DNA from: an uncultured Bryobacterales bacterium
GTDB taxonomy: Bacteria; Acidobacteriota; Terriglobia; Bryobacterales; UBA6623
Reading direction: 5' to 3'
NCBI GenBank assembly: GCA_951813065.1
Contig: CATOTH010000007.1
Span: 124,001-188,000 of the forward strand
DNA length: 64,000 bases
Shown piece by piece: positions 1-64,000 of this stretch. A program made the position numbers and the translations under genes. The notes beneath the pieces were generated by a model, which had not been told where the DNA came from, searched no databases, and saw nothing but the letters and a program-made list of their open reading frames with translations. Numbering within the stretch: position 1 is the first letter of the stretch; each line of letters starts with the position of its first letter.

Positions 1-342
1 GAATCTTGCCGAAACACTGCACGCTGGGTCCACGTCAGCGTGCCTTCAGGCAAGAGAGCGCTCAGTGCCGCGACCGACTGCCTCTCAGGCGCGGAATTCT
101 TCGTCACGGATCGTGGAGAGGGCGAATTGCAGCATGTAGCGGTAGGTGCGGAACCCTCGCCTCCGCACGGCGTCCTACACTCTAGGCGTATCGAATCGAC
201 AAGTCCGAACACTGACAACATGGTGTTGCAAGACTTGAGCCCGAGTGGCGCTCGAACGGGAGTCGGTCCGAGCGCATGAGGGAATGGTGTTGTAATTGCG
301 GAGGGGCTTGACAGGGGTAGGCCATTGGCCCATATGATCAGT
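1..342. other. Left edge, no supported gene
   Basis: No coding region here can be supported. On the minus strand a short open stretch ends at about 79 (last residues IRDEEFRA), but a stop lies just upstream near 183 and I do not recognise the family. It could be the tail of a decayed gene. The right end carries the promoter of the BrnT-like module. Confidence 0.4.
308..338 (+). promoter_or_regulatory. Sigma70-type promoter of the BrnT/antitoxin module
   Basis: A perfect -35 box TTGACA lies at 308-313. A -10 candidate lies at 331-336 (CATATG, 17-base spacer) or 333-338 (TATGAT, 19-base spacer). Transcription would begin almost at the toxin ATG at 343, so the message would have little or no leader. 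Confidence 0.5.
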
Positions 343-624
343 ATGGAGTTCGAATAGGACAACGCCAAGAACAGCGCTTGCTTCACGAGTCGCGGCTTCG
401 ACTTTGCTTATGCCGTTCGCGCCTTCGTCGACCCGCGCCGGATCGTGGTGCAGGATCGTCGGTGGGACTATGGCGAGGATCGCTATCGGCTGATCGGCAT
501 GATCGACGGGCGGGCGTATGTCGTCGTCTACACGGTGCGGGGTTCGGCCATCCGCATTATTTCGGCCCGCAAGGCCAACAGGAAGGAGATATCGGACTAT
601 GAGTACCACGTGCGTCAGGATTGA
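343..624 (+). pseudogene. brnT: BrnT-like toxin with premature stop at codon 5
   Basis: In one frame this reads as a BrnT-family ribonuclease toxin of 93 codons. It begins MEFE-stop-DNAK, where BrnT proteins normally begin MEFEWDxxK, so the stop TAG at 355-357 sits where Trp is expected. The rest keeps the fold: VDPRR, DYGEDRYRLIG, DGRAYVVVYT and the C-terminal RIISARKANRKE. There is no second lesion. No in-frame start close downstream would restore the full protein. The 3' end overlaps the antitoxin start by 26 bases, as in functional BrnTA operons. I infer a recently inactivated toxin; family BrnT toxins cleave RNA and are neutralised by the protein encoded next. Confidence 0.85.
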
Positions 625-934
625 TCCCGACGAACCGGCGACCTTCCCTGAGGGGCGGATCGACCCTGCGGTGGTGGACGCCACCACCGAGGCGGAGATC
701 GCCTTGCAGCAGAAGGAAGACGACGCCGAGGCGATGCAGGACATGGCGCGGTATGCGCGCCGGATTCGTCGACGGCTGGGGCTCAGCCAGATGGAGCTCG
801 CGCGGCGCATCGACGTGCCTCACGAGACGATCCGCAATTGGGAACAGGGGAAGCGCTGCCCGACCGGCGCGGCGCGCGCCCTATTGCGGGTGCTCGACAA
901 GGCCCCGGAGACTGCGCTCCGCGTTCTGACCTGA
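599..934 (+). CDS. XRE-type antitoxin of the BrnT module
   Basis: A 111-residue protein. The first half is acidic and probably extended, the part expected to bind the toxin. The second half is a helix-turn-helix of the Cro/C1 type, with LGLSQMELARRIDVPHETI as recognition region and NWEQGKRCP after it. The ATG at 599 has a strong AAGGAGAT ribosome site inside the toxin gene. The frame differs from that of the toxin, and the overlap implies translational coupling. The gene is intact although its toxin is not, so it may persist as an orphan regulator or as an anti-addiction factor. The HTH class is clear; the pairing rests on position. Confidence 0.8.
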   Translation: MSTTCVRIDPDEPATFPEGRIDPAVVDATTEAEIALQQKEDDAEAMQDMARYARRIRRRLGLSQMELARRIDVPHETIRNWEQGKRCPTGAARALLRVLDKAPETALRVLT

Positions 935-1067
935 AATGAGGGCGACGATGCATTCTCTCAAGATTCTCTTCATTGCACGCCTGCCCCGGCATGTCATGAG
1001 AGGGGCGACAGGCACGGACAACAGCATGATTCTGCAAGGGGAATCCCCTGCCTAGCGACGATTAGAA

Positions 1068-1448
1068 TTGTCGTTAGCCGCCAACGAGCTGGTCGAAAAC
1101 CTCTCGCTCGCGGCTCGCAACGACCGCCTCCGCGACGCCCTGGCCGCCTACGTCGGTCCGCAACTCCTGGTCTGTGACGAAGTCGCATACCTCGCCCACG
1201 GACCCGACGCCGCCAACGGTTTCTTCCATGTCGTCGACGAGCGCCACCGCCGCCGTCGCTCCATGGTCTTCACCACCAACAAGCCTCTCGAGCTCTGGGG
1301 ACGCGTCCTGCACGACCCCGACCTCGCCGAAGCCATCCTCGGCCGTATCCTCGAGCGCGGCCGCATCGTCACGCTCGAAGGACCCTCCATGCGCACCCCC
1401 CACCTAGACCCGCCGCCGGGTCAGTCTGACCAGGAGACTGCCTCATGA
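1068..1448 (+). pseudogene. istB: IS21-family IstB helper ATPase, C-terminal fragment
   Basis: This is the C-terminal half of an IstB AAA+ ATPase that assists the IS21 transposase. It shows Walker B LLVCDEVAYL, the sensor region MVFTTNKPLELWG and the terminal RGRIVTLEGPSMR. The N-terminal half with Walker A is missing, and stops lie in frame just before 1068 with no partner istA nearby, so it cannot function. A second 3' istB fragment at 9,603-9,735 on the other strand shares nearly all of the last 40 residues, with the ending SDQETAS. Confidence 0.85.
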
Positions 1449-1497
1449 AACGTCTTCCCAGCCCTTCTGGGAATCCCTCTCTGTGTGTGCTATAAGG

Positions 1498-1530
1498 TCC
1501 GGAAAAATCATGCCATAATAACTGGAACCC
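1498..1530 (+). repeat. Putative IS21 right-end repeat, copy 1
   Basis: This 33-base segment begins TCCGGA and ends ACTGGAACCC. It matches the reverse complement of 9,522-9,554 at 27 of 33 bases by hand count. Each copy lies about 49 bases beyond its istB stop codon. The conserved spacing supports a terminal sequence of one IS21-like element family. Neither element has a visible left end. Confidence 0.55.
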
Positions 1531-1726
1531 ACACCCAACGTAGCGACCGCACTTGGGGGTACATTGAGGCGTTCGAGACACAGCCTCACCGAACCGCTAC
1601 GCTGGCCTCGAGAGACTGTTATCCATTGAGAGAACACAGACTCGGACCTGTGGCAGTGATCCTCTCTGCCATGCTGACGTGGATGCAGCCTACGATCACT
1701 CTACGAATCAGCGAGTGCGAGGGCAA

Positions 1727-2206
1727 GTGACCCGCTTGCTGCTAGCTGGCTTTCTTGTGTCCCATATAGCTGCCGGCCAGTCCCGACCAGATGAATTGCG
1801 GTTTCATGTTGGGACAGCCACATTCTTCGAGGCAGACCAGCATTTCATGGTCGGAGGCTCCTACCGCATGTATTTCGGCAAGCGAGGCTGGGGCATCGAG
1901 CCTGAATACTCGGCAATGGTCATCACCGCCCATACCGATCACATGCTGGCTGCCAGCATTGTGAAAGACCTCAGCAAGCCGACCAGCAAGCGAGTCTGGT
2001 ACATCCTGATGGGTGCCGGCATGAACCACCAGCGCAGAAGGCATTCTTCCAGTACGCACTGGCCATCAGCCTTGGCATGGGGCGTGGGCATGAAAGCTCG
2101 TCTAGGGAAGCGAGTGTATGTGGCGCCACAGGTGCGGATCGGCTGGGAGCCGAATATCAGATTCTCCGTGTTCTTCGGTCGCATGATGGCCAAGGTGAAA
2201 CAGTGA
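1727..2206 (+). CDS. Outer-membrane beta-barrel protein, paralogue 1
   Basis: A predicted exported protein of 159 residues. I place the start at GTG 1727, behind GAGGG at 1719-1723, because this puts a signal peptide at the N-terminus (VTRLLLAGFLVSHIAAGQ). The upstream ATG at 1679 would add a hydrophilic tail before it. The mature part has alternating strand segments such as FHVGTATFFEADQHFMVGGS and RLGKRVYVAPQVRIGW, typical of small 8-stranded barrels. The end (FGRMMAKVKQ) lacks the terminal aromatic residue that barrel assembly normally needs, so it may be slightly damaged. It precedes a paralogue by 11 bases, probably in one operon. No specific function can be given. Confidence 0.65.
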   Translation: MTRLLLAGFLVSHIAAGQSRPDELRFHVGTATFFEADQHFMVGGSYRMYFGKRGWGIEPEYSAMVITAHTDHMLAASIVKDLSKPTSKRVWYILMGAGMNHQRRRHSSSTHWPSALAWGVGMKARLGKRVYVAPQVRIGWEPNIRFSVFFGRMMAKVKQ

Positions 2207-2217
2207 AGGTCGGTACC

Positions 2218-2775
2218 ATGCGCTGGATCACGGCAAGCTGGCTGTTGCTTGCCTATACCGTGACGGCTGCTGCACAGGCACAGGACCACCGATTCCGAAT
2301 GGCAGGGCAGGCTGGATTTACCTATGGCCTTGATGACTCCCCACCCTATGGCTTTCTGCGTGGTGGGTCTTTCTCAGCACGTGTGGAGAAGCGCTGGTGG
2401 GTCGGCTTGGAATTCATCGACATCGATCTCTTTGGACCGTACGAAAGCTACGATCAGAAGGCATGGATGCTGACTCCGGTCTTTGAATACAATTTTCGGG
2501 AATCGCGAAGGTTCCAGCCCTATGTGGCCTTTGGTGTCGGCCTCACGCAGTTTCGCTCTTACCTTGAAGAGGATCTGATCCGTGACCCTGACGATCCGGA
2601 CAATCCCGACAAGTTCATTTTCACTTATGCGTGGGACCGCGAGCACGTCATTAACGTTGCAGGCGGATTCGGAGCAAGACTCTATCTCACAAGCCGACTG
2701 TATGTTGCCCCAGAGGCCCGTCTTGGCCTGTCACCACCAGTGCGGGTATCCGTTGCCCTAGGCTATAGCTTCTGA
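2218..2775 (+). CDS. Outer-membrane beta-barrel protein, paralogue 2
   Basis: A 185-residue protein starting at ATG 2218 with GAAGG eight bases upstream. It has a signal peptide (MRWITASWLLLAYTVTAAAQA), then short amphipathic strands: VEKRWWVGLEFIDIDLF, FQPYVAFGVGLTQF and LYLTSRLYVAPEARLGL. It ends in YSF, the C-terminal Phe that the BAM machinery recognises in outer-membrane barrels. The acidic segment EEDLIRDPDDPDNPD is probably a surface loop. The motif LYVAPEARLG matches VYVAPQVRIG of the gene before it, so the two arose by tandem duplication. The pair sits among mobile-element remnants and may have been acquired with them. Confidence 0.75.
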   Translation: MRWITASWLLLAYTVTAAAQAQDHRFRMAGQAGFTYGLDDSPPYGFLRGGSFSARVEKRWWVGLEFIDIDLFGPYESYDQKAWMLTPVFEYNFRESRRFQPYVAFGVGLTQFRSYLEEDLIRDPDDPDNPDKFIFTYAWDREHVINVAGGFGARLYLTSRLYVAPEARLGLSPPVRVSVALGYSF

Positions 2776-3296
2776 AAGGAACTGAGCGTATGGACCAAGT
2801 CTTCCGGTCGGTGTTTCCGGCACTCGTCGCGGTTCGGGTCTCTCTTGGCGAATAGGCTTCACGCCCAGTCACCGTCGACCCTGGAGTACCGCGGCAGAGC
2901 GGTTCCCATTCAGCCGATCGGCGATCGGTTCGATGCTTGGGCGGAGGCCCATGCTGCCTGGGATGCTTGTCCAAGTCGCTTCCCCGCGAAATGATCGGCG
3001 TCACGACCAGAGCTGGAGCGTGCGGAGCGCCCTGTCCTGCCTCCGTCTCGTTGGTTCGCACCCCCTCTCTCGGCAAGTTCCAAAACTCGGCCATCGCCGA
3101 GAGCGGAATCGAGACCCCGACCCGGTCACCGGTCAGGATCACTTCGGCCCGCGGCCGCTTGTGCGTGATCGCATCTCGCACAGCTTCCTGCGGCACGTTC
3201 ATCATCCGGGCACCCCGGCAATCGAGAACAGCAACTCGGAATCAGTCATTCTTGGTGCGACCATCACTCGTCCGCCCCACTCGTCCTCCTGTGGTG
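2776..3296. other. Gap with no assignable gene
   Basis: No supported gene. A minus-strand open frame (2,687-3,205) begins MMNVPQEAVRDAITHKRPRA and lies downstream of the integrase fragment in the same direction. I do not recognise it, and its second half looks like non-coding sequence. Confidence 0.35.
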
Positions 3297-3542
3297 TCAC
3301 TCGCCCGTTCCTGCAAAGCCACGATCGCTTTGTCGAAGTACTCCATTGTCCTGTCCATGCGAGGCTGCCTGTCGTTGATATAACCGGAGAACCGTCCGCA
3401 GGTCCGAATGCCCCAGAACTTCCTTCAGGGCGACCAAGTCCTTCGTCGCGTCGTAGAACCACGTCGCGAACATGTGCCTGAGGGAATACAAGCTGAAGGG
3501 AGGGACAGCGCCCTCAACCGCCCTTAGAACACGCTCGTGCAC
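3297..3542 (-). pseudogene. Tyrosine recombinase, C-terminal fragment
   Basis: This fragment keeps the catalytic end of a phage-type integrase. SLRHMFATWFY carries the R-x-x-H box, LKEVLGHSDLRTVLRLY carries the GHS box, and the last tyrosine is at the nucleophile position. The N-terminal DNA-binding domains and the first catalytic arginine are absent, and the ankyrin gene starts on the opposite strand at the same place. It is a remnant of an integrated element and cannot recombine. Confidence 0.7.
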
Positions 3543-4357
3543 TCATATCAGGCCCGAATATGTCAACGGCCTGTCAGGATCGCCAGCTTTCTCGCTTGCG
3601 TTATCGGCCCGTCTCGAAAACACCCACGGTCCGGGAGCATTGGTGATGCGCCTGGCGAGAACCCGCTTCGTCAACTGCTGGAGGCGGATCTGGACGCAGC
3701 GTTGCATGCCGCCATCAAGGACGGTGATCCTGCAATCGCGCGGGATCTGCTTCGGTCCGGAGCCGACCCCGACGCCGTTGTCACCGCGCAAGACGGGGAC
3801 AGTCAAGTCGTCGCGGCCGTCTTGCACACGGCTGTGGACGAAGGAACTCTTGAGATCGTGCGCATACTTCTGGACGCGGGGCCGGAGCCAAGTGTCAGTT
3901 CGGACGGAGTGAAGGGCAAGTGCAGAATAGCTGGCACGGCACTTCATATCGCCATATCCAGGCAGCACCTTGGCATCGTCAAGCTCCTGCTGAAAATGGG
4001 TGCGGACACCGAGGTGCTCGAGGTGATGATCGAGGGCACTACGGAGATCAGGCGGACCGCGTTGTTCGCCTCGGCAACGGAGGGCTGGCTGGAAGCCGTC
4101 CGGGCACTGCTGTGGGCGGGGGCCGACCCCCATGCTGTCTCCGCGGACATTGTTCGAGAGCGCGGAGTCCATTGGTCTGCGCCGCATGCAGCTGCCGCCA
4201 AGGGTCACGCCGGAGTCGTGCGGGTACTGCTGGGGGCACAGCCCATGACGCCTCGACGAACGAAGGGGAGACAGCGCTCCAGCTTGCGCGCAGTCGGGAT
4301 CGCGATTGCTGCGTGGCGGTTCTGGAGGAAGCCGCGCGAGGAGAAACGTCGCACTGA
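3537..4357 (+). pseudogene. Ankyrin-repeat protein, frameshifted in the last repeat
   Basis: The frame from ATG 3537 gives at least four ankyrin repeats: DAALHAAIKDGDPAIARDLL, VLHTAVDEGTLEIVRILLDA, ALHIAISRQHLGIVKLLLKM and ALFASATEGWLEAVRALLWA, plus HAAAAKGHAGVVRVLLG. After VRVLLGA the consensus is lost and the frame runs to 4,367. In the next frame the repeat continues as NEGETALQLARSRDRDCCVA and stops at 4,357. The shift falls at a run of five G at 4,232-4,236. This may be a true mutation, a slippage site or a sequencing error. There is no signal peptide, so the product would be cytoplasmic. The true N-terminus is unsure because the start abuts an integrase fragment. Confidence 0.65.
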
Positions 4358-4587
4358 ACTCACTTGAGGGCATGTTGGAATCGGCCGCTCGGGAAATGTC
4401 GCTCGGCTAGACGATCAGTCAACGAGGCCCAGGATTCCCGAACTGGCGATCTCACCGCGACGGTCGGCTCGGCGTGCGGGTTGCGCGCTCCGCCTGATTC
4501 ATCGCTCAGGGCCGGCAGCCCAACCGCGTTCCGCGGATCGATCCGGCCACGGCAGCTTCACCGGCGGCCGTCGCGGCGTCTCCGGAA

Positions 4588-4840
4588 TCACCGGACCAGC
4601 GGCTGACAGCCAGCCGTCAAGACCCGAATCGGGACCCGGCACACGGGCTTCGGCCCGCTCCTCAGGGCCTGCTGTCGCTCGTGGCCCCGGTCCAGCAGAT
4701 AGTCGCTCATGTCCAGCGCGTCATTGTTGGCCCGGTAGATCGTCCGCGGGCCGTCCCGTAGCGGCATGGACCCAGGAACCCACGTAGGCGGCGTGCAGGG
4801 TCGGGTCGTGACTGATCTTTAGGGAGTCGCCGGTGATCAT
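4588..4840 (-). pseudogene. ArdC-like antirestriction protein, C-terminal fragment
   Basis: Read on the minus strand in two frames, this is the end of an ArdC/DUF1738 protein. The first frame (from 4,840) gives ITGDSLKISHDPTLHAAYVGSW. After a frameshift near 4,750 the second gives TIYRANNDALDMSDYLLDR and ends at 4,588. ArdC-type proteins of plasmids and integrative elements end in HAAYVxSWxxxLxxDxRxIxxA followed by a helix with ADYL. The N-terminal single-strand DNA binding part and the metallopeptidase HExxH are gone. Such genes protect incoming DNA from restriction, so this is a trace of a former conjugative element. Confidence 0.6.
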
Positions 4841-4980
4841 CGAACTGGACCGACTCCGTTTCCGTGGACAAGCGGAGATACTGAAGAGGCAGCAGAGAGG
4901 CGCGGAAATAGCGGGGTGTGCGCAGCTCGTTGCACTCCACGCGGGTCACCGGGGTCGCTCGTAGTAGGGGGAGCAGAGCG

Positions 4981-5154
4981 TTAGCAGATACGGCTACCGA
5001 TGCGTTCGCTCTTGGCCACCCCCAGCAGCTGGGTCATCTCGTGCTCAAGGACTCCCTGGGCGGTGCGACGGATGGCCTCCCAAACTAGGGTTACATCCTG
5101 CTCGAAGGCCTGTTGCCGCCAGGCATCCCCTTTCGTACGCTTCTTGTCGGCCAT
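4981..5154 (-). pseudogene. IS256-family transposase, N-terminal fragment
   Basis: The first 57 residues of an IS256-type DDE transposase, from ATG 5,154 behind a good GGAGAG ribosome site: MADKKRTKGDAWRQQAF, then QGVLEHEMTQLLGVAKSER. The family continues with a GYRSGYY-like segment and the catalytic domain. Here a stop follows IGSRIC and nothing further is recognisable, so only the extreme N-terminus remains. Confidence 0.7.
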
Positions 5155-5297
5155 TGTCTGCTCTCCTTTCTGGCTCAACACACCAGCGAACCCCGGCGGG
5201 CAATGGCCACTCGCAACCCCCGCTGGCTTCTTGGAGAACCAAATGTACGCAACTGTTCGAGAACCCGAGGGTCAGCCCGGCAGAATCATGTAGACTT

Positions 5298-5312
5298 GCT
5301 TGCAGTGCAAGC
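5298..5312. promoter_or_regulatory. 15-base palindrome, candidate antitoxin operator
   Basis: GCTTGCAGTGCAAGC is a perfect palindrome around one central G, 45 bases before the antitoxin ATG at 5,358. Ribbon-helix-helix antitoxins of this class repress their own operon by binding such repeats, so this is the likely operator. The inference rests on symmetry and position only. Confidence 0.5.
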
Positions 5313-5357
5313 TTCCAGTCGTCCGGACACATCCTGCACTATTGCGAGGCATGGCCG

Positions 5358-5603
5358 ATGGCGAGTATTACGATCCGCAATCTCGACGATGACTTGAAGA
5401 CGCGCCTGCGGGTGCGCGCAGCCGAGCACAGCCGTTCCATGGAAGAGGAAGTTAGAATTATCCTGCGCGACACGGTGGATGGAGGACGGACGGCCCCTCG
5501 GGACCTAGCGAAGTTCACCCGCGAATGCTTCGCGCCCGTCGGTGGCGTTGAACTCGAACTTCCCCCGCGTGGCCCGATGCAAGAGCCTCCGGATTTTTCC
5601 TGA
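5358..5603 (+). CDS. FitA/StbC-like ribbon-helix-helix antitoxin
   Basis: An 81-residue antitoxin. The N-terminal MASITIRNLDDDLKTRLRVR supplies the strand and first helix of a ribbon-helix-helix fold, and AAEHSRSMEEEVRIILR the second helix. This is the standard pattern of FitA/StbC-type VapB proteins. The C-terminal part, with GGVELELPPRG, is the expected toxin-binding tail. ATG 5,358 follows GCGAGGCATGGCC, a weak ribosome site. A PIN-domain toxin gene follows after ten bases, but it carries a stop codon. The antitoxin itself has no lesion. Confidence 0.8.
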   Translation: MASITIRNLDDDLKTRLRVRAAEHSRSMEEEVRIILRDTVDGGRTAPRDLAKFTRECFAPVGGVELELPPRGPMQEPPDFS

Positions 5604-5613
5604 GTAGCCTCCC

Positions 5614-6066
5614 ATGCTCGTCCTAGACACGAATGTGGCGTCCGAACTCATGCGACCCGAACCGACGCCCTCAGTCGTGGCGTAAATCGCGGACCGCGAC
5701 GCAGAGCAGCTGTATCTGACAGCGGTGAGCGAAGCGGAACTCCTCTATGGCGTTGCGATCACGCCGACGGGCAGACGACGAAATGCGCTGGAGGCCGCCA
5801 TGAGCCGATGGCTCGACCTAGGCTTCGCCGATCGGATTCTGCCGTTCGACAGCTCCGCCGCCCGAGCCTACGCAGAGATTGCATCCCGCCGCCGCCATGC
5901 GGGTCGGCCCATCGGAGAGGCCGACTGCCAGATCGCCGCCATATCCCGCTCGCACGGTGCCGTACTGGTGACACGCAACGTGCACGATTTCGAGGATACA
6001 GGAGTCGATCTTGTCGACCCTTGGACAGCCCTGCAGACTTCGCGTGAACTGAGGCGTGATCACTGA
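5614..6066 (+). pseudogene. FitB/VapC-like PIN toxin with premature stop at codon 24
   Basis: This 150-codon frame encodes a PIN-domain ribonuclease. It has the first acidic box VLDTNVASELMRP, the second YLTAVSEAELLYGV, and the third IGEADCQIAAISRS followed by LVTRNVHDFEDTGVDLVDPW. TAA at 5,683-5,685 interrupts it after PTPSVVA, where FitB-like toxins usually have Trp (VxAWxxxxxxxxLY). The rest of the frame is undamaged. Restart at GTG 5,725 would omit the first catalytic aspartate (LDTN), so a shortened product should be inactive. The gene is dead or needs readthrough, while its antitoxin is intact. Confidence 0.8.
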
Positions 6067-6248
6067 GCGACACACGCATTCAGGATCCCGTCCGGCTCTG
6101 CACTCCGGCGGACAGTACAAAGAGTGCTCTTTTCCCCTCGGATTGAGCGTTCAATTTCGCCGGAATCCGTAGTCTGACTACGAGAGCCGTCAAATTAGCT
6201 GTCACTGCAGCCTACTAGACCGGGAATCTCTGAACGTACTGAGCGGGT

Positions 6249-6512
6249 GCTATTCCGCATCGTCGCCCGCACCTTGGGAGATCTCCGCCGATCCCTGCCA
6301 ACCTAGGTGCCGAGGTCGGACTCCTCGCTGACCTACACACTTGGGCCGGGACCCTCCGCTACCACTTTCATCTGCACTGCCTGGTTAGTGGCATGGCGAC
6401 CCATCCTGTAGCGAGTCAGATTATTCGGGCAGGAGACCGCTGGACTGCCTGCCGGCCCCGCTTCTTAATGCCCGTCCGCATTTTGTCCCGCCGTTTCCGC
6501 ACGCTCTCCTGA
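6249..6512 (+). pseudogene. IS91-family rolling-circle transposase fragment
   Basis: A hidden remnant of an HUH/Y2-type transposase. LFRIVARTLGDLRR starts it; after a frameshift near 6,290 comes NLGAEVGLLADLHTWAGTL. Then follow FHLHCLVSG, the metal-binding HUH motif H-L-H, and RWTACRPRFLMPVRILSRRF. These match the IS91 order LGAEIGxxAxLHTWGQxL, HxHCxVxGG, W-RPGFxxPVRxLSRxFR. A stop follows at 6,510-6,512, and the tyrosine region is missing. The piece lies between two toxin-antitoxin modules; IS91 elements can move neighbouring genes by one-ended transposition. Confidence 0.7.
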
Positions 6513-6649
6513 TATCGATTGAGCCGCGCAGTGATCATCCCATAGGTAACCCCGTGCCAAGATTGTCCCAGAATGCGTTTTCATGCACGGCGGTTGGGTT
6601 GAGCTCATGAGATACTTGTATTGCAGTAGTGCGCCTAGGAGGATTCGCG

Positions 6650-6886
6650 ATGAAGTCCGTGGCCCTTCGCTTGCCGGATGAAGTCGCCCAACGCCTGAAT
6701 CGGTTGGCCGACAGAACCGGACGCAGCAAGACTTTCTACATGATCGAAGCCATTCGGGAGCACTTGGATGATTTGGAGGACTTGTACCTAGCCGAGCAGC
6801 GGCTGATCGATATCCAGGCCGGAAAGTCTCAAGCCGTCCCGCTGGAAGAAGTGCTCGAGTTCTATGGCTTGGAGAGTCGAGATTGA
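6650..6886 (+). CDS. relB: RelB/CopG-type antitoxin
   Basis: A 78-residue antitoxin. MKSVALRLPDEVAQRLNRLA and GRSKTFYMIEAIREHL form a ribbon-helix-helix DNA-binding domain, and EDLYLAEQRLIDIQAGKS is the linker helix that clamps RelE toxins. The ATG at 6,650 follows a perfect AGGAGG at 6,637-6,642 with seven bases between. The toxin gene starts inside this gene with a 23-base overlap, which couples their translation. Both partners are intact, making this one of the three apparently functional modules on the island. Confidence 0.85.
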   Translation: MKSVALRLPDEVAQRLNRLADRTGRSKTFYMIEAIREHLDDLEDLYLAEQRLIDIQAGKSQAVPLEEVLEFYGLESRD

Positions 6887-7133
6887 CCGCGCCGCCGTGC
6901 GCGACTTGGGCAAGCTCGACCGACAGGCGGCGCGGCACATTCTGGCATTTCTGCACGGCCGCATTGCCACGCTGGACGATCCGCACAGCATCGGCGCGGC
7001 GCTCAAGGGTTCCCGCCTCGGCGAGTCTTGGAAGTATCGGGTAGGCGATTACCGGATCATAACCCGCATCGAGGACAATGCTTTGCGTGTCCTGGTGGTG
7101 AGGGTCGCTCGCCGCGACAGGGTGTACAGGTGA
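6864..7133 (+). CDS. relE: RelE-family mRNA interferase toxin
   Basis: An 89-residue toxin of usual RelE length, full from MAWRVEIDRAAVRDLGKLD to RVARRDRVYR. RelE proteins cut mRNA in the ribosomal A site. GESWKYRVGDYRIITRIED carries the conserved basic/aromatic strand (YRVGDYRI), and the last residues, RRDRVYR, match the C-terminal Arg/Tyr needed for cleavage. It overlaps relB by 23 bases. There are no lesions, so it should be active when not bound by the antitoxin. Confidence 0.85.
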   Translation: MAWRVEIDRAAVRDLGKLDRQAARHILAFLHGRIATLDDPHSIGAALKGSRLGESWKYRVGDYRIITRIEDNALRVLVVRVARRDRVYR

Positions 7134-7514
7134 AGGGTCACATGGCAGTGGGAGAACATGGCGCGTTACCGGGACCGTTTGGTTTCAATGAAGGAGACCG
7201 TGTTCGCCTTGGCGAAGCCAAGAACGTTCTGCAACTGGCAGGTCTTCTATCGCACCTTGGTGCGCAGTGTCAGCCTGCTCACGCTGGACTTGCTGGCGGC
7301 GGCGAATCAGCTCGGGGTGCTTTCCAAATCAGTAACCCTCGTCAGAGCGATCCACCCTTGCCGCGCCTGAATCCTCGGATCCGCTTAGCCCACCCAGGCC
7401 AATGCGCTGCCAATCGCAGACTCACACTTCCAACAACCCTTCTTGGTGCCCATTCTCTACACCGAAACCGATAATTGAACTTGCCTGACAGTGGGTTTGC
7501 GGGCTTGAGTGGGC
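7134..7514. other. Gap between two toxin-antitoxin modules
   Basis: I see no gene here. A short plus-strand frame at 7,158-7,370 contains a hydrophobic patch (LLTLDLLAAANQLGVL) but has no family features and poor start signals. Confidence 0.4.
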
Positions 7515-7551
7515 TTGGCCGCCTGTAATCAATACGCATATAATTCGTATT
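7515..7551 (+). promoter_or_regulatory. Promoter with overlapping inverted repeat
   Basis: A perfect -10 TATAAT at 7,539-7,544 lies 18 bases after TTGGCC (7,515-7,520). The -10 sits inside the inverted repeat AATACG (7,531-7,536) / CGTATT (7,546-7,551). A protein bound there would block the promoter. The expected transcription start, near 7,551, is next to the GTG start codon at 7,552, so the mRNA would be leaderless. Confidence 0.6.
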
Positions 7552-7770
7552 GTGAGCCGAGCCTTTGACACAGCGATAGAGAAGATGTCGGCGCTCCCGC
7601 CCGAGGAACAGGACCGAATTGCGCAGTGGCTTCTCGGCGAGCTTCAGGATGAGGAACGCTGGACTCAAGCGTTTTCGAGTTCCCAACATGCTCTGAGCAG
7701 GCTCGCCGATGAGGCCCGCGCTGATATTAAAGCTGGCAGAGCGACGCAACTAGATCCCGACAAACTGTGA
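7552..7770 (+). CDS. Antitoxin of a RelE/HigB-like pair
   Basis: A 72-residue acidic helical protein: AFDTAIEKMSALPPEEQDRI, then AQWLLGELQDEERWTQAF, and the ending RATQLDPDKL. This pattern is common in antitoxins that pair with compact ParE/RelE toxins, but no classical DNA-binding fold is visible. GTG 7,552 is preferred because a strong promoter puts the transcript start almost on it; ATG 7,585 is the alternative. The stop overlaps the toxin start by four bases. Confidence 0.7.
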   Translation: MSRAFDTAIEKMSALPPEEQDRIAQWLLGELQDEERWTQAFSSSQHALSRLADEARADIKAGRATQLDPDKL

Positions 7771-8036
7771 AATCGAGTGCAACGCCGCGTTTCTGGGCTG
7801 CCTACCGCAAGTTGCCAACGGATGTTCGGGGGCTCACAAGAAAAGCGTACCGTCTCTTTGCAAGCAATCCCCGGCACCAAAGCCTCCGCTTCAAGAAGGT
7901 GCACGGCGACGAGGCGATCTACTCAGTCCGCGTCGCCCTCGGATACCGTGCGGTTGGTCTCCTCGAGGGTGATGACATTACATGGTTTTGGATCGGAACC
8001 CATGCCGACTACGACCGACTCATCGCAAGACGCTGA
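7767..8036 (+). CDS. RelE/ParE-superfamily toxin
   Basis: An 89-residue toxin whose GTG start overlaps the antitoxin stop (GTGA). Features are RFWAAYRKLPTDVRGLTRKA for the helical hairpin, HQSLRFKKVHGDEAIYSVRV for the first strands, GYRAVGLLEGDDITWFWIG for the core sheet, and HADYDRLI at the end. The WFWIGxHxxYxR ending is typical of a RelE/HigB-like subfamily. No lesion is seen. The exact target, ribosome-bound mRNA or gyrase, cannot be told from sequence. Confidence 0.8.
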   Translation: MKSSATPRFWAAYRKLPTDVRGLTRKAYRLFASNPRHQSLRFKKVHGDEAIYSVRVALGYRAVGLLEGDDITWFWIGTHADYDRLIARR

Positions 8037-8408
8037 CGAAGCTCCAAGGCAGCCCAAAGGGCCGGTAATTGGTTGCAGGCCGGGCGACGGGTGCTATCCG
8101 CTGACGGTTGGCCGACGCAACTCTCGCGCCAGACCGGGAACCCCCTTCACGGGGTCTGTCAGTCGGGTTGCTTCTGTCGGCGTGGCCCGTCATGCGCTCG
8201 GAGGCGAGGACTCAGTTTGGGGGACCGCCGCGGCCGCGGTAGTCGCGCCCATCCACGCAGGCTACTCACCCTCGTCAGTGCCATGCTCCGCGAAAACCGA
8301 CCTGGCAGCCGGAGCCTCTCCGTCGAGGCGCGCGCATGGACCGCCCGCGCCCTTGGAAACCTCTCCGAGGGTTCTGTCAAGGTGGCGTCCGTGGGAGACA
8401 CTGGATCG
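8037..8408. other. Gap upstream of IS6 remnant
   Basis: No gene is supported. GGGTCTGTCAGTCGG near 8,153 and GGTTCTGTCAAGGTGG near 8,370 resemble each other and IS6-type terminal sequence, so the interval may hold a terminal repeat of the truncated element that follows. Confidence 0.35.
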
Positions 8409-8670
8409 GTGAAATCCTTGGGGCGAGGCCACCGCTTTGCACCCGAGATCATCAGTCACGCGGTGTGGCTCTGTCATCGGTTCACCCTCAGCTGCCGGGA
8501 TGTCGAATACCTGCTCGCCTGGCGCGACGTCACCGTGTCCTACGAGGCGACCCGATTGTGGTGTCGTAAATTCGGTTTCACCTTTGCTCGGAACCTGCGC
8601 CGTCGGCATGGCCGGCTGGGCGATGCCTGGCATGTGGATAAGGTCTTCGTCACGATCCGCGGGCAAGTCC
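8409..8670 (+). pseudogene. IS6-family transposase, N-terminal fragment
   Basis: The first part of an IS6-type DDE transposase from GTG 8,409: GHRFAPEIISHAVWLCHRFT, then SCRDVEYLLAWRDVTVSYEA, LWCRKFGFTFARNLRRR and GDAWHVDKVFVTIRG. This covers the helix-turn-helix and the first catalytic aspartate (HVDKVFV). Homology stops after VTIRGQ near 8,667, and the second Asp and the Glu are absent. The sequence passes directly into the region with the strong hairpin at 8,721-8,751. Confidence 0.75.
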
Positions 8671-8720
8671 TCGGGGGACGTACTGCGGTCCAGAAGCTTG
8701 AGCAGGAAGTCGATCTTCTC

Positions 8721-8751
8721 GGCGATCGGCGGGGAGCCTCCGCCGATCGCC
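8721..8751. repeat. Perfect 12-bp hairpin
   Basis: GGCGATCGGCGG at 8,721-8,732 pairs without mismatch with CCGCCGATCGCC at 8,740-8,751 across a seven-base loop (GGAGCCT). No T run follows, so it is not a standard terminator. It lies just past the breakpoint of the IS6 fragment. Confidence 0.7.
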
Positions 8752-9347
8752 GCGGGCGAATCTCTTCGTGGCGCGATTGCCGAAGGAGCGGGTCCCCACC
8801 CTGCCAGCGTAGTCAGCTGCGGGGGCTAACCCGAAGCAAAGGTCACGGGAGCGGCTCTTCCGTGTTCGATTGGGGCAGGATTGTCGGACACAGAGGAAAC
8901 GGCTCTCGGAGGACTCCCCGCCGCCGTGAAAGGGTGTTGGGCTGCATGGGGTAGGCGAGCAACGGAGCTCGCCCCAGTTTCTTCTCAGCAGGTGAAATCG
9001 GGGGACATCGCGGCAGTCGGGACCGGTGGCGACTAAGTACTAGACTCCGACTCCGACCAAGCATCCGATGAGTGACGCATGCCGGCTCGGAAGCCTTGGG
9101 GCGACACCTCGGCGATCCTCCAGGGCCGTCCGGTCTTCCTGTAAGGAAAGATCTCGGGAGCGACCTCCCCGTAAGCATGAGACACCCAGTCCAGCACACC
9201 GACGACGGGGCTCACGGACTCGAAATGCGCCATTGGGGGCAATGGCTGGAGTTTCCAAGGTTTATTTGATGAACAGCTGGTCCGTTTGCTACGTATGAGC
9301 TATCTGGAACGACAACAGGCTTATTTTCAATGAGTTGCACGGATTCG
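8752..9347. other. Gap without assignable gene
   Basis: No gene is supported. A 69-codon minus-strand frame (9,033-9,242, with HAYGEVAPEIFPYRKTGRPW) is unrecognised. GGTTTATTTGATG occurs at 9,259-9,271 and again at 9,347-9,359, the second time at the edge of repeat A. Confidence 0.35.
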
Positions 9348-9523
9348 GTTTATTTGATGGCCATTTGATGATATGCCGTTTAAACAGGACGCGAGATGGG
9401 TACTGATACCAGCAAACGTGGCTTTGAACGGCGGATTTGCAAGGCACTGACCGGCAGACCCTGCGACACCGCGTCGTCCCAACAAGATTCGCGTGTCCAA
9501 GACCCCGTCCCTTCAAAGTTTGG
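9348..9523 (-). repeat. Dispersed degenerate repeat, copy A
   Basis: This segment aligns along its whole length with 11,470-11,639 in the same orientation. Shared anchors are GTTTATT at one end and AAGATTCGCGT at 9,484-9,494, matched at 11,605-11,615. On the minus strand the copies give related peptides (GLPVSALQIRRSKP here, GLPVNAQQIRPKSP in copy B), so they probably descend from one protein-coding end of an unidentified mobile gene. This copy adjoins the IS21-type end at 9,522-9,554. Confidence 0.55.
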
Positions 9524-9554
9524 GTTCCAGTGATTCTGGCAGGCGTTCTCCGGA
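9522..9554 (-). repeat. Putative IS21 right-end repeat, copy 2
   Basis: The inverted partner of 1,498-1,530, 27 of 33 bases identical. It lies 48 bases beyond the stop of the istB fragment at 9,603, the same arrangement as the first copy. Confidence 0.55.
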
Positions 9555-9602
9555 ATTCTGGCACATCCCGAGAACAGTCCGGAGAGTGGCTGGGAAGGCG
9601 TT

Positions 9603-9735
9603 TCATGAGGCAGTCTCCTGGTCCGACAGGCCCGGCACTGGGTCGAGGTGGCGGGTGCGCATGGAGGGCCCTTCGAGCGTGACAATGCGTCCGCGCTCAA
9701 GGATGCCGTCGAGGATGGCTTCGGCGAGATCGGGA
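9603..9735 (-). pseudogene. istB: IstB C-terminal fragment fused to an integrase remnant
   Basis: The last 44 codons of an istB gene: PDLAEAILDGILERGRIVTL, then EGPSMRTRH and the ending SDQETAS. It is nearly the same as the end of the istB fragment at 1,068-1,448. It is joined in frame to the preceding integrase sequence at HGFRSSFRD|PDLAEA near 9,735. The joint open frame (9,603-9,806) is an accident of recombination and has no expected function. Confidence 0.75.
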
Positions 9736-10095
9736 TCGCGGAATGACGACCGGAATCCATGCGGGACCGCTTGGATGCCTTGCTCCCGAATGAGCTTTGA
9801 GAGCATCTGACAGCGGCATACCGGTAATGGAGGGAAAGATCAGCCCCTCACCGTGCGAGAGTTGGCGCGCCTGGTCCAGCACGGCCAACGCTCGCGGAGC
9901 CAGCGGCACCTTGTGCTCACGCCGTGTCTTCGATCGATCCGCAGGCATGGTCCAGACCCTGGACTCCAGGTCGACTTCCCGCCACTCCGACAGCCGGACC
10001 TCTCCGGCCCTGCACGCCGTCAAGACCAGGAACTCCAAGGCAGCTTTGGTTCCCGGCCAGGCCCGGCTGTTCCGCGCTGTCTCGATCGCAGCCAT
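9736..10095 (-). pseudogene. P4-type tyrosine integrase, internal fragment
   Basis: The catalytic core of a P4-like integrase. LEFLVLTACRAGEVRLSEW carries the first catalytic Arg, then VWTMPADRSKTRREHKVPL the Lys region, GEGLIFPSITGMPLS, and after a frameshift near 9,806 LSKLIREQGIQAVPHGFRS with the H-x-x-R pair. The end with the nucleophilic Tyr has been replaced by istB sequence. The N-terminus is cut off at 10,095, where the AT-rich control region of the mazEF-like operon starts. It could be the old integrase of the element that brought the toxin-antitoxin genes. Confidence 0.75.
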
Positions 10096-10107
10096 TTCGA
10101 CACTTAG

Positions 10108-10143
10108 TGAATATAGTATTCTGATATTAAGTATCGATATTCA
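10108..10143. promoter_or_regulatory. AT-rich inverted repeat before the mazEF-like operon
   Basis: TGAATAT at 10,108-10,114 is inverted as ATATTCA at 10,137-10,143, inside an AT-rich patch that stands out from its G+C-rich surroundings. It ends 10 bases before the antitoxin ATG. I infer promoter and operator functions; no -35/-10 pair is clear. Confidence 0.45.
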
Positions 10144-10153
10144 TCAGGTATTC

Positions 10154-10390
10154 ATGCCACTGATCTCCCTAAAGCTCCCTGAGCACTTGTTGACCACGTC
10201 CAATGAGTGCGCCGCAGATCTGCAACTGTCGCGTGCCGAGTACATTCGTCAGGCGGTGGAGCGCATGAACCGTTACACGCGAGCCCGCCTACGTGCAGAT
10301 CGGCTTCAGGCCGTCTCTCGTCGAGTCCGACGGGAGAGCATGCGGATCAACGCCGAATTCGACGCCCTTGAAGGGAGCGTCGATGGTTGA
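10154..10390 (+). CDS. RHH antitoxin of a MazEF/PemIK-like module
   Basis: A 78-residue protein. MPLISLKLPEHLLTTSNECA and QLSRAEYIRQAVERMNRYT form a ribbon-helix-helix domain, followed by a long basic helix (RLRADRLQAVSRRVRRESMR) and an acidic tail that should contact the toxin. ATG 10,154 has only a weak ribosome site (AGG). The last eight bases overlap the toxin start, so the two are translated together. Both are intact. Confidence 0.8.
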   Translation: MPLISLKLPEHLLTTSNECAADLQLSRAEYIRQAVERMNRYTRARLRADRLQAVSRRVRRESMRINAEFDALEGSVDG

Positions 10391-10733
10391 GCGCGGTGAG
10401 GTGTGGATTGCGGATCTGAATCCGAGAAGGGGAACCGAGCCGGGAAAGACCCGTCCCGTACTGATTGTCCAGGCGCAGGCGTTGCTCGACGCCGGACATC
10501 CGTCGACCCTTGTGGCCCCACTCACGACGCGCGTGGTAGCGGATGCCGAGCCGCTCCGGGTCAGAATCCCCGCCGCAGGAGATCTGCAACGCGATTCGGA
10601 CGCGTTGATCGACCAGGTGCGTGCCATTGACAACCGTCGACTCGTCCAAGGGCCGCTCACTCAAGTGGGACGGCACCAGATGACCAGAGTGGGAGGGGCC
10701 CTGCTTGAGGTCCTCGATCTGGCCGGGGACTAA
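10383..10733 (+). CDS. mazF: MazF/PemK-family endoribonuclease toxin
   Basis: A 116-residue MazF-fold toxin. MVERGEVWIADLNPRRGTEP is the signature N-terminus, with GKTRPVLIVQAQ supplying the conserved Arg-Pro, then STLVAPLTTRV with the catalytic Thr region, and LIDQVRAIDNRRL. These enzymes cleave RNA at short sequences. The ATG at 10,383 overlaps the antitoxin stop; in-frame starts further upstream (10,293) would only add antisense-like residues. No lesion is seen. Confidence 0.9.
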   Translation: MVERGEVWIADLNPRRGTEPGKTRPVLIVQAQALLDAGHPSTLVAPLTTRVVADAEPLRVRIPAAGDLQRDSDALIDQVRAIDNRRLVQGPLTQVGRHQMTRVGGALLEVLDLAGD

Positions 10734-11315
10734 ACGGCGGGAACCGGTGCCGAGGGGCCCGGACCCGGCGGATGGGATGCTGAAGTTCGGCGGCTTCCCG
10801 TGCATCACCAGGTCCATCCAGAACAGGTCAGCAGCGACCGCCGTCGCGAACCCGGTGCCGATAGAGAGATAGACCTCCCACGATGGCGGCGGTCGATCCT
10901 TCGCCACTCGTTGGCCATCCCGAACGCTTGCCAGATGGCACCTGGCCACAGTTACGATAGCCGCCGGGTCGGACTCTGTACAGCAGTTCTGGCCGGACAA
11001 ACCCCGGAATCGCTCCAACCGATCACGACCTACTGTGTGATCTCGCTAGAAACTGGCGCGTCGAACCTCGACGACAGCCGAGTGGTGTCGGAGTTGAGCG
11101 GCTAGGTCACCAGCGTGCTCGAGCCTCCGGACGAAATGATCACCGCTCAGGACGGGTTGGGGTTGCTGGGGACTGGTTCGACCGCACCGACGTGCGGCAC
11201 TGCGGATACGCTCATGAGTTGACCGGACGACGACGACCGCCCTCGAAGGGGAAATGCGAACGACGCCAGCCTCAAGTCACACTTGTTGAACGACACGGCT
11301 AGTACTGAATTTCAT
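10734..11315. other. Gap after the mazEF-like operon
   Basis: I find no supported gene. A minus-strand frame contains VYLSIGTGFATAVAADLFWM near 10,800-10,880, which could be a membrane segment, but it has no start signal or family motif. Confidence 0.35.
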
Positions 11316-11469
11316 CTAGAGTGTCGGAATTAGGCTGTTCAGCTTGATCCGTCCATCCTCCGTCCTGAACTGCCAGTTGATCTCGATCCATCGCTGGTTT
11401 CGATCAGTGGCCCAAACTGCAATCTCGTCGCACATCTGCCACAGGCTCGGAAAGCGGTGGTCGAGGCGA
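11316..11469 (-). pseudogene. IS630-family transposase, C-terminal fragment
   Basis: The last 50 codons of an IS630-type DDE transposase: DEIAVWATDRNQRWIEINWQ, then FRTEDGRIKLNSLIP before the stop at 11,316-11,318. IS630 proteins end with W-xRN-x-x-x-x-x-x-W-x-F-x-T-x-DARIKLKRLYP, which fits well. The catalytic domain is missing, and the fragment adjoins repeat B. Confidence 0.7.
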
Positions 11470-11639
11470 GTTTATTCTACGGGCACTTGATGGGATGCCT
11501 TGTGATCAGGATGCGAGACGAATACTCCTCCCAGCGAGGCCGGGCTCTTGGGGCGGATCTGCTGTGCATTGACAGGCAGCCCCAGTGCCACCGCGTCGAC
11601 CCGGAAGATTCGCGTAACCAAGCTCCCATCCCTTCGGAC
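11470..11639 (-). repeat. Dispersed degenerate repeat, copy B
   Basis: The second copy of the sequence at 9,348-9,523. On the minus strand it is the end of a 140-codon open frame (11,472-11,894) with IELQSLVGIRLRLEANGKEL, then VTRIFRVDAVALGLPV, which looks strand-rich but is unrecognised. Since copy A has kept the related peptide, the frame was probably once coding. Confidence 0.5.
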
Positions 11640-12150
11640 AGGGCGAGTTGCGTCTGTGGCTAGCCGAATGGCTACGACGTCGAATACACCCTTGACTTGG
11701 CACAACTCCTTGCCATTTGCTTCCAGCCTCAGCCGGATGCCTACGAGGGACTGCAACTCGATCCGCGTACCGTTCCGCGAGCAGCCGATCCCCCTTGTGG
11801 CCGTCGCGCGCCACACGATCCGCGCCAATCGGCCGCACGGGGGACTGATCCCATGGAGGGTCGTAGCGCTCCATGGTTTGCCGCTGCCGGGCATTGCAAG
11901 CCTGCGGAGAGCTACACGGAAGCGAAGTGCTAAGGCAGAGGTCCGCAGAGCCTTGGATCTTGGGGCGAGTAGGAGGTTATCCGGGAGATAGTGGCAGCGG
12001 TGTCGGCGTATCCCAACACGTCGTGCGGACCGTCACCGAGAACAGCTGGACGCTACAGTTCAACAGCCAATGCTTCGAATGCGACTGAAGGCTGGCCCGG
12101 TCGCGGCACCGTGAGAGTCAGGCAGTCATATAGCGCATGATGTAGTCAAG
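11640..12150. other. Gap, mostly unassigned
   Basis: The left part is covered by the minus-strand frame described with repeat B. The rest, about 11,900-12,150, shows no coding signal or family resemblance. Confidence 0.35.
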
Positions 12151-12390
12151 CTGAGAACGACCCTAGAGATTGATGAATCCGTGCTGCAGCGCCTGCGAGA
12201 AGAGGCCGGACGGCGGCAGACCACAATGTCAGCCCTTGTAGCGGCGATGCTCCGGCTCGGACTGGCAATGCCTGAGGCAACCGGAACTGCCCTGAATCCC
12301 CTGCCCCCGCTTCCTACCTGGCGAAGCGGAGGTTTCCGAGTCGACATCGCCGACCGCGAGGCACTCCATGAGGTGCTGGACGAAACGTGA
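12151..12390 (+). CDS. vapB: VapB-like antitoxin with probable CTG start
   Basis: A 79-residue VapB-type antitoxin: LRTTLEIDESVLQRLREEAG, then RRQTTMSALVAAMLRLGL and the toxin-binding tail PLPTWRSGGFRVDIADREAL. VapB proteins usually start MRTTLxID, so the initiator is expected at 12,151, where the codon is CTG. No ATG or GTG lies between the upstream stop and GTG 12,181, and starting there would delete the DNA-binding strand. Either CTG is used or the start codon has mutated. The tail overlaps nothing; the toxin starts at the next base. Confidence 0.65.
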   Translation: MRTTLEIDESVLQRLREEAGRRQTTMSALVAAMLRLGLAMPEATGTALNPLPPLPTWRSGGFRVDIADREALHEVLDET

Positions 12391-12498
12391 GTGCTGCTCT
12401 TGGATACCGAGGTGCTCGTCTATGCCGGCGACCAGGATTCGCCGTTCCACGACGTCTGCCGCATTTCGGTGTCGCGGGCTCGCAGGACTGGATCGTAA
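12391..12498 (+). pseudogene. vapC: VapC PIN toxin, truncated to 35 codons
   Basis: GTG 12,391 begins LLLDTEVLVYAGDQDSPFHD, the first strand and helix of a VapC PIN ribonuclease with its first catalytic Asp. The usual Asn after DT is Glu here. The frame departs from the family after VCRISVSRARR and stops at 12,496-12,498. The other acidic residues are missing and no continuation is found downstream, so the toxin is dead. Confidence 0.75.
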
Positions 12499-12692
12499 TC
12501 GTTCATAACTTGAAGCATCTGTTACGAATTCCTCAGGACGACTACGTACGCGAACGCACCAGTATCACTGTGGTCCTTACTATCGGCTATAGCCCATATT
12601 GAAGCATGCATCCGTCTTGGAGCTCGACCGATAGACCGTCTGTAGACTGGTACTCCGATCCAATCAACCCAAGGAGCTAGTCACCGGCAAGT
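12499..12692. other. Short gap before the Mod remnant
   Basis: No gene is supported in this interval, which lies between the vapC stub and the methyltransferase remnant. Confidence 0.35.
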
Positions 12693-13235
12693 TTGGATTA
12701 CAGACTCGGACAACAGAGAAACATCTGCAAACTCAGCGAGGAACGCCTCTGTCGAGCCGCAAGATCGATCAAGGAAGAGAATCCAATGTGCACCGCCGAT
12801 CTCGGCTTTCGGACCTTCAAGCTCGTCACCTCCAACACCCTTACCCGGCAGCCCGACCGGAAGTACTTGGTGGGAGCACTGCTGGAGACCATCAACCACT
12901 TCGAGTCGGACCAGCCCAAAGAGGACATGCCCTACGTGCTACTGCTGAAGCTGGGCTCGAACATCTGCGTTCGAGTCGGGGCCCAGACCATCACCACAGG
13001 CAAATCTGAGCAGTCTGATGGTAGCGGTACGTCAATTGCCGCTTCGACGTGACCATTTCGCTAGAAGAAGTCGAGCCCCTAGCACAAGGCATCGCCAAGT
13101 GGGCATGCCGAACTGGCACCAGTCGTCGTCGCCGTATCTGTTACGTGTGATAGCGCATTCGAGGATGATGTCTCCAAGATCAACCTCGCGGCTATGCTGG
13201 AGCCACCTGCGCTGAGGACTGTTCTTCATTTGTGA
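12693..13235 (+). pseudogene. Type III restriction-modification Mod methyltransferase, C-terminal remnant
   Basis: Pieces in shifted frames match the end of a type III Mod (adenine methyltransferase): ERLCRAARSIKEENPM, DLGFRTFKLVTSNT, LLKLGSNICVRV, then after a shift near 13,030 FDVTISLEEVEPLAQGIAKW, and after another SAFEDDVSKINLAAMLEPPA ending RTVLHL. Mod proteins end with GDLGFRVFKLDxSN, LLLKLGxxLCVPIE, DEVExLA and SAFxxDxxKxNLxxxL in this order. The catalytic DPPY region and the res subunit are absent. The gene is long decayed. Confidence 0.7.
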
Positions 13236-13390
13236 CCTAATGAATGGTCCCGATTTGGTCTCAAGCTACATAAGTGATGCAGATAACCAACTTAGAATCA
13301 ACCACATAGGCCTAGACCCAAGAAGGTCTGCAAACCCTTCTTGCGTGAATTGGAGTCCGACCTCGGGAAATGCCCCAATGTTGGTGGTGG

Positions 13391-13756
13391 CTAGCGGGGA
13401 GGTGGCGTGTCCCGATGACTGGTCCGCCAGCTCCAACTGAAACTGCCAAGTGCGTCGTGCAGAGAATCCGGGTCCGACCAGTTACTCACCGTCCAAAGCG
13501 CTAGCGAATCGACATCCTTTACGAACAGACGCGTGCCCGATATGGCTGGCTGGGCCCAAGTGGCGCTATCTGCTACCAAATAGCGTCCCACCTCATCAAA
13601 CTTTGGTCCGTTGCTCTCCGCGACGACCAGCCCCGCATCGTCGTTGAGGTGAATGAGCAGATTGCCAGCTTTGACCACAGCTGTGTTCAGTGCGGCGCTT
13701 GGAGGACAGAGCCACAGGACGCCACCGGTTCTTGCATCCGAGGCGATGGACTCCAA
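13391..13756 (-). pseudogene. PQQ-like beta-propeller protein, C-terminal fragment
   Basis: About 120 codons of a secreted propeller protein: TGGVLWLC, VVKAGNLLIHLNDDAGLVVA, YLVADSATWAQPAISG and LFVKDVDSLALWTV. These are the strand repeats of the PQQ/BamB-like family, where a final blade ends in ATWAxPxxxGxxxxVKDxxxLALW. No signal sequence or earlier blades are in frame. A possible continuation upstream (FVAGDFLIVLTEV near 13,800) is in another frame, suggesting the gene is broken. Confidence 0.55.
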
Positions 13757-14097
13757 CAGCAGCCACGGCTCGGCGGCGGGTTAACCTCCGTCAACACGAT
13801 GAGGAAGTCTCCAGCCACAAATGCCAAGAAGGTTTTGCAGAACCTCCTCGGCACAACTACTGGCGGAGGGGTTTCTTGCTCACCTACAAAGGCCCCTGTC
13901 AGGCGCCAAGGTCAGTGGCCCTGGAAGACGGAAGCCGAGCAGTTCGAGGCACGTCGGGACGATAATACGTCATGGTTCAACGGATCGGTTGTAACCGACA
14001 GCTATCGGCAGTTGGCTCTAGCTATTGTGCTTCGCACGATCAGCCGCTTCCTGACAGGGCTGGCTTCCCTGGCCTCGGTGGCGCCAGCTGCCGGAGG
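13757..14097. other. Gap at the edge of the accessory island
   Basis: No intact gene. The minus strand may hold the decayed front of the propeller gene. From 14,098 on, coding is dense and regular, so the accessory island ends about here. Confidence 0.4.
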
Positions 14098-16557
14098 TCA
14101 GCGCAGTCTGGCGGCGATCCCCCGTAGCGTCTGGCTCAGCACAGCCTTCCGGCTCCCCGCAAGGCCGTCACCTCGGTTGTCGTTGAGGGTCGCCGCCAGC
14201 GTTTCCAGCCCAGCAGCCAGGTCTTCGTCGCTCCCACCGTCCCGAAGCCGCACCTCCGAGCGATCGAGCACCGCCGTCAACTGGGATCCAAGTGACTCCG
14301 ACAACTCCCCGCCGCGCTCAAGCTGATCGAGGTAGGCCCGCGCCACGACCGGCTCCGCGGGCCACTGAACAGGGAACTGTTGCTGCGGGTTGAAGACGCC
14401 GCCCCCGTCGGCCCGTGCCGCCGCTGCGATCTCGCTCTCACTCAGGAATTGACTGGGGGTCAGCGCAAAGACGTCCAGCCCGCGCGCGATCTCGGTGCCG
14501 TAGATGTGACCGTGATACCAGTAGGTCGACCAGTACCCGCCCATGACCAGCTCCTCGGCGTCAATAGGGCCACGGTCAAAGTAGGCGATCTCGACCGGGT
14601 GGGCGGAATCGGTGAAATCGATCACCGACAGGCCACCCTGGTACCAAGCCTGGACGAAGACGTCGCGACCCGGTACCGGGACTATGGAGCCGTTGTGCGC
14701 GACGCAGTTCTCCTGCTCCAACTGCGGCGCAGGCAACTTGTAGTAGCTGCGGAATTCGAGCTTGCCGTCAACAATGTCGTAGATCGCGTCGGCGCCCCAG
14801 TCGAGCGGGTCGTAGGCGCGACAACGCGGCCGGGTGCCGCCGCCCCATTCGTCAGTGAAGATGACCTTGGTGCCGTCGTTGTTGAAGGTCGCCGAGTGCC
14901 AATAGGCGAAGCCCGCATCGACAACCGCGTCGAGCCGCTGCGGCTTGAGCGGGTCAGAGATGTCGAAGAGGATCCCGTTTCCCGAGCAGGCGCCCGCGGC
15001 GAGATGGCGCTCGGGGAAAACGGTGATGTCGTGGCACTGATCGGTCCGACTGGTCTTCTGGGTGTCGTCTCCGTGGTCGCCGCCTCTCCAAAGCCCGGCC
15101 AGGACGCCGGTCTCCGGATCCGCGAAGACCGCCGGCGAGTCGACGATGCGCGCCTCGGACGGGCGGTCGACCGGGATCTCGATGACATCGATGCGGAACA
15201 GCGCTGTGCGGTCGTCGCCAGGAGACTCGTCATAGCAGCCTTCCAGTTCCTCCTCCTCGCGTACCGAGGTGGTCCCGGAGTTGTAGACGATGATCTTGCC
15301 GTTGTCCCCCGCTCCGGAGACTACCGAGTGGGTGTGCGAGCCGCGGCAGGTCTGGACCGCGCCCACTTGGACCGGCCGCGTCAGGTCGCTGATGTCGAGG
15401 ATCCGGAGCCCGCGAAAGCGCTCGGGGCTCGCATCCTCGGTCACCCCCTGGAGCCCGCAGTCGAGCCGCCCGCGCGTCTGCTCAACCGACATGATCAACA
15501 GGTCGCCAACGATCGAGACGTCGCCCTGTCCCCCCGGGCAGACCACCGAGCTGAGCAGTTCCGGCCGTCCGCCGCCAGGCAGCCGGTAGATGTTGAAGCC
15601 ATGGTAGTTGCCGACCACCATCACATCGTCAGCGAAAGCCATGTCGGTATTGGCGAAGCTCAGGAGCGGTGACCGCCCATTGTCTTTATCCTTCTTGTCC
15701 TCCTTGTCTTGGTCTTCGTTTGCTTCGGGCTTCTCGGCGGCCGGCTCGCCCGCTTTCCCTTCGGCGGCGAGAGCCTTCAGGCGCTCCGGCGGCAGATTCG
15801 CCGGGTTGTTCGGATCGAAGAATCCGGCCGGCTTCTGCAGCGAGGCGACGAGTGCCAGGTTGAGTCGCGCCTGGCCGGCATCCCGGAACCCGGAAGACAA
15901 CGCGGAGCGCGGGTCCGCGGACAGCTTGACGAGCAGCGCGTTCATGCGCTCGATCTCCGCGGTCTGACCGTTGGTGACTTCGGAGGTAAACTCGAACAGG
16001 ACCGGATCGTAGGCCGACCCCGGCTGATCGAGGAGATCCTTGACCATCTTCACCGCGCCCTCGTGATGGGGGATCATTAGCTCCAGAAACAGCCGGTCAA
16101 ACGCGGTGCCATCGGACGCGGCGAGCTTGGCCATCTGCTCCGGCGTAGCCATGCCAGCCATCTTGTGGCTCGTGTGCATTGCATCGTGTGCGGCCGGGTC
16201 CGGCACGTGCTGACCGCGGTCGCGCAGCCACTGCTGCATGAACGCAATCTCGTCTCCCTGCGAGGCGTTGATCCGCCCGGCGACGTCGATCAACTCCTTC
16301 CGGTTCGTGCGGTCAGCCACCAGAGCCGCCATTTCAAGGGCCTGGTGATGATGCGGGATCATGTCATGCACAAAGCGAACGTCGTCCGGCGAGTAGCGCG
16401 ATTCAGCGATCTCGATCGCCTGGTCGGCGGTCAGTTCCCGCGCCGGCTCGCCCGGGGCGCCGGGCTGGATGATGGGCGTCTGGGCCGTGCTTTCGACCGC
16501 CAGCAGGAACGCCCAAAGACAGACGCAACGAGACAGGCAAACCGAGTTTCTAGTCAA
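14098..16557 (-). CDS. Secreted DUF305-DUF305-LVIVD propeller fusion
   Basis: An 819-residue exported protein. The start is TTG 16,557, eight bases after AGGAG, followed by a signal peptide (CVCLWAFLLAVESTAQ). Two DUF305 four-helix units follow: HDMIPHHHQALEMA at about 64-77 and LELMIPHHEGAVKMV at about 158-172. DUF305 proteins use such His/Met-rich faces and have been linked to copper or heavy-metal binding. A charged Glu/Lys linker (about 275-300) leads to a large propeller with LVIVD-type blades such as GLRILDISDLTRPVQVG, GILFDISDPLKPQRLDAV and GGLSVIDFTDSAHPVEI. The C-terminus is a helical tail. A surface metal-binding or scaffold role is likely; no enzyme motif is seen. Confidence 0.85.
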   Translation of the reverse strand: MTRNSVCLSRCVCLWAFLLAVESTAQTPIIQPGAPGEPARELTADQAIEIAESRYSPDDVRFVHDMIPHHHQALEMAALVADRTNRKELIDVAGRINASQGDEIAFMQQWLRDRGQHVPDPAAHDAMHTSHKMAGMATPEQMAKLAASDGTAFDRLFLELMIPHHEGAVKMVKDLLDQPGSAYDPVLFEFTSEVTNGQTAEIERMNALLVKLSADPRSALSSGFRDAGQARLNLALVASLQKPAGFFDPNNPANLPPERLKALAAEGKAGEPAAEKPEANEDQDKEDKKDKDNGRSPLLSFANTDMAFADDVMVVGNYHGFNIYRLPGGGRPELLSSVVCPGGQGDVSIVGDLLIMSVEQTRGRLDCGLQGVTEDASPERFRGLRILDISDLTRPVQVGAVQTCRGSHTHSVVSGAGDNGKIIVYNSGTTSVREEEELEGCYDESPGDDRTALFRIDVIEIPVDRPSEARIVDSPAVFADPETGVLAGLWRGGDHGDDTQKTSRTDQCHDITVFPERHLAAGACSGNGILFDISDPLKPQRLDAVVDAGFAYWHSATFNNDGTKVIFTDEWGGGTRPRCRAYDPLDWGADAIYDIVDGKLEFRSYYKLPAPQLEQENCVAHNGSIVPVPGRDVFVQAWYQGGLSVIDFTDSAHPVEIAYFDRGPIDAEELVMGGYWSTYWYHGHIYGTEIARGLDVFALTPSQFLSESEIAAAARADGGGVFNPQQQFPVQWPAEPVVARAYLDQLERGGELSESLGSQLTAVLDRSEVRLRDGGSDEDLAAGLETLAATLNDNRGDGLAGSRKAVLSQTLRGIAARLR

Positions 16558-16789
16558 GGAATTCGCTCCTAGGGCAGAGATGAGGTCGTTGAGCGGCGCG
16601 GAAAGGCAACCGGCCCCAATCTACCAACTCTAGCGAGCCGCGGTTGAGAACCCTGTGACGTCCCCGTGTGCGAGCGCCTCTTCGAGCTGCGCGAGGACCA
16701 CCTGTCCAGCGACTAAGAATTCCGGCACCATATTCAATGCCCAGACAGAGTGTGCCGTTTACGATGCCCATTGACACTCCGTAGAAGCC

Positions 16790-17974
16790 TCACTGCCTTT
16801 CGGTTGGTCTCGTCCGTTCAAGCTCCGATTCCCCTCCGGACCCCTCGGCCTTGATGTAAAGCTCTCGCTTCGGATACGGGATTTCAACACCCCCCGCGTT
16901 GAACTTCAGCATCGCCCTCTCGGTGATCTCGTCTGCGATTCGACGCCGATTCCTTGCCTCCTTGATCCACACACGGAGTTGCAGGTTGACTTCCGACGGT
17001 CCGAATCCCCTCACGATCACGGCTGGCTCGGGGTCCATCTGCACGCCAGACACTTCGGCGGCAGCCTCTTTAAGGAGCAGTTTCGCTTTCTCGATATCTG
17101 AGTCGTAGGCGCACGAGAAAGGGATTCGCAGCCGGATGTGCTCACCTGACATCGTGTAGTTGATGATGTCGCGCTGCATGATTTCGTTGTTGGGGACAAC
17201 CACAACAAGGTTGTCTGGATTGCGGATCTTCGTCGCGCGCAGGCCAATTTCGATCACGTCACCCCAAGTTCCGGTCTCGAGTGGCGCGTTCCACAGTTCG
17301 ATTCGGTCGCCTACTTGGAAGGGACGGTCCATGATGAGCAGGACGCCCGCGATCAGGTTGGACAGCGTGTCCTTGGCGGCGAGAGACAACGCCAGACCCA
17401 CGACACCAGCACCTGCGAGGAGGGGGGCGATTTGGATGCCGAGATGGGTCATCGCCAGGAGCACGCCGAGCGCGATCACCGTGAACTGTATGAACTTGTT
17501 GATCATCGGCAGCGCGGTCTCGTCCAGCGCCGTCTCCGAACTACGGGCCATGAGCCTCGATTCGAAGCTGCGCATCAGGTGGCCCGAGAATCGGCTCAGC
17601 GGTATGAAGACCAGTCCGATCCAGATGCCCCACACCCAGTCGCGGGGCTGGATCTCGTAGGGTATCCACTGCCGGTCGCTGTTCTCTGCGCCAAGGACCG
17701 GTACCCACGTGTCAAGAACCTGCCAGAACACCCCCGCCACCACGGTCATCCGGAACACCCGGTGGATGGCATGGACCAGTTCGTCGTCGAGGTCAGTTTC
17801 GGTCTTGGCCGCGATGTGCCGCTGCACGCCGCGTAGAATCCAGCTACCCACCAGGTATCCGAGCCCGGCGAGCAGAAGAGTAGTCAGGCTTGGAAGCCAT
17901 CGGGTCGCGGAGTAGCTGACCACGTCGTTCCACCACCCCACAAACAAACTCAAATCGATTTCCAGCACGTCCAA
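16790..17974 (-). CDS. mscS: MscS-family mechanosensitive ion channel
   Basis: A 394-residue inner-membrane channel that opens under membrane tension. The start is TTG 17,974 with AGAGGTGA upstream. Membrane helices lie near 25-48, 75-95, 115-135 and 165-190. The pore helix is PLLAGAGVVGLALSLAAKDT, then LSNLIAGVLLIMDRPFQVGD, the hallmark of MscS. The following beta domain has VIEIGLRATKIRNPDNLVVV and PNNEIMQRDIINYT. The protein is longer at the N-terminus than E. coli MscS (286), as in MscS-like relatives with an extra helix pair. It stands alone on the minus strand. Confidence 0.9.
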   Translation of the reverse strand: MDVLEIDLSLFVGWWNDVVSYSATRWLPSLTTLLLAGLGYLVGSWILRGVQRHIAAKTETDLDDELVHAIHRVFRMTVVAGVFWQVLDTWVPVLGAENSDRQWIPYEIQPRDWVWGIWIGLVFIPLSRFSGHLMRSFESRLMARSSETALDETALPMINKFIQFTVIALGVLLAMTHLGIQIAPLLAGAGVVGLALSLAAKDTLSNLIAGVLLIMDRPFQVGDRIELWNAPLETGTWGDVIEIGLRATKIRNPDNLVVVVPNNEIMQRDIINYTMSGEHIRLRIPFSCAYDSDIEKAKLLLKEAAAEVSGVQMDPEPAVIVRGFGPSEVNLQLRVWIKEARNRRRIADEITERAMLKFNAGGVEIPYPKRELYIKAEGSGGESELERTRPTERQ

Positions 17975-18277
17975 GTCCCGTCACCTCTGTCTGACGAAGA
18001 GCGTTGCGCTCCACCCGGCATTGCCGAGCGCTCTCCGATTTCGTATCAACCGCCCATCCTCCCGGACGATTCCCCGCCTGTCAACCGACCACCGCTGCTA
18101 TCCGCATCAACTGCGAGCCCTCGGGCGCGCTACAGACAACCTTGCCCGGGACTTCGTCAGTATGCTCTCCCTGTCCGGGCGCCTCGCTCGACCGGTGGGC
18201 CGACAGCGAGAGTTCGCTGGAGGCGGCGACGTAGTTCCGGTGCCAAGGGCAGGCCACCCCATGATGCTTCCATCATG
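17975..18277. other. Gap upstream of the MscS gene
   Basis: Presumed promoter region of the channel gene, without a recognisable promoter. At 18,260-18,277 a small inverted repeat (CATGATG, four bases, CATCATG) is visible; otherwise nothing is seen. Confidence 0.35.
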
Positions 18278-19010
18278 ATGCCGCGTCTCGGATCCCTCCG
18301 GCAGTGTGCTCTGGTTGCTCCAGTTGCGCTGCCGCTTGCGGCTTCACTGATCGTACGGTGCGCCCTCGCTGATGTCCGGCAGGAGAACCAATCGGTTTCC
18401 TTCGACGGAGACTGAAGCAAGACGTGGAGCTTGACGGAAGGTGATGCGTTCGAGATCAGCGTTTGGATCGAGACGCCGTCAGATCTTCCGGCGAGTGCAC
18501 AGACCCATGTGACATGAACCGGGCCGGAGCGACCGGAATGGGCCCACAAAGGCGATCGAGAAGAGCCGGGAATCAAAGCCACGTGAGCTTGGTCAAGAGC
18601 CCTCCACGCTCTCGGCACTGACCTTCACCTGATCTACAGTGCACCCGTTTTCCGGCGACTACGAACTGGCGTTGAAGGCCGTGGGGGATCGGCCCAAGCC
18701 ATTGGGGGAGATGCCCCACGACACGGGTCTGGCTCCGCGGACAACGCCGCTTCCGACGCAAACACGGCCTGTCAACGACGTGGACATTCATGTCAGCTTG
18801 GACCCGGTGGTCTCCCTGAGGAGCCGTTCGGTGGCGCTGAAGGCCGGGTCCAACCACGAGCCCGAGCAGGCGACTGTCCTGGGATTTCCGGCCTCTGATG
18901 CCGCAAACTGCTTGCAACTGGTAGATGGGACCGACGAAATCGAGTGCTACAACGACACGCGGTCCGGACCGACTGAAGACGACTGGTACCGCATTTTTCT
19001 GCCACAGTGA
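18278..19010 (+). pseudogene. Possible decayed secreted protein
   Basis: Tentative. From ATG 18,278 one frame gives a signal-like stretch (LVAPVALPLAASLIVRCALA) and then a TGA, after which SKTWSLTEGDAFEISVWIET continues in frame to another stop. A further frame (18,639-19,010) ends EPEQATVLGFPASD and TEDDWYRIFLPQ, which resembles a bacterial pre-peptidase C-terminal (PPC) domain. These may be parts of one eroded exported protein, or unrelated. Confidence 0.25.
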
Positions 19011-19286
19011 GGGCCGGTGAAAGTTTCTCATCTGGTCGCCGAAATGAATCGAGCAGATTCCTGGTACTTTCCTTACCTTCAGTCCAAGGGCCCTCTAGAA
19101 GCCAATCATCCCTTCGATGTCTCGCATAGGCGCGGCAACGGGGTCGAAGCCGCTGACCTGGCCGGCGTCCTCTGCCCGGGCGCGCACTGCCAACATTAGC
19201 TGCGATGCCAGCGATACCACTGTCGCCAACCGAAAGAGGCGCTCCAAGAGCACTCACCGAATGAATGATCGCATCCTCTGTCCTTT

Positions 19287-20432
19287 CTATCCGCGTGGTG
19301 TCCCAGCTGCGGAGAACGAGGACGGATTCCACGTCGCCGTTCGCATTTCGTAGTGGAAGTCCTCTGAGACCTGTGTGTAGTAGGCGGTGACCGCAATGCC
19401 ATCCGAGCGCTGCACTGAGCTTGGATAGCCGCAATCCGGCCGCGGGCAATCCGCGATTCTCACCGGGGGGCTCCATGTCACGCCCTCGTCCTCGCTGATC
19501 CGCACGTCCACACCGAAATTGTTCCAGCATCGGTTCCCGTGGCTAAGAAGAATACGCCCGTCAGCGAGCCGGGTCAGGTGGCCGGTGACCTGCCGGGGCA
19601 GTGTCAAAGGCATTCTGCGAGTCCATGTCTTGCCATCATCGCTAGAGCCGAAGAGCTCCAAATGCACGTCCCTGCCTTCTTGAAATTCCCTGCAGACAGC
19701 CAGCCATCGTCCGCCTCCGAGATGCAGGATATCCGTCTCGTTGCCTCCGGAGTGGAGCGTCACAGGGTCGGTCCACGTACGACCGTCGTCATGACTTTGC
19801 AGCATGTAGCAGTGACGTGAAGCCTCCCTTCTCAGGTAAGCCGCCACCCGAAGCGACCCGTCCTCGGCGGCCCGGATGTTGCCGAATGGAATGAGCTCGT
19901 TTGCGATTCCGATTCCCGATTGTGGAGGCGCTGGGAATGCATCGCCTACAGTCCAAGTCCGGCCGCTGTCGTCTGAGCGGCAGACCCAGGCTCGCAGGGG
20001 CTGCCTGTGGGCCGCTACCGGCTTGCCTCTCGCGCGGCGGTCCGCCCAGCCGCTGCAAAGCACGACGACATTTCCGTCCGCTGCGATGCCCGTCGCACAG
20101 TTCATCCGGTTAGTTCCCTTCTCATGCTGGGCGGCGCGACCCCGAAACCGCCACGTCGACCCGCCGTCCTCGCTCGCCCAGCAATCGAGGTCGCCTTCCC
20201 ACAGGCCGTGGCACGGCTGATTAAAGATCAGCGCCAAGATGCTCCCGTCTGGCAGAATCTGACAGTTCGGCCAGGCACAGACTCCCTGAACTGCTGTGCG
20301 GACTGCGATACCGGACTCGCTCTCGGTGGGTACGACGTCTGCCGATGCATCACGACGGGCCACCATGCTGGAGACCAGAGCTGCCGAACCGAAGTGCAGG
20401 CCCTTGAGGGCGTCGCGCCGACCGATGTCCAT
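19287..20432 (-). CDS. Exported sialidase-like BNR-repeat protein
   Basis: A 381-residue six-bladed propeller of the sialidase/neuraminidase superfamily. It starts MDIGRRDALKGLHFGSAALV, a twin-arginine-like signal with ADV near the cleavage site. Five Asp-boxes are visible: SEDGGSTWRF, SDDSGRTWTV, SHDDGRTWTD, SSDDGKTWTR and SEDEGVTWSP. True sialidases bind substrate carboxylate with three arginines; candidates exist but cannot be assigned by eye, so hydrolase activity on sialic acids is a guess. It is a single gene with no clear operon partners. Confidence 0.8.
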   Translation of the reverse strand: MDIGRRDALKGLHFGSAALVSSMVARRDASADVVPTESESGIAVRTAVQGVCAWPNCQILPDGSILALIFNQPCHGLWEGDLDCWASEDGGSTWRFRGRAAQHEKGTNRMNCATGIAADGNVVVLCSGWADRRARGKPVAAHRQPLRAWVCRSDDSGRTWTVGDAFPAPPQSGIGIANELIPFGNIRAAEDGSLRVAAYLRREASRHCYMLQSHDDGRTWTDPVTLHSGGNETDILHLGGGRWLAVCREFQEGRDVHLELFGSSDDGKTWTRRMPLTLPRQVTGHLTRLADGRILLSHGNRCWNNFGVDVRISEDEGVTWSPPVRIADCPRPDCGYPSSVQRSDGIAVTAYYTQVSEDFHYEMRTATWNPSSFSAAGTPRG

Positions 20433-21203
20433 GGCTAATAATGTAACCTTGGCTTCGAGCCACTCGGGATAATGGACGATCGAAGCTCGGGATTGAGGCT
20501 GTCATTCAACACCCGTTGGGTGGAGTCTGCCCGATTGCGGCGGTACCGGTGGACTTCGGCCGAGAAGTAGAGCCCCTGGTCTCAGACGGCTGATTTGCCT
20601 GCTATGGGTCCGATGAGGACTGGCGTCATGAAGTCCTCCGCCTGGCCGGCCATCTGTCACACCCGGCTAAACCGGTGCCAGCGAGCTGCTTGGTCGCATC
20701 GAGTCGGCGGATCCCATGCCGCCCGCGAGATCGAGAGCAACCCTCACGGATCCGAGCGAACTCCCGGCCACCTTCGTCGTGATAGTCCCGCACCGTGCTG
20801 ACCGGCACGCTCTGGTCCTCGGTTTGCAAACGCTCCGCCGTGTCGGCGATGCCTCCGTCGGCAACGATCTCGCCCGTTTCGACGCGACGAGCGCGAGCGC
20901 CTTGAAAGCCTCAGACTGGACTCTCCGCGAGTCGCGGTGCAGCCCCATCACGGCGGTGGCGCACTCTGTTCGCCCTGATCCCTCTGCTCGGACCTACGCG
21001 ATCAAGCAGGTGCCATAAAAGGGGTTTGTGGGTTGTATTCAAACCCAGCCCGCACGGAGGCTGATGGCTCGTGGTCAGGCACCCTCCCACCCTCAAAGCA
21101 GCCCTAGCGGTGGAGTGATTCTCTGTAGATCTACCCAAACGGCCAAGTATTGGTCCAAGTGCCTGCGATGCCCCAGAACCACCTTGGCGCATCGCGGCTA
21201 CCT
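20433..21203. other. Gap without supported gene
   Basis: A 770-base interval. On the minus strand short pieces such as VSTVRDYHDEGGREFARIRE (about 20,730-20,790) and VALDLAGGMG in another frame look like the debris of a gene I cannot name. No intact frame or RNA gene is seen. Confidence 0.35.
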
Positions 21204-22700
21204 TCAGTTCTCGGGCACAGCCTCCATCAGCAGCGCCAAGGCCTCCTTCAGCCCATCGTCACCTGGGCTTGAGCCCTTGTAGTGCCCCAGGCGCACGACG
21301 ACCAGGTCATGGGACGGGATGATGAATGTCTTCTGGTTTCCGGCACCCGCCATGTAGTACGCGTCTCTCGGAATCGGGTAGGCCTCCGTACTGTTGATCC
21401 AGAAAAAGCCTCCATAGATGGGACGTCCGTCGGCCTCCCACGCGGGCGCCGGCGTGCTGACGAACTCCACGAAGCCTTCTGGAAGGATACGCACGCCCCG
21501 CCAAACGCCGTCTTGCAGGTACAAGTTGCCGAGGCGGGCCCAGTCCCGACCCGTTCCAAACTCATAGCCTTGGATCAGAAAGTTCCCGTACGGGTCGGTC
21601 TCCATCACCATGTCACGAATGCCGATCTTGTCGAAGAGTTCCCGCTGCGGAAAGGAGTGGTACTGTTCCCCCCGTGCTTCCACGCCGAGCTTCACCAGGT
21701 AGTTTGTCAGGACGGGATCACAGTTCCGGTAGCGCCCAATCGTATTCGGAGGCCACTGTTGCGGCCTCGTCGCGGCCCATTTGAATGAGTCCATCCCGCC
21801 TGTGTAGAGATAGAGGTGGTCGGGGTAACCCATGGCAGGATCATATTCTGGATCCCCACGGTTTACGCAACGGATCCCGCTTGACATCCGCAAGATATCG
21901 GCAATTCGGATCTCTGCCCGTGGATCTCCATCCTGTTGCCATTCCGGGACGGGTGCCGGCTCCCAGAGGTCGTAGACCCCTTGCTGAAGCAGAACGCCCA
22001 TCAGCGTCGCGGTCAGGCTCTTGCCCATCGACCAGCTTTCAAGTGGCGTGTGAAGATCCAGCCCAGCGCGGTAGCGTTCAGCGACAATACGTCCTTTCCA
22101 GGTGACGACGAAGGCGGCGGTCAGGCCCTCCTCCGGCTCGAAGGCGGCGTGGACTGCGTCCCGGACCTTCGTTTCATCGAGCTCAGCCGGAAACGGTTCG
22201 TCCGGTAGCACGTCACCCATCGGCCACGACTGCATGTCGGGATCGGGAAGCGTGCTCGTCACGTCGACATGCTCGAAAAGGAGCCCATCCTCACCGAGAG
22301 GGAACGTGACGCAGCCTTGATCACCGACGTACTTGGCCGTACGAACCACGCCGTCCGGAAGCGTCAAGTGCACCAACTTCTTCTCGGTGTCGATTTCACG
22401 CTTCGTTACTTTCGAGCGCTCGTCGTAGTCGCTCGTGAAGTAGCCGATGTTCTCGGCGGCAAAGTCGGCGTCGAGCCCTGTGACGAAGACAGCCGAGCAC
22501 AGGATCTTCGCGAAACCCGCAGTGTGATGATGAAGAGGGTCACCGGGCGGGCCTACCCACTCCGTGGCCAGCTCAAGGGACTTGGCACGGGCCACGAGCG
22601 CATCAACTCCTGAAGCCTCGTTTTGGGATGCGGGCGACGTTTCCTCGTTCCCGCAGGCGAACAGGATAAGCAAGACTGCGACAAGGCTCAATCGACTCAT
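21204..22700 (-). CDS. Lipoprotein serine hydrolase, beta-lactamase fold
   Basis: A 498-residue protein of the class C beta-lactamase / EstB / 6-aminohexanoate-dimer hydrolase superfamily. The start ATG 22,700 follows AGGAGA. The N-terminus MSRLSLVAVLLILFAC ends in a lipobox, so the enzyme should be membrane-anchored and periplasmic. The catalytic Ser-x-x-Lys is SMGK at 224-227 and the Tyr-x-Asn motif is YRN at 324-326. AGAGNQKTFIIPSHDLVVVR near the end occupies the place of the third motif. The first 170 residues form an extra domain. The substrate is not predictable; small amides or esters are typical. Confidence 0.85.
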   Translation of the reverse strand: MSRLSLVAVLLILFACGNEETSPASQNEASGVDALVARAKSLELATEWVGPPGDPLHHHTAGFAKILCSAVFVTGLDADFAAENIGYFTSDYDERSKVTKREIDTEKKLVHLTLPDGVVRTAKYVGDQGCVTFPLGEDGLLFEHVDVTSTLPDPDMQSWPMGDVLPDEPFPAELDETKVRDAVHAAFEPEEGLTAAFVVTWKGRIVAERYRAGLDLHTPLESWSMGKSLTATLMGVLLQQGVYDLWEPAPVPEWQQDGDPRAEIRIADILRMSSGIRCVNRGDPEYDPAMGYPDHLYLYTGGMDSFKWAATRPQQWPPNTIGRYRNCDPVLTNYLVKLGVEARGEQYHSFPQRELFDKIGIRDMVMETDPYGNFLIQGYEFGTGRDWARLGNLYLQDGVWRGVRILPEGFVEFVSTPAPAWEADGRPIYGGFFWINSTEAYPIPRDAYYMAGAGNQKTFIIPSHDLVVVRLGHYKGSSPGDDGLKEALALLMEAVPEN

Positions 22701-22964
22701 GAATAATTCTCCTCATCTCGCTGGAAGCTCGGCTGCTCCAATCGATGTGCTTTCTGCTTCGCTACTCGCAAATCAGACGTTTGACTGTAGGGTGTGCTCA
22801 CGCAGAATTCGAAACAACCAAGAACAAGAGTAGGCGACATTTCGATGGTTCCGCGCTGGATTCGCCGTCAATTCACAGCGGACGCCTCCTTCTGCTCGAC
22901 CGAGTCGGCCGTTAGCGGGATGTCAGCGGGAATGCCCCTTGCCCGTTACGGCCCCAGATTCGCT

Positions 22965-23981
22965 TCACTGCACGCTTACGACGGGTGCCAAATAGATGTT
23001 CCTATATTTGACAGTCGTGTGGTCTCCCTGTAGATAGATCGGCCCAGATGCGGAAGGATCGGTGTAGATCGCCCCGGCTGTGGGCCCGATGATCGGCTGG
23101 TTGTCGATGACTCTGACTCCATTCAAGACGACCGTCACGTGCCGGTCGACCAGCGTCAGATCGTAAGTTTGCCATTGCCCTCCCGGCCTTCCGGCGTTAA
23201 TCGAAGGTGCAATCCGTCCGAAAATCGCGCCAGGTCCCTGGATCCCTTGCATCCGACTATCACGGTCGACTACCTGCGCCTCGTACATTCCGCGCAGGTA
23301 GACGCCGCTGTTGCGGCTTTCTTCGACCAGAAACTCCATGTGAAGCCAAAAGTCTTCAAACTCGGCTTCCGTTCGCAGATTGGCATGGTCCCCGGTTGGG
23401 CTGAAATCGGTCTTGGTCGTGGTGTTGACCAACATCCCGTCCTGGGCGCTCCACCCGTTGATCTTGTCGGATTCGTACGGTCGCCAACCAGTGAGATCCT
23501 TGCCGTTGAAAAGCAAGACGGGAAGTCCGAACCGCACCCTGGACAAGTCCGGAGCCGACTCGGGCATCGGCGGAATCCTCTTTCCGGTGAAGCGGACTCG
23601 TTCGCTCACGGTGCCGTCAGTGGAGGTGCGGACAATCACGCCGTCAAGTTTCCCGTTCGTGACGCCAACATCTACCGCCGATTCGATCAAGACCGCACTC
23701 CCTTGGGCGATGCGTCTTCGTCTCAGGGAAAACTTGAGCCGACCGTTGGCCGTTTCGGTGACGCTGTACGGACCGTCGGGTCCAATGTAGACTCGCATGT
23801 GAACCAGCGAGCGCCCGTCCTTCTCAACGACGCTCATCCATCCCGGTTCGCCGGACTCAAGATCTAACGACCAGTCGCCCAGGAGCTCCTTGGGCGCTGA
23901 AGCTGCCTTCAGGGCCGAAGTCGAGGCGAAAGCGGCTGCACACAAGATGACAAGGGAGCATTGGAACTTGATGTTCATCAT
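22965..23981 (-). CDS. Exported DUF1080 (3-keto-glycoside hydrolase-like) protein
   Basis: A 338-residue protein. I start it at ATG 23,981, which opens a signal peptide (FQCSLVILCAAAFASTSALKA); the longer frame to 24,074 would overlap the acetyltransferase gene. The N-terminal half is a strand-rich lipocalin-like region (LLGDWSLDLESG, FTGKRIPPMP). The second half is a DUF1080 jelly roll: LFNGKDLTGWRPYES, TEAEFEDFWLHMEFLV, NSGVYLRGMYEAQVVD and WQTYDLTLVDRHVTVVLNG. Members include 3-keto-disaccharide hydrolases. It follows the acetyltransferase gene on the same strand by 53 bases, perhaps in one transcript. Confidence 0.8.
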   Translation of the reverse strand: MMNIKFQCSLVILCAAAFASTSALKAASAPKELLGDWSLDLESGEPGWMSVVEKDGRSLVHMRVYIGPDGPYSVTETANGRLKFSLRRRRIAQGSAVLIESAVDVGVTNGKLDGVIVRTSTDGTVSERVRFTGKRIPPMPESAPDLSRVRFGLPVLLFNGKDLTGWRPYESDKINGWSAQDGMLVNTTTKTDFSPTGDHANLRTEAEFEDFWLHMEFLVEESRNSGVYLRGMYEAQVVDRDSRMQGIQGPGAIFGRIAPSINAGRPGGQWQTYDLTLVDRHVTVVLNGVRVIDNQPIIGPTAGAIYTDPSASGPIYLQGDHTTVKYRNIYLAPVVSVQ

Positions 23982-24033
23982 GGCGGTCGTTGTGGGCTGA
24001 TGCCCGGGTGTCTTCGCGATACTGAGATTGGCT

Positions 24034-24573
24034 CTAGTCCGCGTTGGGATCGTGTCCGGGGTCGCCCCAATCAAAATTTAGCAGCATGACAACCGACTCC
24101 GTGCCGACCCGATTGACGATCGGAGTTGCCGACGTCTTCCTGAAGCCAAGCCGTTCATAGAGACGAATTGCGGGGTTTTCCATTCGTACGCTCAGGCTTA
24201 CTCCGGTGTAGCGAGTCTTGCAGCGGCTTAGTAGCGCTTGCAGAATTTTCGTGCCCACTCCCATCCCGCGGGCAGCAGGGATCGTTCCAATCGCCAACTC
24301 AGGAATATCTTCGCCGACATAGTCCGCGCCTGCTTCCTCGCGGGAGAACAACCGCACCCATGCACAGCTGATCGGATACCCGACACTGTCGGACTCGGCT
24401 ACAAGGCCGAGATCCCCCTGGCGACCCCAGTCCTGCCAGTATCGCGTCAGTTCATGGTCACGAAGGGCCTTTTGAATCGGCTCGCCAGATTCCTGCATTC
24501 GAGCAGCGAGCGTTAGAAAGCTAAAGACCAGGGTCGATTCGCTCGGCAACACAGTCCGAATACGTACGTCCAT
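24034..24573 (-). CDS. GNAT-family N-acetyltransferase
   Basis: A 179-residue cytoplasmic acyltransferase. PELAIGTIPAARGMGVGTKI contains the acetyl-CoA pyrophosphate loop (R-G-M-G-V-G), and SVRMENPAIRLYERLGFRKT is motif B with the usual N-x-x-A-x-x-L-Y-E-x-x-G-F. The substrate is unknown. It is the first gene of a likely pair with the DUF1080 protein. Confidence 0.85.
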   Translation of the reverse strand: MDVRIRTVLPSESTLVFSFLTLAARMQESGEPIQKALRDHELTRYWQDWGRQGDLGLVAESDSVGYPISCAWVRLFSREEAGADYVGEDIPELAIGTIPAARGMGVGTKILQALLSRCKTRYTGVSLSVRMENPAIRLYERLGFRKTSATPIVNRVGTESVVMLLNFDWGDPGHDPNAD

Positions 24574-24702
24574 TGCTCTTAAGGGAATGTATCACAGTGG
24601 AGGGACATGGCCCCGTGAGAGACTGATCCCGAGCGAGGTGTCTAACTCACTGTTGATCAGTGACATAGACGCATCTGTGAGAAAGTGGCCTCAGTAGATC
24701 CG

Positions 24703-24728
24703 TAGGTTCGATTCCCGCCCGGCCCCAG
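24703..24728 (+). other. tRNA-like 3' end fragment, possible attachment site
   Basis: TAGGTTCGATTCCCGC and then CCGGCCCCA resemble the T arm and 3' acceptor strand of a tRNA. The T stem has a mismatch, and no matching 5' acceptor (GGGGCCG) or anticodon arm is found in the 90 bases before it. Such 3' pieces are left when elements integrate in tRNA genes. It may also be chance. Confidence 0.3.
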
Positions 24729-24814
24729 CACCTGGAACGCGATCAAATAGAGAGCTTGTCGGCGTGCTATCGGAATTGCGATGGAGTTTCAATTGCGGGA
24801 GGATGAGTGGTGCC

Positions 24815-26179
24815 ATGTCGATGGGCCGCCGAACATTCTTCGGATCCGTATCAGCCTTGGCGGCACCGCAGGAGTCGGCAGGAACAGAGCGCGAACTCAA
24901 GACCGAGCTGCTGCAAGCCATCGAGGGGATTCCACTCGTCAATACCCACGCGCACATCATCCCGGAAGGGGACAGGACCTCTTCCCGGATCGACTTCTTC
25001 ACGCTCGCCGGACACTACGCGATCAATGACCTGATTTCCGCCGGCCTTTCGGGGGGCGATCTCGCTGTGGTGCGGAATCCCGACGCCCCGCAGGCGAGAC
25101 GCTGGCAGGCTTTTGAGCCGTTCTGGCAATCGGCCCGCCTGACAGGCTACGGTCAGGCGCTGCGCATCGCCATCGAGGACATCTACGGCATCGATCGGAT
25201 CTCGGGCTCAACCCTGCCCGAAATCAATCGCAGGATCGAGGCCGCGAACCGGCCCGGCCTGTACGAGGAGATCCTGATTCGCCGCTCGAACATCGCCTAC
25301 TCGGTGCTGGACGACTACTGGAATGCCGCGCCGGTCAGGCCCGACTCGAAATTCTTCGTCTCCGCCCGGAAATTTGACCGGTTCGTCACTCCGCAGTCCA
25401 GTGCCGATGTCCACAAGCTGGAAGCACTCACCGACGTTTCCATCACGGGCCTCGCCGGGCTCAAGCGAGCAATGGAGACAAGCTTCGAGCAGAGTCTCGG
25501 CATCGGCATGGTCACGGTCAAGTCGACCCTGGCGTACAACCGCGAGATCCACTACGCGGAGGTCCCGGAGCGGGACGCAGAGGCCAGCCTGCAGTCGCTA
25601 CTCCGTGGGAACCGCACACTGCCCGCTGGCTTCCGGTCTCGTGTGGAGCGTCCGTTCCGTCCGCTGGAAGACCATATGTTCCACCACCTCATGGGCTTGG
25701 CTGCGGCGAACGGCGTGCCGGTCCAGATCCACACCGGCCTCCATGCAGGAAACGGCAACTTCATCGAGAACTCCAAGCCGACCCACCTGACGAACCTTTT
25801 CTTCCTCTTCCCGCAAGTGCAATTCGACCTGTTCCACATGAGCTATCCCTACACCGGGGAGGCGTCCGCAATCGCGAAGGTCTTCCCCAACGTGCACATC
25901 GACCTTTGCTGGGCTCACATCATCTCGCCCAGCGCTGCAAGGCGCGCTCTTCATGAGATGCTGGACACGGTGCCGTCCAACAAGATCTTCGGCTACGGCG
26001 GCGACTATCGGTACCCCGAACTGAGCTACGCGCACGCGAAGATCGCCAGGCGCAACGTCGCGCAAGTCCTTGCAGAGAAGCTCAGCGAGGGGTCTTGCTC
26101 GGAGGAGGAAGCGCTGCAACTTGGCCGCAAGCTCTTGCATGACAATCCCGATGCACTGTTTGGAAAGAACCGTGGCTAG
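24815..26179 (+). CDS. Exported amidohydrolase-superfamily enzyme
   Basis: A 454-residue metal-dependent TIM-barrel hydrolase. ATG 24,815 lies 12 bases after GGGAGG and opens MSMGRRTFFGSVSALAAP, a Tat-like signal. The metal motif H-x-H is NTHAHI (His 45 and 47). Later barrel residues are QIHTGLHAG, FHMSYPYTGE and GYGGDYRYPE, whose Asp completes the site. The overall layout is nearest to uronate isomerase-like and glutamine-synthetase-associated amidohydrolases. The substrate is not clear. A sulfatase gene overlaps its end, so the two may act on the same sulfated or carboxylated sugar. Confidence 0.8.
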   Translation: MSMGRRTFFGSVSALAAPQESAGTERELKTELLQAIEGIPLVNTHAHIIPEGDRTSSRIDFFTLAGHYAINDLISAGLSGGDLAVVRNPDAPQARRWQAFEPFWQSARLTGYGQALRIAIEDIYGIDRISGSTLPEINRRIEAANRPGLYEEILIRRSNIAYSVLDDYWNAAPVRPDSKFFVSARKFDRFVTPQSSADVHKLEALTDVSITGLAGLKRAMETSFEQSLGIGMVTVKSTLAYNREIHYAEVPERDAEASLQSLLRGNRTLPAGFRSRVERPFRPLEDHMFHHLMGLAAANGVPVQIHTGLHAGNGNFIENSKPTHLTNLFFLFPQVQFDLFHMSYPYTGEASAIAKVFPNVHIDLCWAHIISPSAARRALHEMLDTVPSNKIFGYGGDYRYPELSYAHAKIARRNVAQVLAEKLSEGSCSEEEALQLGRKLLHDNPDALFGKNRG

Positions 26180-27635
26180 GGTGGCCTCCGTGCGACGATC
26201 GAAGCCTTGGGCCCGGCGCGGACTGGCGTGGATCCATCTCGCAGCCCTGCTCGCTCTCTTGGCGTCTGCCGCGGAGGCCGAGCAACCGAATTTCGTCGTG
26301 ATCTTCGCCGACGACCTCGGCTACGGAGATCTCGGAGCCTACGGGTCGACGACGATCCGCACGCCCAACCTGGACCGCATGGCGGCGGAGGGGATGCGGT
26401 TCACTGACTTCTACGCGGCCGCCCCGTTCTGCAGCCCGTCGAGAGCATCCCTGCTGACCGGTCGCTACCCGGTCCGGGCGGGAGTGCCGTACGTGCTGTT
26501 CCCGACCGAATTGACGGGTCTGCCACCTGCCGAGATCACCATTGCGGAAATCCTGTCGGACGAAGGCTACGCCACCGCGGCGATCGGCAAGTGGCATCTC
26601 GGCTGGCCCAAACCGTTCCGCGCCCAACGCCACGGCTTCGACTTCTTCTACGGTCTGCCGTATTCAAACGACATGCTCAAGTGGGAACCCGACACCGTTC
26701 TCCGGCCGCAGCACGCGTTCTGGAAACTGCCGCTGCTGGACAACGATGAAATCGTGGAGGCTCCGGTCAACCAACACACTCTGACACGGCGCTACACAGA
26801 AAGGGCTGTCCGGTTCATCAAGGAGAACCGAAACCGGCCATTCTTCCTGTACTTCCCTCACACATTCCCGCACAACCCGCAGTACGCCTCGGAGGACTTC
26901 GAGGGACGCTCGCCTCACGGACTGTACGCCGACACAGTCGAGGAAATGGACTGGAGCGTAGGAGAAGTGCTGAGGGCACTCCAGGGACTCGGCCTGGACG
27001 AGAGGACCCTTGTCGTCTTCACATCGGACAACGGCCCGACCCGCGGAGGCAACCGATGGGGGCCTCGCAGCTCGGGCGGAAGCGCCGGCGGGCTGCGCGG
27101 CAACAAGGGAACGACGTTCGAAGGGGGGATGCGCGAGCCGGGCATCTTCCGCTGGCCCGCGAAAATCGCTCCGGACACGGAAACGAGCGAGCCGGCTTCG
27201 ATTCTCGACCTGCTGCCGACCCTGGCCGAACTGGCAGGCGCGGTCGTCCCGGACGACAGGGTCATGGACGGACGGTCGATCGCGGATCTATTGCTGGGGA
27301 AGGCGGAAACGCTCCCGCAGGAAGCGTTCTTCTATTACTTCGGAGCGCAGCTACAGGCGATCCGACTCGGACACTGGAAGTTGTTTCTTCGACTGACCGA
27401 GCCTCCCGAGCAATCGGCGTCGCTGTGGTACCTGCAGAACCCTGAACTATTTGAGCGCCATCACAGAATGCGCGAGGAACCGGAACTCTACGACCTCGAC
27501 GCCGATCGCGGGGAAACTCGCAACCTCGCGTCCGAACTTCCAGACATCGTCGAGCGGCTGGACGGGATCGCCCGTCGCTTCGATGAGCGAATGCAGCGGG
27601 ACAAGCGCCGTCCGGTTTACCTGGACGGGCAGTGA
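26172..27635 (+). CDS. Exported formylglycine sulfatase 1
   Basis: A type I sulfatase of about 487 residues. Several GTG starts are possible (26,172, 26,181, 26,190); the first has GGAAAG upstream and overlaps the amidohydrolase stop. A signal peptide follows (LAWIHLAALLALLASAAEA). FVVIFADDLGYGDLGAYGS gives the two Ca-binding aspartates, and FCSPSRASLLTGRYP is the C-x-P-S-R signature whose Cys (about 87) becomes formylglycine. TSDNGP and a C-terminal ELYDLDADRGETRNLA are also typical. It removes sulfate from organic esters, probably of polysaccharides, in the periplasm. Maturation needs a formylglycine-generating enzyme, which is not in this window. Confidence 0.9.
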   Translation: MARVASVRRSKPWARRGLAWIHLAALLALLASAAEAEQPNFVVIFADDLGYGDLGAYGSTTIRTPNLDRMAAEGMRFTDFYAAAPFCSPSRASLLTGRYPVRAGVPYVLFPTELTGLPPAEITIAEILSDEGYATAAIGKWHLGWPKPFRAQRHGFDFFYGLPYSNDMLKWEPDTVLRPQHAFWKLPLLDNDEIVEAPVNQHTLTRRYTERAVRFIKENRNRPFFLYFPHTFPHNPQYASEDFEGRSPHGLYADTVEEMDWSVGEVLRALQGLGLDERTLVVFTSDNGPTRGGNRWGPRSSGGSAGGLRGNKGTTFEGGMREPGIFRWPAKIAPDTETSEPASILDLLPTLAELAGAVVPDDRVMDGRSIADLLLGKAETLPQEAFFYYFGAQLQAIRLGHWKLFLRLTEPPEQSASLWYLQNPELFERHHRMREEPELYDLDADRGETRNLASELPDIVERLDGIARRFDERMQRDKRRPVYLDGQ

Positions 27636-28222
27636 ATGACGCAGCCCGCACTGCCGGAGGCCGGACAAGCGGAATGGCGACTGCCACAACAGCAGTTTCG
27701 ATGGCTGCATGGGCCGCAGGATCTGGCGGCGCGGATTTCTTTCTTGGATTTCGCCCGCAAGAGGCACCCACTGCAATGGCCAGGGCACTCGAGTCATGCA
27801 GGTCCCCGGCCGGACTGTTGAAGGACATCGACCTGTCGGCCCGGCTCGGCATTGCCCTCAGATTGAAGCTCAATCTCGGACCGTACATGCTCGCCAGCCC
27901 CGCGTCTGGAACACCCGCACGGTGCAATCAGTAGCGGAAATGCCGCGGGCGTGAACCACATGCGGTTTGAATGTGGTTTTCTCGAGCCCAACCGCAGTTG
28001 CAAGTGCGCACAGGGACGTGAGGCCTCCAGAGTGGGTTGAGAACGGCGAAGCTGCAGTCCTGATGGCGGGATGGACTGCCGCCGAGGGCGCCCGAGCAAG
28101 AAGCGCACACGGGTTCACAGCCGAGCTTGCCAGGCCGATTGCATTTCTCGCGGTGGCGCGTACATGATCGTCTAGGTCAGCAGCATGCAGGTGTCTATCG
28201 ACGATTGAGGCAAGGGGTTCCG
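27636..28222. other. Gap upstream of the receptor-like gene
   Basis: An ATG frame of 61 codons (27,636-27,821) starts at the base after the sulfatase stop and reads RISFLDFARKRHPLQWPG, but I know no relative. The rest shows no gene. The receptor promoter must lie here, but it is not distinct. Confidence 0.35.
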
Positions 28223-30730
28223 ATGAAGGGCTCGAACCATCTCAAGGGAGGCCGCAGGCGGTTCCGACGGTTGGCTGGAACGCTTGGGGTTCTTGCCTCC
28301 GCGGCATCCTCGTTGGTGGGCCAGGTAGTGGTAACCGGCACTGTGACGGATCGCAACGACAACCCCCTGGCGGAAGTCAGAGTCGTCATTGCGAACCGCG
28401 ACAGCCCTCGTGCGATAACATCGACCCGTTCAAATGAGCAGGGAATCTTCGGCTTCGACCTGGACCGACCCGGACGGTATCTCCTCCAAGTGGCCCACAC
28501 CGGGTTCTTCACAATCGAGGCCAAGCCGATTGACCTGATCGACGGTGTCAATATCGTCAACGTCGAGCTGATCCGTTCGGAAGCCGTTGGAACCACTCTC
28601 GACGTCTACCCAGAGGAACCGCTCGCGACAAGACAGATCGCCATATCCCACGAGCTTGGGGAGCGGGAGATTGACTCGATACCCACGACCCGCTCGACCA
28701 AACAGCGCATTCGCGGCGTGGCGGCTGTTCTTCCGGGCGTTCTCAGGGGTCCCACCGGGGATCTGTACCTCCATGGCAGTTCCGCGCAAGAAACGAATTG
28801 GACGCTGGACGGGTTCAGCCTGGCGGACCCGTTCTCGGGAAAACCGGAGATGACCCTGGGGGCTGAAGCGGTCAAGTCTCTGGATGTTGCCTCAGGGCGA
28901 TATTCAGCCGCGCTAGGGAAAGGAACCGGGGGGGCCATGATCCTCAATACCCGGATGGGAGAGGATCAGTTCAAGCAACGGTTCACGAATTTCGTTCCCG
29001 GAATCGAATTCAACCGAGGACTCCGGTTCAGGGATTGGCGGCCGCGCCACAATGTCTCCGGTCCAATCATCGAGAACCGGGCTTGGTTCTTCAATGCCTT
29101 GGATACGCTCTACGAGGAGAAGTTCATTCCCGAACTGCCCGCCGGGCAAGATCGCAACTTGTCGTGGTCCATCAACAACAGTCTTCGCTTGCAGGCGAAG
29201 CTGACCCCGCGCCAGACGCTGAGTTCGGGTTTCGTCGTGGACTATCTGAATGCTCCGAATTCCGGTCTTTCCCCTCTGGATCCGATTGAAACCACTCTGG
29301 ACAGGAGGGCGCGAAGGTACTTCGTAAATCTGAACGATCAATTCGTGCTGTCTCCCGACAGCGTTCTGGACTTCGGCTACGGCGCCTATCGCTCGAACTA
29401 TCAGGGAGTGCCCCAAGGTAGCGCCCCCCTCAGGATCACGGCATTCGGACGGACCGGAAACTACCCAGTCGACACCCTTCGCATCAGTAGTCGCGACGAG
29501 CTGCGGGCCAGTTTCCTTGCCCCCGTGAACTGGCTCGGCGAGCATCAGTTGAGAGCCGGCGTGAACCTCAGCCATGCCCGGTACTTCCAGAATGTTCGCC
29601 GCGGCCCGATCGAGTACTTCCGCGTAGACGGAACGCAATCGAGCGAGCTCTCGTTCGAGGGGAGCGGTGAATTCAAGCAATCCAACCTCGAAACCGGCGC
29701 GTACATCCAGGACCGATGGGCCATGCGATCAAGGCTGGTCGCGGAACTGGGCTTGCGCTGGGACCACGACTCGGTCGTTTCGCGGGGAGTCGTGACGCCG
29801 CGGTTCAGCTTGGGCTTCATGCCTCCGGGTCTCGACGGCACCAAGCTCTCCGCCGGCCTGGGCTGGATTCCGGCCGCCACGTACCTGCGGATTTTCACCC
29901 GACACCGGGACCAGCACTCGATCCACACGACCTTCGCACCGGATGGCGAGACCCCGCTGAGGCCTCCCGACATCCGATTCTTCAGGCTGGACAATACAGC
30001 GTTGACCATCCCGAGCACCCGGAATCTGAGCGCCAGCTGGCTGCAGAGGCTTCCGGGAAGCACCGAGATCAGTGTCAACTACTTGCGCAAACGGATGCGG
30101 AATGGCTACGCTCACGTCCCTTTCTCGACCGGCACGGTCGAAGAGAATCGACAGTTCTCCGAACGCCAGGCCGTTGATTTCCTACTGCGGAACTTCAAGC
30201 GTGACACTTATGACTCCGTCGAGTTCTCTTTGAGCAAGCCCCTGCCGGGATCGCACCGTTGGTTCGCCAGCTACACCTATTCGCGCTCTTGGTCGAATGC
30301 CGCCTTGGTGCTCGACACGAGCGATCCGATACTCTTCTCCGAAACAGCAGGCCGACTCTCGTGGGACATTCCTCACCGCCTGGTCTCTTGGGCATCGTTC
30401 GAGATTGGGGAAAAGACCTCCATCGCATACTTTGCTGAATGGAGAGATGGCTTTCCTTTCAGCGTGCATGACGACAATGGCAAACAGGTCGGTCAGGTCA
30501 ATGCCTGGAGACTGCCGAGGCATTTCAGTCTCAACATTCATATCCAAAGAGAGCTTTCCTTCCTCGGACACCGGTGGTCATTGCGCCCCGGCATCGACAA
30601 CGTGACAAACCGGCCCAACTACAGCCTTGTCAACAGCAACATTGACTCTCCCGAATTCCTCAATCTATTCGGCCGGTCACCCATCAAGCTGGTCGTTCGA
30701 GTGCGCTGGCTTGGAAGAACGGAAGACTGA
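28223..30730 (+). CDS. TonB-dependent-receptor-like outer-membrane protein
   Basis: An 835-residue outer-membrane protein. ATG 28,223 follows AAGGGG and a basic signal sequence (LAGTLGVLASAASSLVGQ). Residues about 33-115 are a carboxypeptidase-regulatory-like domain: VVTGTVTDRNDNPLAEVRVV, then GIFGFDLDRPGRYLLQVAHT. A plug-like part has LYLHGSSAQETNWTLDGFSL and SLDVASGRYSAALGKGTGGA. The rest is a 22-strand type barrel with aromatic girdles, such as AYIQDRWAMRSRLVAELGL and FASYTYSRSWSNA. The usual terminal Phe is replaced by a charged RTED. The layout is typical of acidobacterial oligosaccharide or siderophore receptors; the ligand is unknown. Confidence 0.8.
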   Translation: MKGSNHLKGGRRRFRRLAGTLGVLASAASSLVGQVVVTGTVTDRNDNPLAEVRVVIANRDSPRAITSTRSNEQGIFGFDLDRPGRYLLQVAHTGFFTIEAKPIDLIDGVNIVNVELIRSEAVGTTLDVYPEEPLATRQIAISHELGEREIDSIPTTRSTKQRIRGVAAVLPGVLRGPTGDLYLHGSSAQETNWTLDGFSLADPFSGKPEMTLGAEAVKSLDVASGRYSAALGKGTGGAMILNTRMGEDQFKQRFTNFVPGIEFNRGLRFRDWRPRHNVSGPIIENRAWFFNALDTLYEEKFIPELPAGQDRNLSWSINNSLRLQAKLTPRQTLSSGFVVDYLNAPNSGLSPLDPIETTLDRRARRYFVNLNDQFVLSPDSVLDFGYGAYRSNYQGVPQGSAPLRITAFGRTGNYPVDTLRISSRDELRASFLAPVNWLGEHQLRAGVNLSHARYFQNVRRGPIEYFRVDGTQSSELSFEGSGEFKQSNLETGAYIQDRWAMRSRLVAELGLRWDHDSVVSRGVVTPRFSLGFMPPGLDGTKLSAGLGWIPAATYLRIFTRHRDQHSIHTTFAPDGETPLRPPDIRFFRLDNTALTIPSTRNLSASWLQRLPGSTEISVNYLRKRMRNGYAHVPFSTGTVEENRQFSERQAVDFLLRNFKRDTYDSVEFSLSKPLPGSHRWFASYTYSRSWSNAALVLDTSDPILFSETAGRLSWDIPHRLVSWASFEIGEKTSIAYFAEWRDGFPFSVHDDNGKQVGQVNAWRLPRHFSLNIHIQRELSFLGHRWSLRPGIDNVTNRPNYSLVNSNIDSPEFLNLFGRSPIKLVVRVRWLGRTED

Positions 30731-30759
30731 CTGGTGACGAGGAGCGGTCAGTCCTGAGC

Positions 30760-31299
30760 TCACTCCAGCTTGGCAACAGCGCCCTCGTATGGCGCAAGTC
30801 GGCGATCGGGCAGGCCGTAGAACGCGATCAGGTCCTGGCTCTTTGGAGGCTGTGCGCCAAGCTGGCGCAACATCGTCGTGACTTGGCCGCGGTGGTAGGT
30901 GGCATGGTTGACGACATGCTGCAGCATGTGCCAAAAAACCGAATTTCGCGGCTTGCCGTCGAACTGTCTGTAGCGGAACACGAGATTGATGCCGTCCGCG
31001 CCAAGCTGTTCGACAAATTCTCGCACCTGGGCCTCCTCCTTGAGCCAGCGTGCGCGAACCTCCCCCACTGTCTCGAAATCCGTCGGTTCAAGATGCCCCC
31101 CCGACGACTCACCCCGCCACCGCAAACACCACGCCCGTTCGGCCGAAACCAGGTGGACGAGCGTTCCGCGGATTGAATCGAAGCTGTTGCCGAGATCCTG
31201 ACGGAACTGCCCGGGGGTGAGCCGCTCGACCGCTTCGAGCAGACGGTCGCGGGCCCAGTAGTGGTAGTCAAGCAAGGATGACAATGCTTCCGGCGTCAT
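30760..31299 (-). CDS. DinB-family metal-binding protein
   Basis: A 179-residue four-helix DinB/YfiT-like protein. The three metal-binding histidines are His 49 (GTLVHLVSAE) and His 132 and 136 (QHVVNHATYHRGQV). LDYHYWARDRLLEAVERLT is the first helix. Family members include thiol transferases (bacillithiol or mycothiol dependent) and uncharacterised enzymes. It is divergent from the acyl-CoA synthetase fusion, with 255 bases between. Confidence 0.85.
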   Translation of the reverse strand: MTPEALSSLLDYHYWARDRLLEAVERLTPGQFRQDLGNSFDSIRGTLVHLVSAERAWCLRWRGESSGGHLEPTDFETVGEVRARWLKEEAQVREFVEQLGADGINLVFRYRQFDGKPRNSVFWHMLQHVVNHATYHRGQVTTMLRQLGAQPPKSQDLIAFYGLPDRRLAPYEGAVAKLE

Positions 31300-31554
31300 G
31301 CCGAGAGCATATCCGATTCATTGGAATTGAGATCGAACGGTCAAGTCCCCTCCTTTTTCGGTTGCTGCGTGAGGGATTCACCAACCGGCCGACCATGTGG
31401 ACGCTGTCCGAACTCCGCCGGTCGCCTCCTCGCTTCGGTCGCCTTGATATTGCGGCCCGAATTGAGTCGGTGGTTGGGATGAGCCCGCAGCCCGGCGGTC
31501 CATCAGAACGCCTGGCCGGCGCGCGCGAACAGGGGAATACACTGAGTGTTTCGG

Positions 31555-34104
31555 ATGGAGACCCTGCTGGATCTTCTGCCTCGGATCGAACGCCTCGGAT
31601 CCAGAGAGGCGTTGCGGTTCTCCAACGGGTACCGTACCTGGCACTGGTCCTACATCGATCTGGATGCCGGAATCCGCCGCTTTGTTGCTTTCCTGGACCG
31701 AAGCGGAATTGGAGCCGGTGACCGCCTGCTGCTGTGGTCGGAAAACCGGCCGGAATGGGTCGCCGTTTTCTGGGGCTGCTTGTCACGCGGCGTTCAGGTC
31801 GTGCCCCTCGACCATCAATCCTCTCCGGAATTTGTGAGCCGAATCGCCATCCAAACCGGCGCGAGGCTGCTAGTGCACAGCAGCACGGCGGCGAGTTCGA
31901 TCTCAGGTCCGGAGCGCTTTGCGATCGAGTCACTCAGCGGGCTGCCAAGCGGACCCCGCTTCAGTCCGACTCCGCTGAGCGGCAAGGACGTCGTCGAGAT
32001 CATCTACACATCAGGAACCACTGCCGAGCCCAAGGGAGTGATCCACCTCCATCGCAACATCTGTGCCAACCTTGACCCGATTCGAGAAGAGATCGACCGG
32101 TACAAGAAATGGGCCGGCCCCTTCCAGCCGATTCGGATCCTTGACCTTCTGCCCCTGAGCCATATGTTCGGGCAGTCCATGGGCATCTTCATCCCGCTCC
32201 TGCTTGAAGGCTCGGCGGCGTTCATAACGGGGCTGCACCCCGGCGCGATCCGCCAAGCAGTTCGAAAAGAACGAATTTCCGTTCTTGTCTGCGTGCCGCG
32301 GATTCTCGAAAGCCTGCGGGCTGACATCGAACGGCGCCATCCTCGATCGAGTACCGTCCCGAAGAGACCGGGCGGTCCGCTTCGCCGATGGTGGCGTCAC
32401 CGGGACATCCATCGAGCCTTCGGCCTGAAATTCTGGGCCTTCGTCGTCGGTGGCGCCATGCTGGACCCCGAAACTGAAGCCTTCTGGGCCAGGATCGGCC
32501 TGCTCGTGATCCAGGGCTACGGTCTCACCGAGACCAGCCCGGTGGTGTCGGTGAATCACCCGTTCCGTGCACGCCGTGGCACGCTCGGCGAAGTGATCGG
32601 CAGCCAGGAGCTCCGAATTGCGGACGACGGAGAGATCCTCGTTCGGGGGGATAGTGTCGTAGGCGAGTACCTGGAGACAGGCGCCCGCCGCGCGCGAGCC
32701 GTCGATGAGGATGGTTGGTTTCACACGGGAGACATCGGCGAGCGCGACGCAGAAGGCAGGCTGGTCTATCGGGGACGCAAGAAAGACGTGATTGTCACCG
32801 CGGACGGTATGAACGCCCACCCCGAGGACATCGAAAGAGCGCTGAGACTCGAGAGCGGGGTGCGGGACGCGGTGGTTGTCCCAGTCGGACCAGTCAGCGC
32901 GGAGAGAATCCACGCCGCGCTCATTCTCGACGGTCCAGGCCACGACCCGCTGGCGATCATCGAGCGGGCCAACCGCCGGCTTGAGCCCCACCAGAGAATC
33001 CAAGATGCCTCTGAATGGCCGGAGGACGAGTTTCCCCGCACGGCGTCAACCTTCAAGACGCAGAGACGGAAAGTGGCAGAACGCCTGTCCTCGACAGTCC
33101 GGAACCCGGATCCGAGCAATGCATCTGGGCTGGACGAAATCCTTCTGTCGCTGACCCGACGCAGCCAGGATGACCTCACGGACGACCGGCGCTTGGGTGA
33201 AGATCTGGGCCTGTCGTCGCTTGAGCGGATCGACATGCTGGCCTCCCTCGAGGACCAATACGGGATCGAATTAGATGAGACCTCCTTCGCGACGCTCTCG
33301 ACCGTGGGGGAAGTTCGCGCGTGGGTCGCGCTGCAGGCCGGGAGCCCTGCATTGGAGTCCTTGGATGAATCCACCGGCCCGAAGGCAAACGCGAGAGAAT
33401 CCACGGCACTTCGGATTCCTCCTCCGCGCTGGGCTCGGAGCCGGCCCTGCTCAGCGATGCGCGGTGCAATGCGGCGGGGGATGTTCATTCCGCTATTCCG
33501 CCACTACATCGCGCTGGATGTTGCGGGACTGGCAAATCTGGAACCCGTCGTGCCGCCAGTCATCTTCGCGGCCAACCACACCAGCCACCTCGACACCGTC
33601 GCCCTAACGGCTGCGCTCCCTGCCGAGTGGCAGAGGAAGCTGTCTCCGGCGGTGCGCCAGCAACACTTCTTCCCGTCCGGCGGGACTCCCGGCATGGCCC
33701 GGAGGATCGGGATGCGGGCGCTCTACTATCTCTGCTGCGGGTTGTTCAACGCCTATCCGTTGTCGCAAGACCTCGGCCAGGTCCGAGACTCGCTCCGGTA
33801 CACCGGCGAGCTGGTCGATGCAGGCTTCTGCCCGTTGGTTTATCCGGAGGGGAGGCTGACCCCTGACGGGTCCCTCCAACCATTCCAGCCGGGTATCGGG
33901 CTCATGGCTCAACGGCTCGAAGTGCCCGTCGTGCCCGTGTACCTGCATGGACTGTTCGATGTGATGTCCGTGCATGATTCCTGGCCGCGCAGGGGGTCCG
34001 TCCGCGTCGAATTCGGATCCCCAATCGATTCAGTCCAAGGCGAGAAATACGTTCAGCTAGCTCAACGCGTCGAAGCGAGCTTTCGTAGGATGGCAGCGCG
34101 ATAG
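31555..34104 (+). CDS. Acyl-CoA synthetase - ACP - PlsC acyltransferase fusion
   Basis: An 849-residue three-part enzyme. Residues 1-510 are an adenylate-forming synthetase: P-loop YTSGTTAEPKG at 151-161, QGYGLTETSP, FHTGDIGERDAEGRLVYRGR and KDVIVTADG. About 520-600 is an acyl carrier domain with DLGLSSLERIDM; Ser 555 should carry phosphopantetheine, though the usual Asp before it is Ser. About 640-849 is a glycerolipid acyltransferase: NHTSHLD (His 675, Asp 680) and YPEGRLTPDG (763-772). I infer that it activates a fatty acid, loads its own carrier and transfers the chain to a lysophospholipid or similar acceptor. E. coli Aas has the reverse domain order and no carrier. ATG 31,555 is preferred over GTG 31,546. 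Confidence 0.9.
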   Translation: METLLDLLPRIERLGSREALRFSNGYRTWHWSYIDLDAGIRRFVAFLDRSGIGAGDRLLLWSENRPEWVAVFWGCLSRGVQVVPLDHQSSPEFVSRIAIQTGARLLVHSSTAASSISGPERFAIESLSGLPSGPRFSPTPLSGKDVVEIIYTSGTTAEPKGVIHLHRNICANLDPIREEIDRYKKWAGPFQPIRILDLLPLSHMFGQSMGIFIPLLLEGSAAFITGLHPGAIRQAVRKERISVLVCVPRILESLRADIERRHPRSSTVPKRPGGPLRRWWRHRDIHRAFGLKFWAFVVGGAMLDPETEAFWARIGLLVIQGYGLTETSPVVSVNHPFRARRGTLGEVIGSQELRIADDGEILVRGDSVVGEYLETGARRARAVDEDGWFHTGDIGERDAEGRLVYRGRKKDVIVTADGMNAHPEDIERALRLESGVRDAVVVPVGPVSAERIHAALILDGPGHDPLAIIERANRRLEPHQRIQDASEWPEDEFPRTASTFKTQRRKVAERLSSTVRNPDPSNASGLDEILLSLTRRSQDDLTDDRRLGEDLGLSSLERIDMLASLEDQYGIELDETSFATLSTVGEVRAWVALQAGSPALESLDESTGPKANARESTALRIPPPRWARSRPCSAMRGAMRRGMFIPLFRHYIALDVAGLANLEPVVPPVIFAANHTSHLDTVALTAALPAEWQRKLSPAVRQQHFFPSGGTPGMARRIGMRALYYLCCGLFNAYPLSQDLGQVRDSLRYTGELVDAGFCPLVYPEGRLTPDGSLQPFQPGIGLMAQRLEVPVVPVYLHGLFDVMSVHDSWPRRGSVRVEFGSPIDSVQGEKYVQLAQRVEASFRRMAAR

Positions 34105-34212
34105 CGGGAATGACATCCGGGTGTTCGCCAGCAACCATACCGCACGGCAACGACATTGCGGCCGCTGCCCTGATCCTTGCCAGACTGTGGGGGCTCCGCG
34201 AACTAGCTCGGA

Positions 34213-34674
34213 TCAGAGAACGGGGAAAAAGATGTCCGTGCGCCACTTCGCCTGGTCCGGCTCGGCGCCGGGATCGGTAACATAGACCTCCCAGGGTGCT
34301 CCGGCAGGTTGGAGGCCCTGCGAGTTGATCCACTCCGTCAGTGCCGCCCAGGTATGCCGCAGGTCTTCGTACGGGCCCAGGTGGGTAACAGTGGCCATCG
34401 TCCCGCTGGGAAGCTCGCCGGCCTTGACGCGGGCCGTGCCGGCCATCGGCGACCCAACGGGCATCCCGCACTCGAGCTCGACGGTGCCACCCTCCATCGA
34501 GTGGTAGATCGAGAACGGCATTCCGGCCGGCTCCTGCCCGCTCCGCTGGATGTGGCCGTAAACCTCCCCGAACAGCTGCCCCATGATCGCGGGGAGCTTG
34601 TCGATCGTTGTTGTCGTTCGGATTCCCATGTAGGGTTGCGCTCCGAGTTGGGTCGTCCCGAATTCGCGGCTCAT
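34213..34674 (-). CDS. GyrI-like effector-binding domain protein
   Basis: A 153-residue single-domain protein of the GyrI / AraC effector-binding fold. It shows LPAIMGQLFGEVYGHIQRSG, PFSIYHSMEGGTVELECGMP, LPSGTMATVTHLGPYEDLRH and PWEVYVTDPGAEPDQAKWRT. The length fits stand-alone small-molecule binders. The start ATG 34,674 has AAGGTGAGAAGC upstream; an upstream extension to 34,758 lacks conserved residues. Ligand and role are unknown. Confidence 0.85.
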   Translation of the reverse strand: MSREFGTTQLGAQPYMGIRTTTTIDKLPAIMGQLFGEVYGHIQRSGQEPAGMPFSIYHSMEGGTVELECGMPVGSPMAGTARVKAGELPSGTMATVTHLGPYEDLRHTWAALTEWINSQGLQPAGAPWEVYVTDPGAEPDQAKWRTDIFFPVL

Positions 34675-34942
34675 ATGCTTCTCACCTTGCTCACTGACCT
34701 GGTCCAGCCCCTTCGCAGGACTCACCGGCGTGTCCTGATCTCCTTCATAGCATTTCACAGTTCCGAGGCCGGCTGGGTGCCGGAAATGGCCAGCCGAACC
34801 TGGTCAGATGAGTCAAGTTTGACATCTTACCGAAGCCTGTCCGCACGAGTGCCGTGCAACCTCGCCGCAGCGCATTTCGCTTGATTACCAAGGGGGGCGT
34901 TACAATCAAGGAATACGAATCTAGGCGGGGGGCTTCCGAGGC

Positions 34943-36796
34943 ATGGCTTACCATCCCGAAGGTGTGAAATTCGTCCTGACGGCTCCGGATACCGAGAGTA
35001 CGGAGCAGGCGTTCAGCCCATGGAAACAAATGATGTATGCGTCCGCTCCGGCGCAGTTCGTTCCACGATTCTTGTACAAGGGCAAGTTCGAACAGCCGCG
35101 GAACGCTGACGGCAGCGCCATGGTCATGACCTACGGCGTCCGCGTCGCGGAGGAGGTGCTGCGCCGGGCGTACCACGACGACGACGTGGTGGTCTGCTAT
35201 CCCGACGATCTGGACACCTTCGTGGGGCGTCGCACGGTGGCTGTCGGCGTCGGGGCGCACAACCCAATCGGGACAGCGTTCTCCACGGGTGTGTATTCGA
35301 ACATCTTCGGGTCCTCAGCGCGACCGATCAACGCGGCGGAGTCGGAACGGGTGTATCGACATCCCGCGATTCGAAAGCACAAGCCCAAGGTGATCGTAGG
35401 AGGAGCCGGTGCCTGGCAAATCGACAAGACCGGCTCTCGCGAGAGGCTTGGGATCGATTGCGTGATTAACGGGAGAGCGGAATCGAGAATACTGGAGGTG
35501 TTTCAGATGGCCGAAGACGGCCAAGACCTGCCTCCAACGGTCAATGCGCCCGAGCCGTCCATCGAGAACCTGGTCATCCCGCGCAGGCGCTCGACCTACG
35601 GCATCGTAGAAATGAACCGCGGTTGCGGCAGGCAGTGTGCGTTCTGCTCGCCCACCCTGGAGACGCGCATCTCAGTGCCCATGCCGGATGTCCTGTCGGC
35701 AGTCCGGGCAAACACCTCGAACGGTGGCCGCATCATCTTCCCGGTCTCGGAAGACGTCTTTATCTACGGAGCATCTGCGCCGTTCTACATTCCCAATCCC
35801 AACCAGTTGCTCAATTTCTACGGCTCAATCGCCGAGGAGCCCGGCGTGGACTACCTCCCGCTCTCGCACGCCACGATCGCGCCTGCCGTAGTGAACCCGG
35901 GCCTGATTCGCGATTTGTCGAAGGTGCTGCTGGGCAAGAGCGCTCTGCAGAACCGGAATTCAACGCACCCCGACAAGCGGTTCCTCGCCCCGCTGATCGG
36001 CATTGAGACCGGTTCGCCACGCTTGGCAGCGCTCACCATGTCGGGCAAGTCACTGCCGTTCGATATCCGGGACTGGCAAGAAATCGTCGTCGAAGGCACG
36101 AACATCCTCAACGACAACAACTGGTTCCCGGTGTATACCTTCATTGTCGGCTTGCCGAACGAGACCGACGACGACATCAAGCAGTCGCTAGACCTCCTGC
36201 ATCGGCTCAAGAACAACAGGGTGTTGTATGTACCCTCGATCTTCACGCCGCTCGAGGACACACGGATGGCATCGGGCCACGGGATGAAGGCACGTGAACT
36301 CACGCAGCTTCAATGGGAGTTCATCATGACGGCCTGGAAACAGAGCCGCGACTTCGGCGAAATGCGCGATCGGTCGAGGACGTACTTCAAGATCGGCACC
36401 AAGGTGTTCTATCACCTCCGTGGAAGGCACGTTCACGGCCCGTCATTCAAGTGGCCGGCGATGCGATTCGCCGGCGAACCGGAAGAGAAGCTGGCGAAGC
36501 ATCTGCATCTGAACTGGGACCGGGTGCCGAACAACAAAGCGCGGCCTCCCCGTCTGATTCCGAAGCACCGGAACCAGACGCTAGAGGAAGTGGCTCGGAT
36601 GAACGATGCGCAGCCGTTCCACATCTACGGGACGTCCCGGATCGGTGACGAGAACGCATTGCCTCGTAATCCGCTCGAAGTCATTGTCAACGAGGGTACG
36701 GGCGAAATCGCAGGAACAAGCCCTGTTCGTTCCGTAGCTGAATCGGTCCGTATGGAGCCGGAGGACGCTATCACCGAACTGGTCCCAGGAGATTAG
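34943..36796 (+). CDS. Radical SAM protein with cobalamin-binding-like N-terminal domain
   Basis: A 617-residue protein. The first 200 residues look like a Rossmann-type B12-binding domain: TVAVGVGAHNPIGTAFSTGV, KVIVGGAGAW and LGIDCVINGRAESRILE. The radical SAM core begins about 218 with VEMNRGCGRQCAFCSP; Cys 228, 232 and 235 bind the 4Fe-4S cluster. APLIGIETGSPRLAALTMSG and FIVGLPNETDDDIKQSLDLL are the later SAM-binding parts. B12-dependent members perform methylations or ring rearrangements, but the neighbours (GyrI-like, PhzF) do not point to a pathway. The canonical D-x-H-x-x-G cobalamin ligand is not evident, so B12 use is uncertain. Confidence 0.8.
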   Translation: MAYHPEGVKFVLTAPDTESTEQAFSPWKQMMYASAPAQFVPRFLYKGKFEQPRNADGSAMVMTYGVRVAEEVLRRAYHDDDVVVCYPDDLDTFVGRRTVAVGVGAHNPIGTAFSTGVYSNIFGSSARPINAAESERVYRHPAIRKHKPKVIVGGAGAWQIDKTGSRERLGIDCVINGRAESRILEVFQMAEDGQDLPPTVNAPEPSIENLVIPRRRSTYGIVEMNRGCGRQCAFCSPTLETRISVPMPDVLSAVRANTSNGGRIIFPVSEDVFIYGASAPFYIPNPNQLLNFYGSIAEEPGVDYLPLSHATIAPAVVNPGLIRDLSKVLLGKSALQNRNSTHPDKRFLAPLIGIETGSPRLAALTMSGKSLPFDIRDWQEIVVEGTNILNDNNWFPVYTFIVGLPNETDDDIKQSLDLLHRLKNNRVLYVPSIFTPLEDTRMASGHGMKARELTQLQWEFIMTAWKQSRDFGEMRDRSRTYFKIGTKVFYHLRGRHVHGPSFKWPAMRFAGEPEEKLAKHLHLNWDRVPNNKARPPRLIPKHRNQTLEEVARMNDAQPFHIYGTSRIGDENALPRNPLEVIVNEGTGEIAGTSPVRSVAESVRMEPEDAITELVPGD

Positions 36797-36941
36797 ACGG
36801 CGTACGACGCTCCAGGCCGAGGTTGCGGTCATTTCGATCCAGGGCCGGTGCCACAGGGATACGGCCAGCAGCACTTCGGGAGGCTCGCCCTGGATTGCAG
36901 GCGCTGGCCCTGCTCTATGATTTCCCATTGGAAGCAATTCG

Positions 36942-37760
36942 ATGCGACTGCCGATATTTCAGGTCGATGCCTTCACCGGATGCGTATTCAGAGGCAATCC
37001 AGCGGCCGTGATGCCCCTGGAGACATGGCTGGAGGATGAGATTCTCCAAGCCATCGCCACGGAGAACAACCTGTCCGAGACGGCTTTTGTTCGTCCTACC
37101 GGCGAAGACGGCGTGTTCGAACTGCGCTGGTTTACGCCAACCGTCGAGGTACCCCTATGCGGTCACGCCACGCTTGCCAGCGCATTCGTGTTGATGACCG
37201 AAGTCAACCTGGCCCTTGAGCAGGTTGCGTTCGAAACGCGTAGCGGCCGCCTGGAGGTGAGGCGTAACGGCGACCGCTACACCATGGACTTCCCTGCCCT
37301 GGAAGTGCGACCTGCGGAGCGACCTGAGCGAGCTATCTCGGCAGTGGGTGGCACGCCGAAAACGGTAATGAAGAGCAACAACTGGCTCTTTGTATATGAA
37401 CGCGAACAGGAAGTGGCCGGGCTCGACATCAGTGTTTCCGCACTCGCGTCGGCACTCGCCGAGGACGATAGGAACGCTGGGGTGATCTGCACTGCTCTGG
37501 CAGCGGATCACCGCGCTGATTTCGTCTCCCGTTTCTTCGCACCCTGCCACGGCATTCCCGAGGATCCTGTCACGGGGTCGGCTCATTGCAGCCTGGTGCC
37601 CTATTGGGCGAGGCGTCTCGGACGCGCGCACTTGCATGCCCTGCAGATTTCGGCTCGTGGCGGAGAACTGTTTTGCTGCGATCGCGGCACGCGTGTGGAA
37701 ATCGCGGGGAGGGCGGTGAAGTACATGGAAGGAATCGCCGAAATCCCGACCGCTCCGTGA
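36942..37760 (+). CDS. PhzF-family isomerase-like protein
   Basis: A 272-residue diaminopimelate-epimerase-fold protein: IFQVDAFTGCVFRGNPAAVM, ENNLSETAFVRP with the catalytic Glu 46, LRWFTPTVEVPLCGHATLAS and HGIPEDPVTGSAHCSLVPYW. PhzF isomerises trans-2,3-dihydro-3-hydroxyanthranilate in phenazine synthesis, but most relatives outside phenazine clusters have unknown substrates. No phenazine genes are near. Confidence 0.9.
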   Translation: MRLPIFQVDAFTGCVFRGNPAAVMPLETWLEDEILQAIATENNLSETAFVRPTGEDGVFELRWFTPTVEVPLCGHATLASAFVLMTEVNLALEQVAFETRSGRLEVRRNGDRYTMDFPALEVRPAERPERAISAVGGTPKTVMKSNNWLFVYEREQEVAGLDISVSALASALAEDDRNAGVICTALAADHRADFVSRFFAPCHGIPEDPVTGSAHCSLVPYWARRLGRAHLHALQISARGGELFCCDRGTRVEIAGRAVKYMEGIAEIPTAP

Positions 37761-37903
37761 ATGGGCGCGTTGCACATCTTGCCCAGTCAGGCACGGCCGG
37801 GGGTTACGGCAAATGCCGCGGGTTTCCTCGCCAATGATTCCCGCTGGACAACGACTTGACGGCAGCCGGGGAAGGACACCTATTCTGCCGAATCAGCGCA
37901 CAG

Positions 37904-39268
37904 CTACGGTGCCTGAGATTCCTCCGTGTCAACCTTCCCGTCGGCGTTGCGATCCGCGCGCCTGAACATCCGCTCTGCAACTTCAACGACCTCGTCCTTG
38001 GAAAGCTTGCTGTCATTGCTGCGATCGATCTCCACGGCATGCTGCCGGACAAATCCGGCAAGCGCAGTGCGGGACCGGCCGTTTTCGTACTCGTCGCGAG
38101 TGAGTTCGCCGTTCCCGTCTCGGTCGTAGCCTGCAAACGTGGATTCCACATCCGCACTCAGTTCGGCATGGCTCAGGTCCCCGTCTCCGTTTGCATCGAG
38201 TTCCTGGAAATGAACGATCAGCCATGGGCGCCTGTTCGGGTCATTGGGATCCGGCCCGCGACGACCATCGGCACGAGGCGTACCTGCTCGACCGCCGCCA
38301 CGGGGCTCTCTTCTCCGATTGCCAGGGCCACCGCCTCTGCCAGACCTGGGTTCGTAGACTTCCGTAGTCGCCCTGCCCTCTCCGTCGATGAAGACAAACT
38401 CTGCCCCGCCCTCCGTTTGAAGTGAGTACTGAATGGAATGCGTCTTTTCCCCGAGTTCGTATTGGAGGCGATAGTTGCTCGCGTCACGAACTTCGAAGCC
38501 AGTGATTGTCGCGCCGCGAAGCGGCCTCGTGTATGGACGCACCCCACGGGCACGAGGCTGGATTGCCACCTCGCCGTTGCGCAACTCGACCGAGCCCCGG
38601 AACCCGCCATTCAGGTACGGGTACTCCCTGGTCGCGTGATAGTGATACATGCCGTCTGGCCCGGTGTGGCCGTTGAGCCAGTCAAGATCCTCGGCGCTCG
38701 ATCCATCCGCCTCGCGGTAGCTGTAGATTGGGAATCCGTCCAAGGCCCAAGCCACTGGCAGTCCCTGGCCGCCACGCTCCGCCAAGTGCACTGGTGCAAG
38801 GTGGTAGTGATAGTCGTCGGCCCTGCCGGCGTGGCCCCCGAACTCGTCGAGTTCTCCGGCTAGGTTCGTGTCTGTGCGGCCATCTTGCTTGATGGGGTTG
38901 AAGATCGGGATGCCATTCACGGCAACCGCAATGGCACCGCGAAAAAGAGTCTCTTTCCCTGAAACCGGTGAGTCGGCGAAACGAGCCCGCAGCGGAAGCC
39001 GGAATGCATTGTCACCGGAATATGGCTGGGGAATCGGCACCTGCTGATTCCAGGCGCGGATGCCGACCATCATGCGGTGGTCCGGCATGGAGTTGGATTC
39101 CGCATAGAAGTAGTCCTTGTCCCAACGGACGTCTACGCTGTCAAGAAACGGACGGAACGATTTCGCTATCGTTTCGGGATCAAGGGTAAACGTCTTCGAG
39201 GGCACTGCAGAACCGGCTGCGACTGCGAGGCCTAGTGCGAAGGTTGCCAGCAAGTACAGTCGGCTCAT
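37904..39268 (-). CDS. Exported YHYH-domain protein with four EF-hands
   Basis: A 454-residue secreted protein (signal LYLLATFALGLAVAAGSA). The YHYH domain has DDYHYHLAP at 151-159 and GMYHYHAT at 207-214, with FGGHAGRADD and LDGFPIYSY between, a histidine-rich metal-like site. A Gly/Arg-rich linker follows near 310-345. Then come four Ca-binding loops: DANGDGDLSHAE, DRDGNGELTRDE, DRSNDSKLSKDE and DRNADGKVDTEE. The ATG at 39,268 overlaps the stop of a sulfatase by four bases, so the two are co-translated and probably work together outside the cytoplasm. Catalysis is not proven for this family. Confidence 0.85.
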   Translation of the reverse strand: MSRLYLLATFALGLAVAAGSAVPSKTFTLDPETIAKSFRPFLDSVDVRWDKDYFYAESNSMPDHRMMVGIRAWNQQVPIPQPYSGDNAFRLPLRARFADSPVSGKETLFRGAIAVAVNGIPIFNPIKQDGRTDTNLAGELDEFGGHAGRADDYHYHLAPVHLAERGGQGLPVAWALDGFPIYSYREADGSSAEDLDWLNGHTGPDGMYHYHATREYPYLNGGFRGSVELRNGEVAIQPRARGVRPYTRPLRGATITGFEVRDASNYRLQYELGEKTHSIQYSLQTEGGAEFVFIDGEGRATTEVYEPRSGRGGGPGNRRREPRGGGRAGTPRADGRRGPDPNDPNRRPWLIVHFQELDANGDGDLSHAELSADVESTFAGYDRDGNGELTRDEYENGRSRTALAGFVRQHAVEIDRSNDSKLSKDEVVEVAERMFRRADRNADGKVDTEESQAP

Positions 39269-40716
39269 CGGTTGCCTTGACGTTGGCCCTGGCGGTTCTG
39301 CCTTCGGCCCCTGGACCCCTGGTCGCGATCTCCAGACCGTTGCCGACCGCCGCGTTGAGGTTGTGAGACTTCCTGATTCGGATCGAAATTTGCGTTGATG
39401 CGCGGCAGTCCCGCGTTGACGCTGGTGAGGTAGGCGTCCAGCATGCCCTCCAGCGCACTGACTCTCTCGGGCATCGCTGAGGACAGGTTGCTGCGCTCGT
39501 ACGGGTCGTCGCCGATATTGAAGAGCCTCGGCTTGTCGGGTTCCTCGTAGAAGCGAATCAGCTTGTAGTTGTCCAAGAGCATTGCCGAGGCTGGGCCCAA
39601 CGGGTCGGAATCATAGTGTGGAAAATGGAAGACAATCTCGTCCCGCAACCTGCTCACGGAACCACGTCCCTTGGCGGTCAAGACATCAGCCAAACTGCCG
39701 CCTTCGACGTCTTGGGGGAGCTTGTCGGCCACGCCGACTAGGTCGGCCACCGTGGGAACCAGATCCATCCCAGTCGCCCGGACGCGCGATACGGAGCCGG
39801 GCTCGATTCCCGGTCCACGGAAGAACAGCGGGACCCGCAAGCCTCCATCCCAAACCGTGCCTTTGCCCAAGGCAAGGGGGCGATTGCCAGAACCAGGAGT
39901 GCCGTGATCGGTTGTGTAGAAGACGTAGGTCTCGTCTGCGATACCTAGCTCGTCGAGCTTGTCGAGAACCATCCCGATGGTGATATCCATGTCATAGATC
40001 ACTGCTGCCAACTCAGTTTCCCGCACGTTGCGGCCACGACTTGTCGGCCAACCGGAGACTATTTCGTTCGTGCTTTCCCGAGCGTCTGCCGAACTGCGCC
40101 CACCGTAATGCGACATTTGGACATAGAAAGGCTGGCCGGCCCTGGCCTTGGCTTCTATGAACCGCAAGCCTCTCTCCGTGATTCCGTAAGCCTGCTTCGG
40201 GTTAGGACTTTGCACGTTCTCCGGACCACCATTGTTGTTCGGGCCATCGGTCTCGTCGAAGCCGTGCTCCGTCGGGCTTCTACGCCCGACATGCCACTTC
40301 CCGAAATGCGCCGTCGCGTAGCCTGAATCCCTCAAGACCTCGGCGATCGTCGTCTCTTCGAGCGGCATCTCGAGGGTGGGGCGCGGTTCGACGAGCTTGA
40401 CATTGGGGCCGGCACGCAGACCCACAAATGTCATTCCCAGCTTCGCGGGGCTCTTGCCGGTGAAGTAGGTGGCACGCGATGGAGTGCACCTCGGGGACGG
40501 CGCGTAGAAGTGCGCGAAGCGCATCCCGCTCTCCGCCAAGCGTTCGAGATTCGGAGTTCGGAAGTAATCGTTGCGCGACTCCGCGATCTCGGGATCCATT
40601 CGAACCGAGGTGCTGTTCCATCCTTTCCCTTCGCCTTGAATGAAGACGAAGCTCGGCTTGCCGTTCGCCGAAGCAACCAGCACCGTGGACAAAATCAAGA
40701 TGGCTCGTACATACAT
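39265..40716 (-). CDS. Exported formylglycine sulfatase 2
   Basis: A 483-residue type I sulfatase from ATG 40,716 with AGGAG ten bases upstream and signal AILILSTVLVASANG. The active site signature is RCTPSRATYFTGKSPAKLG (Cys 77). The N-terminal metal loop is unusual: where sulfatases have A-D-D-x-G, this has FVFIQGEGKGWNSTSVRMD, so the paired aspartates are missing. Later parts are normal: GKWHVGRRSPTEHGFDETDG, YTTDHGTPGSGN and MPERVSALEGML. The tail (about 455-483) is Gln/Arg/Gly-rich. The loop change suggests altered metal binding or a special subfamily. It is the first gene of a pair with the YHYH protein. Confidence 0.85.
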   Translation of the reverse strand: MYVRAILILSTVLVASANGKPSFVFIQGEGKGWNSTSVRMDPEIAESRNDYFRTPNLERLAESGMRFAHFYAPSPRCTPSRATYFTGKSPAKLGMTFVGLRAGPNVKLVEPRPTLEMPLEETTIAEVLRDSGYATAHFGKWHVGRRSPTEHGFDETDGPNNNGGPENVQSPNPKQAYGITERGLRFIEAKARAGQPFYVQMSHYGGRSSADARESTNEIVSGWPTSRGRNVRETELAAVIYDMDITIGMVLDKLDELGIADETYVFYTTDHGTPGSGNRPLALGKGTVWDGGLRVPLFFRGPGIEPGSVSRVRATGMDLVPTVADLVGVADKLPQDVEGGSLADVLTAKGRGSVSRLRDEIVFHFPHYDSDPLGPASAMLLDNYKLIRFYEEPDKPRLFNIGDDPYERSNLSSAMPERVSALEGMLDAYLTSVNAGLPRINANFDPNQEVSQPQRGGRQRSGDRDQGSRGRRQNRQGQRQGNR

Positions 40717-41034
40717 TCCTGCTGCTCCTACTTGCCGTGGAGGAGTTCCATGCGAGAGCACGGTCTCTCGATTCCACTCTCTAACATCCCATGAGACGAA
40801 CCAGACCCGCGCGCGTTTCCGCCGCTGAATTCTTGACGCAAACTTGACATCACGGGGTCCAGAGTCCCCAGAACAGGCCGGACGTAGATCGGAAGACGGG
40901 TCGCGCGGGAGAGCGGAACGCTTCTCCGCACTCGTTCGACTCACGACCGTAAACGGCTACATCGCAGCCCGGCTGGCGCCGCGTCACGTTGCTTGACTGA
41001 CCCCGGCCGTTCCGGGTTGTCGGGCAGCCTGGAT
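40717..41034. other. Spacer upstream of sulfatase 2
   Basis: This 318-base spacer separates the DUF6351 gene stop from the sulfatase start on the same strand. No gene is seen. It should contain the sulfatase promoter, but I see no convincing -35/-10 pair on the minus strand. Confidence 0.35.
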
Positions 41035-43107
41035 TCAGTACCGAATCCAGGTCCGTTCGAGGGGCACCTGGCCAATTCCCAGCTTGGAGAAGTCGCAAAC
41101 GCCGTCAGGAAAGACAGCCCTCAGGCGATTCAGCTGCTCCGAGTTGAGGGACTGCCCGTAGTCGGCGGGATCGAGCGGCTTCAATTGGCACTTCAGGATG
41201 TCGCCCCCAAGCGGGGCCCCGGCCGCAATTCTGGGATCGTCGCTCGGAGGGTAGAGCTCGCTGCAGGGCCCACTCTCCTCTTGCGCCCCGTTGTCCGCAA
41301 GCCGCTCCCCTTCGGCCGACCAGCAGGCGTCGCTCAGCTCCTCCGGCCTGCTGCGAGAGATCGCAGCGACTGGCTCGTCTCCCGACTCGTCCGCAGCCAT
41401 TTCGTCCAGCCACTGATCCATCAGCCGGACAACATCCAACCCCGGCGGGGGATTTGTCAGGACGACGCGGTTGCCGGAGCTACCGTGCGCTCGCTGCAGT
41501 CGCGCGCCCGTCATGAACGTGCGAACGCGGTCGTGGATGTTTCCGCTCGGGTCCGAGTATCTGCGCGTGTCGATGATCGGAATCGCGCCAAGCGACCCGC
41601 CGCCCGAGTTTACGCGGCCGGTTTGATAGAGGAGTCTCACGGCATCCGTGTCTGCGGTCGAACGGTCTGGCACGATGTTCCCGTCGGCATCGAATCCACC
41701 GACCGTTTCGTTAAGCTCGATGAACCGTTCGGCGTCTATCAGGCCGTCGTTGAAGGCCTTCAAGCCATATTGGACGCCCACGTTGTCGAGTGCTCTTTGG
41801 GCCAGCCCGCTCGCGCTGTCGCGCCCGACGAGGTTGACCAGATTGTCGTGAAAGCCGCAGCGAATGCCGTCGGGTCTCAGGTCCGGGTGATAGATCAGTT
41901 CCCTGGGAACTACTTCGTGGCAACTGCCCGGTTGAATCAGGGATGGAGAGAACGATCTCATCCAGCTCTCGCAAGTCGCCCACGTCGCAAATCCCGAAAC
42001 GGCCTTCTTCTGGGCGTCGCTCCAGTCGTGCGAGCTGTTGTCTATGGCCCGCGCCAGCAGCGAGCAATCCGTGATCGGCGGAGCAAGCGTCGCCGTATCC
42101 GGGTAGCTCGCGCCTGGAATGATCCCATCCAATAGGCCCGGATAGTTCTGGGCGATCAGGTGCTGTTGCATCGCGCCCCCCGATCCTCCCGCTCCGATGG
42201 TGTGCACGGGGGCACCGAAGCTCTCGGTGAAATGCTCCTTGACCATCATCGCTGTCTCAGCTGAAATCACGTCGTTGCAGTTGTTGCCGAACACGTTGAG
42301 CGACGACACCGCAACCGCGTATCCGTTCGCAAGGGAGGGGACATCCTGCAACGGGGAACCTATCAGGCCCTGCCGATAGCCGGCGCGACAGCCCCCGCCG
42401 AATCGGTACACCAGGCGGCCGTTCCAGCCCGGGGTGGCGCTCCATGGATCGGGGAGAGCGTCCGCAGGATCGTGCAGGAACGCAATCTCGTAAATCGCTC
42501 GATTGATCGTGCCGCTTTCGACGCGGACAATAAAATCCTGTTCATGCCCCTGCGTGGTCGTCGTGCGGGCAATATCCGACGGGCGTGGCACGGAAGGATC
42601 CAGGGGTTTGAACACTGGAGGGATCCTGGATCTGCCGGCTCCCCGCCGCTGCGGTTCAACCGTGTCGGTGCTCCTGTAGTAGTACGTGCTGCGCGTCTGC
42701 ACACTGCAATTGGCGTCAGACGGCGGCCCCAGCCCAGCTAGTTCGGTCTGACAAACAAAGGGTGCCTGATGCGGTCCCGAGAACACGGGGCCTGTGCTGG
42801 GGTGATTGATTAACTCAAGACTGGCGGACCGTTCTCCCACCTTCGCCGTGAGAGTGTTCTTGCCCACCTTCAGTTCGGACAGCCGCCCAACCAGGCGAGA
42901 CGGGTCGAGGACACCCCGGAACGAGGAAGTGACGTCGCGGCCGTTCAACTCGACCTGCAACGAGCTGGCGCCGGCACCCGATACCTCAACGAGCGCGTCT
43001 CCCCCCGTGACCATGTCCGGGGGGCCAGACAGGACCGAAAGGTCGAGTCGCTGCTCGGCACAGCCAGTCGCGACTGCCAAGCAAAGGATCGTCGCCGCTA
43101 TTCGCAT
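41035..43107 (-). CDS. Lipoprotein DUF6351 (tannase-like) hydrolase
   Basis: A 690-residue exported protein. ATG 43,107 is chosen because GGAGGG lies nine bases upstream; GTG 43,110 is possible. The N-terminus ends in the lipobox ATGC. An Ig-like region precedes (LSGPPDMVTGGDALVEVSG, VELNGRDVTSSF). The hydrolase domain has the nucleophile elbow GAGGSGGAMQQHLIAQ near residue 305, LDGIIPGASYPDTATL, and CHEVVPRELIYHPDLRPDGI with paired cysteines as in tannase/feruloyl esterases. It probably cleaves ester bonds in plant or algal polymers; the substrate is not known. Confidence 0.75.
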   Translation of the reverse strand: MRIAATILCLAVATGCAEQRLDLSVLSGPPDMVTGGDALVEVSGAGASSLQVELNGRDVTSSFRGVLDPSRLVGRLSELKVGKNTLTAKVGERSASLELINHPSTGPVFSGPHQAPFVCQTELAGLGPPSDANCSVQTRSTYYYRSTDTVEPQRRGAGRSRIPPVFKPLDPSVPRPSDIARTTTTQGHEQDFIVRVESGTINRAIYEIAFLHDPADALPDPWSATPGWNGRLVYRFGGGCRAGYRQGLIGSPLQDVPSLANGYAVAVSSLNVFGNNCNDVISAETAMMVKEHFTESFGAPVHTIGAGGSGGAMQQHLIAQNYPGLLDGIIPGASYPDTATLAPPITDCSLLARAIDNSSHDWSDAQKKAVSGFATWATCESWMRSFSPSLIQPGSCHEVVPRELIYHPDLRPDGIRCGFHDNLVNLVGRDSASGLAQRALDNVGVQYGLKAFNDGLIDAERFIELNETVGGFDADGNIVPDRSTADTDAVRLLYQTGRVNSGGGSLGAIPIIDTRRYSDPSGNIHDRVRTFMTGARLQRAHGSSGNRVVLTNPPPGLDVVRLMDQWLDEMAADESGDEPVAAISRSRPEELSDACWSAEGERLADNGAQEESGPCSELYPPSDDPRIAAGAPLGGDILKCQLKPLDPADYGQSLNSEQLNRLRAVFPDGVCDFSKLGIGQVPLERTWIRY

Positions 43108-43274
43108 CACTGCTTCCCTCCACGTGCCGAAGAGATCGAGGCCTAATCGACAACAATGGAAGGTATCTTACCGCCCCGGGGACATTTCGGGGAGGGCGGT
43201 TTGTCGTTCCTTGTGCTGTGGACTGTCGCCAAGGCTCGGCAGAAACACCCCAACTGTTGGATAATCGGGGCGCC

Positions 43275-44180
43275 ATGCCGACACGTCGAGCCTTCCTGGC
43301 CAGCGCTCTCGCCGCGGGAGTCCTCCGCGGCAGCGAGTTCGAGCGATTGCCGTACACAGTCGACGCAAATTGGCCGCAGCTGCCGGCCGGATGGAATCTC
43401 CAGGAGACGCCTGGCGTCGCAGTGGATGCGAATGATCACGTCTACGTCTTCCATCGAGGAGAGCACCCGATCATCGAGCTGACCCGGGACGGCCGAGTCG
43501 TGCGGTCATGGGGCGAGGGAATGTTCATCCGTCCGCACGCGATCAGGATCGACCCCCGGGGCGCAATTTGGGTCGTGGACAACGACACGCATCAAGTCCT
43601 GAAGATGGACCCTTTCGGGCGCGTGCGAATGGTGATGGGGCGGAAAGGCCAGAGCGGCGAGGGGCCGGACCTTTTCAATCGGCCGACCGATGTGGCCTTC
43701 GCCGAAGACGGTTCGTTCTATGTGAGCGACGGATACGGGAATTCGCGGGTGGCAAAGTTCTCGGCCGACGGGACGTTCATCACCGCTTGGGGACAGAAGG
43801 GAGACGCTCCGGGGCAATTTGACCTGCCGCATACGGTCGTCGTCGGTCCGAGCGGCAGGGTGTATGTGGGAGATCGCGAGAACTACCGCCTCCAAGTGTT
43901 CGACGCAGATGGCGGATTCATCGAGCAGTGGACGGACGTGGGGTCGCCGTGGGGATTGGCGCTCAGCCATGACGGCGCTCTGTTTATCGCCGACGGCCAC
44001 AACAACCGCATTCTGAAAGCCGGGCTCGACGGCGCGGTCTTGGGTCAGATTTCCAGTGGCGGTAAGGCTCCGGGCCAAGTCGATTTCGCACACCATATCG
44101 CGATTGATTCCGAAGGCAGCGTGTACGTCGCGGAAATCAAGAACTGGCGTGTCCAGAAGTTCGTACCGGGTTCCAACTAG
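43275..44180 (+). CDS. Exported NHL-repeat six-bladed beta-propeller
   Basis: A 301-residue protein starting MPTRRAFLASALAAGVLRG, a twin-arginine signal; the frame is open 19 codons further, but ATG 43,275 fits the signal. Repeats include GVAVDANDHVYVFHRGEHPI, HAIRIDPRGAIWVVDNDTHQ, DVAFAEDGSFYVSDGYGNSR, VVVGPSGRVYVGDRENYRLQ and HIAIDSEGSVYVAEIKNWRV. The layout resembles the lyase domain of peptidylglycine amidating enzymes, but most bacterial members are of unknown role. An alpha/beta hydrolase follows after 18 bases, probably in one operon. Confidence 0.85.
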   Translation: MPTRRAFLASALAAGVLRGSEFERLPYTVDANWPQLPAGWNLQETPGVAVDANDHVYVFHRGEHPIIELTRDGRVVRSWGEGMFIRPHAIRIDPRGAIWVVDNDTHQVLKMDPFGRVRMVMGRKGQSGEGPDLFNRPTDVAFAEDGSFYVSDGYGNSRVAKFSADGTFITAWGQKGDAPGQFDLPHTVVVGPSGRVYVGDRENYRLQVFDADGGFIEQWTDVGSPWGLALSHDGALFIADGHNNRILKAGLDGAVLGQISSGGKAPGQVDFAHHIAIDSEGSVYVAEIKNWRVQKFVPGSN

Positions 44181-44198
44181 TCGGCGGAACTGGTAACC

Positions 44199-46115
44199 AT
44201 GTTGACGCTCTGCCCCCGACGCTGGACGCTTGCTTGCGCTACGCTCGCGACAGCTTCCGCAGCATGCTCGCAGGAACCGGGCCTACAGGCAATCCTTGCA
44301 GCGCCAATCCTTGCATCGAACCAGCCGCAGATCGAGGCGCAGGTCTTCACTTCCTCGCGCGTTCCAGTGGTTCGAGTTCCCTCCTCCAGGGACGAGTGGG
44401 AAGAAATCGCGTCGGAAACGCGCAGGCGCGTGCTGGAAGACGTGGTCTTCCGCGGTGAAGCGAAGACTTGGCGCGATGCCCGAACACGCGTCGATTGGCT
44501 CGACACGATTCCAGGCGGCCCAGGCTATCGCATCAAGAAGCTACGGTACGAAGCGGTTCCCGGTCTTTGGATTCCAGCGCTGCTCTACGAGCCGGAAGGG
44601 CTCGACGGGCAGACACCAGTAGTGATCAACGTCAACGGTCATGATCGGAGCTCCGGCAAGGCGGCGGACTACAAGCAGCTTCGGTGCATCAATCTGGCAA
44701 AGCGCGGGCTTCTGGCGCTGAATCTTGAATGGGTCGGTATGGGGCAACTCAACACGCCCGGATTCGGCCACTACAAGATCAATCAACTCGATCTGCTTGG
44801 GACGAGCGGAATCGCGTTGCACTACCTAGCTCAGAGCCGGGCGGTCGATCTGATGCTCGAACACCCAAACGCAGATCCGGAGCGGGTCGCGGTTACGGGC
44901 CTGTCGGGCGGAGGGTGGCAGACGATCTTCATCAGTTCGCTCGATACTCGAGTTGCGCTCGCGAATCCTGTTGCGGGCTATTCGGGCTTCGTGACGCGCG
45001 CTCAATTCCCTTCGACGGACCTGGGCGATTCCGAGCAGACGCCGAGCGACCTGGCAACCGTCGCCGACTACACGCACCTCACCGCCCTGCGGGCGCCGCG
45101 GCCCACGCTGGTGACGAATAATGCCCACGACACCTGCTGCTTCCAGGCGGGACACGCCCTGGGCCCGCTGTTGCGGGCGGCAAGGCCAGTCTTTGAACTG
45201 TACGGCCAAGCCGGCAACTTGCGGCATCACGTCAACCAAGACCCCGGCCACAACTACGCCCGAGACAATCGCGAGGCGTTCTACCGCATGCTGCGCGACT
45301 TCTTCTTCAGCGGCAGCAGCGAGTTCCCGGGAAGGGAGATTGACTCGGAAACCGAGCTGAGGACCGCGGCGGAACTGAACGTTCCGCTTCCGGAGGGGAA
45401 TCTCGACTTCCACAGTATTGCGCTCGCTTTGGCTCAGGAGGCCCCCCGTCGACAGGAACGGACTCGGACGGCACTGCGAGCGGTGACGAGGACCCCGAAC
45501 TACGAGGTCCAGGCCAATGAAGTCGAGACGATTGCAACCGGTGACACCAGGGCCACTCGCTGGCAATTGCGCGTGGACAACGAATGGACCGTGCCAGCGG
45601 TGGAAATCGAACGCGGCATGGCGAGGGAGACAGTGATTCAGGTGGCGGACGGCGGGCGCGCAAGCGCCGCCAGCGTTACTGGGGCGCAGCTTGGCCAGGG
45701 ACGCAGGGTGATTGCCCTGGATCCGTTCAATTTCGGAGAGTCCCGTATGGAGACGAAGGACTGGCTCTGGAGCCTGTTGGTCGCCGCACTCGGAGAGCGC
45801 CCGTTGGGAATCCAAGCCGGACAGATCGCGGCGACGGCTCGGTGGGCCCGAGACCGTCACGGTCGCGCTGTCGAGGTCCACGCTGTGGGTCCACGGACGA
45901 GTCTCTCCGCTCTGATCGCCGCTGCGTTGGAGGCTGACGCGATCTCGGGCGTACGATTGCAGGGATCTTTCGGGAGCTTGGCCGAAATCATCGAGCGCGA
46001 CCTGGACGCCCGTCAGGCGCCGGAACTGTTTTGCTTCGGGCTGCTGGAGACCTTCGAGATTGAGGATATCCGAGCACTTGTATCGCCACGTCCCATGGAG
46101 CTGGTCAGTCCCTGA
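44199..46115 (+). CDS. Exported alpha/beta hydrolase (acetyl-xylan-esterase-like)
   Basis: A 638-residue protein. The N-terminus (TLACATLATASAAC) has a signal that may be lipoprotein type. The catalytic domain has ALLYEPEGLDGQTPVVINVN before the oxyanion region, RVAVTGLSGGGWQTIFISSL with nucleophile Ser 236, and a likely His 351 in DPGHNYARDN. NNAHDTCCFQAGHALGP holds the probable acid residue. The last 200 residues form a second, inactive-looking hydrolase-like lobe. Such fused esterases are frequent in polysaccharide-degrading acidobacteria. It is co-directional with the NHL propeller. Confidence 0.8.
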   Translation: MLTLCPRRWTLACATLATASAACSQEPGLQAILAAPILASNQPQIEAQVFTSSRVPVVRVPSSRDEWEEIASETRRRVLEDVVFRGEAKTWRDARTRVDWLDTIPGGPGYRIKKLRYEAVPGLWIPALLYEPEGLDGQTPVVINVNGHDRSSGKAADYKQLRCINLAKRGLLALNLEWVGMGQLNTPGFGHYKINQLDLLGTSGIALHYLAQSRAVDLMLEHPNADPERVAVTGLSGGGWQTIFISSLDTRVALANPVAGYSGFVTRAQFPSTDLGDSEQTPSDLATVADYTHLTALRAPRPTLVTNNAHDTCCFQAGHALGPLLRAARPVFELYGQAGNLRHHVNQDPGHNYARDNREAFYRMLRDFFFSGSSEFPGREIDSETELRTAAELNVPLPEGNLDFHSIALALAQEAPRRQERTRTALRAVTRTPNYEVQANEVETIATGDTRATRWQLRVDNEWTVPAVEIERGMARETVIQVADGGRASAASVTGAQLGQGRRVIALDPFNFGESRMETKDWLWSLLVAALGERPLGIQAGQIAATARWARDRHGRAVEVHAVGPRTSLSALIAAALEADAISGVRLQGSFGSLAEIIERDLDARQAPELFCFGLLETFEIEDIRALVSPRPMELVSP

Positions 46116-46185
46116 TCAGTGCCACCAGACCGAACCGAACGTCTTGACGGTTCGCTCTCGCCGCTGTTCTAGTCTGAAGTTCTGA

Positions 46186-46212
46186 GGGGATTTTGAACGC
46201 AACCTCTTTTTT
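46186..46212 (+). terminator. Possible weak intrinsic terminator
   Basis: GAGG near 46,186 can pair with CCTC at 46,202-46,205, followed directly by TTTTTT. The stem is only four to five base pairs with a long loop. It lies about 70 bases after the hydrolase stop and would end the NHL-hydrolase operon. Confidence 0.3.
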
Positions 46213-46273
46213 GTCAATCAGTTGCGATTGAGCAGAATTCACCTCTACTGCCTACAAGCGGTGATCGTGGGTG

Positions 46274-46650
46274 TCAGGGCCGGATTCCTTTCAGCAACTC
46301 CATGGCGTGTTCTTGCGCGGTGCTGAGCTGCGCGTCCAACTCGAATTCGTACCGCCGCAAGCCCTCCAGACCCTTGGTGCGGCAGAAGTTGTGCGTCACT
46401 CCGGCGAGATCCGCCAGCAGGGTCCGGAAGCTGTGCAGCGGTGACTCATCCGCCGTCTGGCGGGTGGCTTTCTTGCGTCGCGCGCTAGCGGAGGGTTCCG
46501 CCGCTGCGACCGGATCGCGCGTGCGGGCCTGTGCGGCCAGCTCCTCGTCGGCGAACAGCAGCGGGCGCCACGCCTCGCGCATGCGCCACTCCACGTAGTA
46601 GGCCAGCATGCACAGGAAGATGTGGGCGCGCACGCGCGCGGCCAGGCGGT
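46274..46650 (-). pseudogene. IS1634-like transposase, C-terminal fragment
   Basis: The end of an IS4-superfamily DDE transposase: RVRAHIFLCMLAYYVEWRMR, LLFADEELAAQARTRDPV, SASARRKKATRQTADESPLH and SFRTLLADLAGVTHNFCRT, stopping at 46,274. IS1634 proteins end this way, with RVRAHxFLCMLAYYVEWH and LHSFRTLLADLAT. Homology begins near 46,650 and the catalytic domain is absent. Confidence 0.8.
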
Positions 46651-46777
46651 GTGGGGTAGCTACGAATTAGTGGACAGGTAGAGGTGCAGTAGGTACGGCT
46701 ACTCTACAGAGGGCGGCACCATGATGGCCGAGGGGGTCGGAGAAGTCAAGGGGCTAATGACATAAAGCTGCATCGCC

Positions 46778-47682
46778 ATGAAGAAGAACATCCCCCTGAC
46801 CCGAAGGGACTTTCTCGCCAGTTCCGCCTGCGCCTTGCCCATTGGGCCTGCATTCGCGCAGAACACTTGGCGGTCCTTGTTTGACGGCAAGACTCTTGAC
46901 GGCTGGCGCGCGATTCATCGGCTGCCCGTGTCCAGAAATCCGGGCGGGCCGTCTCCGGCAAGGGACTCCCCGCGGTACCAGCAGGCCCTTCGGAGCAAGG
47001 GCGACTGGAAAGTCGTCGATGCCGCCATCACAGGCGGCCAAGAGCCGCCAGGGTCCGGCGTCGGGGGCTATCTGATCAGCAATGAGAAGTTCGCCGATTT
47101 CGATCTCAGCCTCGAGGCGAATCCCGATTGGGAGTCGACACCGGAATCATGATTCGCGCGACGGGCATCGGAAGCCAGGGGTTTCAAGTCCTCGTGGACC
47201 ACCTCGAGGACGGCAACATCGGCTCCTTCTATGGCAACGGCATCGGCAGTTTCAACACCCGCCAGTTCGAGTTCAGGGCGAAGAAGGACTCGGCGGGCAA
47301 AGTCGTTGGTATGACGCCGATCGGCTACCGAGATCTGAGTCCTCAACCCAATCCAGGCAAGAGCGAGGCGACTTGGTCAGCCGGGCCCGAAGCGTTCTTC
47401 GAGACTTGGCGTTTCGGCGAGTGAAACGAATTCGGTGTTCGATGCGCAGGACGCTTACCGACGCTCGTGACATGGATCAACGGCGAGAAGATGGCATCCC
47501 TCGAAACGGCGAACATGGTGGCGAAGGGCTACGATGCCGAGGCCGAGGCGACACTCCTCGGCCCCACCGGTCACATCGCATTTGAAGTCCACAACAGCGG
47601 GCAAAACGATCGGCTGGGAGACAAGCGCTGGCTCCCGGGCAGGGTCTGCCGTTGGCGGCAGATCCGCGTGAGGGAACTCTGA
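46778..47682 (+). pseudogene. Tat-exported DUF1080 protein, broken by frameshift and stop
   Basis: From ATG 46,778 the gene starts with a clear twin-arginine signal (LTRRDFLASSACALPIGPAF) and a DUF1080 domain (WRSLFDGKTLDGWRAIH, KGDWKVVDAAITGGQ). At a G run, 47,130-47,132, the frame shifts; adding one G restores DWGVDTGIMIRATGIGSQGF. A TGA at 47,422-47,424 then breaks FGE-stop-NEF, where relatives have Trp, and the same frame goes on with CAGRLPTLVTWINGEKMASL and HIAFEVHNSGQNDRLGDKRW. An intact DUF1080 relative lies at 22,965-23,981. Two lesions make it a pseudogene. Confidence 0.85.
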
Positions 47683-47720
47683 GACCACCAATCTCGACCG
47701 AATGGCAATGCCTTTCTGCG

Positions 47721-48010
47721 ATGTTGCTCGGCTACGCCGGAGTCTTGATCGATGACCAGGACATGGCCGCCCATACGTCGGCGCAGAAGCGAGCTGGCTA
47801 CGAGCGCGTCTTCGGGCGGAAGCCTCTGGTGGCAGTTGGGACTGGCGCCAACCGTAGCGGCTCCGCGATCAGTTGCGGGAGAGTAACGTGGTTGTGGTCT
47901 GGAAGCTGGATTGGCTGTCCCGGTCCTTGCTCGCCGTGCTTATGAGGCACCTCAAGAAAGCCAGAGCGGGGTTCGGTAGTCTGGGGCCGAATGTGAAGCG
48001 CAGCTTGTGC
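47721..48010 (+). pseudogene. Serine recombinase (resolvase) remnant
   Basis: ATG 47,721 begins LLGYAGVLIDDQDMAAHTSA, then QKRAGYERVFG; after a frameshift near 47,850 it continues LRESNVVVVWKLDWLSRSLL. This is the N-terminal catalytic domain of Tn3/Gin-type resolvases, normally GYARVSTxDQD and WKLDRLSRS. The first catalytic Arg (now Gly) and the nucleophilic Ser (now Leu) are both lost, and the second motif's Arg is Trp. It is inactive. Confidence 0.75.
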
Positions 48011-48073
48011 GAGACTCGGCGCAGGCGCCGGCGTCTGATATTGGTCATGAACGCCGCCTCGATGCATCTCTGA

Positions 48074-48667
48074 ATGAATCTTGAAGCCCTCACCGCTCTC
48101 GCCGGCATTGCGATCTCGATGACTTGGACCCCGGGGCCAAACAACGCAATGCTCAGCGCTTCCGGAGCCAACTATGGCTGGCGCCGGAGCGTGCCTCACG
48201 TATTGGGAGTCGCCATCGGATTTCCGATGATGTTGCTCCTGGTCGCGCTGGGCCTCGAACGCACTCTCAAGGAATTCCCGATCATCATGGAAGTCCTGAG
48301 CTGGGTCGGTTTGGCCATGATCATCTGGTTCGCGTACCGCATCGCGACAGCAAGCTCGGCACGCGAGAGCGCCCGGGGCCGCCCGCTCACCTTCTTTGAA
48401 GCCGTCGCGTTCCAGTGGGTCAATCCGAAGGCATGGACCCTGGCGATCTACCTTACGGCGAGCTACGCAATTGGCGATGCCGCTCTCACAAACATCCTGG
48501 TGGCCGCCGGGATGTTCGTCGTCTCGGGATTTGCCTCCTCACTTACATGGGCCGTGTTCGGATCTGGAATCGGCACTGTCCTCAACCGCGATTGGCACCT
48601 GCGCGCGTTCAACGCCTTGATGGCACTCCTGCTGATGTCGAGCGCGATCTGGCTGATGCTGGGCTAG
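48074..48667 (+). CDS. LysE/RhtB-family amino-acid exporter
   Basis: A 197-residue inner-membrane exporter. MTWTPGPNNAMLSASGANYG is the LysE/RhtB signature (TPGPN) in the first membrane helix, and FQWVNPKAWTLAIYLTASYA the second signature. Six membrane helices can be placed at about 1-20, 40-62, 68-88, 112-135, 145-165 and 178-197. It probably exports an amino acid or related metabolite. It is intact within a zone of pseudogenes. Confidence 0.9.
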   Translation: MNLEALTALAGIAISMTWTPGPNNAMLSASGANYGWRRSVPHVLGVAIGFPMMLLLVALGLERTLKEFPIIMEVLSWVGLAMIIWFAYRIATASSARESARGRPLTFFEAVAFQWVNPKAWTLAIYLTASYAIGDAALTNILVAAGMFVVSGFASSLTWAVFGSGIGTVLNRDWHLRAFNALMALLLMSSAIWLMLG

Positions 48668-49144
48668 TGAGAGTGACACTAGCTCCGACACCTGCGTTCG
48701 GCCTCTTCGGTGGAGTCCAAGCGACACGTACATTGGGCCGGCCGTCGCGGCGCGATTTGAGGCTCTGTCCCAGCTCCTGGCTATCGGCGTGCTGCTGCTT
48801 CAAGCAATGTTTGTCGATCTGGGAAAGCCGACCTCCGCCTGAGTCGATTGGGAACGGATAGCAGGGAGGAGCGATCAGCTCGCACGGACCTCTCGAGACC
48901 GAATTGCAATGACGAGAATCGACCCGGCAGAGTCGACTTGGCTCGGTCGATCGCTCACCGAAAGCAATCGCCAACAAGTGCCAAGATGACGATTCTGCCC
49001 GAGCGGCAACACATGTGTGTTGGCCTCACCCTCCTGACCGCCTTCACCAACCTCAGTCCTGAGGTCCGAGCCCAACAACGAGCTGCGGGATCGCAGCACG
49101 ACTGGAGCCGTGTTCATGAACTGTAGCCAGGCTGGCAAGTTGCC
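48668..49144. other. Gap after the LysE gene
   Basis: No gene or RNA is supported. Open frames here are short, with stops in all frames and no family motifs. Confidence 0.35.
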
Positions 49145-49500
49145 GTGAGGCCTCTCAAGGGGACCGGCCAACAGATGGTCGCAGATTACGTATCGAGCAG
49201 TGTCTCGGAGCTCGTTGTTCGGACGAGCGACGGTCAAATCGTCACCTCCTCGAAGGAACGCATTCAACAAGTCACGAGGCGAAGACAGATGCGCAAGGCT
49301 GTTGTGGCCGGCGCAGCTGTCGGGTCCACAACCTTGGCGTCGATCACTCTTGTTGTACCCGACTATTCACAGCCCGCCGCTGCTTTGGTGTTCGGGGGCA
49401 TGCGCCGACCTGGGCGCCCCGGTCGGACTCGCAGTCCGCATCCTGGGGCGAGGCTTGAGCGTCTACAAGGCACCCATGGCTCTTCGGGGGAAATCGCAGG
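49145..49500 (+). pseudogene. Possible broken small exported or membrane protein
   Basis: Tentative. GTG 49,145 reads YVSSSVSELVVRTSDGQIV, then QMRKAVVAGAAVGSTTLASI, a glycine/alanine-rich segment. After a shift near 49,395 another frame continues with CADLGAPVGLAVRILGRGLS. Small proteins with a DG-x-x-hydrophobic strand and a Gly-rich membrane hairpin ending in an arginine-rich tail are common in acidobacteria. I cannot name the family. Confidence 0.25.
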
Positions 49501-49741
49501 ACGCTCTGACTGCCGGTCGGGGCTCCTGTCGGCGTTCGAGCAGACACCACGTCATCGGACCCGCAATACGAATCAGGGCATTCCAGAACCACTGCTTCTT
49601 CGGGACAGAACGGAAGAACAACAATTCGGAAGTCGCACGCCGTCGAGGTGTATGGATCTGCCAGTGCTTGATCACGGGCTCATACCGGGCCATAGCCAAC
49701 TCTATCGACGGTTTCAGCCGGGCGCACCGCCCTCAAGCTCT

Positions 49742-50518
49742 TCAGCCGCCGTCGCCAGCGTCGGTATCAGGATCCTCGGCGGCAGTGTCCGGACACGCCG
49801 CCTCGAGTGATCCATCCGGAGAAAGATCCGCTGACGCCTGAATTGTGATCCTGGCAGCCGGATTCCTCCAATCGTAGATTTCGGGCGGAAAGCCTCCGCA
49901 TCCGTGAATCCCGCTGTGAACATGTACCGCGCCTTCCGCCGACCCCGCCGAGCAGGATCCGAAACGGGTTGGAGTCGGGCACGGTGCGGGAATTTGGGAG
50001 CACAGTTCCGTGTTCGATTCCGACCCCGCGTCCCAGCCGACGAGAAGATACGTGTTCGTGCCGGAGCACGGCACTTCGGCACTCAGGAGCGAAACGAATC
50101 CATCATTCGTCATTTCGATCATCGAAGCGGACGAGATCAGCCGATGGTCGGCATCGAACTTCACGTTCACCGTGGCGGTCTTGGTCGGACGGACGAACGA
50201 GTTCAGCGTCGTCACATCCAGCACTTCGGATTCTGCATTGAACTTGTTGGTCAGGCCACTCGTAACGCCTTGCTCCGCAAGGGAGGCAAGTTCTGTGCTG
50301 GCGGACCGTCCGGGAACGAACAACGGAGGCGCCTCAGCGCTGTGGGTGATGAACACCGCGGGCGTGAGAATCTGCCCCTTCATCAGATTGGTTACCGTGA
50401 TCGTCGCAACAGCAGGCTCCACTTCCTCCTCGTCCTGCATTTCCTGCGCTGCCAAGTGATTCGCCGCGCCCGCCCAGTAGAGGGTCACGAATACAGCCAG
50501 AATCGCAAATTGCTTCAC
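49742..50518 (-). CDS. Secreted spondin-domain protein
   Basis: A 258-residue protein with signal peptide (LAVFVTLYWAGAANHLAAQ); the start is GTG 50,518. The Spondin_N-like fold shows TITVTNLMKGQILTPAVFIT, RSASTELASLAEQGVTSGL, MIEMTNDGFVSLLSAEVPC, LLVGWDAGSESNTELCSQIP and EGAVHVHSGIHGCGG. In animal F-spondin this is a C2-like Ca-binding adhesion domain; bacterial members are secreted and uncharacterised. The tail is rich in Asp, Pro and Gly. Confidence 0.75.
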   Translation of the reverse strand: MKQFAILAVFVTLYWAGAANHLAAQEMQDEEEVEPAVATITVTNLMKGQILTPAVFITHSAEAPPLFVPGRSASTELASLAEQGVTSGLTNKFNAESEVLDVTTLNSFVRPTKTATVNVKFDADHRLISSASMIEMTNDGFVSLLSAEVPCSGTNTYLLVGWDAGSESNTELCSQIPAPCPTPTRFGSCSAGSAEGAVHVHSGIHGCGGFPPEIYDWRNPAARITIQASADLSPDGSLEAACPDTAAEDPDTDAGDGG

Positions 50519-50901
50519 AGGCTCAGCCTATCACCCAGCAAGCCAAGTCCCAAGTTTTCCGGTGAGTCGCATGGGCCTAGGTACCTGTGAACACAGCAAT
50601 CCGCTCGTGCAGAGGAGATGCCGACACAATCGACGAACACCTCTTGAATACCACTTGTGCCGTCAACTCCGTCACTTGCTTCGCGGCATCGTCCCCGACA
50701 GTTCAGTTCCCGGATACCGCCTGGGTCCGGCCGCCCGGTAGTTCTCAAGGGATTCTGCAGGTCGCTGGCGATGTGATACAGATGACGATTGATGTACCTG
50801 CCTTGCAGGCAATCCGTGGACCGAGGCGCGGTACGGAATTCAAGCGGTCATTGCGCCCCGGCCAGTGCTCTGCTATCGTGCCATTGCCACTTAGGAAATA
50901 G
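50519..50901. other. Divergent intergenic region
   Basis: It separates the spondin gene (minus) from the DUF1592 operon (plus) and must hold both promoters. No clear promoter pair or gene is seen. The ribosome site TTAGGAAA lies just before 50,902. Confidence 0.4.
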
Positions 50902-53265
50902 ATGCGAACCGTAGATCGGACGCTGCGGGACCATGCTCGCCTGACAGCCATGGTCGCCGCCGGTGCGTTTGTTTGTGGACTGCAGGCGCAGCAGTCCGCG
51001 CCATCCACTGCCCAGCACCGGCTGCTCGTCGACCAGTACTGTACGTCCTGCCACAACGAGAACCTCAGGACTGCCAATCTCGCGCTTGATCTAGTGGGCG
51101 CCAAGCCGGTCGAGGAAAACACCTCGATCTGGGAACAAGTGGTACGCAAGCTTCGCAGCCGCCAAATGCCACCCTTGGGATCTCGGCGGCCCGATGATCG
51201 TACCTACGAGGCAGCACTGTCCGCGCTGGAGTCGTTGCTAGACAGCGCTGCCGCAGCCAACCCGAACCCCGGACGCACCGACACCTTCCGAAGGCTAACC
51301 CGTACGGAGTATCAGCATGCCATCCGAGACCTGCTCGCTGTCGACCTGAACCTCTCGTCGGTGCTGCCGCGAGACGAGTCCAGTTCGGGTTTTGACAACA
51401 TCACGGTCGGCGACCTCTCTCCGACACTGCTCGAAGCGTACGTGTCAGCGGCGGACAAGATCTCGCGCGTGGCGATCGGGCGGCCAGTCCAGTCTCTCGC
51501 TGTCGAGACGATCAAGAAAAAGCCGGACCTCACGCAGGAATGGCACGTCGACGGACTCCCGGTGGGCACTCGCGGCGGAACAGCCTTCCCTCACATGTTT
51601 CCGCTGGATGCGGACTACGAGATCGTGATACGCCTGACACGAGACCGGGACGAACAGGTCGAGGGCCTACGAGAACCCCACCAGGTGGAACTGCTCCTGG
51701 ACGGCAAACGGCTCCGCCTGTTCGAGGTCGTGCCGCCGCGACACATCGGGGATCATTCCGCTGTCGACAAGCACCTCCGGGCACGGGTCCCGATCTCGGC
51801 TGGGCCGCACAACATTGGAGTGACGTTCCTCAAGAGGCCCTGGGCGGTGCTCGAAACGGATCGGCAACCGTACCAGGCCCACTTCAACGCATACCGGCAT
51901 CCCCGGGTGCAACCGGCAGTCTACGAAGTCGCCGTTATTGGACCCTACAACCCAACGGGCCCCGGCAGCACACCCAGCCGGGACCGCATTTTCGTTTGTC
52001 GGCCCGAAGGCAATCGAGACGAGGAGGGTTGCGCCAAGCGCATCCTGACGACACTCATGCGCCGGGCATACCGCCGGGAGGTCACGGAGAGCGACTTCGA
52101 GAGCCCCCTGGACTTCTATCGCCGGGGGCGCTCCGAGGATGGCTTTGAAGCTGGGATCGAGATGGCCCTCTCATCGATCCTGGTCAGTCCGGAGTTCCTG
52201 TTTCGCGTGGAAAGAGACCCCCCCGGGGTCGCGCCCAACACGGCATATCCGATCAGCGATGTGGAACTTGCATCGAGGCTGTCCTTCTTTCTCTGGAGCA
52301 GCATTCCCGATGATGAGCTTCTCGACGCTGCGATCCGGGGGGAATTGAGGCGTCCAGGGGTTCTGGAGCAGCAGGTGCAGCGCATGCTGGCCGACCGGCG
52401 CTCGGTCGCGTTGGTGTCGAACTTCGCGGCCCAGTGGCTGCACCTGCGCAATCTCGAGTCCGCCACTCCCAACATGCGGCTGTTCCCGAGCTTCGACGAC
52501 AACCTGCGCCAGGCGATGCGACGCGAGACGGAATTGCTTCTCGAAAGCGTCATCAAGGAGGACCGGAGCGTCCTTGACCTGCTGGCCTCCGACTACACGT
52601 TCCTGAACGAACGGCTCGCCAAGCACTACGGGATACCGCATGTCTACGGCAGCTGGTTCCGGAAAGTCCAGCTTGACGACAACAGCAGACGTGGCGGACT
52701 GCTTCGCCACGGAAGCATCCTGACGGTAACCTCCTACAACACACGGACCTCGCCGGTCATTCGCGGGCACTGGGTGCTGGAGAACCTGCTGGCCGTGCCA
52801 CCACCGCCGGCGCCACCCGACGTTCCGACTCTGGAGGAGAAGACGATCGATGGCAGTCTTTCGGTTCGAGACCGGCTCGTGGAGCATCGCGCCAACCCGG
52901 CCTGCGCGGGCTGTCACAGCCTGATGGATCCACTGGGTTTCGCGCTCGAGAACTATGACGCCGTTGGGCGCTGGCGAGACTCCGAAGGCGGACTGCGGAT
53001 CGACGCAATGGGCAATTTTCCGGGCGGTGCGCACTTTAACGGGGTGTCAGGCCTTGAGAAAGCCCTTCTGGACCGCCCTGAATTGTTTCTGGGTGCCCTA
53101 GTCGAGAAGCTATTGGTTTATTCTCTAGGCAGAGTTGTTGAGTATCACGACGCTCCAGCGGTTCGAAAGATCGTGCGAGACTCACGCTCCGAAGGCTTTC
53201 GCTTCTCGTCCCTCGTTCTTGGGATCGCGAGAAGCGAGCCGTTTCAAATGAGGAGATCACCATGA
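50902..53265 (+). CDS. DUF1587/1592/1588/1585 cytochrome-like exported protein
   Basis: A 787-residue exported protein. The signal region is LTAMVAAGAFVCGLQAQ. CTSCH at 47-51 and CAGCH at 668-672 are heme c attachment sites at the two ends. Between them are the family blocks: PPLGSRRPD and RLTRTEYQHAIRDLL (DUF1587), LPLDADYEIVIRLTRD (a carbohydrate-binding-like insert), SSILVSPEFLFRVERD and ASRLSFFLWSSIPDDELL (DUF1592), GGLLRHGSILTVTSYNTRTS (DUF1588) and LLVYSLGRVVEYHD (DUF1585). Such proteins pair with DUF1552 proteins in Planctomycetes, Verrucomicrobia and Acidobacteria; an electron-transfer or oxidative role on polymers is inferred. Its last four bases overlap the next gene. Confidence 0.9.
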   Translation: MRTVDRTLRDHARLTAMVAAGAFVCGLQAQQSAPSTAQHRLLVDQYCTSCHNENLRTANLALDLVGAKPVEENTSIWEQVVRKLRSRQMPPLGSRRPDDRTYEAALSALESLLDSAAAANPNPGRTDTFRRLTRTEYQHAIRDLLAVDLNLSSVLPRDESSSGFDNITVGDLSPTLLEAYVSAADKISRVAIGRPVQSLAVETIKKKPDLTQEWHVDGLPVGTRGGTAFPHMFPLDADYEIVIRLTRDRDEQVEGLREPHQVELLLDGKRLRLFEVVPPRHIGDHSAVDKHLRARVPISAGPHNIGVTFLKRPWAVLETDRQPYQAHFNAYRHPRVQPAVYEVAVIGPYNPTGPGSTPSRDRIFVCRPEGNRDEEGCAKRILTTLMRRAYRREVTESDFESPLDFYRRGRSEDGFEAGIEMALSSILVSPEFLFRVERDPPGVAPNTAYPISDVELASRLSFFLWSSIPDDELLDAAIRGELRRPGVLEQQVQRMLADRRSVALVSNFAAQWLHLRNLESATPNMRLFPSFDDNLRQAMRRETELLLESVIKEDRSVLDLLASDYTFLNERLAKHYGIPHVYGSWFRKVQLDDNSRRGGLLRHGSILTVTSYNTRTSPVIRGHWVLENLLAVPPPPAPPDVPTLEEKTIDGSLSVRDRLVEHRANPACAGCHSLMDPLGFALENYDAVGRWRDSEGGLRIDAMGNFPGGAHFNGVSGLEKALLDRPELFLGALVEKLLVYSLGRVVEYHDAPAVRKIVRDSRSEGFRFSSLVLGIARSEPFQMRRSP

Positions 53266-54596
53266 CCATCACCAAGAAGGCTTTGCCGCGGCGGACGCTA
53301 CTCCGCGGGATGGGCGCTACCGTGGCTCTTCCCCTGCTGGACGCGATGGTCCCGGCGATGACCGCAACAGCCTCGACGCCGGCGAGCCCCGTCCGCCGAC
53401 TGGGCTATATCTTCGTCCCGATGGGATCCGACATTACCCGCTGGACCCCTCCAGGCAATGATTCGCTGACAGATCTCTCACCCATCCTGCAGCCCCTCGC
53501 GCCGCACAAGGACCACCTCACGGTCGTGACGAACATGGAGTTGCGAAATGCCTACCCGGGCACCCATGCAACCTCCAACTCTGCCTACCTGAGCTGCGCG
53601 AAGGCCAAGTTGACCGAGAGCTCCGACTATTACCTCGGCACGACCGTCGATCAGATCGCAGCCAAGGAAATCGGTCAAGGCACGCAGCTCCCCTCCCTCG
53701 AGCTGGGAATGGAAATCCTGGAGGTTGTGGGGCAATGCGATGATGGCTTCGCCTGCGTATACCAGAACAATCTCTCCTGGTCCTCGCCCACCACTCCGCT
53801 TCCTTACGAGGCGCACCCTCGGAAAGTCTTCGAACGGTTGTTCGGCGAGGGCAGCCCGGAGGAACGCAGCAAGACACTCAAGAAGAAGGCCAGCATGCTG
53901 GACCGGGTGAAGAGCGACATCTCGCGCCTCCAGCGGGAACTGGGCTCGGGTGACCGGGCGAAGATCGATCAGTACCTCAGTAGCGTGCGGGAAGTGGAGC
54001 GTCGCATCCAGATCGCCGAATCGGGAGCATCCGAGGAGAATACGACCCCGGACATGGAGCGGCCGGTCGGTGTCCCGGCTGCCTATGCGGACCATGTCAG
54101 GCTGATGTTTGACCTGCAGGTCCTGGCGCTCCAGGCCGACATCACGAGGGTGATTACCTTCCAGCTGGCAAGGGAGGGTAGCACCAGAAGCTACAACGAG
54201 ATCGGAGTGTCCGAACCGCACCATCCATTGACCCATCACGGAAACGATCCGCGCAAGATCGCCAAGGTGGCGAAGATCAACGAGTATCACGTGTCGCTCT
54301 TCGGATATCTGATCGAGAAGCTCAAGACCACCCCGGAGGGGGACGGATCCCTACTCGACCACTCCCTGTACCTGTACGGGAGCGGCATGGGAGACCCGAA
54401 TCTGCACGACCATATCAACCTTCCGATCATGGTCGCTGGAGGCGGTGCCGGGCGGATGAAAGGCGGCCGCCACATCCATTACACGGATCGAACACCGCTT
54501 GCAAACCTCCACTTGACCTTGCTGGAAAAGGCCGGCGTGCATATGGATTCATTCGCCGACAGCAAGGGGAAGGTCGAGGAGTTGCTGTCGATCTGA
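53262..54596 (+). CDS. DUF1552 Tat-exported protein
   Basis: A 444-residue DUF1552 protein. ATG 53,262 overlaps the previous stop (ATGA), showing translational coupling. The N-terminus PRRTLLRGMGATVALPLLDA is a twin-arginine signal. Conserved blocks are LGYIFVPMGSDITRWTPPGN, PGTHATSNSAYLSCAK, SVREVERRIQIAE, VLALQADITRVITFQLAREG, HHPLTHHGNDPRKIAKVAKI and LYGSGMGDPNLHDHINLP. The fold is related to alkaline-phosphatase-like DUF1501 proteins. Tat export suggests a folded cofactor or metal site. The function is not known, but its pairing with the heme protein is highly conserved. Confidence 0.9.
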   Translation: MTITKKALPRRTLLRGMGATVALPLLDAMVPAMTATASTPASPVRRLGYIFVPMGSDITRWTPPGNDSLTDLSPILQPLAPHKDHLTVVTNMELRNAYPGTHATSNSAYLSCAKAKLTESSDYYLGTTVDQIAAKEIGQGTQLPSLELGMEILEVVGQCDDGFACVYQNNLSWSSPTTPLPYEAHPRKVFERLFGEGSPEERSKTLKKKASMLDRVKSDISRLQRELGSGDRAKIDQYLSSVREVERRIQIAESGASEENTTPDMERPVGVPAAYADHVRLMFDLQVLALQADITRVITFQLAREGSTRSYNEIGVSEPHHPLTHHGNDPRKIAKVAKINEYHVSLFGYLIEKLKTTPEGDGSLLDHSLYLYGSGMGDPNLHDHINLPIMVAGGGAGRMKGGRHIHYTDRTPLANLHLTLLEKAGVHMDSFADSKGKVEELLSI

Positions 54597-54622
54597 TCCG
54601 CTTCAACCTGGGGAGATACGCC

Positions 54623-56284
54623 ATGGCGCCTTACGTCTCAGGGGGCCGAGAAGGCCTGGGAGCCGCGCGCGCGCGGGAGCGATCGCATCGGCTCCAACAG
54701 TCCGCTTCGTCGCGACTTCGGACCGTGAGTCGCTGCTCGCGCCTTTGCGGCCTTGCTGTCGCGCTCCTGCTAGTGGCCAGTCCGGCTGCCGCAGCCGACT
54801 CGTCGCTGGCGGATGCAGCCCAGGCTCGGGACTGGGAGCGGGTCCACGCCCTGATCGAGGGGTCGGCCGAAGTCAATGCCCCCCAAGTTGACGGCATGAC
54901 CGCCCTGCATTGGGCAAGCCTGTACGACGACCTTGAAGTGGCGAAGCTCTTGGTCGCAACCGGCGCGAACGCGAATGCCGCCAACCGGTACGGCGTGACG
55001 CCGCTCTCTCTGGCCTGCACCAACGGAAACGGTGCGCTCGTGGAACTCTTGCTCGATGCCGGTGCGGACCCCAATGCCAGCCTCCCTGGAGGAGAGACTG
55101 CGTTGATGACTGCCGCCAGAACGGGACGGATCGGGCCGGTCAAAGCGCTCTTGGCCCGCGGAGCCGACGTCCACGGGAAAGTTCATGGAATGGGACGGCG
55201 GGAAGGCGCGGGAGCCAATGCCTTCAACCACCGCATCAACGACCCGGGAATCTTTGACTTCGAGACGAAACCGGAACAGACAGCGCTGATCTGGGCGGCG
55301 GCGGAAGGACATGCCGAGGTCGTCGCGGAACTGATCAAGGCGGGTGCCGACTCTCAGGCCCCCCTGCCCTCGGGTTTCACGCCGCTGCTGTTCGCCGTAC
55401 GGAACGGCCACCTGGAGGTCGTGAAGACCCTCATGCAAGCGGGCGCGGATATCAATCAACGCATCGAGCCTGACCCAGACTGGCGCCACATGGGTTACCG
55501 GGCGCGACTGCGGCCCGGTGCGACCGCCCTGCACGTGGCTGTCGAGAACGGTCATTTCGAACTGGGGGCCTATCTGCTGGAAGCCGGATTGGATCCCAAC
55601 GCTGCCGACCCGGTCGGCTATACCGCACTGCACGCGATGACCAATGCGCGCAGAATCGCGCCTGGCGATGCCGACCCGCCTCCCGAGCCTACCGGTAACA
55701 TGACAAGCTTGGAGTTTGTTCGCAAGCTGGCCGATCACGGCGCGAACCTGGACGCGAGAATGACCGGACCCGGCCTGATCAATCTGGGTGCCGCCGTGCT
55801 CGGCCCGACCGCGTTCCTGGCGGCGGCCCAGACCACGGACCTCGCATTCATGAAGACACTGGTTGATCTGGGCGCCGACCCGCTGCTGACGGACGGAATC
55901 AATCGCACGGCGCTGATGCTGGTGGGAGCAAGGACTGGATCTGAAGCGGAAGTGCTGCACGCGATCGACTTGTTGCTGGATCTCGGCGTTGCCATCGATG
56001 CCGTCGACAAGAACGGTGAGACTGCGATGCACGCGGCAGCCTACAGGGATCGATCCGAGCCGATCAAGCTCCTAGCCGCGAGAGGCGCAAGTATCGATGT
56101 CTGGAATCGCAAGAACCGGCAAGGCTCCACGCCATTGGCCATTGCCGCAGGCTACCGTGGGCCGCGAAGCTTCCGGCCCCAACCCCTAGCCGAAGCGGCG
56201 ATTCGTGAAGTGATGGTCGCCGCCGGTGTGCCCGTGCCGGAAGTCGTTGCCGCCCCTGCCACGGGGCCCATACGGGCATATTAG
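54623..56284 (+). CDS. Exported ankyrin-repeat protein
   Basis: A 553-residue protein, 26 bases after the DUF1552 gene with GGGGAGA before ATG 54,623. A long basic N-terminus leads into the signal LCGLAVALLLVASPAAAA. About ten ankyrin repeats follow, such as DGMTALHWASLYDDLEVAKL, YGVTPLSLACTNGNGALVEL, TALIWAAAEGHAEVVAELIK and TALHVAVENGHFELGAYLLE. Exported ankyrin proteins downstream of DUF1592/DUF1552 pairs occur in related bacteria, so it probably binds one of them in the periplasm. Confidence 0.85.
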   Translation: MAPYVSGGREGLGAARARERSHRLQQSASSRLRTVSRCSRLCGLAVALLLVASPAAAADSSLADAAQARDWERVHALIEGSAEVNAPQVDGMTALHWASLYDDLEVAKLLVATGANANAANRYGVTPLSLACTNGNGALVELLLDAGADPNASLPGGETALMTAARTGRIGPVKALLARGADVHGKVHGMGRREGAGANAFNHRINDPGIFDFETKPEQTALIWAAAEGHAEVVAELIKAGADSQAPLPSGFTPLLFAVRNGHLEVVKTLMQAGADINQRIEPDPDWRHMGYRARLRPGATALHVAVENGHFELGAYLLEAGLDPNAADPVGYTALHAMTNARRIAPGDADPPPEPTGNMTSLEFVRKLADHGANLDARMTGPGLINLGAAVLGPTAFLAAAQTTDLAFMKTLVDLGADPLLTDGINRTALMLVGARTGSEAEVLHAIDLLLDLGVAIDAVDKNGETAMHAAAYRDRSEPIKLLAARGASIDVWNRKNRQGSTPLAIAAGYRGPRSFRPQPLAEAAIREVMVAAGVPVPEVVAAPATGPIRAY

Positions 56285-56471
56285 CCGTTCCGGGGACTGA
56301 TGTCGGGAACCCGCTCGCGGGCGATGACTCGAATGCCGGATTCATGCTGAATTCGGCACCACAGCGCTGAGCATGATGCAGCGGTGGATTGGCACTGAAG
56401 GCGGGCTCGTAGTCTCGACCTGGATGCGCGGCCGCTCGCGGCCGTGGCGTGGTGCCCGGAATGCAGTTTCC

Positions 56472-57200
56472 TCATCTCGAAGCGGCAAACGGAACGACGG
56501 GAGGGTTCGTCATGAAGGTGTCCCAGAAAGGGTTGCCTCGCTGGGCAGGATGCAACATGACATCGAGCCAGCGGAAGTCTTGGAACCCTGCCCTTTGGAA
56601 GGCATCCCGATAGGTGTCCGGGCTGAGAAAAAAGTTCTTGAACTGGAATTCTTGCCCGTCGCTGTTCGTGATCGTGTACCGGATCGCATCGCCCTCCTTC
56701 GGGTTGGGCACGCGGCTCTTCTGGATCCCGTATTGCCTCCACGACACCGTTCCCTGCCGAGGACTCAGGATGTTGTCGTTAAATCCCACGAACCGCCCGG
56801 CCGGCCGCAACGCGTCATGACAGACCTGACAAAACCGCTGGAGTTGCTGTCCGGTCCTGGCGTAGTTCAACAGGTACATCGCCACGACAATGTCCACCGT
56901 TTCCCGTGTGACGAAGTCTGAGACATCCTGATGCACGTACTTGCAGCCCAGAGGATGCTGCCTCTCGACTTCTTCCGCAAGGCAAATCATCTCCGACGAG
57001 ACGTCGATGCCCGTAACGTTTGAGGCCCCGGCCTGCTTGAGCAGACGCGTATAGGAGCCATCCCCGCAGGCCATGTCCAGAATCGATTTCCCGCGGATGT
57101 CTCCGAGAAGCTCGAAAAGCGTGTATCTCTCGATGCAGTCGCGAAACGGCAAACGCTTGGAATCCCGATACTGCTCTGCAATCGCGTCGTATTCTTCCAT
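56472..57200 (-). CDS. Class I SAM-dependent methyltransferase
   Basis: A 242-residue methyltransferase. ATG 57,200 starts MEEYDAIAEQYRDSKRLPF. Motif I is ILDMACGDGSYTRLLKQAG, followed by NVTGIDVSSEMICLAEEVE, YVHQDVSDF, and VDIVVAMYLLNYARTGQQLQ in the ubiE-like pattern. ALRPAGRFVGFNDN ends the core. The substrate is unknown. It stands alone, converging with the ankyrin gene. Confidence 0.85.
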   Translation of the reverse strand: MEEYDAIAEQYRDSKRLPFRDCIERYTLFELLGDIRGKSILDMACGDGSYTRLLKQAGASNVTGIDVSSEMICLAEEVERQHPLGCKYVHQDVSDFVTRETVDIVVAMYLLNYARTGQQLQRFCQVCHDALRPAGRFVGFNDNILSPRQGTVSWRQYGIQKSRVPNPKEGDAIRYTITNSDGQEFQFKNFFLSPDTYRDAFQRAGFQDFRWLDVMLHPAQRGNPFWDTFMTNPPVVPFAASR

Positions 57201-57573
57201 GCGAGACAAGCATGGTATCAGCGGAGGCACTCCGACCCGAGCCAACACAAGGCTTCGCAGGTGTGTGAAGGCGTGGGATTCCGGACCATTTTCCGCAAGC
57301 TGTCAATGTCCAATGAAAACGCACGACAAGACTGCCCACACCTGGGGAGACTGGTTGCGTGCCATGGCGGGGCAAGCCTTCAATATCGACCAATTCTGGA
57401 GATGCCCGCTCGGCGCAAGGGAGCACCGCAAAACAGCACATTTGAGCCAGATTTCAAGAGACTTGCCGCACATTCCTGACCGCTCGCCCGGGCACCTGCC
57501 GAGGCGGTTGTAGGGTAGCGCCATTCCCTCGACCAAGCGATCGGGTCCTAGAAGTCCGCAGCTCCCGGACCGG
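57201..57573. other. Gap upstream of the methyltransferase
   Basis: No gene is supported on either strand. It holds the presumed methyltransferase promoter, not recognisable by eye. Confidence 0.35.
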
Positions 57574-58310
57574 CTACGGATCTCGTAATCGCGTCGACTC
57601 CGACCCCATGGCCCGTATGGACCGCGTCGTCGCCAGCAGTCTCTTCTCCTGCAGGCGCAGCAAACTGTCTCGGGAGTCCGGGCTGCCGGCCGGCACGGGC
57701 AGCATCACGCGCAAGAGCCCGAATGGCGCGAGGACCCTCGCTCTCCGGCCAAGAACGTTCATGGCATCAACTTCCTCGGTGCGAAGGCCCTGGTCGGGAT
57801 GGAAAGAATAGACCAGCACGATACCGCCACCTCGTCCTGCAATCGAGCGGCGTACAACTGCACGACCAATCCCCCGAATGAATGTCCGACGAGAACGAAG
57901 GGCGGTTCGATCTCGGCATTTCGAAGCAGAAGCCTCAACTCCTGGACGATGCTCCCGGTCGTGCGGAATCCCGCAGCGGTTTCGCTCCATCCATACCCTG
58001 CTCTGTCATACGCGCATACTCTCGTGAAGTTCGCGACACCGGAATAGTGGACGCCCACGAGAGAGAAATCCCCGGGAGGCCAGCCTCGAGAATGACAGCG
58101 GGACTGCCTTCGCCCTCGCACAGAAGGTGAACTTCGCGCCCGTCAACGTCGACCAATCAGCCGCGTGCGTCGATGTGGCCCAAGGCGAGGCTGGAAAGCG
58201 CCCACAGCTACAATGCCGCCGTCGCAACTGCCAGAACGAACGCCCCGCCACACCAGAGACAAGTGCGGGCGAGAAATCTTCTCACCAGACGATTCTGACA
58301 CCGCCTCCGC
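57574..58310 (-). pseudogene. Alpha/beta hydrolase with several stops and frameshifts
   Basis: The minus strand reads as a membrane-anchored alpha/beta hydrolase in pieces: a helix (CLWCGGAFVLAVATAAL), a TAG, LWALSSLALGHIDARG, a TGA, then LVDVDGREVHLLCEGEGSPA and VILEAGLPG. After a frameshift come VANFTRVCAYDRAGYGWSET and PPFVLVGHSFGGLVVQLYAA with the nucleophile elbow, and after another shift RTEEVDAMNVLGRRARVLAP to the stop at 57,574. The first two stops are in the same frame as the flanking coding parts. With two stops and two shifts it is inactive. Confidence 0.75.
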
Positions 58311-58489
58311 CTGAGTTGATTCCGCACCGGAGTACGGCCAGAGGCCGAGACCCAGCACGGGCCAGCGTGAATTAGCTCATCTCGCGGCCAGAACACGGAG
58401 AGCACTGGGTGCCCGACTGCACCCGGCGTCTGTGTCAGAAGCACGTGCGCGACGCAACCTCGCGGCTGCGTGCTGCTAGCATCTTCGGT

Positions 58490-58771
58490 ATGCAACTCGG
58501 CAGGGCGTTCGGTGCAGGACTGCAGGCGATCCGCCAGTCGATTCCGCGGTTCATTTCGCTAGCCAAGGAACTGGCGCACGAGGTGGTGGGTTTCATGTTC
58601 TTCGCTTTCGCGGCGGTGTTCATTTTTGGTCCCTTCGGCTTCATCCAGAACTTTGAGCCGGATGGCGGATGGAGTGCAAGGCTTGTTATTTCGGGCATCG
58701 GGGCGCTGATGTTCGTTTGGTTCGGCGTCGACTCGTTCCGCCGGGCCAAGCGGCTCGCACGCAAGCGCTAG
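58490..58771 (+). CDS. Small two-helix membrane protein
   Basis: A 93-residue protein: an amphipathic N-terminus (LGRAFGAGLQAIRQSIPRF), two membrane helices (HEVVGFMFFAFAAVFIFGPF and LVISGIGALMFVWFGVDSF) and a basic tail (RRAKRLARKR). ATG 58,490 has only weak ribosome signals. It lies 21 bases before the mutase gene, probably co-transcribed. I do not know its function. Confidence 0.7.
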   Translation: MQLGRAFGAGLQAIRQSIPRFISLAKELAHEVVGFMFFAFAAVFIFGPFGFIQNFEPDGGWSARLVISGIGALMFVWFGVDSFRRAKRLARKR

Positions 58772-58792
58772 GATCTTCCGCTCCACAGGACA

Positions 58793-60319
58793 ATGAAGCC
58801 GCTCTACGAAAAAGACTCTCCCGTGCCGGCGCGAGAACCGGGCCTCCCGGGCGAGTACCCGTACACCCGCGGGATCCATCCGGGAATGTACCGAGACCGC
58901 CTCTGGACGATGCGCCAATATGCGGGCTACGGAAACGCCCGCCAGTCGAACGAACGCTACAGGTACCTCATCGAGCGCGGCACAACCGGCCTCTCTGTCG
59001 CTTTCGACCTGCCGACGCAGATGGGATACGACTCGGACCACAAACTCGCGCTCGGTGAAGTCGGGCGCGCCGGGGTTGCGATTTCCTGCCTCTCCGACAT
59101 GGAATCACTCTTCGACGGCATCCGGCTGGACCAGGTGTCGACGTCGATGACGATCAATTCGACGGCCGCCATCCTGCTCGCAATGTACGTCGCCACCGGG
59201 GACCGCCACGGGGTTCCGGCAGACGCGCTGCGCGGCACGGTCCAGAACGACATCCTGAAGGAGTATATCGCCCGTGGCACCTATATTTATCCGCCTCAAG
59301 CCTCTATGCGAATCGTCACGGACATCCTCTCGTGGACGGCTCGCGAGACGCCTCGGTGGAACCCAATCTCGATCAGCGGGTACCACATGCGCGAAGCCGG
59401 GGCAAGCGCCGTGCAGGAACTGGCATTCACGCTCGGTAATGCCATCGCGTACATCGAAGCCGCTCTCCGGGCAGGCGTGGCCGTGGACGATTTCGCGCCG
59501 CGACTATCGTTTTTCTTCAGTTCCGACCGCAACTTCCTGGAAGAGATCGCCAAGTTCCGAGCTGCCCGCCGAATGTACGCGAGGCTGATGAAGGAGCGGT
59601 TCGGCGCGCTGGACCCGCGTTCGCAGAAACTCCGTTTCCACACCCAGACTGCGGGCTCGAGCCTCACAGCGCAGCAGCCGCGCGTCAACGTGATCCGGAC
59701 GACCTTCCAAGCCCTCGCCGCGGTTCTCGGCGGTACGCAGTCTCTGCATACTAACTCGCTGGATGAAGCCCTCGCGCTGCCTGGCGAGGAAGCCGCCACG
59801 CTCGCGCTGCGCACCCAGCAGGCGATTGCGCTTGAATCGGGCGTTGCCAACACTGTGGACCCGCTGGGAGGGTCGTTCTGCATCGAGGGACTCACGGCCG
59901 AACTGGAAGAGGAAGCACTCGCTTATCTCGCAAGAATCGACGAAATGGGCGGGATGGTGACGGCAATCGAGCAAGGCTTCGTTCAGCGAGAGATCCAGAA
60001 CACCGCGTATGATTTCCAGCGGCGCGTCGAGCGCGGCGAGCAAACCATTGTCGGCGTGAACAAGTACCGCTCGGACGAGCCGGACTCAGTGCCAATCCTC
60101 CGGATCGACCCCTCCGAAGAATCCGAACGCGCGGAGACGCTCAAGAACTTCCGGAGTGCCCGGGAACGCGCGGCAGTGGACGCGGCACTGGGGCGCCTGC
60201 AGTCAGTCGCGGAGAGCGAGAGCAATCTCCTGCCAGCGATTCGAGAGGCCGTCGAAGCGCCCGCGACGCTGGGAGAGATTTCGGATGCCTTGCGCGATGT
60301 GTTCGGAGTCTACGAGTAA
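58793..60319 (+). CDS. Methylmalonyl-CoA mutase catalytic subunit
   Basis: A 508-residue TIM-barrel subunit of an adenosylcobalamin-dependent acyl-CoA mutase. [57 protein letters not shown] and [20 protein letters not shown] are family blocks. [20 protein letters not shown] and [20 protein letters not shown] follow. It ends at DVFGVYE without the C-terminal B12-binding domain, so a separate small subunit is needed; none is in this window. It may act on methylmalonyl-CoA, isobutyryl-CoA or related substrates; the pathway is propionate or branched-chain metabolism. It converges with mutL with a 15-base gap. Confidence 0.9.
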
Positions 60320-60334
60320 ATCGCGCGGAATGCG

Positions 60335-62275
60335 CTACACCCGGTGAAAGGCCTTGAGGATGTCCTGGGTCCCGTACTTGAGCGCGATCGGCCTGCCGTG
60401 AGGGCACGACATCGGGCATTCGGATCGCGCTAACTCATCCAGCAGCCAGCGCATCTTTTCCGTGGTCAGCGGCATGTTGATCTTGATCGCCGCATGGCAG
60501 GCGATTGTCGCCGCCATGCGCTTGCGCAACTCGCCCAACCCGGGTCCGTCCGATCGGTCCCGTGACTCATCCAGCATGTCGTTCAGAAGCGACTCGACCT
60601 GGGAGGGGGAAAGCTCGGCAGGCACCGCCTTGACAGCCACAGCGCGACCTCCGAATGGCTCGATTTCGAAGCCGTTCCCGCGGAACTCCTCCGCGACCTC
60701 TTCGTACAGCACCATCTGCCCGGGAGTGAGAGTCATCACGATGGGTTCCAGCAGGCTCTGCGCGAGGGCTCGATCGTGCAAGCGGTCGGCAAGCACTTTC
60801 TCGAACAGGATCCGCTCGTGCGCAACATGCTGGTCAATGATCCACAGGCCGTCTTCTCCCGCGGCGACGATGAAGCTATCGTGAATCTGTCCAAGTAGCT
60901 TCAAGCCGCTCAGATTGACGAGACTCGTGGGCCTGCGATCGTCCAACGGGGCGTGGACGTGATCGCTATGGCCGTTGGCCGCAGGCGCCGGCGATGTCCC
61001 CTCGATCGCGGCCGTCGGTTCATTCGGCAAGCTTCGCAATGAATCCGGGGAAACGCCTCCTGTCTCCCCCGCGCCGGTGGTGAAAGGCGCTCGCTGAGCG
61101 AAGGGCAGGTCCGGCTGCCCGCTGTAGCCGGACAACGAAAAGGGCCGCTTCGGAGCGGGCGGGGCGCCGCCCGTCCGAACTGGCTCGGACGGCACATCCT
61201 GGGCTGCGATACCGGGAACAGGCAGCCCGGATGCAGGCTTTGACGCAATGAGTTGCCCCCGGATTGAATCCTTCACCAGGTCGAACACTTCGGAAGGCGA
61301 CCGAAAACGGACTTCCGTCTTGGCCGGATGCACGTTGACATCGACGGCGGCGGGCGGGATTTCGAGGAACAAGAGTGCGAAGGGAAAAACACCTTTCGGC
61401 ATCAAGTGCTCGTAGCCGGCGAGAATCGCTCGCTGAATCAGGCTGTCCCGCACCAACCGTTGGTTCACGAAGATGTAGACAGAATTGCGATTGCGGCGCT
61501 GGTCCTGTGGCTCGGAAACGAATCCACTGATGCGCATTGCGGCAGTCTCCGGTTCATTCCCGTACCTGGCAGCCGCCAGGGGCAACTGCCTCTCGACGGG
61601 ATCGAGTTCGACCAAGCGATCGAGCACGTCTCCACCAAACACTTGGTACACCCGTTCCCTGCGTGATGCAACCGGTGTCACCGCGAGGAGGACGCCGGAC
61701 TCGTTCCGCAAATCGATCGACTTGTCCAGGTTGGCCAAGCTGTAGTGAGTCGCGATCCGGACGACATGAGCAAGCTCCGTTTTCTCGGTACGCAGGAACT
61801 TGCGTCGAGCAGGAAGGTTGTAGAACAAGTTCCGCACAGAGACGACCGTGCCGGCCGCTAGAGCCTCGTCGCGCACATCACGCAAGCGCCCGCCGTGAAT
61901 CTCTACAGCGGTTCCGGCTTCCTCATCCGCCGCGCGCGTCCGCAGCAAGACTCTTGAGACGCTGGCAATCGAGGGCAGGGCCTCGCCACGGAATCCGAGG
62001 GTGGCAATGGAAAGCAAGTCGTCGGCCTTGCGCAACTTGCTTGTGGCGTGCCGTTCGAAGGCCAGCATGGCATCGTCGCGACTCATGCCGGAGCCGTTGT
62101 CTCGTACCTCGATCAAGCTGCGGCCGCCGCCTCTCAACTCGATTCGCAAGCGCGACGCCCCTGCGTCAAGCGCATTCTCAATCAACTCCTTGCAAACGGA
62201 CGCCGGACGCTCCACTACCTCGCCCGCAGCGATTTGGTTGGCGACCCTATCGGAAAGTACTTGGATGCGGCCCAC
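60335..62275 (-). CDS. mutL: DNA mismatch repair protein MutL
   Basis: A 646-residue MutL from GTG 62,275. The GHKL ATPase N-terminus is complete: IAAGEVVERPASVCKELIEN, DNGSGMSRDDAMLAFERHAT, SKLRKADDLLSIATLGFRGE and NVHPAKTEVRF. A Pro-rich linker spans about 330-450. The C-terminus holds DQHVAHERILFE, close to the endonuclease motif DQHA-x2-E-x4-E with Val for Ala, plus ACHAAIKINMP and CPHGRPIALKYG. This suggests a nicking MutL, as in bacteria lacking MutH. The pairing with MutS is not visible here. Confidence 0.93.
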   Translation of the reverse strand: MGRIQVLSDRVANQIAAGEVVERPASVCKELIENALDAGASRLRIELRGGGRSLIEVRDNGSGMSRDDAMLAFERHATSKLRKADDLLSIATLGFRGEALPSIASVSRVLLRTRAADEEAGTAVEIHGGRLRDVRDEALAAGTVVSVRNLFYNLPARRKFLRTEKTELAHVVRIATHYSLANLDKSIDLRNESGVLLAVTPVASRRERVYQVFGGDVLDRLVELDPVERQLPLAAARYGNEPETAAMRISGFVSEPQDQRRNRNSVYIFVNQRLVRDSLIQRAILAGYEHLMPKGVFPFALLFLEIPPAAVDVNVHPAKTEVRFRSPSEVFDLVKDSIRGQLIASKPASGLPVPGIAAQDVPSEPVRTGGAPPAPKRPFSLSGYSGQPDLPFAQRAPFTTGAGETGGVSPDSLRSLPNEPTAAIEGTSPAPAANGHSDHVHAPLDDRRPTSLVNLSGLKLLGQIHDSFIVAAGEDGLWIIDQHVAHERILFEKVLADRLHDRALAQSLLEPIVMTLTPGQMVLYEEVAEEFRGNGFEIEPFGGRAVAVKAVPAELSPSQVESLLNDMLDESRDRSDGPGLGELRKRMAATIACHAAIKINMPLTTEKMRWLLDELARSECPMSCPHGRPIALKYGTQDILKAFHRV

Positions 62276-62655
62276 TACGCGCCTTGCTATTCCTAGTCTC
62301 AGAGTAGCGCGTTACCGGAACCCGACGGAATCCGGATGGTCCTCCCGCGAGTTGAGTCAGCGGTCCCTGGGGACTGTCCTGGAAGAGGTACGGGGAACCG
62401 ACCAAGGGGACTTGGCTTTCCCCTCTGAGCCGCGGAGGCATCGAGTTCCCTTCGGTGCTCCGGGCCTGCACGCAACGATGGGCCGTCCCAGCGACGCATT
62501 CGCGTACAACCATCCCGATGCCATCGAGTCGTGCCACCTGCACAACCCACCTGCACGCTGGACAGCCGGGCGGGCACGAGGTCAATAGCCATTCCAGGCT
62601 CAAGTGTCCGGTTCCGGACGCGGTGGCGCGTCCGGCCGCGGGTATACTCGTTTCG
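62276..62655. other. Divergent region between mutL and the dehalogenase-like gene
   Basis: No gene is supported; open frames here are arginine-rich and lack start signals. It should contain promoters for both genes; GGTATACT at 62,641 is a possible -10 for the right-hand gene. Confidence 0.4.
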
Positions 62656-63453
62656 ATGCGACACGTGCGCTGCTCTGCACTGACACGTCGGTCGCTCGTA
62701 TTGCTTGCCGTGCCAGCATGTGCCGCTCGAGCCCAGCGGATCCCGGACGTGCGGGCGCTGACGTTCGACGTATTCGGAACCGTCGTGGACTGGAGGTCAA
62801 GCCTGATTCGCGAAGGCGAGGCTCTCGGGCGTTCCAAGGGACTTCAAGTGGACTGGGCTGCATTCGCCGACAGTTGGAGGGACGGCTACGGACCAGCGAT
62901 GCGTCGTGTGCGAACGGGGGACTTGCCTTGGAAGACGATCGACGAGCTTCACCGCATGATTCTGGACGAACTCATCGAGCGATTTGCCATCGAGGGCTTG
63001 AGCGAACGCGAGAAGGACAACTTCAACCGGGCATGGCACCGGCTGACCCCGTGGCCGGACGCGGTTGAAGGACTCTCCCGGCTCAGGAGCAAGTACGTTG
63101 TAGCTTCGCTTTCGAACGGCAATGTCTCCTTGCTCAAGAACATGGGCGAGCACGCCGGACTGCCGTGGGACGTCGTGCTCTCCGCCGAACTCGCGGGGCG
63201 GTACAAACCTGACCGCGAAGTGTACTTGAAAGCCGCGGAGCTGCTTGACCTGGTACCGCGGACGGTGATGATGGTAGCCGCTCACAAGGGCGACCTGAGG
63301 GCCGCGGCCGCGGCCGGCTTCCGAACGGCGTTCGTGCCGCGACCACTGGAACGGCCCAACCGTCGTATCGATCTCTCGTACGACCGAGCTTTCGACGTGA
63401 ATGCCAGGGACTTCCTCGAGCTTGCCGACCTGCTCGGGGTCCCTGCCGTTTGA
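62656..63453 (+). CDS. Exported haloacid dehalogenase-like hydrolase
   Basis: A 265-residue HAD-superfamily protein of the type II haloacid dehalogenase group. VRALTFDVFGTVVDWRSSL holds the nucleophile Asp 38, SLSNGNVSLLKNMGEHAGLP the Ser motif, LAGRYKPDREVYLKAAELLD the Lys motif, and VMMVAAHKGDLRAAAAAGF the acidic motif. Unusually, it begins with a Tat-like signal (MRHVRCSALTRRSLVLLAVP), while the family is normally cytoplasmic. ATG 62,656 is chosen because it opens that signal. The substrate could be a haloacid or another small phosphate-free acid; not certain. Confidence 0.85.
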   Translation: MRHVRCSALTRRSLVLLAVPACAARAQRIPDVRALTFDVFGTVVDWRSSLIREGEALGRSKGLQVDWAAFADSWRDGYGPAMRRVRTGDLPWKTIDELHRMILDELIERFAIEGLSEREKDNFNRAWHRLTPWPDAVEGLSRLRSKYVVASLSNGNVSLLKNMGEHAGLPWDVVLSAELAGRYKPDREVYLKAAELLDLVPRTVMMVAAHKGDLRAAAAAGFRTAFVPRPLERPNRRIDLSYDRAFDVNARDFLELADLLGVPAV

Positions 63454-63621
63454 CGTCCCGCACCGCCAGCAGTCTCTCCGAGCCGCCGCTCCAGCGCTGC
63501 CTTCCCAAGCCGCTCCCGCGATCGGAAACTCCCGGGAATGCCCCGCTGGAACAATCCCCGGCGCCGCGATTCCAAGTAACCTAGGCCGGCGGAAATCGGC
63601 CAACACTAGGAGGGATCGCTA

Positions 63622-64000
63622 GTGTTCGAGCAATCCAGCCTTGAGGAGGCGACAGTAGCCCGGGGCTGGAGTTTCGCAGGCTCCCTGGTGCTCCAGGTCA
63701 TAGGGCTCGTCGGCTTGATCCTGCTGCCACTTCTCAACACGTACGAAATCGATCCTACCGTGTGGGCTCGAAGATCCTTCGGCCTGGCTGTTCCTCCCCC
63801 GCCAGCTCCGCCTCCACCCCGCGTCCGCCCGGCGCCGAAGCCCGTGAGAGTGCGCTACACAGCAGACTTCCGCGCCCCGTCGGCGATTCCCGAGAACGTT
63901 GCAGTCCTGTTCGACTCCGGCGAGCTGGCATCTCCGATCGCGGGTATGGCTGCAGCACAGGGACCTCCGGGTGGATTGGGCATTCCGGGAAGCGCGGGGG
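63622..64000 (+). CDS. TonB-like energy transducer, N-terminal part
   Basis: Partial, cut by the window end. GTG 63,622 follows AGGAGG. One membrane helix (SLVLQVIGLVGLILLPLL) near residue 23-40 is followed by a proline-rich stretch (AVPPPPAPPPPRVRPAPKP) and a Gly/Pro-rich region. This matches a TonB-type protein that spans the periplasm. The C-terminal receptor-binding domain is beyond the window. It could energise receptors such as that at 28,223-30,730. Confidence 0.7.
   Translation, partial: MFEQSSLEEATVARGWSFAGSLVLQVIGLVGLILLPLLNTYEIDPTVWARRSFGLAVPPPPAPPPPRVRPAPKPVRVRYTADFRAPSAIPENVAVLFDSGELASPIAGMAAAQGPPGGLGIPGSAG

Follow-up and report, generated by a model that had tools for sequence, protein, structure and literature searches.

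The window, i.e. the whole stretch of 64,000 nucleotides analysed here, comes from a soil bacterium of the Bryobacterales (Acidobacteriota) and carries a gene whose product combines an acyl-adenylating domain, an acyl carrier domain and a PlsC acyltransferase domain. Judged by its sequence, this protein is neither ElbD itself nor Aas and belongs to an already known kind, the ElbD-like proteins devoid of a fatty-acyl reductase (FAR). It is probably an acyltransferase that activates a fatty acid, loads it in cis on its own carrier and transfers it to a glycerolipid. The AMP-binding domain would convert a free fatty acid and ATP to acyl-AMP; the 4'-phosphopantetheine arm carried by Ser555, primed by a cellular phosphopantetheinyl transferase (PPTase), would then take up the acyl group in cis; the PlsC domain would finally move this group from the carrier to a glycerolipid with a free hydroxyl, for which a lysophospholipid or an alkyl/acyl-glycerophosphate is the likeliest candidate. 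Both free acyl-CoA and free acyl-ACP would be dispensable. Loading in cis, transfer in cis and the acceptor are steps that we infer. In Bryobacterales the protein would play an accessory part, in remodelling or salvage; in CPR/DPANN relatives, together with an adjoining holo-ACP synthase (AcpS), it may be the main or only route by which acquired fatty acids are esterified.

Gene and domain organization

The features of the gene are listed in Table 1. The open reading frame is uninterrupted from 31546 to 34104 on the forward strand. The ATG at 31555 is equivalent to the start in all genus-mates ('METLLDL'), so that the coordinates of the coding sequence and the numbering of Ser555 given in the original prediction are right, the serine codon being found where expected. 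The order synthetase, carrier, PlsC on a single chain, also predicted there, is borne out by Pfam matches for each domain (AMP-binding, PP-binding and Acyltransferase), which all exceed the gathering cut-off. Searches with phmmer match the carrier domain to AcpM and other ACP structures (best 1.5e-7) and the PlsC domain to the PlsC structure 5kym (E 1.3e-4).

Table 1. Features of the three-domain gene (positions in the window)
Feature	Position	Strand	Evidence or remark
Three-domain CDS	31555..34104	+	849 aa; alternative start GTG 31546
AMP-binding (acyl-adenylating) domain, aa 14-373	31594..32673	+	PF00501 5.2e-57
AMP-binding C-terminal subdomain, on to ~aa 515			FACL/aryl-CoA ligase structural match, aa 1-515
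Lys501, A10 lysine of adenylating domain	33055..33057	+	65/65 three-domain homologues
Acyl carrier domain, aa 526-590	33130..33324	+	PF00550 (PP-binding) 1.5e-8
Ser554, residue preceding carrier Ser555	33214..33216 (TCG)	+	
Ser555, predicted 4'-phosphopantetheine site (GLS-S-L, second S)	33217..33219 (TCG)	+	76/76 homologues incl. ElbD-type
PlsC/AGPAT acyltransferase domain, aa 666-797	33550..33945	+	PF01553 3.5e-12
HX4D catalytic motif H675..D680	33577..33594	+	His and Asp in 76/76
PEG motif, aa 764-766 (PlsC glycerol-phosphate binding motif)	33844..33852	+	Pro and Glu in 76/76

Conservation of the fusion and of its active sites

The fusion was found in all 11 genomes of the genus, with 65-83% identity (two copies are truncated by contig ends), and a whole-protein homologue search recovered it in about 36 of 61 relatives of the order. 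A chance fusion or an assembly error is therefore ruled out, full-length homologues being present across many genomes, and the gene is a normal part of the gene set of its lineage. Three copies are present in one genome of the order (G032). Beyond the order, the fusion is widespread in Acidobacteriota and also occurs in records labelled Latescibacterota, TM6, Chlamydiota (Waddliaceae), Actinomycetota, CPR bacteria and archaea. Some record labels are questionable: L109 is named Saccharibacteria, yet its 2.0 Mb genome is syntenic with Acidimicrobiaceae, and L056 (Rhizobacter) and L124 (Proteobacteria) nest within Acidobacteriota; mislabelling or contamination is probable in each case.

We aligned 11 ElbD-type with 65 three-domain proteins. 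None of these 76 homologues departs from the carrier serine, from His and Asp in HX4D or from Pro-Glu in PEG, and the A10 lysine is invariant in the 65 three-domain proteins; as far as sequence can tell, the catalytic motifs of all three domains are complete. The residue preceding the carrier serine is more variable: among three-domain proteins it is Ser in 39, Asp in 17, Thr in 5 and another residue in 4, and it is Asp in all 11 ElbD-type proteins. The Ser-Ser-Leu noted in the original prediction in place of Asp-Ser-Leu is thus real ('GLSSL' versus '.DSL'), but it confers no special character on this protein, being a clade-wide habit and a common, variable feature of the family rather than a defect. 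A carrier killed by an Asp to Ser change is unlikely, since Ser, Thr and Asp alternate at this site where all other motifs stay intact; this reading is further weakened by the archaeal carriers that are paired with AcpS (see below) and have LSSI, LSSL or LTSV there.

As a separate observation, six of the 11 ElbD-type proteins (L160, L162-L165 and L170, from Acidobacteriota) have Glu, Gly or Ser in place of the A10 lysine and keep the carrier and PlsC motifs; an impaired or altered synthetase step is possible in these proteins.

Relationship to ElbD

The myxobacterial ElbD protein has the architecture reductase-synthetase-ACP-AGPAT, and most ether lipids depend on it; in vitro, ACS and ACP activities were demonstrated, and acyltransferase activity of the isolated protein was not detected (PMC9131029). 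According to the account of Lorenzen et al. 2014 given in that article, the reductase is missing from most ElbD-like homologues elsewhere (PMC9131029). A count of ElbD homologues (M. xanthus accession ABF88003.1) found them across numerous phyla, Latescibacterota, Acidobacteria and Woesearchaeia among them (PMC11868695). The novelty that the original prediction implied by comparison with E. coli Aas alone does not stand: ElbD is a closer precedent, and reductase-less ElbD-like proteins had previously been noted.

For comparison we took eleven ElbD-type proteins from Acidobacteriota, picked by architecture among proteins of 1444-1496 aa; the M. xanthus sequence is not one of them. A full Pfam scan of two of the eleven gave NAD_binding_4, Sterile, AMP-binding, PP-binding and Acyltransferase. 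PF07993 is present in the ElbD-type proteins scanned and absent from the window protein in a Pfam scan. The window protein aligns colinearly over its whole length with all eleven, at 26-30% identity. In a tree obtained by a quick method and rooted at midpoint, it groups with other three-domain proteins of Acidobacteriota and one Latescibacterota protein (support 100), and the ElbD-type and Pyrinomonadaceae-like proteins form a separate set (support 100). Domain order, position in the tree, colinear homology with ElbD and the differences from Aas described below together place the window protein in the known FAR-less ElbD-like kind.

This kinship raises the alternative of an ether lipid enzyme acting as in the ElbD pathway: the acyl-carrier would deliver its chain to a separate fatty-acyl reductase, the PlsC domain would acylate an alkyl-glycerophosphate and the product would be an ether lipid. 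ElbD is indeed the closest characterised relative, ether lipids are known of Acidobacteriota (PMC10087280), and the genome of the window organism encodes FAR-type PF07993 proteins (G000:C7:32633 and C2:245216). However, these genes do not lie near the three-domain gene, the window protein has no reductase domain of its own and falls outside the clade of reductase-bearing ElbD-type proteins, and Verrucomicrobial elbD carriers without ether lipids have been reported (PMC11868695). We consider ether lipid synthesis unlikely to be its role.

Pairing with AcpS in CPR bacteria and archaea

A same-strand neighbour matching the holo-ACP synthase family PF01648 was observed beside the three-domain gene in Woesearchaeota, archaeon ARS102, Saccharibacteria and BP5.bin44 relatives. 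Among 380 genomes from the phylum to which the Saccharibacteria genome belongs, five encode the full three-domain protein, with AcpS immediately upstream in 5/5; the three added CPR cases were identified with an HMM derived from the first six rather than with Pfam. Among 193 genomes from the phylum of the Woesearchaeota one, six have the three-domain protein; AcpS is the immediate neighbour in four of them, lies one gene off in one and is absent in one. With two further archaeal contigs (L096 and L106), AcpS adjoins the gene or is one gene off in 7 of 8 Woesearchaeota-type cases, and in 12 of 13 small genomes when CPR and Woesearchaeota-type cases are combined (paired loci L207-L211, L177-L179, L181, L182, L096 and L106, with one intervening gene in L178). 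An AcpS gene also stands beside the three-domain homologue, or one gene off, in two Acidimicrobiales contigs.

In 11 of these 13 small genomes there is no PF00550 match besides the fused carrier, and the adjoining AcpS is the only PF01648 match in all five genomes tested, these counts being taken on MAGs of uncertain completeness. No ketoacyl-synthase match was found in four of the five tested and one weak match in the fifth, with a model that also matches archaea generally, as seen in a control search. No PlsY match was found in the five tested small genomes nor in the Waddliaceae genome. That a PPTase should be kept beside the sole visible carrier is hard to explain unless this carrier is modified, which strongly suggests that the fused carrier is functional and pantetheinylated. 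By homology the argument extends to the Bryobacterales protein, whose genome has its own PPTases located elsewhere. Activation, carriage and transfer within one chain, the core of the original prediction, are thus supported as a predicted function by the complete motifs and by AcpS beside homologues that mostly hold the sole carrier.

An earlier report describes CPR bacteria as devoid of ACP-requiring enzymes and calls the origin of their membrane lipids elusive (PMC7242380). The combination of AcpS with the synthetase-carrier-PlsC protein, and in some cases an MFS transporter, might be an autonomous acyl-esterification module, by which CPR/DPANN organisms without fatty acid synthesis or any other carrier would build diacyl membrane lipids from scavenged fatty acids and lysolipids, with the Bryobacterales protein as the free-living branch; we put this forward tentatively, as a possibility somewhat short of even. 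The pair (CPR 5/380; archaea 5/193 and two contigs) would offer a concrete candidate route for lipid acquisition, including the formation of bacterial-type ester lipids in an archaeon. In the literature searched, a scope that excludes most subscription papers, no earlier description of the pairing was found.

The adenylating domain and the acyl donor

An AlphaFold model computed from 50 homologues has a mean pLDDT of 87 and a pTM of 0.87. About 465 residues of its adenylating domain superpose at 2.7-3.0 A on 5x8f, 3cw9 and 7thq, which are thioester-forming or carrier-trapped structures, compared with ~9-12 A on 4fut, 3r44, 3cw8 and 4fuq, several of which are in the adenylate-forming state. The modelled pose is thus of the thioester-forming type, compatible with carrier loading although short of proof of it. 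The PDB fold search covered the adenylating domain well, and only that domain, and is therefore uninformative on the PlsC part.

The best structural matches of the domain are FACL/aryl-CoA ligases. Its PF00501 match spans 360 residues on 377 profile positions without extra insertion. Since the domain is most similar to CoA ligases, CoA may be loaded besides the carrier, or in its place. Taken to its end, this likeness, together with the lack of an apparent FAAL-type insertion against the Pfam profile, would make the protein a CoA ligase joined to an acyltransferase, in which acyl-CoA is the true donor and the carrier a regulatory or vestigial linker. Such a linker fits poorly with a carrier serine kept in 76 of 76 homologues and with AcpS kept beside homologues in genomes mostly without other carrier, which makes acyl-CoA an improbable sole donor.

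Genomic context and acceptor lipid

Acylation of a glycerolipid from the carrier finds its contextual support in the relatives. The window gene stands alone between unrelated genes: its neighbours are DinB-like and GyrI-like genes on the opposite strand, as well as a TonB receptor and a radical SAM protein, no lipid gene was seen among them, and the synteny is preserved in some genus-mates only. We therefore gained nothing from operon-based inference at this locus. The genome also encodes PlsY, four other PlsC-domain proteins and small free carriers; with these alternatives and no lipid neighbour, the acceptor in this organism is itself something we infer.

Among the relatives, in Waddliaceae (L111:4239-8282), CDP-alcohol phosphatidyltransferase and CdsA-like genes precede the three-domain gene. 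In four Acidobacteriota of a Pyrinomonadaceae-like group, a DAGK/YegS-type lipid kinase lies upstream, identified by Pfam in L122 and by gene clustering, as members of the same cluster, in L118, L120 and L121. MFS transporter genes are close to the three-domain gene and its AcpS at L178:275-1462, L182:2-1132, L106:6338-7534 and L107:12315-13640 (by Pfam, three ATG22-like and one MFS_1), and members of the same cluster are also near it in L109 and L114; this neighbourhood recalls the LplT-Aas association. Synteny in relatives fits a predicted role in acylating glycerophospholipids or reacylating lysolipids. Other alcohols or amines can also be substrates of PlsC-fold domains, and the window gene has no lipid-gene neighbours, but the synthesis or remodelling of something other than a glycerophospholipid (an acylated secondary metabolite or an aminolipid) is very unlikely given the invariance of the PE(G) motif, which usually goes with glycerol-phosphate substrates, and the phospholipid-gene and lipid-kinase syntenies just described.

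Other genes of this organism were recorded in passing. Two of them are on G000:C2: the protein of L172:5118-7583 fuses a fatty-acyl reductase-type PF07993 domain to a sulfotransferase (PF13469), and that of L173:5087-7858 (924 aa) has a carrier ahead of the AMP-binding domain, the reverse of the window order. The window also encodes two sulfatases and a DUF6351 tannase-like protein (26070-27635, 39265-40944 and 41035-43110).

Comparison with known systems

The window protein, a representative of a widespread putative lipid enzyme of Acidobacteriota, can now be placed relative to ElbD and Aas. It corresponds to the C-terminal two thirds of ElbD, with the same order of synthetase, carrier and AGPAT/PlsC. 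It differs in lacking the N-terminal fatty-acyl reductase, so that it begins directly with the AMP-binding domain; in standing outside the reductase-bearing clade; and in being monocistronic, whereas elbD belongs to the elb operon with elbB, elbC and elbE. The carrier serine is preceded by Ser instead of the Asp of ElbD-type proteins, and the A10 lysine, missing from 6/11 of the latter, is kept in all three-domain proteins.

With Aas, the window protein would share the two catalytic activities on one chain and, probably, the reacylation of lysophospholipids; in some distant relatives an MFS transporter adjoins the gene, as in Aas-LplT. In Aas, however, PlsC comes first and soluble holo-ACP is used (PMC11416262), an arrangement already pointed out in the original prediction and consistent with the matched positions in Aas models. 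The window protein has the reversed domain order and a carrier domain that Aas lacks, and its scores against the NCBIfam Aas models (92.8, 129.2 and 125.9 bits) are far below the respective cut-offs (886, 1349 and 1221).

In chlamydiae, scavenged fatty acids are handled by AasC (CT776), an acyl-ACP synthetase, and by CT775, a lysophospholipid acyltransferase (PMC5693948). These are separate proteins working on free ACP, whereas the three-domain protein is one chain with its own carrier; a chlamydial relative, the Waddliaceae of L111, has the fusion in an operon-like array instead. Finally, FAAL-ACP didomains, like the window protein as predicted here, adenylate a fatty acid and then load a fused or cognate carrier. 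They differ in what follows the carrier, PKS/NRPS modules as opposed to PlsC, and apparently also in the adenylating domain, which in the window protein has no apparent FAAL-type insertion when judged against the Pfam profile and structurally best matches CoA ligases.
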